Part shown: positions 1-42,870 of the stretch, piece by piece
Layout: every line of letters begins with the position of its first letter
Position numbering within the stretch: the first letter of the stretch is position 1
NCBI GenBank assembly: GCA_947455215.1
Contig: CANGNA010000034.1
Location: forward strand, 1-42,870
Direction: 5' to 3'
Length of the DNA: 42,870 bases
Origin: Chitinophagaceae bacterium
Lineage (GTDB): Bacteria > Bacteroidota > Bacteroidia > Chitinophagales > Chitinophagaceae
The notes under the pieces: generated by a model
Told to the model about the DNA's origin: nothing
The model's database searches: none
The model's input: only the letters and a program-made list of their open reading frames with translations
Translations under genes and position numbers: made by a program

Positions 1-85
1 CCAAAAATATATAGCAAACCGCTACCTGTAAACAGCAAAAAAATAATAGCTTCGCTTACAGCCGGGTTGCCCCGGCACCACGTAC

Positions 86-799
86 ATGCAGCGCTCTCTT
101 TTAACATTATTCTTTTCACTTATTCTTTTGTATGCACCGGCGGTATACGCCCAGGTAAAGCCGGGGCCGGATGCAGCGAAGGCACCCATTGTGCCCGCCA
201 ATTTTCAAGTGCTGGAAGAATATAAAGATGGTAAAGGCAACATGGTGCGCGTCATCCGGTACGACCAGGGCAATATGCGCATCACCGAGACCATCATCAA
301 ACCCATCCAGCCTGTGCTGAACCTGAAACGCCCTATAAAAGGCGATACATTGATCAAAGACTCGGTACTGCTGATGGTCAGCAAATCCAGGTACCGGGTA
401 GATGTGTACTATAAAAGCCACATGATCCGGTCGTATAATGCTGTTTTTGGTCCCCGCCCAATGGAAAACAAGGCCATGGAAGGCGACCGATGCACGCCTG
501 AGGGTTGTTATAAGATCAAAAGCAAGAACGCCGCTTCTCAATACAATAAGTTCATGCTGCTCGATTATCCTAACGATAGCACCATGGTCCGCTTTGCCGC
601 ACTTAAGGAAAAAGGTGCCATTCCAAAAAATGCGCGCGTGGGTGGCAATGTGGGTATACATGGCATATGGAAGGGCGGCGACGATATGATAGAGATGGGC
701 GTAGGCTGGACCGACGGCTGTGTGGCCCTGAAGAATGCTGACATAGATGAACTGTATTCTTTTTGTGGCATCGGCACCCGTGTTTGCATCAAAAAATGA
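86..799 (+). CDS. L,D-transpeptidase (YkuD-type) family protein
   Basis: Likely periplasmic murein-modifying enzyme of the YkuD family, which forms 3-3 peptidoglycan cross-links or attaches proteins to peptidoglycan using an active-site cysteine. The 237-aa product has a signal peptide (residues 1-22, cleavage near A-Y-A/Q). The C-terminal half carries the family signature: H192 in GIHGIW, then C212 in GWTDGCVAL. The canonical motif is SHGC; here it is TDGC, so the residues just before the cysteine differ but the catalytic His and Cys are present. A short proline-rich linker (residues 24-40) follows the signal peptide. It appears monocistronic, with about 200 bp to the next gene. The fold call is firm; the precise substrate is not known. 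Confidence 0.85.
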   Translation: MQRSLLTLFFSLILLYAPAVYAQVKPGPDAAKAPIVPANFQVLEEYKDGKGNMVRVIRYDQGNMRITETIIKPIQPVLNLKRPIKGDTLIKDSVLLMVSKSRYRVDVYYKSHMIRSYNAVFGPRPMENKAMEGDRCTPEGCYKIKSKNAASQYNKFMLLDYPNDSTMVRFAALKEKGAIPKNARVGGNVGIHGIWKGGDDMIEMGVGWTDGCVALKNADIDELYSFCGIGTRVCIKK

Positions 800-965
800 G
801 CTTATATCTATCCGTTTTCCCGTAATTTTTAGGCCCTTTTGTGGATAAGAAAAAAGATATCCACCAAATCTCACCCGTCAGAAAGTGGCTCCTGTAGCGG
901 CTTTCAGCCTACTCCACCCATGTTTTTGGTTGATATCTTCTTCAAAAAAATTTTGGCGGCCAATT

Positions 966-973
966 TACCTTTG
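966..973 (+). promoter_or_regulatory. -7 promoter element (TACCTTTG) for the 996 gene
   Basis: Matches the Bacteroidota -7 consensus TAnnTTTG, 22 bases upstream of the ATG at 996. No TTG -33 element is visible at 17-23 bases upstream. Confidence 0.45.
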
Positions 974-995
974 TACCCTAAAACAACGGTATCCT

Positions 996-1307
996 ATGAG
1001 AGGAGAAAAACTATTCAAAGACCTGCTGCGCGCCAACGAGGCACAGCCTGCACGCAAGGGAAGAAAGAACGAGCTGGTGGAAGACAGGAACAACTGCCTG
1101 ATGGCGCGCTACTATTTTTACGGCCACGTAAAGGGCCGCTGCTACGAAGATATCATCCAGCTGCTCACCCGCGAATTCTTTCTGTCGCCCTACCGCATCC
1201 ACAGTATCGTGCTGCAGCACGCCACCGACATTACAGATTGGAAGGAGAAAAATATTACCTTGTATCAAATGAGTGCCCGATGGCCCCACCTGAGCTGGAG
1301 GAAATGA
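996..1307 (+). CDS. Uncharacterised 103-aa protein
   Basis: Short basic protein of 103 aa with no signal peptide or membrane segment. The start at 996 is preferred over an upstream in-frame ATG at 885 because the upstream peptide is low-quality and a TAnnTTTG -7 element sits at 966-973, between the two. It is rich in Arg/Lys at the N-terminus (residues 15-30), has a central aromatic stretch (MARYYFYGH) and ends in PHLSWRK. Small Bacteroidota proteins of similar pattern exist, with a variable helical body and a terminal aromatic/Trp motif, but I do not know a function. It sits 24 bp upstream of the MerR-type regulator and is probably co-transcribed with it. A DNA-binding role is possible but unproven. 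Confidence 0.65.
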   Translation: MRGEKLFKDLLRANEAQPARKGRKNELVEDRNNCLMARYYFYGHVKGRCYEDIIQLLTREFFLSPYRIHSIVLQHATDITDWKEKNITLYQMSARWPHLSWRK

Positions 1308-1331
1308 ATAACAATATGTAATTTGCAGGTA

Positions 1332-2108
1332 ATGAGCGAGCGTATTTTTACACTATTCGGAGAAGAGCTGGCACCGGAACAGCCAAAAGCTGCCGGTAAG
1401 ACCAGGCCCAAAAAGAAGTCCGAAGAGAAAAAGGAAGAGGTGAACACCCCTGCCACACAGGCACAGCCCGCCGGTATGGATGCTGCGCAACCGACTGCAG
1501 CAATAGTACAGGAGCCGGTTGCAGAAGAACCCGCAGCCGTTGTGGAACAACCTGTTGCCGCAACTGAGGCACCCGTAGCAGCAATACAGCCGGAAGAGGA
1601 ACGCGCGCCCGTTGCTGAAGCTGTGGTAGTGCCAGAACCGGCAGAACCAATGCCGGCACCTGCTGAAGAGACCACCATAACCGGCGAAACAGAAACAATA
1701 CCAACCGAAACAATTGTTGCAGAAACAACACCGCCGGTTGAAGAAAAGAAAAAAGCCAAAACGGAAAAGGTAGTAATAGAAGAGCCTACCGATGGTAAAC
1801 AGTACTATGCCATTGGCGAGGTGGCAGATATGTTCAAGGTAAAGACCTCGCATATCCGCTTCTGGACAACCGAATTCAACCTGAAAGTACGCACCACCCG
1901 CAAGGGCGACCGCCTGTATAATATGGACCAGATAAAGGAACTGCGTGCCATACACCACCTGGTGAAAGAACGTGGTTTTACCCTTGCCGGGGCAAAAGCC
2001 AAACTGAAGGACGAAAAGAAAAAAATAGAAGTGGAATCTGTAGACCTGAAGAAATCGCTGCAGCACCTGCGCGCCAAGCTGGTAGCCATCAAAAATCAAC
2101 TGAAGTAA
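1332..2108 (+). CDS. MerR-family HTH regulator with long acidic Pro/Ala-rich N-terminus
   Basis: A 258-aa predicted transcription regulator. The C-terminal part (about residues 157-227) is a MerR-type winged helix-turn-helix: YAIGEVADMF, then SHIRFWTTEF, then RLYNMDQIKELRAIHHLV, followed by a helical segment that could dimerise. The first ~150 residues are low complexity, rich in Pro, Ala, Glu and Val, which is unusual because MerR proteins normally start with the HTH. No C-terminal effector domain follows; the protein ends after a short coiled-coil-like helix. The ATG at 1332 is chosen; an in-frame TTG nine bases earlier is less likely. It lies 24 bp after the 103-aa gene and 2 bp before the thioredoxin-like gene, suggesting an operon. 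The ligand is unknown. Confidence 0.8.
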   Translation: MSERIFTLFGEELAPEQPKAAGKTRPKKKSEEKKEEVNTPATQAQPAGMDAAQPTAAIVQEPVAEEPAAVVEQPVAATEAPVAAIQPEEERAPVAEAVVVPEPAEPMPAPAEETTITGETETIPTETIVAETTPPVEEKKKAKTEKVVIEEPTDGKQYYAIGEVADMFKVKTSHIRFWTTEFNLKVRTTRKGDRLYNMDQIKELRAIHHLVKERGFTLAGAKAKLKDEKKKIEVESVDLKKSLQHLRAKLVAIKNQLK

Positions 2109-2110
2109 CC

Positions 2111-2638
2111 ATGAAAACTTTAATCGTCTTAGCAGCAGCGCTCCTGTTCATAACACCAATTCACGCACAAAGCATTGTGAAAAAATACGAGACCAGCACA
2201 GACAGCATCAACCAGCGCGTGGTATACCGCGGACTTATAGATTTTAAGATACTGGACGACGAGCCTACTTTCGACTGGTACAATACCGGGTCCGATCACT
2301 ATAAGCCGAAGAAGCGCTACATCAACACACTGAAAACAGAACTACCCAAATACTGTATAATAGTAGTGATGGGTACCTGGTGCGGCGATTCGCGCGACCT
2401 GGTGCCTAAACTGCACAAAGTATTGGTAGAGGCCGGCTACCCCATGGATAAGCTGGTGATGTACGGCGTAGACCGCTCCAAAACCGTAGGCCAGGGCCAG
2501 GAAAAGCCATACGATATTCACTTTGTGCCTACCATCATCCTTTTCGATGGCACCAAAGAAATAGGCCGCATCGTAGAAAGCGTCCACAAAAGCCTCGAAG
2601 CGGATTTGGCAGCCATTGTAAAAAGCAACAAGAAATAG
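2111..2638 (+). CDS. Secreted thioredoxin-fold protein with monothiol WCGDS site
   Basis: A 175-aa thioredoxin-like protein exported through a signal peptide (residues 1-19, ending I-H-A/Q). The active-site region reads GTWCGDSRDL (C91), so the usual CxxC is CxxS: the second, resolving cysteine is replaced by Ser94. The cis-proline loop is present (FVPT, P140), followed by the expected beta strand IILFDG. Such monothiol forms cannot carry out a classical dithiol cycle alone and may act as isomerase, thiol-trapping or binding proteins. It starts 2 bp after the stop of the MerR-type gene, so it is probably translated from the same message. The fold assignment is good; the partner is unknown. 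Confidence 0.8.
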   Translation: MKTLIVLAAALLFITPIHAQSIVKKYETSTDSINQRVVYRGLIDFKILDDEPTFDWYNTGSDHYKPKKRYINTLKTELPKYCIIVVMGTWCGDSRDLVPKLHKVLVEAGYPMDKLVMYGVDRSKTVGQGQEKPYDIHFVPTIILFDGTKEIGRIVESVHKSLEADLAAIVKSNKK

Positions 2639-2684
2639 CACTGCCACGGAACATACTTGGTTCAGGCCGCACCGACCACACGTT

Positions 2685-2812
2685 CCGCCCTGTAAGGGCG
2701 GGCTATCATAGCGCAGGGTTTCAACCCTGCGGCTCCAGCCGACGTGTTCGTTTCGTTCGCTCCATCCCTACATAGTTCATGGTGAGCCTGTCGAACCACG
2801 ACACGGACATGG
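2685..2812. repeat. REP-like intergenic repeat with two hairpins
   Basis: The spacer before hutH has two near-adjacent perfect inverted repeats: CCGCCC/GGGCGG at 2685-2701 and CGCAGGGTT/AACCCTGCG at 2712-2731. They are followed at 2778-2812 by a copy of a short dispersed motif (core TGAGCCTGTCGAA). Neither hairpin has a downstream T-run, so they look more like REP/BIME-type repeats than a simple terminator. No coding potential was seen. Confidence 0.55.
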
Positions 2813-2831
2813 GAAAGAAACCTTAAAACAT

Positions 2832-2839
2832 TACTTTTG
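2832..2839 (+). promoter_or_regulatory. -7 promoter element (TACTTTTG) for hutH
   Basis: Fits TAnnTTTG and lies 20 bases upstream of the hutH ATG. A clear -33 TTG is not visible. Confidence 0.5.
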
Positions 2840-2859
2840 CCCCCGTCAATTCATTAATT

Positions 2860-4344
2860 ATGGAATTACCAGAACATATATCTATCGACTACTTCCGTAC
2901 GTCGCAGGAACAGATCACATTGTCTGCCGCCGCAAAAGGCCGCATAGACCACAACCGCGCTTACCTCGATAACATTCTTAAAGAAGGCAATACCTACTAC
3001 GGTATCAATACAGGTTTTGGCTCTCTGTGCAATGTGCGCATCAAAGACGAAGAACTGTCTCAGTTGCAGGAAAACCTGGTGACCAGCCACGCCTGTGGCA
3101 TGGGCGACGAGGTGCCGGAAGAGATAGTACGCCTGATGTTGCTGCTGAAGGTACACGGCCTTAGCCAGGGCTATAGCGGTGTGCGCACAGAGATCGTGCA
3201 GCGCCTGGTCGATTTTTATAACAATGGTATCCACCCGCGCGTGTTCGAACTCGGCTCGCTCGGCGCCTCGGGCGACCTTGCTCCGCTGGCCCACCTGTGC
3301 CTGCCCATACTGGGCAAGGGCGAAGTGCGCTATAAAGGCGAGATCATGCCGGCAACAAAAGCACTGGAAGCCTGCGGCCTGAAGCCTATGAGCCTGGCAG
3401 CCAAAGAAGGCCTGGCGCTGCTCAACGGCACCCAGTTCATGAGTTCATACATCACCTGGAGCCTAACACAGGCTAAGAAACTGCTGATATGGGCCGATGT
3501 GATCGGCGCATTATCTACTGACGCTTACGACAGCAAGACAGAGCCTTTCCGCCACGCCATACACCGCGTGCGCCCGCACAAAGGACAGATAGATACCGCC
3601 AAACGTTTATTGCAGATACTGGACGGCAGCGAGATGCAACAGGGCACCAAGGTGCAGGTGCAAGACCCGTATTCCTTCCGCTGTATGCCGCAGGTGCACG
3701 GCGCCAGCAAAGACGTAGTGGATATGGCAGCAGGCGTTGTGGAAACAGAGATCAATTCTGTGACCGACAACCCTATTGTGTTCCACGACGAAGATGCTAT
3801 TGTGAGCGGCGGTAACTTCCACGGCCAGCCACTGGCCCTGCAGGCCGACTTCCTCGCCATAGCCATGGCCGAGCTCGGCAACATATCTGAGCGCCGCACT
3901 TACCTGCTGGTAAGCGGACAGCGCGGCTTACCTCCGTTCCTGGCGCCTGATGCAGGCCTCAACAGCGGCTTTATGATCGCGCAGTACACTGCTGCAGCTA
4001 TAGTAAGCCAGAGCAAGCAATATTGCACACCCGCATCTATAGATAGCATCGTGAGCAGCAACGGACAGGAAGACCACGTAAGTATGGGCTCTAACGCAGC
4101 TACCAAGCTGCGTAAGGTGGTACTTAACGTGCAGCGCGTGCTGGCCATAGAACTGCTTACTGCCGCACAGTCGCTGGAGTTCCGCAGGCCTAAGCACACA
4201 TCGCCTGCACTGGAAAAGCTGATGACCGAGCTGCGCAAAACAACCTCGTTCATGGCTAAGGATACCATCCTGCATGAAGGCCTGATAGCCGCAGAAAAGT
4301 TCCTCGACCGCCACCCTGAAGAAGTAACGGGATTAAAATTCTAA
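2860..4344 (+). CDS. hutH: Histidine ammonia-lyase (histidase)
   Basis: Catalyses non-oxidative deamination of L-histidine to trans-urocanate and ammonia, the first step of histidine utilisation, in the cytoplasm. The 494-aa protein carries the A136-S137-G138 triad in GSLGASGDLAPLAH that cyclises into the MIO electrophile. It also has YGINTGFGSL near residue 47, the S76-H77 pair typical of histidases rather than tyrosine ammonia-lyases, and the family block QDPYSFRCMPQVHGA. Length is slightly below the usual ~505 aa with no gap in the core. The other hut genes (hutU, hutI, hutG) are absent from this window. The SEC-C protein gene follows after 5 bp, so the two are probably co-transcribed. Function as a related aromatic ammonia-lyase is possible but less likely. 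Confidence 0.93.
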   Translation: MELPEHISIDYFRTSQEQITLSAAAKGRIDHNRAYLDNILKEGNTYYGINTGFGSLCNVRIKDEELSQLQENLVTSHACGMGDEVPEEIVRLMLLLKVHGLSQGYSGVRTEIVQRLVDFYNNGIHPRVFELGSLGASGDLAPLAHLCLPILGKGEVRYKGEIMPATKALEACGLKPMSLAAKEGLALLNGTQFMSSYITWSLTQAKKLLIWADVIGALSTDAYDSKTEPFRHAIHRVRPHKGQIDTAKRLLQILDGSEMQQGTKVQVQDPYSFRCMPQVHGASKDVVDMAAGVVETEINSVTDNPIVFHDEDAIVSGGNFHGQPLALQADFLAIAMAELGNISERRTYLLVSGQRGLPPFLAPDAGLNSGFMIAQYTAAAIVSQSKQYCTPASIDSIVSSNGQEDHVSMGSNAATKLRKVVLNVQRVLAIELLTAAQSLEFRRPKHTSPALEKLMTELRKTTSFMAKDTILHEGLIAAEKFLDRHPEEVTGLKF

Positions 4345-4349
4345 GATCA

Positions 4350-5060
4350 ATGTCCACATCATATTTCAATACCCCGGGCATGGTTACCGTGCCTAAGGAA
4401 ATAACACCACAAGTAGAAGCTCTGCTGGACAGGCTACAGGTAGATTATGACCCGGAGCTGATACCAGTACAGCCTGAAGCATACAGCCAGCCCGATGCCT
4501 GCTACGATAACGTGGCAGAAAAAGTAAAGCGCGATGGTGGCAAGCTGCACTACGGCTGGGCTGTGTGGCAGAGCAAGCACATCATAGAAGCAGAGCACTA
4601 TGCAGTATGGGAGCATGCCAACGGCGACTTGGTTGACGTATCGCCGAACAGGTTGGAAGCAACCACCATCATGTTCATCCCCGATGATCAGCCGATAAAT
4701 AATGATCTGATGGCCATACCCAATGTGCGGGTGAACATCAGCGGCAGCAAACTGATAGACGATTTCATACTGCTGTCTGAAACGGTAGATAAGATCTACG
4801 GTCTCAGCATCTACACCGATGAGGATAAATTGTGGTTACCGGAATCTGTACTGGCCACAGTAGATACGCTGAATCAATATCGCCTGGGTGCAGAGCAGTT
4901 ATATATGAGCGGCGGTAAGGCCGAAGGCCCTTGCTACTGCGGCTCTAAAAAAACATACAAAGCCTGCCATGGCCGCGGCATCAAACTACTTACAGAAGAC
5001 ATAGTAAAGCGCGCCCAGATGGTAGTGCGCCAGGAATGGATGAACAGGCAGCAAGCGTAG
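4350..5060 (+). CDS. SEC-C metal-binding motif protein
   Basis: A 236-aa cytoplasmic protein of unknown function ending in a SEC-C-type zinc-binding motif: C195, C197, C206 and H207 in CYCGSKKTYKACHGRG, the same pattern found at the C-terminus of SecA. The central part (about 65-105) has HYGWAVWQ, then EAEHYAVWEH, then GDLVDVSPN. This resembles a family of small bacterial proteins with a conserved H-x-GWAxW block, but its role is not known. The gene begins 5 bp after hutH and is likely in the same transcript. A role in binding protein or nucleic acid is suggested by the motif only. Confidence 0.75.
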   Translation: MSTSYFNTPGMVTVPKEITPQVEALLDRLQVDYDPELIPVQPEAYSQPDACYDNVAEKVKRDGGKLHYGWAVWQSKHIIEAEHYAVWEHANGDLVDVSPNRLEATTIMFIPDDQPINNDLMAIPNVRVNISGSKLIDDFILLSETVDKIYGLSIYTDEDKLWLPESVLATVDTLNQYRLGAEQLYMSGGKAEGPCYCGSKKTYKACHGRGIKLLTEDIVKRAQMVVRQEWMNRQQA

Positions 5061-5062
5061 TT

Positions 5063-5224
5063 ATGAAGATAACAGTCAATATACCTTTTTCAGAAGTCTT
5101 AAAGGCTGTAAAACAACTTACACCTACGCAGAAACACCTAATGTTAAAAGAGCTGGAGAGGCTGGAGCGAGAAGAAAGAATAGATTTACATGCACAAAAA
5201 GATGAAAAGCGCCAAAGACGATAA
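5063..5224 (+). CDS. 53-aa antitoxin-like protein
   Basis: Small protein of 53 aa, starting at the ATG at 5063, 2 bp after the SEC-C gene stop. A longer start at 5036 would overlap that gene and is less likely. The pattern is a beta-like IPFSEVLKAV start, then QLTPTQKHLMLKELERLE, then a charged Lys/Arg/Glu tail. This resembles short antitoxin-like proteins encoded upstream of PIN or other toxins in Bacteroidota and Cyanobacteria. It lacks an Xre domain, the usual partner of RES toxins. The next gene is the RES-domain protein, 51 bp downstream. It may be that gene's antitoxin or an orphan whose toxin was lost. Base composition is lower in G+C than the flanking genes. Confidence 0.55.
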   Translation: MKITVNIPFSEVLKAVKQLTPTQKHLMLKELERLEREERIDLHAQKDEKRQRR

Positions 5225-5275
5225 TCACAATTATACCCCATAACTTTTTTATCGGCTAGCAAAGGGAAATGATTA

Positions 5276-6232
5276 ATGTTAAAGATTAATACTATGTCTA
5301 TTACCCCTGGCTCAGAAAATAATAACGATATATTGAAGTTTAATGCTGAACTAGACCAAATATCTAGCATCACCGATTATAGTTATTCCTTGAATGAGCT
5401 TGTGACTATAGACAAATCGGACATGTCTTTAGAAGAAATTAGAACTCTATATTTTGATAAAGCTAAATGGTTCATTAACCGTCAAATTCAGTTGCTACCT
5501 AACAATTTTCGACCGTTAGTTTTTTTTAGAGTCAGAGCTGGAATCAAAACAACAGAAGATTTAACCCGTATCAAAACCTTTTCATATCCAGACCCTAAGT
5601 ACTGCACATCAAATGGGCGAGCAAACATAAAAAGCCAACCAGTGTTTTATTGTTCTCTAGATGCTACTACAGCGGTAAAAGAATCAAGGTTTAATACAGG
5701 CGAGGATTATTATTTGGGCGTGTGGTCAATTGATTTTAATGATGTGATTAGCTGTGCACCAATTATCCCTTTCGATTTGCACGAAAATCATCCACTGAAA
5801 TCACTTGTGATCGACGAAAATCGTGTAATACATGCGTTTACAAAAGAAGGGTTAAATAATGGCGAAAAGCTGGAATTACTTTATAACATACTTTCATGGC
5901 AGTTTATTAGCGAAACAGATCCGTACCCTTTAACCTCTTTTCTATCAGATGAAATTTTATTCAAACAACACATCGCAGATTGTCTTTATTACCCTAGCTA
6001 TCAATTTGAACAAAAGAATGTAAATTTCGCATTTCGACCAGATTTTGTTGACAAGTATTTTCGTCTCAATAAGGTTTATAAATATCAAATAGAAAGTTTC
6101 GATGGCGTTAACATTAGGTGCGGTGTTTTTGCTTATGGAATTGTTGAAAATGATAAAATTATCTGGAATAATATCAATGAAACCGAAGGTAAAGTATTTG
6201 CAGATTTTCTAAAACTGAAAGTAGATAGCTAA
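5276..6232 (+). CDS. RES-domain protein (possible NAD+-degrading toxin)
   Basis: A 318-aa protein with a RES domain, the fold of toxins such as MbcT and of related proteins that degrade NAD+. The three name-giving residues appear in family context: Arg85 or Arg87 in FFRVRAG, Glu136 in TTAVKESRF, and Ser241 in LYYPSYQ followed by KNVNFAF. Between them are GRANIKSQPVFYCSLD and a central helix LLYNILSWQFISE. The N-terminal ~75 residues are an extra helical region. It is markedly AT-rich: hand counts give 22 G+C of 60 at 5461-5520 and 17 of 60 at 6001-6060, against 36 of 60 at 6421-6480 in the next gene. This suggests recent transfer. The standard Xre antitoxin is absent; the 53-aa upstream gene is the only candidate. 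Start may be 5276 or the ATG at 5294. Confidence 0.72.
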   Translation: MLKINTMSITPGSENNNDILKFNAELDQISSITDYSYSLNELVTIDKSDMSLEEIRTLYFDKAKWFINRQIQLLPNNFRPLVFFRVRAGIKTTEDLTRIKTFSYPDPKYCTSNGRANIKSQPVFYCSLDATTAVKESRFNTGEDYYLGVWSIDFNDVISCAPIIPFDLHENHPLKSLVIDENRVIHAFTKEGLNNGEKLELLYNILSWQFISETDPYPLTSFLSDEILFKQHIADCLYYPSYQFEQKNVNFAFRPDFVDKYFRLNKVYKYQIESFDGVNIRCGVFAYGIVENDKIIWNNINETEGKVFADFLKLKVDS

Positions 6233-6249
6233 ATATACAATGTCAATTT

Positions 6250-7155
6250 ATGCCACACCCCAACTACATAGTACTGCAATGCTACGGATATGAGGCCGTG
6301 TTCTTAGAATGCGCGTATGCGCTTATGTCGTTGAGCAGGCAGTATACGCCCGGTGAGTTGGCGGGTACCGAGATATGGATATATACCGATAAGCCGGAGT
6401 GGTTCAGCAGGTTCAAAGACTGCCCGCTGCCGCTTAAGTTCCGCAAGATGGATGAGGCGCTCATCAAACAATGGCGCGGCAGTATAGACTTTGTGCACCG
6501 CATCAAAATAGAACTCCTCCTTGATTTTGTAGAAACGCATACCGGCAATATCCTCTATGCCGATACCGATATGGTGTTCCTGCAAAAGCTGGACGATGTC
6601 TGGGCAGGCATAGCACCAGGTGAACTGTATATGCACATGCAGGAAGGTAAGATAAGCGATAAGCCCAACCCCATCTTCCGTAAGCTGGATACATTCTTGC
6701 GGAGTAGCAATGCCATAAAAAATGAACGCGCACCACTCTACGATCGCTATATGTGGAACGCTGGTGTGCTGGGCTTCCACAGCAGCCATAGAGAATTATT
6801 GGTAAAGGCCCTGGAATATACCGATAGTGAATACCCTAAGTTCCCCAAGCATGTGGTAGAGCAATTTGCATTCTCAGTGCAGTTCAGCAACAAGGGCAAT
6901 ATCAGGTCGGCACTGCCGTACATGCTGCACTACTGGAACCTGAAAGAGATGCGCCAGATCATTGCCTCCTTCCTGCAACACTTCAATGGCCGTCCGTGGA
7001 ACGAACTGGTTAAGTATAGTTCGCTCATACAACCTTACGTACTGGTTACAGACAAGAACATTTTCCTGCAACACCGCAGCCTTACAGAGCGCCTCATCAA
7101 TAAAAAATGGCAGCCGCCAGTTTATGACTGGAACGTGCTGGAACAGCAGGTGTAA
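6250..7155 (+). CDS. Glycosyltransferase, GT8-like
   Basis: A 301-aa predicted nucleotide-sugar glycosyltransferase with no signal peptide. Residues 1-110 look like a GT-A Rossmann half ending in the metal/nucleotide-binding DxD motif, D105-T-D107 in ILYADTDMVF. The region RYMWNAGVLGFHSS (about 175-188) fits the second conserved block of GT8-type enzymes. Donor and acceptor are not predictable. The gene follows the AT-rich RES gene by 17 bp but returns to the host composition. It converges with the patatin-like gene, stops only 18 bp apart, and no obvious terminator hairpin lies between. Confidence 0.72.
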   Translation: MPHPNYIVLQCYGYEAVFLECAYALMSLSRQYTPGELAGTEIWIYTDKPEWFSRFKDCPLPLKFRKMDEALIKQWRGSIDFVHRIKIELLLDFVETHTGNILYADTDMVFLQKLDDVWAGIAPGELYMHMQEGKISDKPNPIFRKLDTFLRSSNAIKNERAPLYDRYMWNAGVLGFHSSHRELLVKALEYTDSEYPKFPKHVVEQFAFSVQFSNKGNIRSALPYMLHYWNLKEMRQIIASFLQHFNGRPWNELVKYSSLIQPYVLVTDKNIFLQHRSLTERLINKKWQPPVYDWNVLEQQV

Positions 7156-7173
7156 CTATTACAGGCAAGCCAC

Positions 7174-9393
7174 TTACTTCAACAACTTCAGCAACTCATC
7201 AATAGCTGCCTGGTTATCCTTATAGTAGATGGAGCGGTAAAGGTCTTCCTTTTCTGCAGAGGTAAGGTGGAAACTGAGCGCGGCGGATGTCTTGCTTTCC
7301 TCCGGCATATACACCATAGATATGTAGTGCATCTTGCCCGGTGCCATCAACGGAGTAAGGTCTTTGATGATACTGTGCTTGTAGCTCTGGAAAGCTTCCC
7401 ATTTATTCTGTATCACAAACAGCGGGTCCGTCAGCATATTCGCAAACGATGATTCGTTAGATGCTGCACTTACATCACATTCTCGGCTGTCGCGTATCTC
7501 CAGGAATATGGCATTGCTTACATTCTTATTGATCCAGTCGCGCATGGTGAACATATAGCGGCTGGCCATCTCAGAGCCAAAGTTGTCGCGCAGGCCGGCA
7601 TCCATTATGTTCATGTAGGGTGTGCTCGGCAACCTGACCACAGGCAGCACAAACGGGAAGGTGGCATTCATACGTAAGCACGACGTGATGCGGATATTAC
7701 CCGGGTCTCTGCCGGCAAAGAACGTGCTGTAGTCAACCGCATCTATCGGCGGCATGGCTTCATGCAGCGAGTACTCCGGCTGAGTAAGGTAAGTAAGTGG
7801 CTGGTTGCCCATCATCAGCTTGCGCCCGTCGTTAATAATAGTACTATTCACTATCAGCTGCGGTATCTGCCCTGTAGCCTCACGCGGTGCATAGTAGGCC
7901 ATGCTCTTATCCAGCAGGCTGTCGGTATTCGTCACCAGCTCCTGCTCCATGGCGTAGCCACGGTCGCGGGTATAAGAGTAGCCGCCTATAGATATCTTGT
8001 TGAAGGGAGAGATAAGATCCACGCACGCCAGCGAAAAGATGATGGGATTCAGCAGGTCCTTACCAATGTTGGCCTGGTATTTCGCTGCATATGGGTTGTT
8101 CAGCTTGCCTTGCTGTGATGCATCGTGTATGGCCCGCCAGTAGGTAGCACCTATCATACCACCCGACGCGCCTGTAACCAATACAGTATGCTTGAACAAG
8201 CGGCCATGGCTCACGCTGTCTATATATTGCAGCGCCCTGAATGTCCAGTAGGTAGATCGCAGGCCGCCACCACTTGTAGTAATGACCACCAGCGTATTGC
8301 TGTCGCCACCATTCAGCGCTTTCCATTTATCCAGCCTGCTTTCTTCCTGTTGCCTGTCTGCTTCAAACTGTTGCACGTTGAACACCTTATGCAGGTGGTC
8401 GTAGTTATAGGCCGGGCGCTTATCTATCTCTGTTTTATAATTGAGGCCATAAGCTATGCTGCGCAGGTCGAAGATGCGGTAGCGCACCATTACCGATAGC
8501 ACCAGCGCAAAAGTGATCCACCCGATGGCCTCCCAGCTCTTCAGGAAGTATTTGAAGGCACCTACAAAACCCATGATCATAGAGAACAGCAACAGGAAGC
8601 CTGCACCGGCCGGTATCCTTAGCAGCGGCTGGTCCATGTAGATGCCCATGATAAGCAGAGACACATACGCGAAAAAGCCCGCGAATAGCACATTGCGGTG
8701 GTGCCGGCTCATGATCTTGTTCAGCACACGTGTATTGTACGGCGGCAGATCATCGCACCTGCGGATGCGCATATGCCCGGTAATGAAGGAGTGTGCGGGC
8801 ACTATATCTACCTCATAGTCCAGCGTGTCGTAGGGTATCATCCGGCGGATGCGCGATGGCTTGGCGATATGCGTAAGCAGCGATTTGATAAAGTCTCTGC
8901 TTACCCGGAAGAAGTAGGCAAACGACACCGTGAGCACAGCGATGAACCCGGCATAAAAACCTCCTTGCAATAGCAGTATCTCCTTTAGCCCTGCGTGTTC
9001 GTTCTTATACTGGAAGCGGATATACACTATCGAATAGAACACCAGGAAGCTGCCAGGTATCACAGCGTTGTTGATGCAGTAGACCAGGAAGGCATGACGT
9101 GTAGCACCCATGTAGGGCATACGCTTGCTGTGGATGATGAATGTGGTGATGTGCCATGTCATCATGAACACGCACATGGCTGCACCCATCAACACCATAC
9201 CGGCAAAGTTCATCTGGCCAAGGTATTCGGGAGAAAGGAACAGGGACGATGCACCAAAGTGTGCCGCAAAATGTTTGGTAATGATGAGTACCAGTATCAA
9301 CCAGAAACTAAGCAGCAACTGGTACTTGCGGAAGTGGAGCAACAGCAACTGCACCGGCAGAAAATAGTATGTATTCCTTAGCACACGCTTCAT
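7174..9393 (-). CDS. Membrane-anchored patatin-like phospholipase
   Basis: A 739-aa protein with an N-terminal membrane region and a C-terminal patatin-like lipid acyl hydrolase. About six hydrophobic segments are visible between residues 10 and 305 (for example 25-40, 62-86, 110-126, 145-163, 236-251, 262-280). The hydrolase begins near 366 with VVITTSGGGLRS (oxyanion-type glycine loop), has the nucleophile elbow G408-A-S410-G-G412, and the partner aspartate D598 in MDAGLRDNFG. This Ser-Asp dyad fits patatin phospholipases acting on membrane lipids. The long multi-pass N-terminal half is unlike soluble patatins and places the enzyme at the inner membrane. It is divergent from acs across a 190-bp gap. 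Confidence 0.78.
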   Translation of the reverse strand: MKRVLRNTYYFLPVQLLLLHFRKYQLLLSFWLILVLIITKHFAAHFGASSLFLSPEYLGQMNFAGMVLMGAAMCVFMMTWHITTFIIHSKRMPYMGATRHAFLVYCINNAVIPGSFLVFYSIVYIRFQYKNEHAGLKEILLLQGGFYAGFIAVLTVSFAYFFRVSRDFIKSLLTHIAKPSRIRRMIPYDTLDYEVDIVPAHSFITGHMRIRRCDDLPPYNTRVLNKIMSRHHRNVLFAGFFAYVSLLIMGIYMDQPLLRIPAGAGFLLLFSMIMGFVGAFKYFLKSWEAIGWITFALVLSVMVRYRIFDLRSIAYGLNYKTEIDKRPAYNYDHLHKVFNVQQFEADRQQEESRLDKWKALNGGDSNTLVVITTSGGGLRSTYWTFRALQYIDSVSHGRLFKHTVLVTGASGGMIGATYWRAIHDASQQGKLNNPYAAKYQANIGKDLLNPIIFSLACVDLISPFNKISIGGYSYTRDRGYAMEQELVTNTDSLLDKSMAYYAPREATGQIPQLIVNSTIINDGRKLMMGNQPLTYLTQPEYSLHEAMPPIDAVDYSTFFAGRDPGNIRITSCLRMNATFPFVLPVVRLPSTPYMNIMDAGLRDNFGSEMASRYMFTMRDWINKNVSNAIFLEIRDSRECDVSAASNESSFANMLTDPLFVIQNKWEAFQSYKHSIIKDLTPLMAPGKMHYISMVYMPEESKTSAALSFHLTSAEKEDLYRSIYYKDNQAAIDELLKLLK

Positions 9394-9585
9394 GCTGTTA
9401 CCAGTAGTTTATAACTTCAATCTACTGCTTTTTTTGCAAAGGGCGTAAAAAGGTTTTGTTAAGCAAAGGGGCGCCGGGTATCTGTTGATACTATTTACCT
9501 ACAGACCTACTGATCTTTGAGATTTTAATACTCCTCCCGTTTCAGATATTCAGTAAATTTAGGCAGATAAAAATTGTACATAGCT

Positions 9586-11499
9586 ATGTCTTACCCGTTC
9601 CAGGTGCGTACCCGCGAAGAATATGATGCCGCATATAAAAAGAGTGTAGAAGACCCTGAAGGTTTCTGGGCCGATGTAGCCGACACATTTGTGTGGAAGA
9701 AGCGGTGGGACAAAACACTGGAATGGAACTTTACCGGGCCCGACGTAAAATGGTTTGCCGGTGGTAAGCTGAACATAACCGAGAATTGCCTGGACCGCCA
9801 CCTGGCAACACGTGGTAATGAGCCTGCCATTATATGGGAACCTAACGACCCCGAGGAGCACCACCACATATTCACATACAAGGCACTGCACCATAAGGTA
9901 ATGCAGTTTGCCAATGTGCTGAAGAATAATGGTGTAAAGAAGGGCGACCGTGTATGCATATACATGGGCATGGTGCCCGAGCTGGCTATTGCTGTGCTGG
10001 CTTGTGCGCGCATAGGCGCTATACATTCTGTTATATTCGGCGGCTTCAGTGCACAAAGCATTGCCGACAGGCTGCAGGATGCGCAGGCCGAATATGTGGT
10101 GACCTGCGATGGCGCTTACCGTGGTAATAAAGACATTCCGCTGAAGAGCGTAATAGACGATGCGTTGGTGCAATGTCGTTTTGTAAAGCGCGTAGTGGTG
10201 CTCACCCGTACCCGCATCCCCGTAAGTATGCTAAAGGGCCGTGATGTATGGTGGGAAGATGAGATAAAGAAAGTAGAGACTATGGGCAACCCCGACTGCC
10301 CTGCCGAAGAGATGGACGCCGAAGATCCTTTGTTCATCCTCTACACATCTGGCTCTACAGGCAAGCCCAAGGGTGTGGTACATACCTGCGGCGGGTATAT
10401 GGTGTATACCACTTACTCCTTTGTGAACGTATTCCAGTACAAGCCCGATGATATACACTTCTGCACGGCAGATATAGGGTGGATAACAGGCCATAGCTAT
10501 ATTGTTTACGGCCCTCTGTGTGCCGGTGCTACCTCGCTGATATTTGAAGGGGTGCCTACCTGGCCCGATGCGGGCCGCTTCTGGAGCATTGTAGATAAGT
10601 ATAAGGTCAATATACTGTACACTGCGCCCACGGCCATCCGCAGCCTGATGAGCTTTGGCACCGGCCCCGTAAATGCACACAGCCTGGAGAGCCTGCGCGT
10701 GCTGGGCACCGTGGGCGAACCGATAAACGAAGAGGCCTGGCATTGGTACGACGAGCATATAGGAAAGGGCCGCTGCCCTATTGTAGATACGTGGTGGCAA
10801 ACAGAAACAGGCGGCACTATGATCAGCAACCTGGCAGGCGTTACCCCATCTAAGCCATCTTACGCTACGCTGCCATTGCCGGGCATACAACCGGTACTGG
10901 TTGATGAGCAGGGCAACGAACTACAGGGCAATGGTGTTACCGGCAACCTGTGCATCAAGTTCCCGTGGCCATCCATTATCCGCACCACGTGGGGCGATCA
11001 TGAGCGTTGCCGCACCAACTACTTTGCCACCTACCCCGGCATGTATTTTACCGGCGATGGCTGCCTGCGCGATGAAGAAGGCTTTTACCGCATAACAGGC
11101 CGTGTAGATGATGTGCTGAATGTAAGCGGCCACCGCATAGGCACCGCCGAAGTGGAGAACGCCATCAATATGCACGCCGGTGTTATAGAAAGTGCTGTGG
11201 TAGGCTATCCGCACGATATAAAGGGACAAGGCATTTATGCTTACGTGATCTACGACGGCACCCACCACGACCCTGCCCTCACCCGCCAGGACATAGCCCA
11301 GACGGTAGGCCGCATAATAGGCCCGATAGCCCGGCCCGATAAAGTGCAATTTGTGCCCGGCCTGCCCAAAACCCGCAGTGGCAAGATCATGCGCCGCATC
11401 CTCCGCAAAATAGCAGAGGGCGAGACCGAGAACCTGGGCGATACTTCAACCCTGCTTGACCCTGGTGTTGTGGAAGAGATAAAGAAGGGGAAGGTGTAG
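9586..11499 (+). CDS. acs: Acetyl-CoA synthetase (AMP-forming)
   Basis: Converts acetate, ATP and CoA to acetyl-CoA, AMP and PPi in the cytoplasm, for acetate use and central metabolism. The 637-aa product (ATG at 9586; an in-frame TTG at 9574 is disfavoured) has the full family length. Visible motifs are the P-loop-like YTSGSTGKPKGVV (near 250), the WWQTETGG block, the ADP/AMP-binding YFTGDGCLRDEEGFYRITGR, and the C-terminal PKTRSGKIMRR, whose lysine is the one acetylated and catalytic in this family. It appears to be its own transcription unit. The PIN toxin-antitoxin pair follows 47 bp after the stop. Confidence 0.95.
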   Translation: MSYPFQVRTREEYDAAYKKSVEDPEGFWADVADTFVWKKRWDKTLEWNFTGPDVKWFAGGKLNITENCLDRHLATRGNEPAIIWEPNDPEEHHHIFTYKALHHKVMQFANVLKNNGVKKGDRVCIYMGMVPELAIAVLACARIGAIHSVIFGGFSAQSIADRLQDAQAEYVVTCDGAYRGNKDIPLKSVIDDALVQCRFVKRVVVLTRTRIPVSMLKGRDVWWEDEIKKVETMGNPDCPAEEMDAEDPLFILYTSGSTGKPKGVVHTCGGYMVYTTYSFVNVFQYKPDDIHFCTADIGWITGHSYIVYGPLCAGATSLIFEGVPTWPDAGRFWSIVDKYKVNILYTAPTAIRSLMSFGTGPVNAHSLESLRVLGTVGEPINEEAWHWYDEHIGKGRCPIVDTWWQTETGGTMISNLAGVTPSKPSYATLPLPGIQPVLVDEQGNELQGNGVTGNLCIKFPWPSIIRTTWGDHERCRTNYFATYPGMYFTGDGCLRDEEGFYRITGRVDDVLNVSGHRIGTAEVENAINMHAGVIESAVVGYPHDIKGQGIYAYVIYDGTHHDPALTRQDIAQTVGRIIGPIARPDKVQFVPGLPKTRSGKIMRRILRKIAEGETENLGDTSTLLDPGVVEEIKKGKV

Positions 11500-11546
11500 G
11501 ATTTCACTCGGTGGAAATGCGTATATTTGTAATACAACAATAAGCT

Positions 11547-11768
11547 ATGCAAGCCGCGTCAACATTAAGTAATATGCAGCAAGAACTGTTGAAGCTATAT
11601 TCGTCGGATATAGCAGAGGCAGACCTGTTGAACATAAAAAGATATCTTGCCCGGTATTTTGCTTCAAAGGCTATAGCAGAAGCGGATGATACCTGGGATA
11701 AAAAAGGGTATGATAACGAAACTATGGACAGGTGGTTAAATGACGCTGATGATAAAAGCAGTCATTGA
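11547..11768 (+). CDS. Antitoxin of a PIN toxin-antitoxin pair
   Basis: A 73-aa acidic, helical protein that overlaps the 5' end of the PIN toxin gene by 29 bp, the classic layout of a type II toxin-antitoxin operon. The start at 11547 is the first ATG; an internal ATG at 11574 is possible. The central segment (LLKLYSSDIAEADLLNIKRYLARYF) and the acidic C-terminus (ETMDRWLNDADDK) fit small antitoxins of this kind, but no named DNA-binding domain is obvious. The antitoxin call therefore rests on size, position and overlap. Confidence 0.7.
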   Translation: MQAASTLSNMQQELLKLYSSDIAEADLLNIKRYLARYFASKAIAEADDTWDKKGYDNETMDRWLNDADDKSSH

Positions 11769-12189
11769 TACCAATGTCCTTGTATCTGCCTTGTCGTCCA
11801 GGTCAGTTTATCATTGGCTGATCGAAGCACTGCTCGACGAGCAGTTCCAGATGTTTGTTACCGACGAGATCCTATTGGAATACGATGAGGTCTTAAGTTC
11901 AAAGTACGCTCCGTCGGTGGCCAATAACTTTCTTATTGCACTTAAGGAGCTACCTAATGTTTCATTCACGCATATTTATTTCCGTTGGGATCTCATTGCT
12001 GATAAAGACGACAATAAGTTCGTGGACTGTTATGTGGCTTCAGGAGCCAACTATCTTGTAACACACGATACCCACTTTAACGTGCTGCGATCTTTACCGT
12101 TTCCAAAAGTTGACGTCATGAAGATTGATGAATTCAGGCTGATCCTTGAAGAAAAAAATGATCGAGACTACCCGGGGAAGAAAATATAG
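11740..12189 (+). CDS. PIN-domain toxin (putative RNase)
   Basis: A 149-aa PIN-domain protein, a predicted Mg2+-dependent RNase toxin of the kind annotated as 'putative toxin-antitoxin system toxin component, PIN family'. The acidic active-site set is visible: the first Asp in AVIDTNVLVSAL (near residue 10), Glu in DEILLEYDEVL (near 45), and a second acidic cluster ADKDDNKFVDCYVASGANYLVTHDTHF (near 90-110). It overlaps the upstream antitoxin by 29 bp (20 bp if the ATG at 11749 is used). Target RNA is unknown. Composition is similar to the flanking genes, so this module does not look recently acquired. Confidence 0.85.
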   Translation: MTLMIKAVIDTNVLVSALSSRSVYHWLIEALLDEQFQMFVTDEILLEYDEVLSSKYAPSVANNFLIALKELPNVSFTHIYFRWDLIADKDDNKFVDCYVASGANYLVTHDTHFNVLRSLPFPKVDVMKIDEFRLILEEKNDRDYPGKKI

Positions 12190-12204
12190 CAACCAATAAT
12201 TGTC

Positions 12205-12531
12205 CTACGCCCTCCAGAACGTCCTGTCCTTACCCCGATTCGATCCGAAAAGCAGGTTGAGTGCTGCTGTAAGGATTATAGCGCCTACCAGGGCGCTGAT
12301 CACCTCGTTCCATACATGCTTGTGTGAATAGGTATAATAGCCCATGCAAAAGCTCAGGTACAGCCATGCGCCAAGTGCTCCGGTAAGAATAGAGAATCCG
12401 TAGCCCAGGCTGCGCCACTTCATCAATGCGGCCCACAGTGCGCCAATAACCAGGCCTATGCCCAGCACAAGTAGGGTGCCACGCCAGTGGTGGAATTGCT
12501 CTGCTATCGAAAATAAGTACAGGTGGTTCAT
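12205..12531 (-). CDS. Small membrane protein, paralog A
   Basis: A 108-aa protein with three hydrophobic segments (about 17-35, 43-58 and 76-95) and no signal peptide. It is clearly paralogous to the 108-aa protein at 13605-13931: same length, same EQFHHWxGTLLVLG start region, same MKWRSLG and GAWLY blocks, and an identical 13-residue C-terminus GSNRGKDRTFWRA. The glycine-rich transmembrane pattern loosely recalls transglycosylase-associated (GlsB/YeaQ) stress proteins, but I would not name it so. It converges with the PIN toxin gene and is divergent from the LytTR regulator across a 217-bp gap. Confidence 0.75.
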   Translation of the reverse strand: MNHLYLFSIAEQFHHWRGTLLVLGIGLVIGALWAALMKWRSLGYGFSILTGALGAWLYLSFCMGYYTYSHKHVWNEVISALVGAIILTAALNLLFGSNRGKDRTFWRA

Positions 12532-12686
12532 GTCTTAATTATTTATTGGTTGGTGAAGATGTTACCTAAATTTCGGTTCTCAATGCTTTGATATTGTAAG
12601 CCTGGTGCCGAAACACCCCTGTACAGGTGACAAGTGCGTGGTATTTGTATTCTTATCATTCCTTCGGAAAATGGGTGATCCTTTTT

Positions 12687-12694
12687 TACTTTTG
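12687..12694 (+). promoter_or_regulatory. -7 promoter element (TACTTTTG) for the LytTR regulator
   Basis: TAnnTTTG match 54 bases upstream of the regulator ATG at 12749. No matching -33 element is visible, so this is tentative. Confidence 0.4.
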
Positions 12695-12748
12695 CTATCT
12701 TAGCAGTTGCTATATTTTAGGCACTGAATATTAGCGTTTTTGCAACAT

Positions 12749-13495
12749 ATGGATGAAGCAATAAGAGTACTGATCATAGAAGACGAAGAAGTTTGGCGTA
12801 AGTTCCTGGCTATAAAGCTGGATCAGCTGGGCTATACCATTGCAGGAGAAGCCGCAACTTTTGAGGATGCAATAAAACTGCTGAGCACCACCGAGTACGA
12901 CCTTATTTTAATGGACATTAACCTGAATAGCAGGGGCTCCGGCATAGAGCTGGCGCATGTGGTGAACCAGTTGTATAAAAAGCCTTTCATTTTCATCACC
13001 TTCACCCCCGATACGATGATCGCTGATGAAGCAGCGGCCACCAATCCCGCTGCCTACCTGCAGAAGCCGGTCAATGCCACATCGCTGCGCGTAGCTATAC
13101 AAAATGCGCTGCGGCGCTTCAGCGATCCTGCACCTGGTCCGTTTGTACACTCTACTGCAGAGCAGGATTTCTTTTTTGTAAAACAGGGCAACAACTATAA
13201 AAAACTAGACTGGAAAGACATAGTACACCTGCGCTCTAATAAAAATTATACGTTGCTCTACAGCGCGTCTGATAAAAAGGAATATGCCATCCGCAGCAGC
13301 CTGAGCCGCACGCACCAGCTTATCCTACCCGATCAGTTCAAAAACGATTTCATACAGGTCAACAGGTCAGAGATCGTACAATTCAGTTATATCGAAGAAC
13401 TACGCGGCGAAGACCTGAGAACAAGTTGTGGGTCTTATGTGGTTACAGAGGGCTACCTGGACACATTGAAGAACAGGATGAATATATTGTCGTAA
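12749..13495 (+). CDS. LytTR-family response regulator
   Basis: A 248-aa two-component response regulator. The receiver domain (residues 5-120) has the acidic pair E11-D12, the phospho-acceptor Asp56 in LILMDINL, and Lys106 in LQKPV. The C-terminal part (about 150-245) is a LytTR DNA-binding domain: FVKQGNNYKKLDWKDIVHLRSNKNYT, then SLSRTHQLILPDQF, then FIQVNRSEIVQFSYIEEL. The ATG at 12749 is preferred over an in-frame TTG at 12740. No histidine kinase is adjacent, so its sensor is elsewhere. It lies between two paralogous membrane-protein genes on the opposite strand, which it could regulate. Confidence 0.88.
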   Translation: MDEAIRVLIIEDEEVWRKFLAIKLDQLGYTIAGEAATFEDAIKLLSTTEYDLILMDINLNSRGSGIELAHVVNQLYKKPFIFITFTPDTMIADEAAATNPAAYLQKPVNATSLRVAIQNALRRFSDPAPGPFVHSTAEQDFFFVKQGNNYKKLDWKDIVHLRSNKNYTLLYSASDKKEYAIRSSLSRTHQLILPDQFKNDFIQVNRSEIVQFSYIEELRGEDLRTSCGSYVVTEGYLDTLKNRMNILS

Positions 13496-13553
13496 ACCAC
13501 AAACCCTCATTGTTTGCGGGTTTTGATCAACGGTCCTTCTCCGCCGTCTTATT

Positions 13554-13605
13554 AAAAAGCAACACCCCGCGCACATGCACGGGGTGTTTCATTTTGTTGC
13601 TTTTT
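13554..13605. terminator. Bidirectional terminator, LytTR regulator / paralog B
   Basis: Strong nested hairpin: AACACCCCG/CGGGGTGTT inside an outer AAAAAGCAA/TTGCTTTTT stem. It separates two convergent genes and gives T-runs on both strands. Confidence 0.8.
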
Positions 13606-13931
13606 TACGCTCTCCAGAACGTCCTGTCTTTGCCGCGATTAGAGCCAAAAATAAGGTTAAGCGTAGCTGTAAGTACAAAAGCGCCAACAGCAGAATAGAT
13701 CACCTCGTTCCATATTTTTTTATGCGCATACACGTAGTAATCAACTAAAAAGCTATGGTATAACCATGCACCTACCATGCCCATGACCATAGAAAAAACA
13801 AGACCCAGGCTACGCCACTTCATGGTAAGCCCGAGAATAGTGCCGACCAGAAAGCCAACACCTAACACCAGCAGAGTGCCCTTCCAATGGTGGAACTGCT
13901 CTGTGATGGAAAATAAGAATAAACTGTGCAT
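13605..13931 (-). CDS. Small membrane protein, paralog B
   Basis: A 108-aa membrane protein, the second copy of the family at 12205-12531, with matching length, transmembrane layout, EQFHHWKGTLLVLG opening and the same GSNRGKDRTFWRA C-terminus. Middle segments differ (for example VFSMVMGMVGAWLY against GFSILTGALGAWLY), so the duplication is not recent or has been free to diverge. Similar DNA runs across both stop-codon-proximal regions. The pair brackets the LytTR regulator; a regulatory link is a guess from position only. Confidence 0.75.
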   Translation of the reverse strand: MHSLFLFSITEQFHHWKGTLLVLGVGFLVGTILGLTMKWRSLGLVFSMVMGMVGAWLYHSFLVDYYVYAHKKIWNEVIYSAVGAFVLTATLNLIFGSNRGKDRTFWRA

Positions 13932-14094
13932 ATATATGGTGGTTTTTATATAAAGATAATGCGCTGGCTAAAAAAAGACTAACTGCTGCAAAACAATATT
14001 TTGTTATTGTAGCCGTAACATAAATGTAATGTTTTACGTGTACCGGGCGCAGTGTGGTACGACTTTATTGTTGTGTTCTCTAAAAAACAGTGGT

Positions 14095-14898
14095 ATGAAA
14101 CGTACGCATATTTTACTAAGCATATTTTTCGTCATCATCAGCCTGGGTTTTTATGCCTGCCACAAAAATGCCAATGGCCGCAATACGCTCGACCTGGTGG
14201 ATGATGGAACGGTACTTTCTTTATCGGCGCAGCAGTATAATGCATTCATTACCACCAACCCGCCCATAACCGGCACCCCCGAGGCAGCCATGGTGCAGCG
14301 TGTAGGCGCTAAAATGACAGCGGCGGTGCAAAACTACCTGTCGCAAAAAGGCCAGACCGATCTTATTGCCAATTACAATTGGGAGTTCAACCTGGTGAGC
14401 AACACAGAGGTGAATGCCTGGTGCCTGCCCGGCGGTAAGATAGTGGTGTATAGTGGCATCACCCCTTTCATAACCAGCGATGCAGAGCTGGCCGTAGTGA
14501 TGGGGCACGAGATAGCCCACGCTGTGCTAAAGCACGGTAACGAGCGCATGAGCCAGCAACTGCTGGTACAGTATGGCGGCATGGCCCTTTCTGCACTCTT
14601 ATCCTCAAAACCACAGGAAACACAAACCCTGTTCAACACCGCATTCGGTATCACCGGCGATCTGAGCCTGCTGGCCTTTTCGCGCAAACAGGAGAGCGAG
14701 GCCGATGAGACAGGGTTGTATTTTATGGCCGTTGCCGGTTACGACCCCAATGTAGCCGTTACCTTCTGGGAACGTATGGCAGCACAAAATGGCAGCAGCA
14801 ATGTACCCGTATTGCTGAGCACCCACCCCAGCGATGAACAGCGCATACAGCATATAAAAGACCTGCTGCCAAAAGCACTTGCCTATTATCATCCGTAG
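14095..14898 (+). CDS. M48-family metalloprotease, lipoprotein
   Basis: A 267-aa zinc peptidase of the M48 (Oma1/LoiP/BepA-like) group, likely a periplasm-facing lipoprotein. The signal peptide ends in a lipobox (LGFYAC, Cys22). The zinc site is H138-E-x-x-H142 in MGHEIAHAVLKHG, with the third ligand E200 in KQESEADETG. ExxAD after the HExxH is characteristic. A conserved pre-motif N-A-W-C-L-P-G-G-K precedes it. The protein ends soon after the peptidase core, with no TPR tail, unlike BepA. Start at 14095 is chosen because the upstream ATG at 14029 would add a non-signal-like extension. Roles in envelope quality control are known for the family; the substrate here is unknown. Confidence 0.87.
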   Translation: MKRTHILLSIFFVIISLGFYACHKNANGRNTLDLVDDGTVLSLSAQQYNAFITTNPPITGTPEAAMVQRVGAKMTAAVQNYLSQKGQTDLIANYNWEFNLVSNTEVNAWCLPGGKIVVYSGITPFITSDAELAVVMGHEIAHAVLKHGNERMSQQLLVQYGGMALSALLSSKPQETQTLFNTAFGITGDLSLLAFSRKQESEADETGLYFMAVAGYDPNVAVTFWERMAAQNGSSNVPVLLSTHPSDEQRIQHIKDLLPKALAYYHP

Positions 14899-14967
14899 CA
14901 CGGCGTGTTGTCGCGTTTGTACTACTAAATGTCGTTTTTACACACGGCCGGGCGTTGTCCGGCCCTG

Positions 14968-14975
14968 TACTTTTG
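14968..14975 (+). promoter_or_regulatory. -7 promoter element (TACTTTTG) for the DinB-like gene
   Basis: TAnnTTTG match 20 bases upstream of the ATG at 14996. A GGCCGG/CCGGCC hairpin (14946-14964) lies immediately upstream; it lacks a T-run. Confidence 0.45.
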
Positions 14976-14995
14976 TATCATCAACAAACCGCAAC

Positions 14996-15520
14996 ATGAA
15001 CACGCCTTTACAGGAGCAACTCCGGGCCACAATGGCTCAGCTAACAGCAAAACTGGACACTTTTGATGCACAATCGTTCAATACTGTTCCATATGCCGGC
15101 AGCTGGACAGCCGGGCAGGTGGCCGACCATGTTTACAAATCTGTAGCCAATATAAGCCGGGTGCTTAATGGCAATACCCGGCCTGCCGACAGAGACCCCT
15201 GGCAGATACAACCGATGCTGGAGCAGGTATTCCTGAACTTTGAGCGTCAGTTAAGTTCGCCCGAATTTATATTGCCGGGCAACGGGCCGTTTAGTAAAGA
15301 TTCTTTTATTGCGCTCTTCCGCATTGTGGCCAACGATATTGATGGGGCCTTGCAGGCGTCTGATCTTACGGAACTGTGCCTTGACTTTGAACTGCCGGGC
15401 GGCATCGGGCATCTTACACGCCAGGAGTTGATCTACTTTGTTGTTGTACATACACAGCGGCATATACACCAGTTGGAAAAGATACACAAAGCGCTCTCTG
15501 TGCGTGTACTCAGCTCATAA
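14996..15520 (+). CDS. DinB-like (DfsB) family protein
   Basis: A 174-aa helical-bundle protein of the DinB/DUF664 superfamily, which groups putative metal-dependent thiol-transferases or hydrolases. The family metal site is suggested by H45 in GQVADHVYKS and H152/H156 in VVVHTQRHIHQLEKI. Early WTAGQVADHV and late HTQRHIHQLEKI are the usual landmarks. It lacks a signal peptide and is probably cytoplasmic. The ATG at 14996 follows a TAnnTTTG -7 element by 20 bases. It ends 8 bp from the convergent 2H phosphoesterase gene. The biochemical substrate is unknown. Confidence 0.72.
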   Translation: MNTPLQEQLRATMAQLTAKLDTFDAQSFNTVPYAGSWTAGQVADHVYKSVANISRVLNGNTRPADRDPWQIQPMLEQVFLNFERQLSSPEFILPGNGPFSKDSFIALFRIVANDIDGALQASDLTELCLDFELPGGIGHLTRQELIYFVVVHTQRHIHQLEKIHKALSVRVLSS

Positions 15521-15528
15521 CACATTCT

Positions 15529-16137
15529 TCAAAATAGTGTGGGTGCTGCTTGTGCCTTTTTGCCCGATAATTGGAATGTATACACCGTTTGCCAGTTGGT
15601 GCCATTATGCCGCCACAGGTGTATGGCATCGCATGTAAATGATCCTTTGAACTGCCTGCGCAGATAATCTTGTTTTATAGTTGGCAGCAGGGCTGGTGGC
15701 ACATCGCGGTAGCCGATGGTAAAATGTGGATTAAAGGGTTGTGGCTTAGCCCTGGGCACAGGTTTGTTGTTGATGTATTCCGGCTCGTCTTCTTCCAGGT
15801 ATTTCTTCAATTCCTTTAGCAGGCCTGTCCGCAACTGTGTTATGGCCTCATCCTTTACCACATGTATAAATGCTACCCGGCTCCTTGGGTTATCGAAGAA
15901 GCCATAATTATCTATGATAACGATGAACGGTTCAATTTTATCAGCCCATTGCTGTAGCGGCTTTAAGCGTATCGGCAGGTCGGCCTCTTCTTTAAACGGT
16001 TCATAAACAGTGATGTGTACCGGCGGCTTCAGTGCTTTTACACAGTTATACCGTTCAGCAAAGAATATCCGTTCTTTCTGTATCCGTACTTCCAGATCTG
16101 CGGGTGGCACAACGGCCATCATGTACAGGGTTTCCAT
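15529..16137 (-). CDS. 2H phosphoesterase / 2'-5' RNA ligase-like protein
   Basis: A 202-aa protein of the 2H phosphoesterase superfamily (LigT/ThpR and relatives), with both catalytic HxT motifs: H41-I-T43 in PPVHITVYEPF and H138-F-T140 in NPHFTIGYRDV. This fold hydrolyses or ligates cyclic phosphodiesters in RNA or nucleotides. It is cytoplasmic in appearance. It is convergent with the DinB-like gene (8 bp) and divergent from the 58-aa gene at 16221. The exact reaction cannot be told from sequence. Confidence 0.8.
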   Translation of the reverse strand: METLYMMAVVPPADLEVRIQKERIFFAERYNCVKALKPPVHITVYEPFKEEADLPIRLKPLQQWADKIEPFIVIIDNYGFFDNPRSRVAFIHVVKDEAITQLRTGLLKELKKYLEEDEPEYINNKPVPRAKPQPFNPHFTIGYRDVPPALLPTIKQDYLRRQFKGSFTCDAIHLWRHNGTNWQTVYTFQLSGKKAQAAPTLF

Positions 16138-16176
16138 CGTAATAAAGTTACGTGTTTATTCTGCCTGCGAAAATGG

Positions 16177-16204
16177 TTTGTGTTACGGTATAAGCTTATC
16201 TTAG
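16177..16204 (+). promoter_or_regulatory. Candidate promoter for the 58-aa gene
   Basis: TTTG at 16177-16180 and TATCTTAG at 16197-16204, spaced 16 bases. The -7 has one mismatch to TAnnTTTG and the spacer is one base below the usual 17-23, so this is tentative. The ATG lies 16 bases downstream. Confidence 0.35.
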
Positions 16205-16220
16205 CCGTAAACAAACTACC

Positions 16221-16397
16221 ATGCAGGAATTAATAGACCAGTTAAAAACCGGTGCAGGACTCTCTGAAGAGCAGGCAGCTAAATCTATAGAGATCATCAA
16301 GTCATTCATCATGTCGAAAGTACCACCTATGTTCAGCGCGGCTGTAGAGGGTTTCTTTGCCGACAACCAGGATGCAGGCTCTGATGGCATGCCATGA
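16221..16397 (+). CDS. Conserved small helical protein (58 aa)
   Basis: A 58-aa ORF, ATG at 16221 to TGA at 16395-16397. It opens MQELIDQLKTGAGLSEEQA and ends in a short acidic tail (DNQDAGSDGMP). The pattern of an amphipathic helix, an LSEEQA turn and a second helix resembles small Bacteroidota proteins of the DUF2267/DUF937-like kind, but I do not assign a function. It is supported by a candidate promoter and a strong terminator 28 bp past its stop, so it is likely real rather than chance. Confidence 0.55.
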   Translation: MQELIDQLKTGAGLSEEQAAKSIEIIKSFIMSKVPPMFSAAVEGFFADNQDAGSDGMP

Positions 16398-16425
16398 TCA
16401 TTGCTGACGCAAGACATTTAAATAA

Positions 16426-16466
16426 AAAGAGAAAGCCGCACCTACAATAGGTGCGGCTTTCTCTTT
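16426..16466. terminator. Bidirectional terminator, 58-aa gene / ppiD
   Basis: Perfect 19-bp stem (16426-16444 and 16448-16466) with a CAA loop. It lies between the convergent 58-aa gene and the ppiD-like gene and has A/T flanks on both sides. Confidence 0.88.
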
Positions 16467-16479
16467 GTGTTATTACTTA

Positions 16480-18693
16480 TTAGAAGTTGTCTATGTTGTA
16501 CTTGATCTCAGCTTTCCTGATCATCATAGGCTGTAACATCTGGCCCAGGAAGCCACGCAGCTGGTACTCTTCCTGCTGGCGTGCCTGCATCAACATCATC
16601 TGCTGTTGCATAGCATCAGGCGCAGGCACTGTACCCTTGCTGATGAGGCTAATGAAATATACACCACCCTGGCCCTTGATACCAGGAGATACCGTGTTTG
16701 GCTGCAGCGATGGAGAGAATGTGTAACCAACAACCTTAGGCTCGTAACCCAGGCCCGGCAGCATAGCACCACCCAGTATCACAGAGTCTGACTGAGCTAC
16801 AGTTGCACCAACACCGGTAGCTATCGCTTCCAGCGCTGCGCCCTTGTACTTAGCCGCTATCATATCAGCCTTCTTCTCGTCGCGGATACGCTGTTCGAAC
16901 ATTGGCCTGTTCATTGCAGTTACCGGCGCCAGGCCTTTCTCGTTAATACTTACCAGCTTGGCAACAACATAACGCTGATCGCTGAGGCGGAACGGATCCT
17001 TAGCCACTTCGCCAACCTTATGGTTGTATGCCCACTTTACTACATCCCTTGCAGGGCCCAGGCCCTGGATAGTGAAGCTTGATTCACGCAGGTTGTCGCC
17101 TACACGCTTGTCAACGCCCATCTTCTTGGCAGTCGCATCAAATGCTGCGGCATCGGTGCTCTTAGAGGCAAACTCATTTGCCCTTGCAAAGATCGCATCA
17201 GAAGTACTGTCGCTCGGGTACAGGCTCTTGGTAATTGTAGCTATCTGTGCTACAGGGCCCATGCCTGTCTGCTCAATGATGTCTACATAATGGTATGCCT
17301 GGTATCCATTGGTCTTTTCGTTGTTGATCTTGATGATCTTCTTTTCGCCTGCATGACCTTCATAGATGAAGTCTGTGAACTCCTTGTTCAGCTGCTCCTG
17401 CAACTGTGGCATTGCCTGCAGTGTTACAGGTATCTCACCCTTAGGGTTCTGCTGTGCATTCTGAGGATTGTAACGAGCAAACAGGGTGTCGAAAGAAGCA
17501 CCGGCCTTCAATGCATTAGCAATACTGTCTATCTTGATCTTAGCTGCCGAGTCGGTCATAGCTGTGTTCTTACCATCAGTGATGAACACTACGATCTGCC
17601 TGAACTTAACACTATCCGGCAAAGACTTCCTGTCGATCATCTTGCTGATGTGGTAAGCACCATTGTCGAAGTAAGGACCGAACACAGAACCGGTCGCCTG
17701 CTTCATGATTGTATCAGCATACCTTGAACCGAAGTTTTTGCTGCTTACATAGGCACCGTTGTATGGGTTGTTATCTTCTGTTTTGCTGCCTACAAAAGTC
17801 TTGTCGTCTTTTGTTGAAGCAAATTCAGCTTTCATTTCTTCCAGTGCGCCCAGTGTCCTTGCAGAGTCAGCAGAAGACGGGATCACATCGAACGATACAT
17901 ATTCTATTGCGCGGCTGGCCTGTTCTGTTTCGAACATTGCCTTGTGCTTCTGCATGTATGCCTTGATGTCGTCGTCGCTCACCTTTACCTGGTCATCAGG
18001 TATTGTAGCGAAAGGAACTTTTACAAAGCGTATAGATGCCTTCTGCATGTTGTCCATAACAGAACGCTTGGCTGTATACATTGGGGCATACGCACCTGCA
18101 GACATCATAGTGTTCAGCTTATCTATGCGGGCCATGCGCAGTACATAACTTTTTACAGCGCGGAAGCCTTCCATGATCTGTCCACCCGGATCCTGTTTAG
18201 GATCTTTGGTCAGCTGATCTTCGATGCCCTTTACACGTGCGGGATCAAACTGCTTGGTCTCCGGGTTGTTGAATATCTGCTGGCCCTGGAAAGAGAACTG
18301 CCTGATGAGCTGGTGTGCGTTAGGACCATAGATCATGTCCTTCTTCTCCTGCTCCGATACGATGATGCCCATCTTATCGCATATCTCTTCGGCAACAGTT
18401 TCGAACGCTATAGACTGCAATACCTGCTCGCTTATCTGCGCTCTTGCAGCATCATCAAGCGGGCCACGGCTGCTGTATATCTGGGTAAGTGTTTCGTATT
18501 CCTTTACTCTCTGTTGGTACTCTTTTGCATCGATCTTGGTGCCGTTAACGGTCATCACATTGGTGCTGTTACCAAATAAACGACCAAAACTTCCATTACG
18601 CGCATCTGATATGATAAAGCTGATAAGGGCAACGCCAATAACGCCGCCGGCTATTTTGCCATACCTGTTCCTGATACTTTGAATTACAGCCAT
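16480..18693 (-). CDS. PpiD/SurA-type periplasmic peptidyl-prolyl isomerase
   Basis: A 737-aa inner-membrane-anchored folding factor. Residues 15-33 form one transmembrane segment after a short basic cytoplasmic start (IRNRYGK), giving a periplasmic body. The N-terminal part has the SurA_N-like chaperone pattern (VNGTKIDAKEYQQRVKEYE, then QVLQSIAFETVAEEICDKMG). The centre, about 360-460, carries a parvulin-type PPIase region (VKFRQIVVFITDG, then AGASFDTLFARY). The C-terminus is a long alpha-rich tail. Members assist outer-membrane and secreted protein folding. It is bounded downstream by a strong terminator and upstream by a minus-strand -7 element at 18727-18734. PpiD-like architecture is clear; catalytic activity is not assured. 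Confidence 0.85.
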   Translation of the reverse strand: MAVIQSIRNRYGKIAGGVIGVALISFIISDARNGSFGRLFGNSTNVMTVNGTKIDAKEYQQRVKEYETLTQIYSSRGPLDDAARAQISEQVLQSIAFETVAEEICDKMGIIVSEQEKKDMIYGPNAHQLIRQFSFQGQQIFNNPETKQFDPARVKGIEDQLTKDPKQDPGGQIMEGFRAVKSYVLRMARIDKLNTMMSAGAYAPMYTAKRSVMDNMQKASIRFVKVPFATIPDDQVKVSDDDIKAYMQKHKAMFETEQASRAIEYVSFDVIPSSADSARTLGALEEMKAEFASTKDDKTFVGSKTEDNNPYNGAYVSSKNFGSRYADTIMKQATGSVFGPYFDNGAYHISKMIDRKSLPDSVKFRQIVVFITDGKNTAMTDSAAKIKIDSIANALKAGASFDTLFARYNPQNAQQNPKGEIPVTLQAMPQLQEQLNKEFTDFIYEGHAGEKKIIKINNEKTNGYQAYHYVDIIEQTGMGPVAQIATITKSLYPSDSTSDAIFARANEFASKSTDAAAFDATAKKMGVDKRVGDNLRESSFTIQGLGPARDVVKWAYNHKVGEVAKDPFRLSDQRYVVAKLVSINEKGLAPVTAMNRPMFEQRIRDEKKADMIAAKYKGAALEAIATGVGATVAQSDSVILGGAMLPGLGYEPKVVGYTFSPSLQPNTVSPGIKGQGGVYFISLISKGTVPAPDAMQQQMMLMQARQQEEYQLRGFLGQMLQPMMIRKAEIKYNIDNF

Positions 18694-18726
18694 GTAGGTT
18701 CTATATTATTATTTTATTGAGGAGTG

Positions 18727-18734
18727 CAAATTTA
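18727..18734 (-). promoter_or_regulatory. -7 promoter element for ppiD-like gene
   Basis: CAAATTTA on the plus strand, TAAATTTG on the minus strand, a TAnnTTTG match 33 bases upstream of the ATG. No -33 element is visible at the usual distance. Confidence 0.45.
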
Positions 18735-18889
18735 TGTGAAAAATCGGTATAATTTACTTTACAAGGTTATTTTATAGGGTATTTCTTTCATTTTTTCGGT
18801 TTTTATCCTTATATTTTTTTCAACAGGGTTATTCACCTGTTGCCTTAGCACCTGATAATTGCTTAAAGCTTTGACATGTAAAATAAGCA

Positions 18890-18913
18890 AAACCCGCTGT
18901 AATAGCGGGCTTT
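18890..18913 (-). terminator. Terminator downstream of apaG
   Basis: CCCGCT/AGCGGG stem (18893-18909), loop GTAAT. On the minus strand it is followed by TTTTGCTTATTTT, so it ends apaG transcription before ppiD. Confidence 0.7.
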
Positions 18914-18945
18914 CACCTATATTCATTTTCACCGGCCAGGTGACG

Positions 18946-19332
18946 TCAGTTCATCTTTGCCGGAACTATCAGCTGGAACTCCGGTATCTGTACTGTGAAC
19001 TTTTTCTTATTGAAGAGATTCTCTATAAGGTAGGTGCCATACATTTTGCCCATGTCGCTGCGCAGGCCGCAGGCCGATGTGTATTGGTATGTGTCGCCCG
19101 GCTCTATAGATGGCTGGCGGCCTACTACTCCCTCGCCCTGTACTTCGCGGTGGGTACCGTTGCTATCCAGTATGTGCCAGTGGCGGCTGAGGAGCTTTAC
19201 AGGGTACAGGGTCTGATTTTCTATGGTAATGCGGTATGCAAACAGGTATTCCGAATTGAGCGGATTTGACTGCGTTGGCTGATAAAAGGTCTCAACCATT
19301 ATACTTATCCCTTCCGTAACCAAATGCACCAT
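18946..19332 (-). CDS. apaG: ApaG-family protein
   Basis: A 128-aa single-domain protein of the ApaG family, a fibronectin-III-like beta sandwich linked to Co2+/Mg2+ handling in enterobacteria, with unclear biochemistry elsewhere. The family block is complete: SRHWHILDSNG, then GEGVVGRQPSIEPGDTYQYTSAC, then GTYLIEN. Length equals the usual ~125 aa. A minus-strand TAnnTTTG element lies at 19352-19359 and a terminator follows at 18890-18913, so it may have its own transcript, although recX ends only 41 bp upstream. Confidence 0.92.
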   Translation of the reverse strand: MVHLVTEGISIMVETFYQPTQSNPLNSEYLFAYRITIENQTLYPVKLLSRHWHILDSNGTHREVQGEGVVGRQPSIEPGDTYQYTSACGLRSDMGKMYGTYLIENLFNKKKFTVQIPEFQLIVPAKMN

Positions 19333-19351
19333 AGTAAATTAATTGCGGCTA

Positions 19352-19359
19352 CAAATGTA
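19352..19359 (-). promoter_or_regulatory. -7 promoter element for apaG
   Basis: CAAATGTA on plus, TACATTTG on minus, a TAnnTTTG match 19 bases upstream of the apaG ATG. Confidence 0.45.
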
Positions 19360-19373
19360 AGGATTATTTAAAA

Positions 19374-19844
19374 TCAGTTGTCCTTTTCCTTGTTAAACAT
19401 ATCATTTAACAAATATATGACAAGGTCGCGCTCGTAGCCTTTTTGTATAAGGAAATTATATATTTTTTTCTTCTTAGTGGGTTGATTTTTCTCGCTTTTC
19501 AGCTCTTTTTGCTTTTTTTCAGCAAATTTGTTCAGCTTTTCGTCATATTCCGTCTCATCTATCTCGGAAAGTCCTTTCCTGATGCAATAATCTGATACTT
19601 TTTTCTGCTTTAAATGTTGCTTTATCTTGGTTTTTCCCCACCCCAGCATCCTGAATTTACCCCTTGCAAAGGCACGGGCAAAACGCTCCTCGTTCAGTAT
19701 GTTCTCCGATATCAGCCAGGCTATGTACTCATCAGCTTCATCGGTGGTACACTCCATCTCTTTCAGTTTGGTCATCACCTCGCTATGGCACCGTTCCTGG
19801 TACTGGCAGTATTTGATGATGGCAGCCTGGGTGGATTCGAGCAT
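19374..19844 (-). CDS. recX: RecX regulatory protein
   Basis: A 156-aa RecX, which binds RecA filaments and limits recombinase activity. The three-helix repeats of the family are visible: QERCHSEVMTKLKEM, then ADEYIAWLISENILNEERFARAFARGKFRMLGWGKTKIKQHLKQKKVS, then the third unit near YNFLIQKGYERDLVIYLL. Length is in range. recA is not in the window, so it is detached from recA as in many Bacteroidota. It is downstream of mnmG across a 244-bp repeat-containing gap. Confidence 0.88.
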   Translation of the reverse strand: MLESTQAAIIKYCQYQERCHSEVMTKLKEMECTTDEADEYIAWLISENILNEERFARAFARGKFRMLGWGKTKIKQHLKQKKVSDYCIRKGLSEIDETEYDEKLNKFAEKKQKELKSEKNQPTKKKKIYNFLIQKGYERDLVIYLLNDMFNKEKDN

Positions 19845-19872
19845 TGTGGCTTATATCTAAATTACAGCTTGT

Positions 19873-19950
19873 CATGGTGAGCTTGTCTAATCCGTCGCAC
19901 GGACAAGCTTATTTACTCATGTTATGTGGAGACGCAAAATATTGCGTCTC
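19873..19950. repeat. Dispersed repeat with 9-bp inverted repeat
   Basis: Contains the short dispersed motif (core TGAGCTTGTCTAA, about 19878-19890) followed by a perfect inverted repeat GAGACGCAA-AATA-TTGCGTCTC at 19929-19950. Similar GAGACGCAA inverted repeats are common interspersed elements in Bacteroidota and Cyanobacteria genomes, from memory. No transposase is linked. The rest of the 19,845-20,088 gap is AT-rich with no gene seen. Confidence 0.55.
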
Positions 19951-20088
19951 TACTTTCTGTGCTACAAAATGAGTACGTCTGCTTGTGAGATGGCTTTGTG
20001 ACGACCCACAGGCTAGCTCAGGTTATTTAGTTGGTCTCTCTCTTTCGGACGCTTTTTACTTTTAAGTTTTTACTTTTTATTTTTAAAC

Positions 20089-21957
20089 TTACCTCCCCAT
20101 GTACACGATCAGTATCTGGATGTCGCTTGGGTTTACCCCGCTGATGCGACTTGCCTGGCCAATTGTGCGTGGTTTTATCTTTTTCAGCTTTTGGCGGGCT
20201 TCCATAGAGAGGGCGGTCAGTTTTTCGTAATTGAACGACTCCGGTATGTTCAGATCCTCCAAAGCAGCCATTTTTTGCACCATTTCATGCTCTTTTTCGA
20301 TATAAGTGGCATATTTGGCCATAATTTCCACCTGCTCGAGTATCAGTGCGTCACAGTCGCCTATAGAAGCCTTTAAATTGGGTACTGCTGCGGTCATTTC
20401 CTTGATACCGACACCCGGGCGAAGCAACAATTTCATTGCCCTCGACCGCTCATTGATCGGAGACGAATTGCTTGCCTCCAGGAATTCGTTGAACTCGGCA
20501 GGCTCCGCGGGGAAGTCTGCCATTATTTTGTTCACCCTTTCCACCTCTTGCTGCTTGGCCTTTACCAATGCCAGTCGCTCATCGCTGGCCAACCCTATGC
20601 TGTGCGCCAGTGGCGTCAGGCGAACATCGGCATTGTCCTGGCGGAGAATGGTACGATACTCTGCCCTGCTGGTGAACATACGGTACGGCTCGTCGGTACC
20701 TTTATTGATGAGGTCATCAATAAGTACACCTATGTAGGCTTCACTCCTTTTCAGTATCACTGGTTCCTGTTCATGGGCGTTGCGGCTGGCATTGATACCG
20801 GCCATCAGTCCCTGGCAGGCTGCCTCTTCGTACCCTGTGGTGCCGTTTATTTGCCCTGCAAAGAACAGGTTTTTGATCAACTTTGTCTCCAGTGTAGCTG
20901 TCAATTGTGTTGGTGGAAAGTAGTCGTACTCTATAGCATACCCCGGGCGGAAGAACCTGCAATGCTCAAAACCAGGCACCATTGTGAGTGCTTTATACTG
21001 TACATGCTCCGGCAAAGAGGTGCTGAAACCATTCACATATATCTCTACGGTGTTCCAACCTTCGGGTTCTACAAACAATTGGTGGCGTTCTTTCTCAGCA
21101 AAACGGGTCACTTTATCTTCTATACTCGGGCAATATCTTGGTCCGCTACCTTTAATTCTGCCCTGGTACATAGGGCTTTGGTCGAACCCTGTCTTCAATA
21201 TATCATGTACTTCGGGACTGGTGTAGGTGATCCAGCAGTGGCGTTGGTTCTTCGCAGCTACCTTTTCTATAGGCAAGTAAGAGAAGCCAACCACCTCTTC
21301 ATCTCCTTCCTGTATATCCATTTTAGAGTAGTCGAGGCTACGACCGTCTATGCGTGGAGGCGTTCCGGTCTTCAATCTATCGCTTTCAAAGCCCAGGGAA
21401 ACCAACTGTTCGGTGATGCCGGTAGCTCCTTTCTCTCCCATTCTACCCCCGCCTATCTGCTTCTCTCCTATGTGGATCACGCCATTCAGGAAGGTTCCGT
21501 TGGTCAGTACCACGGCTTTAGCCCTTATCTCCTGCCCCATCCCGGTCACAATTCCCTGCACTGTTCCACGTGAAACAATGAGTCCGTTCACCATATCCTG
21601 CCAGAAATCTACATTAGGGGTTTGTTCCAGCATCTCTCTCCATGTAGCGGCAAACAGCATACGATCGTTCTGACTACGGGGGCTCCACATACCCGGACCT
21701 TTGGAACGGTTGAGCATACGAAACTGGATGGTACTCTTATCGCTAACTATACCGCTGTAACCACCCATAGCATCTATCTCGCGCACTATCTGGCCCTTAG
21801 CAATGCCACCCATAGCAGGGTTGCAACTCATCTGGGCTATGGTCTGCATGTTCATTGTCACCAACAAAACTTTAGACCCCATATTGGCAGCAGCGGCAGC
21901 AGCCTCGCAACCTGCGTGACCCGCACCTACTACTATAACATCATATTCAGGAAACAT
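20089..21957 (-). CDS. mnmG: tRNA uridine-5-carboxymethylaminomethyl synthesis enzyme MnmG
   Basis: FAD-dependent subunit of the MnmE-MnmG complex that installs 5-carboxymethylaminomethyl on U34 of several tRNAs. The 622-aa protein has the N-terminal dinucleotide-binding motif VVGAGHAGCEAA, the QMSCNPAMGGIAKG block, GLMAGINA (NAD-site region), and the C-terminal GQASRISGVNPSDI block. Length is normal. In many bacteria this gene (gidA) sits next to the origin and parAB. Here a parS site (21562-21577) lies inside its coding sequence, in codons for VSRGT, and three more lie just upstream. A -7 element only 5 bases before the ATG (21963-21970) suggests a leaderless or near-leaderless mRNA. Confidence 0.96.
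   Translation of the reverse strand: MFPEYDVIVVGAGHAGCEAAAAAANMGSKVLLVTMNMQTIAQMSCNPAMGGIAKGQIVREIDAMGGYSGIVSDKSTIQFRMLNRSKGPGMWSPRSQNDRMLFAATWREMLEQTPNVDFWQDMVNGLIVSRGTVQGIVTGMGQEIRAKAVVLTNGTFLNGVIHIGEKQIGGGRMGEKGATGITEQLVSLGFESDRLKTGTPPRIDGRSLDYSKMDIQEGDEEVVGFSYLPIEKVAAKNQRHCWITYTSPEVHDILKTGFDQSPMYQGRIKGSGPRYCPSIEDKVTRFAEKERHQLFVEPEGWNTVEIYVNGFSTSLPEHVQYKALTMVPGFEHCRFFRPGYAIEYDYFPPTQLTATLETKLIKNLFFAGQINGTTGYEEAACQGLMAGINASRNAHEQEPVILKRSEAYIGVLIDDLINKGTDEPYRMFTSRAEYRTILRQDNADVRLTPLAHSIGLASDERLALVKAKQQEVERVNKIMADFPAEPAEFNEFLEASNSSPINERSRAMKLLLRPGVGIKEMTAAVPNLKASIGDCDALILEQVEIMAKYATYIEKEHEMVQKMAALEDLNIPESFNYEKLTALSMEARQKLKKIKPRTIGQASRISGVNPSDIQILIVYMGR
21562..21577. other. parS site 1 (inside mnmG)
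   Basis: TGTTCCACGTGAAACA, identical to the Bacillus/consensus ParB-binding 16-mer. It is embedded in the mnmG reading frame without disturbing it. Confidence 0.8.
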
Positions 21958-21962
21958 AGGTG

Positions 21963-21970
21963 CAAAGATA
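21963..21970 (-). promoter_or_regulatory. -7 promoter element for mnmG, very close to the ATG
   Basis: CAAAGATA on plus, TATCTTTG on minus, a perfect TAnnTTTG with only five bases between it and the ATG. If used, transcription would start at or next to the ATG, giving a leaderless mRNA. No -33 TTG is visible. Confidence 0.4.
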
Positions 21971-21993
21971 AGGGCTTAAGACGACATGCCTTT

Positions 21994-22009
21994 TGTTCCA
22001 CGTGGAACA
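21994..22009. other. parS site 2
   Basis: TGTTCCACGTGGAACA, a perfect 16-base palindrome of the parS type, 36 bases upstream of the mnmG start. Confidence 0.8.
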
Positions 22010-22069
22010 AGATGGAAGCAGAATGCTTGTGTCTTTCGATACCGGAGATAGCAGCCCATGCCCGTGCCG

Positions 22070-22090
22070 CACTTCGACAAGCTCAGTGTG
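22070..22090. repeat. Dispersed short repeat copy
   Basis: Reads CACTTCGACAAGCTCAGTG on plus, the reverse complement of the TGAGCTTGTCGAA core seen at 2778 and 19878. The surrounding 21,958-22,354 gap (397 bp) otherwise holds parS sites 2-4 and no supported gene. Confidence 0.45.
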
Positions 22091-22198
22091 ACACTATGTG
22101 GCGGGGTTGCTGTCTTTGAAGGACTGATTGCTGGCTGCCATAACCTACACCGTGACACTCTGTAAGGATTCATATACACTTTCCTGTCACAAAGACAT

Positions 22199-22214
22199 TG
22201 TTCCACGTGGAACA
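22199..22214. other. parS site 3
   Basis: TGTTCCACGTGGAACA, identical to sites 2 and 4; 205 bases from site 2. Confidence 0.8.
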
Positions 22215-22273
22215 AAATACTGGCATGCATTTTGTTAAAGAAAGTATAACGGGCTGCGAAAAGGCATTAACTT

Positions 22274-22289
22274 TGTTCCACGTGGAACA
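22274..22289. other. parS site 4
   Basis: TGTTCCACGTGGAACA, third identical palindrome, 75 bases from site 3 and about 65 bases upstream of the gene at 22355. Confidence 0.8.
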
Positions 22290-22354
22290 CCAGGAAAATC
22301 TTTCACCGCTTTAACAATATAATTAAAAGAGAAACGTTAATATTACATAACACA

Positions 22355-22963
22355 ATGAAAGCCGTAAAGCACATACTATTTCTTGGAGTAGCCATACTGA
22401 TGGCTACCTCTTGCTTTGGTAAGGCGTCATTGAAGAAACACCGTATACACCTCAAGGATATGCACATCGGTTTTTACCAGGGTGCTACCTTACTCGATGT
22501 ATCCCGCAACATCAATATCCCTTCCAACCAGAAAGTAACCGCAGCAACAACAGGTGTCACCTTTGGTTTCCCGTTCATTGATCACTTCCGTTCAGAAATA
22601 GGTTTGTCTATGAACAACCTGCTGCTGAACAATAAGAAGAACGGCATCATGACCACCCAGAACAGTTTCCTTTCTGTTCCTGCCACCGTTCAGTATTACA
22701 TACTCCCTAAAAAAAGTAAGATACAACCCTACTTTGGCTTTGGCGCCATGATAGTACCGGATGCTGATAAGCTGTTGTTTACCAGGAGCAGTGATGGCAC
22801 TAATATGTTACAAGGTACCGGCATCATCAACATGCTGATCACTCAAGGTGTGAACATAGAGATCAATACACACATCCGCCTTACTGAGTCGCTGCACATT
22901 ATGAGTTCGGAAGGCAGAACAAGTTATGGTCTGAACCTTGGTGTGAATTTGTATATGCCTTAG
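22355..22963 (+). CDS. Small outer-membrane beta-barrel-like protein
   Basis: A 202-aa exported protein. The N-terminus (MKAVKHILFLGVAILMATSC) is a signal peptide whose end could be a lipobox (Cys20) or a normal cleavage after FGKA. The remainder has alternating hydrophobic/polar strands, for example VTFGFPF, FRSEIGLSMNNLLL, FLSVPATVQYYIL, IQPYFGFGAMIV and TSYGLNLGVNLYMP. This fits an eight-strand-type OmpW/OMP_b-brl porin fold ending in a hydrophobic strand. No function is assigned. It stands alone on the plus strand between the parS cluster and a terminator shared with truB. Confidence 0.6.
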   Translation: MKAVKHILFLGVAILMATSCFGKASLKKHRIHLKDMHIGFYQGATLLDVSRNINIPSNQKVTAATTGVTFGFPFIDHFRSEIGLSMNNLLLNNKKNGIMTTQNSFLSVPATVQYYILPKKSKIQPYFGFGAMIVPDADKLLFTRSSDGTNMLQGTGIINMLITQGVNIEINTHIRLTESLHIMSSEGRTSYGLNLGVNLYMP

Positions 22964-23027
22964 GGTATTGTTTTTTCGCAAAGCACGCAAAGTACAGTTA
23001 GGGTATCAATCAACATACGATATTTAA

Positions 23028-23054
23028 AAAGCCACTCCTTAAAAGAGTGGCTTT
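23028..23054. terminator. Bidirectional terminator, barrel protein / truB
   Basis: AAAGCCACTC/GAGTGGCTTT stem with a seven-base loop between convergent genes. Confidence 0.8.
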
Positions 23055-23058
23055 ACTA

Positions 23059-23772
23059 TTATGCGTCGGTCTTCCTTTCTCTCGGGGGGAAGGTGATCTT
23101 CCAGATATCTTTCCATTCCAGCGGCGTATGTGCATCTTCTACTTTGAAGTTACCTATTTTGGTTCGCCTGAGCAATTGAAGATAACCACCGCAACCCAGC
23201 GCAGCACCAAAGTCGTTGGCAAGAGAACGGATATAAGTACCCGTGCTGCACATCACCCTGAAGTGTACTTCCGGCAGATCGATCTTAGTGATCTCGAATT
23301 CACCGATGGTCACAGGGCGGGCATCCAATACCACTTTCTCTCCGGCCCGGGCCAGGTCGTAAGAGCGCTTGCCTTCCTTCTTTATAGCAGAGTGCGCTGG
23401 CGGTGTCTGCATAATATCACCCGTAAATTGCTTAACGATTTCATATATCATCTCTTCTGTTACGTGGTCGTATGGTTTGAATTCTTTAGGCTCACTCTCC
23501 AGATCATAAGTTTCTGTTACAGCACCCAGGCGAATGATACCGGTATACTCTTTAGGCAACTTCTGGTAGTCTGATATACTCTTGGTCATATCGCCGGTGC
23601 AACAAATGAGGAGACCGGTAGCCAATGGATCGAGCGTACCGCAGTGCCCTATCTTGGCACGCAGGTTTATCTTTATCTGGTTCACCGCATCAAACGATGT
23701 CCACTTAGCGGGCTTGTCTACCAATATAACACCGCCCTTTTTCAGTTCGGCAGGTGTAGCGTAATTACTCAT
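23059..23772 (-). CDS. truB: tRNA pseudouridine(55) synthase TruB
   Basis: Converts U55 in the T-loop of tRNAs to pseudouridine. The 237-aa protein (ATG at 23772; the codon before it is TTG) has the catalytic GHCGTLDPLATGLL, whose Asp is the nucleophile, the opening ILVDKPAKWTSFDAVN, and the later VMCSTGTYIRSLANDFG block. It lacks the C-terminal PUA domain of longer TruB proteins, which is common in Bacteroidota. It lies downstream of the gamma-carbonic anhydrase-like gene, separated by a terminator, so it probably has its own promoter. Confidence 0.94.
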   Translation of the reverse strand: MSNYATPAELKKGGVILVDKPAKWTSFDAVNQIKINLRAKIGHCGTLDPLATGLLICCTGDMTKSISDYQKLPKEYTGIIRLGAVTETYDLESEPKEFKPYDHVTEEMIYEIVKQFTGDIMQTPPAHSAIKKEGKRSYDLARAGEKVVLDARPVTIGEFEITKIDLPEVHFRVMCSTGTYIRSLANDFGAALGCGGYLQLLRRTKIGNFKVEDAHTPLEWKDIWKITFPPRERKTDA

Positions 23773-23801
23773 CAACGAATATAATGTGCTGTAAAAAAAT
23801 A

Positions 23802-23819
23802 ACCGGCTTGTGTGCCGGT
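23802..23819 (-). terminator. Terminator of the GT2/gamma-CA operon
   Basis: ACCGGC/GCCGGT stem with a TTGTGT loop; on the minus strand it is followed by TTATTTTTTT. Confidence 0.75.
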
Positions 23820-23827
23820 ATGAAACT

Positions 23828-24340
23828 TTACTTGAACCACGAACTATACATCAGGTAGTTATTGGCAATGCGCTCTACCTCACCCTTCAACAATTCCGGG
23901 CTGATGTCTTTTACCTTTTTAGCAGGTACCCCTGCATATATACTACCAGCCTGCACCTGTGTACCTTCCAGCACAACAGCACCTGCAGCTATTATGCTGT
24001 TCTCTCCTATCACCACATTGTCCATTACTATGGAACCCATCCCTATCAGTACATTATCACCAACAGTGCAACCGTGCACCAATGCGTTATGACCAATAGA
24101 AACATTATTGCCCAGCTGCACAGTGGTCTTCTGGTATGTGCAATGGATCACTGCACCATCCTGTATATTCACTTTATTACCTATCCTGATGCTGTTCACA
24201 TCGCCACGGACTACAGCATTGAACCATATGCTGCAATCATCACCCATTATCACATCGCCCACTATGGTAGCATTGGGTGCTACAAAACAACTTTCTGGTA
24301 TTTGCGGGTGTACACCCTTTACAGGCAATATAACTGGCAT
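23828..24340 (-). CDS. Gamma-carbonic anhydrase-like LbH protein
   Basis: A 170-aa left-handed beta-helix protein of the gamma-carbonic anhydrase/YrdA group. The hexapeptide repeats run from residue 20 to 135. The three zinc histidines of the family are at H66 (DGAVIHC), H84 (SIGHNAL) and H89 (VHGCTV), so a metal site is likely. Catalysis is uncertain because many such homologs are inactive. It follows the GT2 gene by 6 bp, so both are in one operon ended by the terminator at 23802-23819. The two functions are not obviously linked. Confidence 0.85.
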   Translation of the reverse strand: MPVILPVKGVHPQIPESCFVAPNATIVGDVIMGDDCSIWFNAVVRGDVNSIRIGNKVNIQDGAVIHCTYQKTTVQLGNNVSIGHNALVHGCTVGDNVLIGMGSIVMDNVVIGENSIIAAGAVVLEGTQVQAGSIYAGVPAKKVKDISPELLKGEVERIANNYLMYSSWFK

Positions 24341-24346
24341 AATGGA

Positions 24347-25063
24347 TTATTTACTAAATATGTTATATTTAATTATACAATAAAGAGCGCGGAAGGCATC
24401 TTTCATACCAATCTTTTTACCTTCTTCATACGTACGGCCGTAATAAGATATACCAACTTCGTATATGCGTATTTTAGGTACCTTGGCTATCTTGGCAGTC
24501 ACTTCCGGTTCAAAGCCAAAACGCTTTTCTTTTAGCGTGATGCCTTGTATGATCTCTCTCCTGAAAACCTTGTAACATGTTTCCATATCGGTAAGGTTCA
24601 GGTTGGTAAACATATTAGATGCCATGGTTAGCATCTTATTACCGATGGAATGCCAGAAGAATAAGATACGGTGTGGCTTACCCCCCATGAACCTTGAACC
24701 ATACACAACATCAGCAAAACCCGTAACTATAGGTTTCAGGAGAATGTTGTATTCTTCAGGATCATATTCGAGGTCGGCATCCTGTATGATGACAAAATCG
24801 CCGGTGGCCATTTTTATACCTGTATGTAGTGCTGCACCCTTACCTTGGTTCACCTCGTGCTTGTAATAGCTGATCCGCAATTCAGGATTAGCTGATTGAT
24901 AAGATAAGATAGCTTCTTCGGTGTTGTCCTTAGAACAGTCGTTGACTATAATAACTTCCTTTTCGATGTTGCCCGTTAATTGTACGGCCTTTACCCTATC
25001 CAGTATATGATGGATAGTAGGACCTTCGTTGTACGCAGGTATGACTATAGACAGTTTGCTCAT
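24347..25063 (-). CDS. Family 2 glycosyltransferase (dolichyl-phosphate mannose synthase-like)
   Basis: A 238-aa GT2 enzyme with the fold and length of DPM-synthase-like transferases. Motifs: [12 protein letters not shown] at the N-terminus, [11 protein letters not shown], the metal-binding DADLEYDP (about residues 95-102), and [11 protein letters not shown]. No transmembrane tail is visible, unlike longer family members. It likely transfers a sugar from a nucleotide donor to a polyprenyl phosphate or glycan in the cytoplasm. It has a minus-strand -7 element at 25093-25100. The gamma-CA-like gene follows 6 bp after its stop. Confidence 0.85.
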
Positions 25064-25092
25064 TTACAGATGACGGCACATAAGGCCGGCTG

Positions 25093-25100
25093 CAAAAATA
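25093..25100 (-). promoter_or_regulatory. -7 promoter element for the GT2 gene
   Basis: CAAAAATA on plus, TATTTTTG on minus, a TAnnTTTG match 29 bases upstream of the GT2 ATG. Confidence 0.45.
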
Positions 25101-25158
25101 TAAAGTTTTCAGCAGTATGAGTTTACAATACGTAAATGATTAAGTTAAAACGTCTGCG

Positions 25159-25166
25159 TATCTTTG
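25159..25166 (+). promoter_or_regulatory. -7 promoter element for thyA
   Basis: TATCTTTG, 16 bases upstream of the thyA ATG. No TTG at the expected -33 distance. Confidence 0.5.
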
Positions 25167-25182
25167 ATATAACAACTACCAC

Positions 25183-25977
25183 ATGCAGGCATACCACGAT
25201 CTACTGAAACATATCTTAGACAATGGCGCAAAGAAAAGCGACCGTACGGGAACAGGCACCATAAGCGTGTTTGGCTACCAGATGCGTTTCGATCTGCAAA
25301 AGGGTTTTCCGCTGGTAACTACCAAGAAGCTGCACCTGAAGTCTATCATATATGAGTTGCTATGGTTCCTGAAGGGTGATACCAACATCAAGTATCTTAA
25401 TGAACATGGTGTAAGTATATGGGATGAATGGGCTGATACCAATGGTGAACTGGGGCCTGTATATGGCCACCAATGGCGCAGCTGGCAAGGTGCTGATGGG
25501 AATGTGTATGACCAGATACAAGACGTAATCAAACAAATAAAAACCAACCCCGACAGCAGGCGTATCATCGTGAATGCATGGAATGTTGCTGACCTGCCTA
25601 AGATGGCTTTAAGTCCGTGTCATGCATTGTTCCAGTTCTATGTGGCCAATGGTAAACTGAGCTGCCAGCTATACCAGCGGAGTGCTGATGTATTTTTAGG
25701 TGTACCGTTCAACATTGCCTCTTATGCTTTGCTAACGATGATGATAGCACAGGTATGTGGATTAGAGCCTGGTGAATTCATACACACATTTGGTGATGCA
25801 CATTTATACCTGAATCATTTAGAACAAACAGAACTACAATTGAGCAGAACACCTTATCCATTACCTACAATGAAACTGAACCCTGATGTGAAAGATATCT
25901 TCGCTTTTAAGTACGAAGATTTCACGCTGGAAAATTATCAATCGCACCCGGGTATAAAAGCACCTATTGCTGTGTAG
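25183..25977 (+). CDS. thyA: Thymidylate synthase
   Basis: Converts dUMP and methylene-tetrahydrofolate to dTMP and dihydrofolate. At 264 aa it matches the E. coli length exactly, and the nucleophile Cys146 sits in SPCHALFQF. Other family blocks: [11 protein letters not shown], the phosphate-binding RRIIVNAWN, and [20 protein letters not shown]. The dihydrofolate reductase gene follows about 90 bp downstream, an expected partner because it regenerates tetrahydrofolate. The gap between contains a short repeated AGTCGTAAGT motif. Confidence 0.97.
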
Positions 25978-25982
25978 TTATT

Positions 25983-26016
25983 AGTCGTAAGTAGAAAGTA
26001 ATAAGTCGTAAGTCAT
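25983..26016. repeat. Short direct repeat between thyA and folA
   Basis: AGTCGTAAGT occurs twice (about 25983-25992 and 26006-26015), 13 bases apart. Similar AGTCGTAAGT repeats are common in Bacteroidota spacers, from memory. Confidence 0.5.
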
Positions 26017-26069
26017 GCTGTTTGTGGCTTGCTTTTTAAGTTAGTTGCGTTCAACAATATACATACAAG

Positions 26070-26573
26070 ATGACATTATCCTTTATAGTAGCTGCATCAG
26101 AGAACAATGCCATAGGCATCAATAATGAATTGCCATGGCGCTTACCTGAAGATCTTAAATTCTTCAAGCGCACTACTATGGGCAAGCCGGTTATCATGGG
26201 TCGCAAAACCTATGAATCTTTAGGCAGGCCATTACCCGGAAGGCTTAATGTTGTAATATCAAGCTCAGCACATTTACAACTTCCTGAAGGTACCGTACAA
26301 GCCAAGAGTATCAGTGAGGCCATAGCAGTAGCAGAGGGTGAAAAGAAAGATGAGGTGTTTATAATAGGCGGTGGTAAAATATTTGCCGACAGTATACACC
26401 TTGCTGATAGATTATACATAACAAGAGTACACACTACCATATCTAATGCTGATACCTTCTTCCCGGACATAGATCACACCCATTGGAAACTGGTATGGCA
26501 GGAAGACCACCACGCAGATGATAAACATGCTTACAACTACACCTTTCAGCGATACGAAAGAATAGAGTTATGA
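26070..26573 (+). CDS. folA: Dihydrofolate reductase
   Basis: NADPH-dependent reduction of dihydrofolate to tetrahydrofolate. The 167-aa protein shows the family order: IVAASENNAIGINNELPWRLPEDL (substrate/NADPH N-terminus with the catalytic acidic residue), VIMGRKTYESLGRPLPGRLNVV, IIGGGKIFADSIHLADRLYITRV, and the C-terminal YTFQRYE. Length is normal. It follows thyA and overlaps the next gene by 4 bp (ATGA), so the three form a likely operon. Confidence 0.95.
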   Translation: MTLSFIVAASENNAIGINNELPWRLPEDLKFFKRTTMGKPVIMGRKTYESLGRPLPGRLNVVISSSAHLQLPEGTVQAKSISEAIAVAEGEKKDEVFIIGGGKIFADSIHLADRLYITRVHTTISNADTFFPDIDHTHWKLVWQEDHHADDKHAYNYTFQRYERIEL

Positions 26574-27061
26574 ATCCGCATGCCATTATAGCATATGCAC
26601 GTTACCGCATGAAGGCAAAGCGATTGCATGGCGTTCACTCTCCATTTGCCTATGCATTTTCTGAAGAGATATTGTATGCTGACAAGTATGACCAGCCTGC
26701 TGCTAACACTGCCAAGGATAAATATCAACTATTACAAAACCGGATAAAGAACTATTACCAGCTAACCGGCCCAACTGACCTTGCTTACGATACGATGGCA
26801 CCGGTTACCGATACACTTCTTGTGATCAATGATAGCAACCCCGGACATTGGTTGCAGATACTGAACAAGCATCTTCCATACATACAGCAGGGCACCACCA
26901 TTATTATACCGGGTATACACGACAACAAACGCGCATCGACCAAGTGGCAACTGATCACCAAACATCCCAGGATACCTATGAGTATAGATGTGTTTGGCTA
27001 CGGCCTGCTCTTCTTCAGAAAAGAGTTCAAAGAAAAACAACATTTCATCCTTAAGTACTGA
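26570..27061 (+). CDS. Shrunken methyltransferase relative lacking the SAM-binding core
   Basis: A 163-aa protein that overlaps folA by 4 bp. The N-terminus (YRMKAKRLHGVHSPFAYAF) and the C-terminal block (HDNKRASTKW, HPRIPMSIDVFGYGLLFFRKEFKEKQHF) match Bacteroidota class I SAM-dependent methyltransferases I recall, which are about 240 aa. The region that should hold the glycine-rich SAM loop is missing: a short stretch after residue 60 leads straight to LLVINDSNPGHW, the expected strand-4 position. The likely explanation is an in-frame internal deletion, not a frameshift. It is therefore probably inactive as a methyltransferase, though the reading frame is intact and may have a different role. 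Confidence 0.62.
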   Translation: MNPHAIIAYARYRMKAKRLHGVHSPFAYAFSEEILYADKYDQPAANTAKDKYQLLQNRIKNYYQLTGPTDLAYDTMAPVTDTLLVINDSNPGHWLQILNKHLPYIQQGTTIIIPGIHDNKRASTKWQLITKHPRIPMSIDVFGYGLLFFRKEFKEKQHFILKY

Positions 27062-27068
27062 CATAAAA

Positions 27069-27094
27069 AAAGAGCTACCGTTTGGTAGCTCTTT
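27069..27094. terminator. Bidirectional terminator, folA operon / T9SS protein
   Basis: AAAGAGCTACC/GGTAGCTCTTT stem with a GTTT loop between convergent genes. Confidence 0.85.
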
Positions 27095-27114
27095 CTGTAT
27101 TGTATCAACTTAGC

Positions 27115-29109
27115 TTATTTGATAACAGTGAACTTCTTAGAAGTGAACTTGTTGCCAGAAGAAACTATGATATAGTAGTTACCTGAAGCAAGGTTAGCAG
27201 TGTTATAGTTATACACTTCTTCCTTAACGCCCTGGTGTATTTCGCGGCTAACGAACTTACCAGTGGTAGTGATCACAGAGTAAGTCAGCTGATCAACAGC
27301 AGCATCCAGCTTAACAGATACATTGATGTGATCTGTAGCAGGGTTAGGATACATTGTGATATCAGCAAAAGCCTTGTTATTAGTAGGTACTGCACTGATG
27401 TGTGTAGAGCTTGTGAACGCTACTGCAGGCAGGATGTCTTTCTGGTTGTCGTAGTTCACAGAGTCAACACCAAGATAGTTAGCAACGCCAGGGAATGCTA
27501 TAGGATTCCAAACAAAGTCAGGGTTAGACACCTGGTTGTCTGTACTTGTGTACCTGTCGCCGAACCATATTGGGTTATAAGGTTCCAGTGTGCTGTGGAA
27601 ATGGCTAAGGCCATAAGCACGAGGATAGCCGTTTACAAAGCCGTCCATACCCAGCGCCCAAGGAGATGTACCTGTGATAGGCACTTCCGGAGCTATTACG
27701 TACCAGCTGTTAGCATCCAGGAACACCTGGTGAGCTGAAGAGTCGCCATTGATCGTATCACCAATACCTACAGTGAATGTCTGGAAAGAAGAATCCAGTG
27801 TACCATCGAAGGTCTTAGAACCAAGACCAACCAGTTCCAGCTCAGTATTAGTGAACAGCATATCAGCAGCACCACCTGAAGTGTCATGTACTTTAAATAC
27901 ATAAACATACATCGGCTGGCCACCAGGCAGTGTACCAGGACCATTAGATACAGAGAACTGAACAGTTTTGATAACGCTACCACCATTAGCTACGTAGTAT
28001 GGAACACCCCAGATATAAGGATCTGTACCACCCGGGCCACGATAGATAGGGCTGATGGGCTTACCAGCAGCAAAATCGTAACGACCTTTAGACCAGATGT
28101 TATCGGTAGTGTAGAATGTATGCGTGTGTATGTTGTCACCAGCAAACTCGTCAGCAGAATCAGAAGTGATCGTGTACTTCAGATCGTAACGACCTGTACC
28201 AGAAGTACCAGGTATGTCGTACAGCGGACCATAGAAAGTGTAGATAGAGTCAGCAACAGGGAAAGAACCCAGTGTAACTGAATCAGAATACACATTAGAA
28301 GATGAACCACCTGTTGGTGTGAACATCAGATCAGAGTGCAGCTTTACGTTTGTAGCATTGTGCAGACCATAGTTGGCTATGAATGCACCATTGATGCCCT
28401 TGTAAGGTGCAGCATGGCTGGCCAGCTGTGTGTAAGGCATAGCAAAGTTAGCAGTAGTGCTGTAACCACCTGGTACAAAGCCCAGATCGTTGTTATGACC
28501 AACACCCCAGTTGATAACGATGTTCATCTTTACAGTACCACCCCAGTTGAGCACTGAAGTGATCGCTGAACCATCATCATTGGATATCATATACACAGGT
28601 ATATTAACGCTGGCACCTGAAGCACCTGCAGCCATACCTACCGGACCACCAGGCAGGTGGTTAACAATAACTACTGCTACCGCACCTGCGTTCTGTGCAG
28701 CCAGTGCCTTTGCACCAAACTCACAGTTACCACGCCATACAATAGCTATCTTACCTGTAAAATATCCTGCCGGATAAGGAGTACAGCCTGCAGTATCGCC
28801 AACAGGACCGAACTTAACCGGAGAGTCTACCATATCGAATGGTGCACCACCCCAGTTACCTGTAGATGTTGGGTTAGTAATGTCGTAAGCCGCTGTAAAT
28901 ACCTTATCACCAGCTATAGTAAGCGGTGAAGATACCTGGAACCTGAGGCCTACATAGTTCTTGTAAAAGTTGTTGGCAAACAGATAGGTCGCCGGAGTTG
29001 TCGCATCCATTGGATATGACACCGGATGCGATGTCTGCGCATTGGCAATACCTGCTACGCCTATGCACACGGCGGCAGCAAGCTTTCTGAGGGAGTCGAA
29101 ATACTTCAT
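27115..29109 (-). CDS. Secreted PA-domain protein with T9SS sorting domain
   Basis: A 664-aa surface or secreted protein. Residues 1-24 are a signal peptide (LAAAVCIGVAGIANAQ). The start at 29109 is chosen because the upstream codons to 29136 are not signal-like. A protease-associated (PA) domain runs from about 80 to 190 (GYFTGKIAIVWRGNCEFGAKALAAQNAGAVAVVIVNHLPG is its core). The middle is beta-rich. The last ~80 residues are a Por-secretion C-terminal sorting domain (ITMYPNPATDHINVSV, then ASGNYYIIVSS, ending KKFTVIK), the type IX secretion signal. No catalytic peptidase motif was recognised, so substrate and activity are unknown. Confidence 0.85.
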   Translation of the reverse strand: MKYFDSLRKLAAAVCIGVAGIANAQTSHPVSYPMDATTPATYLFANNFYKNYVGLRFQVSSPLTIAGDKVFTAAYDITNPTSTGNWGGAPFDMVDSPVKFGPVGDTAGCTPYPAGYFTGKIAIVWRGNCEFGAKALAAQNAGAVAVVIVNHLPGGPVGMAAGASGASVNIPVYMISNDDGSAITSVLNWGGTVKMNIVINWGVGHNNDLGFVPGGYSTTANFAMPYTQLASHAAPYKGINGAFIANYGLHNATNVKLHSDLMFTPTGGSSSNVYSDSVTLGSFPVADSIYTFYGPLYDIPGTSGTGRYDLKYTITSDSADEFAGDNIHTHTFYTTDNIWSKGRYDFAAGKPISPIYRGPGGTDPYIWGVPYYVANGGSVIKTVQFSVSNGPGTLPGGQPMYVYVFKVHDTSGGAADMLFTNTELELVGLGSKTFDGTLDSSFQTFTVGIGDTINGDSSAHQVFLDANSWYVIAPEVPITGTSPWALGMDGFVNGYPRAYGLSHFHSTLEPYNPIWFGDRYTSTDNQVSNPDFVWNPIAFPGVANYLGVDSVNYDNQKDILPAVAFTSSTHISAVPTNNKAFADITMYPNPATDHINVSVKLDAAVDQLTYSVITTTGKFVSREIHQGVKEEVYNYNTANLASGNYYIIVSSGNKFTSKKFTVIK

Positions 29110-29217
29110 AATATAATTTTGTTTTAGCACCCACAATTTACACCTATATTAATAACTAACCAAAAATTAACGTCTAAAGGGTGAATGAAATCGACAAAAA
29201 ATAGTATAAAACAAAAA

Positions 29218-29242
29218 AGCATGTACCTGTACAGTACATGCT
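29218..29242 (-). terminator. Terminator downstream of nadA
   Basis: AGCATGTAC/GTACATGCT stem, loop CTGTACA; minus-strand tail TTTTTTG follows. Confidence 0.75.
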
Positions 29243-29265
29243 ATTATATAAACTAACCAAATATT

Positions 29266-30279
29266 TTAACCACCAATACCCAATTGTTTGCTTAGATCCA
29301 GCATGCGTTGTATTGGTTTGCGGGCAGCAAGTCTAAGATCTTCCGGCATGGTTACCTCAGGCAATTCGTACTTCATACACATGTATACCTTTTCAAGTGT
29401 ATTCAATTTCATATGCGGGCAATCGTTGCAGGCACAGGAATTATCGGGCGGTGCAGCGATAAATGTTTTATGCGGGCTGGCTTGCTGCATTTTGTGCAGT
29501 ATGCCGGTTTCCGTAGCTACAATAAAACTCTGGCAGGTGTCCGATTCAGTATATTTTAATATCTGGGTGGTTGAACCAACGAAATCGGCAATGGCCAGCA
29601 ATGGTTCTTCACATTCCGGGTGAGCTACCAGTTTAGCTTCCGGATGACGCACTTTCAACTTAGTGATCTTTTCCAGCGAGAATATCTCGTGTACCATACA
29701 TGCACCATTCCACAATACCATATTACGACCTGTTTGCTTATTGATATATCCGCCCAGGTTCTTATCCGGTGCAAATATGATCTTCTGATCTTTGGGCAGG
29801 CTTTCAACAATAGCCTGTGCATTAGATGAAGTACATATAATATCACTCAGTGCTTTGATACCTGCAGAACAGTTAATGTAGGAGATAACAATATGATCGG
29901 GGTGCTTTTCTTTAAAGCCTTTAAAAAGCGGTGGCGGGCAACTGTCGCTGAGCGAGCAGCCAGCTTTCAGATCAGGCAACAGCACCTTTTTCTCCGGGTT
30001 TAGTATTTTGGCTGTTTCTGCCATAAAGTGTACCCCGGCAAAAACAATAATATCTGCATTGGTGTTTGCGGCCTTTTGTGCCAGGCCCAGGCTGTCGCCT
30101 ACATAATCTGCAATATCTTGAATATCCGGCTCCTGGTAATAGTGTGCCAGCACAATGGCATTCTTCTCCTTCTTTAATTTTTCTATCTCTTTAAACAGAT
30201 CAAGTGAAGGGTCGATCTCCATATCAAGGAAACCTTTCATATTCAATTTTTCGGCTTCCGTGAAGTTTTGCACAGACAT
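29266..30279 (-). CDS. nadA: Quinolinate synthase A
   Basis: [4Fe-4S] enzyme condensing iminoaspartate with dihydroxyacetone phosphate to quinolinate in NAD synthesis. The 337-aa protein has [26 protein letters not shown] at the N-terminus. Cluster-ligand cysteines lie in family positions: Cys108 (KAGCSLSD), Cys194 (NGACMVH) and Cys287 in the CxxC motif of [10 protein letters not shown]. nadB and nadC are absent from this window. The upstream region, 30280-30836, is the candidate origin, so nadA is read away from it. Confidence 0.96.
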
Positions 30280-30836
30280 AATATCTTTAATTTAAGTTTA
30301 AAATTTAAAAAAAGGCTATCACCATTAGGGCTGGGGATTGGTGGAAAGAAAATTTCAATTCCAGTTGCAAAATTAGTCTTCTTCAGTTTACTAACATGCA
30401 TTTAGCAGTTATCCACAGTGTTAAATTGAGTGTTTAAGCCTATCTAACAGGGTCAATGTTAATTGTGTATTAACTGCGCTGTGTATAAAAAGTTGCTTGT
30501 GGATTTGGTAGATGGGTGTGGATAGCGGGCAGGTTGGAAAGGATAAATATAGTTATCCCCAGCTGTCATAATTTTTAGTTTAATGCATGCGCTATTTCTA
30601 CAAATCTGTACATGAAAATCCACACACAATTCATACGAAATGTGGATAAGCACTGTAAATGTGATTGAAGTTCAGCAGATTGTGCTGAAAGCCGCACCTG
30701 TGGCCTATATCATTAAAATATCGTGCCTGAAAAAAGATATATAAATGGGGCTATTCAGGCGAAATTTAAAGAAGCCCAAAATGCAAAAAAAATCCCGCCG
30801 CATGCGCGGCGGGTCTCTGTATAATAAGACGGAAAA
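30280..30836. other. Candidate replication origin (oriC): DnaA-box cluster
   Basis: A 557-bp gene-free gap with a dense set of DnaA boxes (TTATNCACA). Exact matches: TTATCCACA at 30409-30417 (plus), TGTGTATAA at 30480-30488 (minus, N=A on its own strand), TGTGGATAA at 30641-30649 (minus). One mismatch: TGTGTATTA 30464-30472, TGTGGATAG 30517-30525, TTATCCCCA 30553-30561. Two mismatches: 30498-30506 and 30616-30624. An almost pure A/T stretch at 30279-30313 could be an unwinding element. This is far denser than chance for 9-mers. dnaA is not in the window, and the boundary is inferred from motifs only. Confidence 0.62.
30794..30813 (-). terminator. Terminator downstream of the 30837 gene
   Basis: CCCGCCGC/GCGGCGGG stem with an ATGC loop; the minus strand continues into ATTTTTTTTGC. 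Confidence 0.85.
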
Positions 30837-31268
30837 TTATTGTTTGGCCGGGTTGCCGATCTTCACTTTGGGATACAGCACGTCGTAGGCCATCATGGTA
30901 TCTTCTGTTGGCGGAGCGCCCTTAAGATCGAGCGGCAGACTGCCTTTTTTTATTTCTATACCATATACCATGGTCACCTTATCGGTAGGATAAATGAGTT
31001 TTACAAAGTAATTGGCACCCGGTGCGATATTGTTGGTCTCGAAGTGACCATCAGCATCAGTAAAGCCGGAAGCAACGATAGTAGAATCGGCGCGGTAAAC
31101 GAAAGCCTTCATCCCCTTGTAGGGTTTATTGCGGGCATCTCTGAGCGTACCGTAAATAACGGTCTTGTCTTTATCCGACTTTGCTTTTTTTGCTTTTGCG
31201 GGAGTGGTTTGCGCCATAACAGCCCCACACATAAAAAGGCATGCAGATAACGTAACGATCAATTTCAT
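30837..31268 (-). CDS. Secreted protein with carboxypeptidase-regulatory-like domain
   Basis: A 143-aa exported protein. The start at 31268 is chosen because it gives a clean signal peptide (MKLIVTLSACLFMCGAVMAQ); upstream codons add an unlikely hydrophobic tail. The mature part has a Lys-rich linker, then one beta-sandwich of the carboxypeptidase-regulatory-like/transthyretin type: VIYGTLRDARNKPYKGMKAFVYRADSTIVASGFTDADGHFETNNIAPG. This domain often serves as an N-terminal module of TonB receptors; here it is alone. Function is unknown. Confidence 0.75.
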   Translation of the reverse strand: MKLIVTLSACLFMCGAVMAQTTPAKAKKAKSDKDKTVIYGTLRDARNKPYKGMKAFVYRADSTIVASGFTDADGHFETNNIAPGANYFVKLIYPTDKVTMVYGIEIKKGSLPLDLKGAPPTEDTMMAYDVLYPKVKIGNPAKQ

Positions 31269-31421
31269 ACTATTTGCTGTGGTTTTATGTATTAAAATAA
31301 AAGTAAGCATTATTTCAAAAAATGTGATAATGCTGATGTTAAGTGGACTAAAGTTAATATACCCTACAGACAAAAGCAAGAGATATAACAAAATATATAA
31401 ACCAGCTCTTACCTATTTATT

Positions 31422-31429
31422 TACTTTTG
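31422..31429 (+). promoter_or_regulatory. -7 promoter element (TACTTTTG) for the flippase gene
   Basis: TAnnTTTG match 29 bases upstream of the ATG at 31459; no TTG -33 element was found at the usual spacing. Confidence 0.45.
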
Positions 31430-31458
31430 GTGTGTAAACGATCTTGGGAAAAGGATAA

Positions 31459-32970
31459 ATGGCATCACTAAAAAAACTGGCAGGACAAACACTGTGGTAT
31501 GGCTTAAGCAATATAGCGGCCAAACTATTGTTTCAATTGCAGACGCCGCTGGTAACGTACTTGCTGAACAAACCATCGGGGGTTACTGACTACGGTAATT
31601 TCAGTGCCTTGTACTCCGCGCTATCTTTTATGAACGTGATCTTTACCTATGGGATGGAAACGGCTTATTTCAGGTTTTCGGCCGCCGGAGAAGATCAGAA
31701 AAAGTTATTCCGCACCATATTTTCATCGCTCCTGGTAAGCACAGCATTGCTGAGCGCCGTGCTTATCTTCTTCAGAGCTCCGTTAGCAAAGCTTTCTGAC
31801 CTGGGCGACCACCCGGAATATATTACCTGGTGTGTGCTGATATTGGCATTTGATACACTTGCCGCTATACCTTTTGCGCGTTTGCGCCAGGAGGAGCGGC
31901 CGCGCAAATATGCTGTAGTAAGAATAGCCGGTATTGTAGCCAATATAACGGCAATGGTCATTTTCCTGGCACTTAGTCCGGGGTTTGTAAAAGAACAACC
32001 CGGTAACGCGTATTCTGAATGGTACGTAAGCAACAACAACGTAGGCTTCCTTATTATGGCCAACCTGATACAGTCGGTGATCACCTTCTTGTTGCTGTTT
32101 GGTGAATGGATAGACTTCCGTTTTGCACCGGATAAGGCGCTGTTGAAGAGGGCATTTATATATAGCGCTCCATTAATAATAGCCGGCCTGGGCGGGATGA
32201 TCAACGAGACGATAGACAGGCAGATGCTGAAACATATGTACGGCACTATTGCGCAGGGCACCACAGAAGTGGGCATATATTCGGCCAATTACAAAATAGC
32301 CATATTCATAACGCTGTTCATCACAGCTTTCCGCATGTCGGCAGAGCCATTTTTCTTTAACCAGGCCAAAGAGAAAAATGCACCGGGCACCTATGCGCGC
32401 GTGATGAAGTGGTTCGTGATCGTGTTATGCTGTGCATTTTTGAGTACGGCGCTTTTCCTGGATGGTATCAAATTTTTCCTGGGCTCTACCTTCCGCAACG
32501 AACGCTCACTGGGCGTGGTGCCAATATTGCTGGCTGCCAACGTGTGCCTGGGTATTTATTACAACTTATCGGTTTGGTATAAGCTTACAGATAAAATGCG
32601 CATGGGCATGTATATAACACTGGTAGGCGCTGCGCTTACACTGATCTGCAATACCCTGTTCATACCCAAATACGGTATGTATGCCTGTGCGTGGACGACC
32701 TTTGCCGCGTATTTCAGTATGATGGTGATCTCTTATTTCCTGGGGCAGAAATATTTCCCGGTACCTTATAACATGAAGAAGCTCTTGTCTTATCTCGGCA
32801 TTATGCTTTTGCTGTTCTTTACCCAAAAGCTGGTGGGCCACTTCACCGAAAGTATTATCATACGCCTGGGTAGCGCCACGGTGCTTATGGTACTATTTAT
32901 AGGTATGATAGCCGGAGCAGAAAAAGAAGAGCTGAAGGGATTGCCGGTGGTGGGCAAGTTTATCAGGTGA
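31459..32970 (+). CDS. Oligosaccharide/lipid flippase (MOP superfamily, Wzx-like)
   Basis: A 503-aa integral membrane protein with many hydrophobic segments across the full length (about 12-14 helices) and no signal peptide. The N-terminus (LAGQTLWYGLSNIAAKLLFQLQTPLVTYLL) and a charged central loop (MINETIDRQMLKHMYGTIAQGTTEVGIYSANYKIA) fit polysaccharide-export flippases of the MOP superfamily, which translocate lipid-linked sugars across the inner membrane. It converges with the mannose-1-phosphate guanylyltransferase gene, a plausible functional neighbour in surface glycan synthesis. Substrate is not known. Confidence 0.82.
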   Translation: MASLKKLAGQTLWYGLSNIAAKLLFQLQTPLVTYLLNKPSGVTDYGNFSALYSALSFMNVIFTYGMETAYFRFSAAGEDQKKLFRTIFSSLLVSTALLSAVLIFFRAPLAKLSDLGDHPEYITWCVLILAFDTLAAIPFARLRQEERPRKYAVVRIAGIVANITAMVIFLALSPGFVKEQPGNAYSEWYVSNNNVGFLIMANLIQSVITFLLLFGEWIDFRFAPDKALLKRAFIYSAPLIIAGLGGMINETIDRQMLKHMYGTIAQGTTEVGIYSANYKIAIFITLFITAFRMSAEPFFFNQAKEKNAPGTYARVMKWFVIVLCCAFLSTALFLDGIKFFLGSTFRNERSLGVVPILLAANVCLGIYYNLSVWYKLTDKMRMGMYITLVGAALTLICNTLFIPKYGMYACAWTTFAAYFSMMVISYFLGQKYFPVPYNMKKLLSYLGIMLLLFFTQKLVGHFTESIIIRLGSATVLMVLFIGMIAGAEKEELKGLPVVGKFIR

Positions 32971-33002
32971 GCTGATTTAACTATGCCAATTGTAAAATAA
33001 AA

Positions 33003-33023
33003 AAAGGCGCCATAGGCGCCTTT
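33003..33023. terminator. Bidirectional terminator, flippase / manC
   Basis: AAAGGCGCC/GGCGCCTTT stem with an ATA loop between convergent genes. Confidence 0.85.
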
Positions 33024-33027
33024 CTCT

Positions 33028-34113
33028 TTATAAAAATTTGTCTCCTTTATTTCGTTTTACTTCAGCAACATATTCTTTGATCTGCTGCTCGCGGTTGCGC
33101 TCGCAAATGAGGAGCACATCGGGGGTATCGACCACGATGAATTTTTCAAGCCCCTGTACTACCAGCAATTTGTCGTTAGGCATTTTGATCATACACTCGC
33201 TGGCGTCTATCACCATTACGTTAGACCCCAGTACGGCATTGCCCAGGTAGTCTTTCTGCGCATTGTCGTAAGCCGACTCCCACGTACCGAGATCGCACCA
33301 GCCAAAGTAAGACGGAATAACATACACATTGCGTGCTTTTTCCATGATACCGTAGTCGATAGAAATATTAGCACAATGCGGATATAGCTTGACGATGGTA
33401 TCGTATTCGCGCGGTGTATTGTAATCGTTCTTTGCCTGGCTGAACACCTCGTGCATTTCCGGCAGGTGGTGCGCTATTTCTTCCAGGATGGTATTGACAT
33501 TCCAAACGAACAGGCCGGAGTTCCACAGGAAATCGCCGCTCTTCAGGAAGGTCTGGGCCAGCTCGAGCGTAGGCTTTTCTGTAAAGGTGCGCACCTTGTG
33601 CGCCTTGTCCAGCTCTTCAGAGGTGTCGTATTGTATATAGCCGTAGCCGGTGTCGGGGCGTGTAGGTTTGATACCGAGGGTGAGCAGGCATTTGTGGTGT
33701 GCTACAAAGTCCAGCGCATCGTGTGCAGTGCGTTCGAAAGAGCGCTCATCCATTATCAGGTGGTCGGCGGGCGACATGATGATATTGGCATTGGGGTTGA
33801 GCGCGTGTATCTTATGAGCAAAGTATGCAGCACATGGAGCGGTGTTCTTGCGGCTGGGCTCGCTGATGATGTTCTCATCTGCCACTTCCGGTATCTGCTC
33901 CTTGAGTGTATTGATATATTGCTCGTTAGTAATGAAGTAGATATTCTCTTTGGGGCATATGTGCTTAAAGCGGTTATACGTCCACTGTATGAGCGAGCGG
34001 CCTGTGCCCAGCAGATCGAGGAACTGCTTTGGGTGGTGCGTGCGGCTCTCTGGCCAGAACCGGCTGCCAATGCCACCGGCCATTATTGCTACGTAATTGT
34101 TCTTTATACTCAT
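33028..34113 (-). CDS. manC: Mannose-1-phosphate guanylyltransferase
   Basis: Forms GDP-mannose from mannose-1-phosphate and GTP, a precursor for surface glycans. The 361-aa protein has the pyrophosphorylase signature MAGGIGSRFWPESRTHHPKQ, the MSPADHLI block, the FTEKP block, and a central NSGLFVWNV. It is the short form with only the nucleotidyltransferase part, lacking the fused phosphomannose isomerase domain of the long ManC. The sugar specificity is inferred from this family pattern. Confidence 0.88.
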   Translation of the reverse strand: MSIKNNYVAIMAGGIGSRFWPESRTHHPKQFLDLLGTGRSLIQWTYNRFKHICPKENIYFITNEQYINTLKEQIPEVADENIISEPSRKNTAPCAAYFAHKIHALNPNANIIMSPADHLIMDERSFERTAHDALDFVAHHKCLLTLGIKPTRPDTGYGYIQYDTSEELDKAHKVRTFTEKPTLELAQTFLKSGDFLWNSGLFVWNVNTILEEIAHHLPEMHEVFSQAKNDYNTPREYDTIVKLYPHCANISIDYGIMEKARNVYVIPSYFGWCDLGTWESAYDNAQKDYLGNAVLGSNVMVIDASECMIKMPNDKLLVVQGLEKFIVVDTPDVLLICERNREQQIKEYVAEVKRNKGDKFL

Positions 34114-34235
34114 ATTTTAGAAAAAGGTGCAAAAAGCCCGCAGGCCGACGTAAAAAACCCAGGTACGGGAAAATATCCCATCCGGAGGTAAAAATAAGAT
34201 AATAGATTGATTTTACAGGTTATGGCTGAAATAAC

Positions 34236-34262
34236 AAAAAACCCCGCACTGCGGGGTTTTTT
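34236..34262 (-). terminator. Terminator downstream of the NifU-like gene
   Basis: Perfect stem AAAAAACCCCGC/GCGGGGTTTTTT with an ACT loop, oriented to end the minus-strand NifU-like gene. Confidence 0.88.
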
Positions 34263-34283
34263 GTAAAATATTGTCATTTATAA

Positions 34284-34874
34284 TTATTCCGCTTCGGCCA
34301 CTACTTCCTTTACTTCCGGTATCATGCGCTTCATCATACCTTCTATGCCCGATTTAAGGGTGATCATAGAAGAAGGACAACCGCTGCAAGAGCCCTGCAG
34401 CATCAATGTAACGGTACCATTGTCGAAACCGCGGAAGCTGATAGCGCCACCGTCCATTTCTACGGCCGGCTTTACATAATTTTCCAGCAGTTCTTTGATG
34501 CGCACCACAACGTCGGTATCATCGGCGCTTACGGTATTATTTACCGGCTTGGCTACTATCTGGTCTTCGTTGATCACTGCTTTACCGGCTTCCAGGTATT
34601 GCTTCAGGAATTCGCGGATAGAAGGAATCACCTCGTCCCACTGGGTATCAGGGGTTTTGGTGAGGGTAACGAAGTTGCTGGCTATAAACACACTACGTAT
34701 AAAAGGGAATGCAAATAATTCTTTGGCCAGGGGCGATGGGGCGGCACTTGCCTCATCGGGGAAATCGATGCTCTTGCCGGGGTACAGCAGTTTGTTGGCT
34801 ACAAACTTCATGGTCTCCGGGTTGGGGGTCATCTCTGTATATATGCTCACGATGGTATTGCCTGTCTTCAGCAT
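34284..34874 (-). CDS. NifU/NfuA-like Fe-S scaffold protein
   Basis: A 196-aa Fe-S carrier. The N-terminal domain (Nfu_N-type TPNPETMKFVANK, then FAFPFIRSVFIASNFVTLTK) is followed by the NifU C-terminal domain with the cluster-binding C-S-G-C in GSCSGCPSS (Cys163, Cys166) and the preceding VKPAVEMDGGAISF. This layout is that of eukaryote-type Nfu and some Bacteroidota homologs. The start at 34874 is preferred to a TTG at 34907: it is a true ATG, and a minus-strand -7 element lies at 34895-34902, between the two. Confidence 0.9.
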   Translation of the reverse strand: MLKTGNTIVSIYTEMTPNPETMKFVANKLLYPGKSIDFPDEASAAPSPLAKELFAFPFIRSVFIASNFVTLTKTPDTQWDEVIPSIREFLKQYLEAGKAVINEDQIVAKPVNNTVSADDTDVVVRIKELLENYVKPAVEMDGGAISFRGFDNGTVTLMLQGSCSGCPSSMITLKSGIEGMMKRMIPEVKEVVAEAE

Positions 34875-34894
34875 TGTATTGGTATTATTTATTG

Positions 34895-34902
34895 CAAAAA
34901 TA
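34895..34902 (-). promoter_or_regulatory. -7 promoter element for the NifU-like gene
   Basis: CAAAAATA on plus, TATTTTTG on minus, a TAnnTTTG match 20 bases upstream of the ATG at 34874. It supports that ATG over the TTG at 34907. Confidence 0.5.
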
Positions 34903-35022
34903 CTCAATAAAGGGTTTTAGGCGGCATAAATTCTGCCAATAGCAATATTTTACAGTGAGCGTACATTTCACCGCTGGTAAAAGACCGTTCGCCGACCAAG
35001 GACACTGTTTAGCCGAAATAAA

Positions 35023-35054
35023 TTGTAATATATGTGTGGGCTGCTATAGCTTTG
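35023..35054 (+). promoter_or_regulatory. Full Bacteroidota-type promoter for the TonB receptor gene
   Basis: TTG at 35023-35025 and TAGCTTTG at 35047-35054, spaced 21 bases, within the TTG-N17-23-TAnnTTTG rule described in Flavobacterium. The ATG lies 24 bases downstream. Confidence 0.65.
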
Positions 35055-35078
35055 CAGTCACAAATCAGTAAGATCTGC

Positions 35079-37313
35079 ATGAGACTAAAATTACCTCTTC
35101 TATCTATTTTACCCCTGCTGCTCATTTCGGTAAGTACCTGGGCGCAAACCCGCATCAGCGGAAAGGTGGTGGATATGAAAGACAAGCCGATAAAGGGTGC
35201 CAGCGTATCGCTGGACAATACACTGGACGGAGGCACTACCGACAGTGCCGGATTTTTCAGCTTTGAGACCACCGAAACAGGCAACCAGACGCTGGTGGCC
35301 AACGACGCTACGCACAGCACGATGGGCATGCCGCTGGTAATAACCGGTGCCCCGATAACCGGCCTGGTGCTGAAAATGCGCACTGCAGTGCTGGAAACGG
35401 TGACGATTACTGCAGGCTCGTTCGCATCGGGCGGCAGGGCGGCTACGGTGATGAGCCCACTGGATATAGTGACCACTGCCGGCAGCAATGGCGACGTGGT
35501 GAAGGCCATGCAGATGATGCCGGGCACACAGCAGAACAACACAGATAATGGCCTTTTCGTTCGTGGTGGTGACGCCTATGAAGCCGCAGTGATAGTGGAT
35601 GGTATAGTGGCACAGTCGGCTTTTGCGAGCGGCCCTCCGGGAGTGGCCACGCGCAGCAGGTTCAATGCGTTCCAGTACCAGGGGGTGCAGTTCAGCAGCG
35701 GCGGCTACAGTGCGCGTTACGGGCAGGCCCTGTCGGCAGTGTTGGAACTGAACAGCACCGACCTGGCCGACAAGAGCAATGTGAACCTCGGCATTAACAT
35801 GGGCGGATTATACGCATCGGGCACCAAGCGCTGGAAGAAGAGCAGCCTGGATGTGGGCGGCAGCTACACCAACCTGCAGCCGCTGTATGCATTGGCATCG
35901 AGCAACTTCAATTTTTATCAAGTGCCGGTGGGTGGCGGCGCATATGCCCGCTATGCCTGGACGCCGAACAAGAATGGCATTTTTAAGGCAACCATAAGCA
36001 CTACCTATAATAAGAGCGGTATTACGATACCCAACCCATCGAGCGTGTACGGCGATACCGGATTTATGAGCAAGCTGGGTGACAGGATAAACTACGAAAC
36101 CAAGGACAAATACCTGTTTGCCACCGCTACCTATAAGCAGATGTTCAAAACCAAATATTCGCTGCTGGCAGCGGTATCTGGCAGCTACGACAGTAACAGC
36201 AACAAGTTTGGCCCCTACCCGCTGAAGACGGAGGAGTACAGGACACAAGGCAGGATAGAGGGTAAGGATTTTATCAACAACAGGCTCTCGCTGATGGTGG
36301 GCTCTGACGTGCAGCTATATGGTGTGGGGAAACAGATGGATTCATTCCACTTCAGGAAGAGTTTTGATGAAAAGATCGTATCGGCATTTGCAGAGGTGGA
36401 GTGGACGCCCAAATACTGGCTGGCCATACGCCCGGGCCTGCGCTACGAGTACAGCGCTATGCTGAAGACAGCAGTGCTGGCACCGCGCTTTTCTGCGGCT
36501 ATAAAAACGGGCCCCAACAGCCAGGCATCGCTGGCGGGTGGTTTGTTTTACCAGGATGCCCCTAACCTGTACTACCTGTCGGACATTACCAAAACGCCGG
36601 GTATGAGCTACGCCGCACACTATATAGCTAACTGGCAGTATAGTAAGAGCGACCGCACCTTCCGCATAGAGGCATACCATAAAGATTACCAGCACCTGGT
36701 GCGCGAGTATTATCCTAATGCCGACTCTGTTTTTGTATTTAACAGGAACCGCATCCTGAACCCATCGATAGGGATAGACAATACCGGGCATGGGTATGCT
36801 GATGGCCTGGAGCTGTTCTGGAGGGATAAGAAGAGCATTAAGAATGCAGACTACTGGGTCACTTATTCGTTCATCAACACAGAAAGGTTGTATGAGAACT
36901 TCCCGGTATTGGCAACGCCAACCTTTATAGCCAAGCACAACTTTAATGTGGTGGGCAAGTATTTTATAGATAAGATACACACCAATGTGAGTGCCACCTA
37001 CAGCTACAGGACGGGGTTCCCGTATTACGACCCGACCCTGAAGCCGCTGAAGGATAACTTTTTGACAGGCACCACGCCAGACTATCACAATGTGGCGCTA
37101 ACGTTTGCGTACCTGCATTCGTTTGGCAAATGGTTCTCGGTATTTTATGCACAGGTAGACAATGTGCTGAACACCAAGACCGTGAGCGGCTACCGGTTTG
37201 TGCCTGATGGCAATGGGGTTTATACCAAACAGTCTGTAGGGCCGGCGCTGTACCGTACCATATTTGTTGGTGCCAACTTCTCGCTGACACAGTTCTCGAA
37301 GGACGAGCTGTAG
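35079..37313 (+). CDS. TonB-dependent receptor
   Basis: A 744-aa outer-membrane receptor. After a signal peptide (residues 1-23) comes a carboxypeptidase-regulatory-like domain (ISGKVVDMKDKPIKGASVSLD, about 25-100). Then comes a plug domain (MQMMPGTQQNNTDNGLFVRGGDAYEAAVIVDGIVAQ) and a large beta barrel ending in FVGANFSLTQFSKDEL. Such proteins import large or scarce solutes using TonB energy. The start at 35079 is chosen because 35034 would add a non-signal-like extension. It has the best promoter in the window. No susD partner follows, so it is not a typical SusC/SusD pair. The substrate is unknown. Confidence 0.9.
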   Translation: MRLKLPLLSILPLLLISVSTWAQTRISGKVVDMKDKPIKGASVSLDNTLDGGTTDSAGFFSFETTETGNQTLVANDATHSTMGMPLVITGAPITGLVLKMRTAVLETVTITAGSFASGGRAATVMSPLDIVTTAGSNGDVVKAMQMMPGTQQNNTDNGLFVRGGDAYEAAVIVDGIVAQSAFASGPPGVATRSRFNAFQYQGVQFSSGGYSARYGQALSAVLELNSTDLADKSNVNLGINMGGLYASGTKRWKKSSLDVGGSYTNLQPLYALASSNFNFYQVPVGGGAYARYAWTPNKNGIFKATISTTYNKSGITIPNPSSVYGDTGFMSKLGDRINYETKDKYLFATATYKQMFKTKYSLLAAVSGSYDSNSNKFGPYPLKTEEYRTQGRIEGKDFINNRLSLMVGSDVQLYGVGKQMDSFHFRKSFDEKIVSAFAEVEWTPKYWLAIRPGLRYEYSAMLKTAVLAPRFSAAIKTGPNSQASLAGGLFYQDAPNLYYLSDITKTPGMSYAAHYIANWQYSKSDRTFRIEAYHKDYQHLVREYYPNADSVFVFNRNRILNPSIGIDNTGHGYADGLELFWRDKKSIKNADYWVTYSFINTERLYENFPVLATPTFIAKHNFNVVGKYFIDKIHTNVSATYSYRTGFPYYDPTLKPLKDNFLTGTTPDYHNVALTFAYLHSFGKWFSVFYAQVDNVLNTKTVSGYRFVPDGNGVYTKQSVGPALYRTIFVGANFSLTQFSKDEL

Positions 37314-37477
37314 GGTCTGCTTAATTAAACCCCAGCCCTAAAGGGAGGTGATATTACAGAGCGAGGAACAGAGTGGGAGCGGAGGTCTGCTTAATTAAAC
37401 CCCGACCCTCATCGGCTAAGCCGAGACACGGTAAAGGGAGGTGATATTACAGAGTGAGGAACAGAGTGAGAGCGGAG
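37314..37477 (+). repeat. Imperfect tandem repeat (two copies)
   Basis: Copy 1 at 37314-37383 and copy 2 at 37384-37477 share GGTCTGCTTAATTAAACCCC, then AAAGGGAGGTGATATTACAG and a GAGGAACAGAGTG segment. Copy 2 has about 24 extra bases in the middle, forming a CGGCTAAGCCG inverted repeat. It sits between two plus-strand genes with no coding potential seen. Confidence 0.75.
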
Positions 37478-37558
37478 GGATCAGGTATTTACATAGAAAA
37501 TAGTAAAAGCAAAACACATCAATAAACACATAACAAACCACAAAAAACGTCTGAACAA

Positions 37559-38215
37559 ATGAAAAAACTACTGCTGATGAGCGCCATAGCAATGGGCGCA
37601 CTGACCACCACGAAAGCACAGGATTTTAAAAAGCCCCTGAAAGAAACCTTTGAAGTATTTGATACCACAAGGGACCAGGAGAAGAAAATGCAGCTGGGCA
37701 ATAAGCTGGGCCTGATAGCCAAGAAATGGCCTAACGAATGGGCTACACATTATTACTACTCGCTGGCCAAGGTAGGCCTGTCTTACCAGGAGAAGGATGA
37801 GGCCAAGCACGATGCGCTGCTGGACGAAGCAGATAAGGAAAGGGACGAAGCGGTAGCGATACTGGGCAAGGAAAATGATGAAACATATGTACTGGCCTCT
37901 ATGATAGCCAACAGCCGGATGATGATCAACCCGATGCAGCGCTGGCAGAAGTATGGCAAGATATTCCAGGACAACCTGAAGAACGCACAGGAAGCCAACC
38001 CGGAAAACCCGCGTATGTACTACTTTAAAGGCGTGACCACCATGTTTACCCCTAAAAACTTTGGTGGCGGCAAAAAGAATGCGCTCCCCTATTTTGAAAA
38101 GGCCGAAGGCTTGTTTGCCAAGGAAAAAAATGACGATATAATGAAGCCATATTGGGGAAAATTCCAGAACACATTTTTTATAGCAGAGTGTAAAAAGGAA
38201 GACAAAGACAACTAA
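37559..38215 (+). CDS. Secreted TPR-like protein of unknown function
   Basis: A 218-aa exported protein with a signal peptide (MKKLLLMSAIAMGALTTTKAQ) and an otherwise helical, charged body. Helix-turn-helix patterns such as WATHYYYSLAKVGLSYQ and MYYFKGVTTMFTPKNFGGGKKNALPYFEKAEGLF recall tetratricopeptide repeats, but the sequence is too divergent to count units. Bacteroidota homologs of this size are usually annotated only as hypothetical. It lies between the tandem repeat and a terminator at 38335-38375, so it is probably monocistronic. Confidence 0.65.
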   Translation: MKKLLLMSAIAMGALTTTKAQDFKKPLKETFEVFDTTRDQEKKMQLGNKLGLIAKKWPNEWATHYYYSLAKVGLSYQEKDEAKHDALLDEADKERDEAVAILGKENDETYVLASMIANSRMMINPMQRWQKYGKIFQDNLKNAQEANPENPRMYYFKGVTTMFTPKNFGGGKKNALPYFEKAEGLFAKEKNDDIMKPYWGKFQNTFFIAECKKEDKDN

Positions 38216-38334
38216 GCGTCAGCAGATCTTATAAAAAAAGGGATGTTGGCACGGTAGTTTAAGGGTAGATATCGAAGCAATTTAAACTCAATAATTTCCC
38301 TTCTACAACTATCTCCAATTATATCCCACCCCCG

Positions 38335-38375
38335 TCAGCTCCCGGTGCCACGCATCAGGAGCTGATTCTTTTTTG
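38335..38375 (+). terminator. Terminator downstream of the TPR-like gene
   Basis: TCAGCTCC/GGAGCTGA stem with a 15-base loop followed by TTCTTTTTT, 119 bases past the stop. Confidence 0.65.
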
Positions 38376-38418
38376 GGGTAAAAAGTTTGACTATCTTACA
38401 TCCAAACGTAACCTACAT

Positions 38419-39750
38419 ATGAAACACACCCTACACTTATTGACGTTCTTATTGTGCTCTTTGGCAAGCAATGCACAAATCATTACTACAGTAGCCGGTA
38501 ATGGCGGTAGTTCACTTGGAGACGGCGGGCTAGCAATAAATGCATCATTTAACGGACCATACGGTGTTGCTTTTGACAGCCATGGCAATATGTACGTAGC
38601 AGATGGCTACCATGGCCGCATACGCAAAATAAACACAGCAGGTATTATTACAACTATCGCAGGTACCGGAGTGGAAGGCTATAATGGCGACGGTATACCA
38701 GCTACCAATGCGCAGATTTACAGACCGGTTGGAATTACTATTGATGCAGCGAACAATATATTTTTTTGTGATGCTTTTAATAATAGGGTACGGAAAATAG
38801 ATACGTTTGGCATTATCACAACAGTAGCCGGAAACGGAATGACAGCGTATAACGGAGATAATATACCAGCAACTGCAGCAGCACTATATGCGCCGCATTG
38901 CATAGCATTAGATGCGGCTGGGAACATGTATATAACAGATTTTGAAAATCACCGCGTACGCAAGGTAAATGCTGCGGGAATGATTTCAACAATAGCAGGT
39001 ACTGGCGTATTGGGCAACGATGGCGACAACGGACTTGCTGTGAATGCAAAAATTAATGGGCCGTATGGCATTGCTTTAGATGCTGCGGGTAACATTTATT
39101 TTGCAGACGATTGGGCAAACGTCGTAAGAAAAATAGATGCTGCAGGTATCATAACAACGTTTGCCGGGAATGATACTGCTACGGTTTTAGGGGATAATGG
39201 GCCAGCCACTGTGGCTGCATTGAATCATCCATCGGGTATTGCCATAGATAATCATGGAAATTTTTTTATATCTAATATTAGTCAGCAACGAATACGAGTG
39301 GTTGCACCTAATGGAGTTATTTCTACAATAGCAGGCACAGGAACACTTGGCTTCAGCGGGGATAACGGACCAGCTTCAGCGGCAGAGTTGGGATCACCAT
39401 GTGGTATTACACTTGACGCATCCAACGGCTCAATTTATTTGGCCGACTTTAACAACTCGCGGGTAAGACGCATAGGCTGGCCATTACGCATAGAAGAACA
39501 AAACAGAATGAGTGCAGGCTTGAATATTTACCCGAACCCAACCAGCGGGGTGTTTACGTGCAAGATAACAGGACCAACGGAAGAACCATTTGAGGTATCT
39601 GTAATAGATATGGTGGGCCGGACTGCCGGAACCTACCGAATGGAAGCGGGTAAGCCACAGTTAATGAATATAGCAGAACCGGGCATGTACCTGGTGCGGG
39701 CTACAGGCAAGGCCTGGCGGGCAGAAAAGACGGTGGTAGTATTGCGCTGA
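38419..39750 (+). CDS. NHL-repeat protein with T9SS sorting domain
   Basis: A 443-aa secreted beta-propeller protein. After a signal peptide (residues 1-20) come six NHL-like repeats of about 55 residues, each of the form ITTxAGxGxxGxxGDGxxAxxAxxxxPxGIAxDxxGNxYxADxxNxRVRKI. The C-terminus (NIYPNPTSGVF, then EPGMYLVRATGKAWRAEKTVVVLR) is a type IX secretion sorting domain. It is more AT-rich than the flanking genes and its repeats are internally similar, which suggests amplification. The binding partner is unknown. Confidence 0.88.
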   Translation: MKHTLHLLTFLLCSLASNAQIITTVAGNGGSSLGDGGLAINASFNGPYGVAFDSHGNMYVADGYHGRIRKINTAGIITTIAGTGVEGYNGDGIPATNAQIYRPVGITIDAANNIFFCDAFNNRVRKIDTFGIITTVAGNGMTAYNGDNIPATAAALYAPHCIALDAAGNMYITDFENHRVRKVNAAGMISTIAGTGVLGNDGDNGLAVNAKINGPYGIALDAAGNIYFADDWANVVRKIDAAGIITTFAGNDTATVLGDNGPATVAALNHPSGIAIDNHGNFFISNISQQRIRVVAPNGVISTIAGTGTLGFSGDNGPASAAELGSPCGITLDASNGSIYLADFNNSRVRRIGWPLRIEEQNRMSAGLNIYPNPTSGVFTCKITGPTEEPFEVSVIDMVGRTAGTYRMEAGKPQLMNIAEPGMYLVRATGKAWRAEKTVVVLR

Positions 39751-39906
39751 ACACCCTGCCGGGGCGTAACATTGCCGCAACAATAAGCCCAAATTATGCA
39801 TCTTTCGATATTTGTTGTATTTTACTGCGTTATAGGCCGGGGAACTGTTTGCATTTTTTGGCGAACTTTGCCGGCTTAGTTACCTATTTTAATTGCTTTT
39901 TATATT

Positions 39907-41898
39907 ATGGCACCTATGAGTGTAAAACATAAACTCCGCTTTACGGGGCGTTCTGTGGTATTTTCTGCTGCCCTGATGCTGGCAGCACAGGCAGCGCAGG
40001 CACAGATGCCCGACACGGCAAAGATGAACGCGGCCATGGCCCGCTACCAGCACGAGAACGCCGTATACACTAACTATACAGAAAGGCTGGACATCAGGTA
40101 CGAGGAAGGACAGCTGGTGGCTTCATCGACCATCAAGACCGAGCGCCTGCTGACCGGCGACTACTCGCCCGTGAACGACCAGTACGATGGTGTTGGATCG
40201 TCTTACTTTGACGAGCTCACCGACCTGGACGCTGTGGCCTGGATACCACAGAAAGGTGGCAACTACAAGCGCCAGGACAAGCACTATAACTACCGCACAG
40301 GCGGTGGCGGCGACGGGATAAGCGATGCATCGGTATACGTAACATCGTTCACCGGTCTTACCAAGGGCTCGGTGATCCGCATGGTGGCCACCCGCGACCA
40401 TAACGATATAGATGCGTTGCCGCTGGTGGTGATGCAGCAGCGCTACCCTGCTATACATGAGGTGTTTGAAGTATCGGCGCCAAGCTGGGTACATATGAAG
40501 TTCAACCTACACGGCGAGAACACCGGCATGATCAAACAGACCACAGAAGAGCGCAATGGCAACACCATATACCGCTTTACTGCCGATAATGTACCTGCCG
40601 AAAAGAATTTTACGCACGTGCCATCGGGCCTGTATTATATACCACATATCTTACCTGCAGTGGCCTCTATGCGCCTGCCGGGCCAAACCAAGGATTCGGT
40701 ATTGCTGATGGACGCCGACCACCTGTACAAGAAACTGTTCAAGTACGTGGGCTATATGAATGTGAAGCAGGACACCATGTTGAAGAACCTGGTAGACAGG
40801 CTGACCAAGGGTGATGTGACTGACCGCCAGAAAGCACAGCATCTGTATGAATGGGTGCAGGGCAATGTACACTATATAGGCTTTGAGATAGGCCTGGGTG
40901 CCATGGTGCCACGCGAAGCCGACACGGTATGCCGCAAGATGTATGGCGACTGTAAAGACATGAGCAGCCTGCTGGTGCAGATGGGTCGCATGGCAGGGCT
41001 GAAGACATATTTCACGTGGATAGGCACTACAGAAAAGCCATATACTTTTGAAGAGACCCCATCGCTGTTTACCAGCAACCACATGATATGCGCGCTGAAG
41101 CTGGGCAACGACTGGATGTTTATGGATGGCACGCATGCCAACCTGCCGTTTGGCGCTAACCGCAACGATATACAGGGTAAGGAAGCGCTGGTAGCCATAG
41201 ACAAGGATAACTACAAGATAGTGACCATCCCTGCGCTGGATGCAGAGCGTAACACGATGACCGACAGCACTTTCCTGCGCATATCGGAGATCAACGATAA
41301 CGATGTGAAGGGCCACCTGAAGATGAAGATGACCGGCTACCCTGCCTGGAACCTGGGCTATGCACTGCAGTTTAATACCAAAGAGAAAGAAGAGCGCGAG
41401 AAGATAGTAAGGCAACTGGCGGCCAGGGGTACTGATAAGTTCATACTGGATGAGTATAAATTGAAAGTAAAAGACACCGGCGATAAGAGCATTACCATCA
41501 GCGGCGATTTTACCGTGGGCAATTATGTGCACCACCTGAAAAAGGATGTGATAGTGAACATGAACATACTGCGCACCTTTGAAGATGACTATGTAGATAC
41601 TGCCGACCGTAAAACAGCCTGGTACCACGATTATAAAACGGTAAGGAAAGAAGTAGTGGTGATGGAAATACCCAAAGGTTACAAGGTTACCTACCTGCCC
41701 AAGGGCATCAGCGGCAAGCTGGATGATATGTGGAGCTACAACATAGGCTACAAAAACGATGGTAAAACAATAACACTGACCAAGGAATACAGGCTGAACA
41801 CGATGGCTGTAGCGCCTAAATATTTTGCGGCCAACAATAAGGCCATAACGGCGCTGGAGAACCATTATAAAGAATCTGTAGTACTTACTGCCAAATAA
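39907..41898 (+). CDS. DUF3857/transglutaminase-domain protein
   Basis: A 663-aa exported protein; a signal peptide runs to about A32 (LMLAAQAAQAQ). The N-terminal half is the DUF3857 domain, about residues 55-260. A transglutaminase-like core follows with the catalytic triad in order: Cys349 in MYGDCKDMSSLL, His392 in SNHMICAL, Asp407 in MFMDGTHA. The C-terminal 200 residues are an extra beta-rich region. Such proteins are common in Bacteroidota and are probably periplasmic or surface peptidase-like enzymes, but their substrates are unknown. A second DUF3857-type gene starts 10 bp downstream, so the two are likely one operon. Confidence 0.82.
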   Translation: MAPMSVKHKLRFTGRSVVFSAALMLAAQAAQAQMPDTAKMNAAMARYQHENAVYTNYTERLDIRYEEGQLVASSTIKTERLLTGDYSPVNDQYDGVGSSYFDELTDLDAVAWIPQKGGNYKRQDKHYNYRTGGGGDGISDASVYVTSFTGLTKGSVIRMVATRDHNDIDALPLVVMQQRYPAIHEVFEVSAPSWVHMKFNLHGENTGMIKQTTEERNGNTIYRFTADNVPAEKNFTHVPSGLYYIPHILPAVASMRLPGQTKDSVLLMDADHLYKKLFKYVGYMNVKQDTMLKNLVDRLTKGDVTDRQKAQHLYEWVQGNVHYIGFEIGLGAMVPREADTVCRKMYGDCKDMSSLLVQMGRMAGLKTYFTWIGTTEKPYTFEETPSLFTSNHMICALKLGNDWMFMDGTHANLPFGANRNDIQGKEALVAIDKDNYKIVTIPALDAERNTMTDSTFLRISEINDNDVKGHLKMKMTGYPAWNLGYALQFNTKEKEEREKIVRQLAARGTDKFILDEYKLKVKDTGDKSITISGDFTVGNYVHHLKKDVIVNMNILRTFEDDYVDTADRKTAWYHDYKTVRKEVVVMEIPKGYKVTYLPKGISGKLDDMWSYNIGYKNDGKTITLTKEYRLNTMAVAPKYFAANNKAITALENHYKESVVLTAK

Positions 41899-41908
41899 GA
41901 AAAAGACA

Positions 41909-42870
41909 ATGAAAAAGCTATCTATACTAATGCTGTCGCTTGTTGTGGGTTCGTTTGTGGCGAGCGCCCAGCAGGAGCAGCCGATGCACTTCGATAACTG
42001 GGCGGCAAAACCGCAGATGCACCCTATACCTGTGCATTACTTTAATGAGCATGCCGTGATGCTGCTGAACAGCGAGAAGCGCGATTACGTGTTTGAAGGC
42101 AGTGGCATAACCATGTACAGCACCGTACACAAGCTGATAAAGGTGCTGGACAAAAAAGGAATAGAAGAGTTCAACCAGATAACGGTACCGTTCACCCAGG
42201 ACGAATCGCGCGTGGACTCTGTAAAGGCCCGTGTGATACTGCCCAACGGCACTACGCACGACCTTACGTACAGGATGCTGTACATAGGCAGTGGCGGCCT
42301 GTTCTTTGCACTGGATGATGTGGAGAAGAATGCTGAGATAGAGCTGCTGATACAGTACAAGGCGGTATCATCTTACTTTGGCAGTATCTATTTCCAGTAC
42401 GATATACCGGTGCTGAACACGTACTTCGAGCTGAACTATCCTAAAGAAATGTTCATGAACCTGAAGGGCTATCATGGATTCCCATCAGGCAACGAAGAGA
42501 TGGTACACGGGCACAAACAAGTGAAAATATACCAGGCCGAGATACCGGCGCTTGAAGACGAAGACCATTCTTATTACGACCTGTACCGCATGCGCCTGGA
42601 GTATGGTGTAGACCACTTCGTGAGTCGCGGCGGTTACCAGCGCTACGACCAGTATACCTATGATAAGCTGGCGCAGAACATGTATACCCGCTTCTACGAT
42701 AAGAACATGCTGGACAGGCGCCTGCCCAACCGCAAGAATGTGCGCCTGGACCAGGTAGGCTTTAAAGAATCGGAACAGCAGTCTATAGGCAAATTCCTCA
42801 CTGCCATAGGCATACGCGGCACCGAGACCGACAGGCAGAAGATACGCATGATAGAGGAAGGGATAAAGAC
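41909..42870 (+). CDS. Second DUF3857-type protein, cut by the window end
   Basis: Starts at the ATG at 41909, 10 bp after the previous stop, and stays open to the window edge (320 codons seen). A signal peptide (MKKLSILMLSLVVGSFVASAQ) is followed by a beta-rich region with YVFEGSGITMYSTVHKLIKVL, FTQDESRVDSVKARVILPNG and the block AEIELLIQYKAVSSYFGSIYFQ. This matches the DUF3857 pattern of the upstream neighbour. A transglutaminase core is expected past the boundary but is not visible. The likely meaning is a tandem pair of related enzymes. Confidence 0.7.
   Translation, partial: MKKLSILMLSLVVGSFVASAQQEQPMHFDNWAAKPQMHPIPVHYFNEHAVMLLNSEKRDYVFEGSGITMYSTVHKLIKVLDKKGIEEFNQITVPFTQDESRVDSVKARVILPNGTTHDLTYRMLYIGSGGLFFALDDVEKNAEIELLIQYKAVSSYFGSIYFQYDIPVLNTYFELNYPKEMFMNLKGYHGFPSGNEEMVHGHKQVKIYQAEIPALEDEDHSYYDLYRMRLEYGVDHFVSRGGYQRYDQYTYDKLAQNMYTRFYDKNMLDRRLPNRKNVRLDQVGFKESEQQSIGKFLTAIGIRGTETDRQKIRMIEEGIK

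Follow-up and report, generated by a model that had tools for sequence, protein, structure and literature searches.

The ParABS system of Bacillus subtilis (Spo0J/Soj/parS) contains parS sites that cluster near the origin, with at least one site in coding genes, and both soj-spo0J and dnaA are located near oriC. In Pseudomonas aeruginosa, the gidA-parAB region lies near oriC. The location of parS near gidA (mnmG) and the presence of parS inside genes are known from other bacteria, and the ancestral neighborhood consists of mnmG, parAB, and oriC. The parS1-4 sites of Pseudomonas aeruginosa are described in the accessible part of PMC4368675 as a four-site cluster close to oriC. The excerpts of PMC10197239 considered here report that mouse-gut bacteria, including Bacteroides caecimuris, contain clustered parS at the GC-skew origin, that dnaA and the origin are not consistently found together, and that no known condensin was found in the two Bacteroidetes of that study.

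We analyzed a stretch of 42,870 nucleotides from a Chitinophagaceae bacterium, referred to as the window, which is the entire contig C34, one of 118 contigs in the draft assembly G000. The initial annotation described four parS palindromes in and upstream of mnmG, and exact matching confirmed the position and sequence of all four (Table 1). These palindromes are very probably canonical chromosomal parS, the predicted loading sites of the organism's own ParB (encoded on contig C15), at the origin region.

Table 1. Features of the mnmG-nadA region, numbered from the first nucleotide of the window
Feature	Coordinates	Strand	Evidence
mnmG (gidA), 622 aa, hosts the intragenic parS	20089..21957	-	Pfam GIDA 1.1e-161
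Predicted parS site in mnmG	21562..21577	none	Exact match; TGTTCCACGTGAAACA on +, TGTTTCACGTGGAACA on coding strand
Predicted parS site, perfect palindrome	21994..22009	none	Exact match; mnmG start codon 36 bp downstream
Predicted parS site, perfect palindrome, intergenic	22199..22214	none	Exact match
Predicted parS site, perfect palindrome, intergenic	22274..22289	none	Exact match
nadA (quinolinate synthase), origin neighbor	29266..30279	-	Pfam NadA 1.5e-124
Candidate oriC, AT-rich intergenic, clustered DnaA boxes	30280..30780 (right limit approximate)	none	DnaA boxes, GC-skew minimum
DnaA box TTATCCACA	30409..30417	+	Box search
DnaA box-like TTATACACA	30480..30488	-	Box search
DnaA box-like CTATCCACA	30517..30525	-	Box search
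DnaA box-like TTATCCCCA	30553..30561	+	Box search
DnaA box TTATCCACA	30641..30649	-	Box search

The sites at 21994, 22199, and 22274 lie within a 397-bp gap that separates mnmG from a divergent OmpW-like gene. The initial annotation called for a genome-wide scan, in which many copies elsewhere would speak against parS. This objection fails: the exact motif TGTTNCACGTGNAACA occurs at four places in the whole assembly (4,196,455 bases, 118 contigs), all of which are in the window and within 728 bp, and the reversed-pattern control occurs at none. Base composition gives a chance expectation of 0.018 exact motifs per genome (GC taken as 0.46), and 100 dinucleotide-preserving shuffles of the window yielded no match to the palindromic parS consensus that is matched exactly four times here. 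The shuffles, the expectation, and the assembly-wide count rule out a chance origin of the palindromes. Allowing up to two mismatches produced 42 places in the assembly vs 20 for the reversed control. The core GTTNCACGTGNAAC is kept at no listed place of this kind besides the four sites, and many of the two-mismatch places are tandem repeats on contig C79. Scattering of the palindrome over the genome is likewise ruled out, as the mismatched copies elsewhere are mostly C79 repeat units that lack the core. The window contains one additional near match, at 8369, whose single mismatch is located in the core.

Three other elements were observed in these sequences. Two tandem arrays on C79 (approximately 12970-13093 and 14741-14828) have a 9-base unit, TGTTACAAG, and are the source of most two-mismatch matches. 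The sequence TTCGACAAGCTCAGTG lies between two parS sites at 22073-22088; it occurs once in the window, is absent from the 1.2 Mb sampled in relatives, and resembles a repeat known from Bacteroidota. An Rfam match to Acido-Lenti-1 RNA, with 44.1 bits against a gathering score of 37, covers positions 2686-2731 (minus strand) of the window, immediately ahead of a gene for an aromatic amino acid lyase (2860-4344).

The genome provides a cognate ParB together with ParA. The parA-parB genes form an intact operon on contig C15, in which ParB (306 amino acids) is encoded directly downstream of ParA (267 amino acids). A profile search revealed one match to ParB_N (PF02195) in the genome, on C15; two matches to TIGR00180 were counted, and the C15 match is the one among those listed. 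The nucleotide- and DNA-binding regions of ParB align to ParB/Spo0J chains of known structure with E-values down to 5e-57, and alignment to 6t1f shows that the four specificity positions of the protein read R-Y-K-G (R173 and G201 in Caulobacter numbering). According to the part of PMC7383237 available to us, the R and G are absolutely conserved in parS-type ParB, the other two specificity positions are variable, and K or R occupies the fourth position in ~28% of ParBs. Judged by its specificity residues R..G, the ParB of this genome is parS-type. We rejected the possibility that the palindromes are Noc-binding (NBS) nucleoid occlusion sites, for the specificity positions lack the Noc-type Q-K-K-R. 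A full-length SMC (1037.7 bits) is encoded on contig C92, and dnaA is located on contig C25 of the draft.

The centromere was initially held to be detached from parAB. This agrees with the location of the operon on C15, not C34, and its remoteness can be judged from relatives: mnmG lies 0.74-2.24 Mb from parB in 8/8 single-contig Chitinophagaceae with listed positions. The distance from mnmG or parS to dnaA is 0.59-2.99 Mb in 11/11 such genomes, which rules out dnaA as a marker of the origin; both sets of distances assume circular chromosomes.

Upstream of nadA, five DnaA boxes (at most one mismatch, two exact) fall within 241 bp of AT-rich intergenic DNA (30409-30649), 8.1 kb from the parS sites. 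The DNA of the candidate origin is 31-41% GC per 100 bp, and the cumulative GC skew of the window reaches its minimum at 30258. Clusters of at least four boxes per 400 bp were absent from all 60 of the 20-kb stretches sampled in three relatives. It is quite likely that the 30409-30649 region is oriC. Among 13 genomes examined around mnmG, nadA lies 0.9-10.3 kb from mnmG in all 13, and at least four boxes per 400 bp are found just upstream of nadA in 11; the cluster is absent at nadA in the other two, G141 and G169. In G106, a second four-box cluster occurs ~10 kb away. The skew minimum lies within 1 kb of the DnaA-box cluster in only 4 of the 13 regions examined; the local minimum is 2.6 kb off the cluster in G089 and 35 kb off in G166, whose skew is noisy. 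The cluster is present in 13/30 other nadA loci (17/30 are without it) and in none of 30 mnmG loci searched 1.5 kb to either side. The nadA loci that lack a cluster and the distant or noisy skew minima count against the reading of this region as an origin marked by parS.

The initial annotation placed the parS sites near oriC. The DnaA-box cluster and the GC-skew minimum of the window, ~8 kb away, bear this out, and sampling of skew along the whole single-contig chromosomes of three relatives points the same way clearly in two and noisily in one. In G114, the skew passes from negative to positive around parS (7.065 Mb), with values of -0.126 at 6.64 Mb, +0.015 at 7.03 Mb, and +0.072 at 7.42 Mb. 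In G018, the sign changes around parS (2.372 Mb), from -0.049 at 2.21 Mb to +0.031 at 2.45 Mb. G116, with parS at 4.042 Mb, is the noisy case (-0.050 at 3.69 Mb, +0.019 at 3.89 Mb, -0.078 at 0, and +0.044 at 0.20 Mb). The assignment of parS to the origin region is thus made by proxy, from the GC skew and DnaA boxes of the window, the skew of the relatives, and Edaphocola.

Positions of both mnmG and nadA are listed for 123/195 family genomes, on the same contig in 107 and on different contigs of drafts in 16. The distance between the two genes in the 107 genomes is at most 10 kb in 80 and at most 40 kb in 103; it is 312-447 kb in four genomes (G174, G031, G001, and G101). Edaphocola (G192; Chitinophagaceae) provides a natural test, since its nadA lies 0.31 Mb from mnmG. 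Nine DnaA boxes occupy an intergenic gap of this genome (2277-3049 of locus L343; ~29% GC) located 3 kb from parS, and the 1.3 kb of sequence preceding the distant nadA (locus L392) contains no DnaA box. The Edaphocola origin is therefore likely to reside with parS and mnmG, not with nadA. As a fixed landmark of the origin, nadA is weakened by its distance from mnmG in the four genomes and by the boxes found at mnmG instead in G192. Positions 129-3534 of L343 contain 19 DnaA-box-like sites over 3.4 kb; these are spread more widely than in the window, and some fall within a gene for an ABC transporter. In G174, where nadA is far from mnmG, one box was found at nadA and none at mnmG; the stretches around either gene are small and contain no cluster.

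The intragenic site corresponds to mnmG codons 127-132 (ATT GTT TCA CGT GGA ACA), which encode I-V-S-R-G-T, and among the listed sites it is found at the same place of mnmG in 11/31 genomes. It might have been kept for the V-S-R-G-T peptide rather than for the DNA, as the same peptide occurs in most carriers (S in 12/13, P in one). However, other Bacteroidota MnmG carry different residues there, often V-K-D-G-K/R. The R-G-T peptide and the motif coincide without exception in 67 MnmG rows (14 with, 53 without), and each of the 14 peptide-bearing rows spells the peptide in identical codons, those of parS. Degenerate codons for conserved amino acids vary elsewhere in the protein: of 125 such codons within residues 1-380 of 13 carriers, the only four identical in all 13 are codons 128, 130, 131, and 132, each of which belongs to the site. 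At codon 129, 12 carriers have TCA and one has CCA. When 13 non-carriers were drawn 200 times, the mean fraction of invariant codons was 0.0. Most carriers were recruited through the motif, which itself imposes these bases. Five carriers (G000, G174, G166, G031, and G032) entered the set because their genomes were retrieved by mnmG search or belong to the genus; 8/136 codons are identical in these five, including the same four. Their agreement makes the link between peptide and codons likely despite the motif-based recruitment of most carriers. Conservation of the peptide alone is therefore an unlikely explanation, and the use of parS codons by the carriers suggests that selection at the level of DNA probably maintains the intragenic site. 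In a tree of the 67 rows built without these columns, the intragenic-site trait needs four changes; the carriers comprise one 16-row group, which includes three non-carriers (G101 with G001, and G089), as well as G032, for which the position in the tree is not firm.

The upstream palindromes could also be operators for both mnmG and the divergent OmpW-like gene, bound by ParB or another regulator, with partitioning being secondary. Three sites do lie in the divergent promoter region, one of them 36 bp from the start codon of mnmG. We consider this highly improbable, because the palindromes match the parS consensus, sites are also found within mnmG itself or, beyond the family, on its 3' side, and their distance from mnmG ranges from -1722 to intragenic. 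Edaphocola, whose nadA has moved, retains sites and DnaA boxes together at mnmG, which further argues against operators.

The parS reading was also compared with the spread of the motif. The exact motif is present in 91/195 family genomes and the core GTTYCACGTGRAAC in 134/195, with the reversed control present in two genomes in each case; a ParB match was found in 186/195. The 61/195 family genomes without the core, which include the single-contig G004 and G141, count against the parS reading. G004 contains a near site, TATTTCACGTGGAACA, by mnmG. Within the genus, 10/11 genomes have 2-6 core sites, and those of each genome are located on a single contig. Listed sites span at least 38 genomes, 31 of which have an mnmG position; among these listed sites, all 31 genomes have a site inside mnmG or at most 2.5 kb upstream, and 60/61 individual sites lie there. 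The core was found at mnmG in 26/30 family loci and in 27/30 phylum loci, the latter from the best-scoring 30 of 61 genomes; of these phylum loci, 27 lie outside the family, and 25 of the 27 have the core, in 11/12 families. A scan with an extended motif identified at least 118 stretches; 51 of the 80 loci listed hold mnmG, several from other phyla, and include Massilia, Duganella, and Oceanobacillus. This spread fits a history in which the ancestral mnmG-parAB-oriC neighborhood lost parAB and dnaA in Bacteroidota. That the sites are unused remnants of this gidA-parAB-oriC neighborhood can be dismissed as exceedingly improbable: the motif does occur at mnmG in other phyla, parAB and dnaA are gone from the neighborhood here, and some family genomes lack the core, but unused 14-base palindromes would decay, whereas the core is intact in the 26 family and 27 phylum loci and the intragenic copy shows codon freezing.

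Two irregularities were noted among the mnmG loci. In G106 (L186-L189, local 37915-39779), mnmG is split into two overlapping frames by a frameshift near residue 270, either real or a sequencing error. Locus L318, on a contig titled as an Azovibrio restrictus MAG, encodes an MnmG that is 82% identical to that of the window and has an intragenic site, probably reflecting wrong binning.

The identification of the palindromes as parS is supported, as it passes every computational test applied. It draws on features read from sequence: exact sites occur nowhere else in the assembly, the genome encodes a parS-type ParB alongside ParA as well as a complete SMC, an origin signature lies next to the sites, and their linkage to mnmG is conserved. 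The likely oriC in the window, the remoteness of dnaA, and the codon freezing of the intragenic site go beyond the initial annotation. If the system works as other ParABS systems do, dimers of ParB would bind at the palindromes, form clamps upon CTP-dependent closure, and slide outward to generate a partition complex. ParA would then separate newly copied origins, and ParB would load the SMC condensin encoded in the same genome. With regard to how the arrangement arose, we favor as likely a model in which parS appeared in mnmG in part of Chitinophagaceae and selection for ParB loading fixed V-[SP]-R-G-T, in place of a turn of the V-K-D-G-K/R type, as well as every codon. Under this model, parS, mnmG, and oriC remained neighbors, and dnaA and parAB, joined in Edaphocola by nadA, moved away. 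If true, chromosome segregation would dictate part of a tRNA-modifying enzyme.

We recognized no report of a parS-mnmG link, parS within coding sequence, an oriC beside nadA, or codon freezing in Bacteroidota in the open-licence literature searched. The link between parS and mnmG appears to have persisted after dnaA and parAB departed from the neighborhood. A sequence-based search for the origin and centromere of Bacteroidota may thus look for parS at mnmG with DnaA boxes nearby, dnaA being a poor guide.

The present locus resembles that of Bacillus subtilis in the same 16-bp palindrome, clustering near the likely origin, and a site in a coding gene; unlike in Bacillus subtilis, parAB and dnaA are remote, as judged from relatives. 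It differs from Pseudomonas aeruginosa in that the sites surround mnmG without parAB, which is encoded on a different contig. The cluster of four sites, here near the likely oriC, is shared with parS1-4 of that organism as presented in the accessible part of PMC4368675. Similar to the mouse-gut parS clusters in the excerpted text of PMC10197239, the sites are clustered at a probable GC-skew origin for which dnaA is no consistent marker. Unlike those clusters, for which the excerpts describe no such tie, the sites are tied to mnmG and nadA, and in contrast to what these excerpts report for the two Bacteroidetes of that study, the present genome encodes a full-length SMC.
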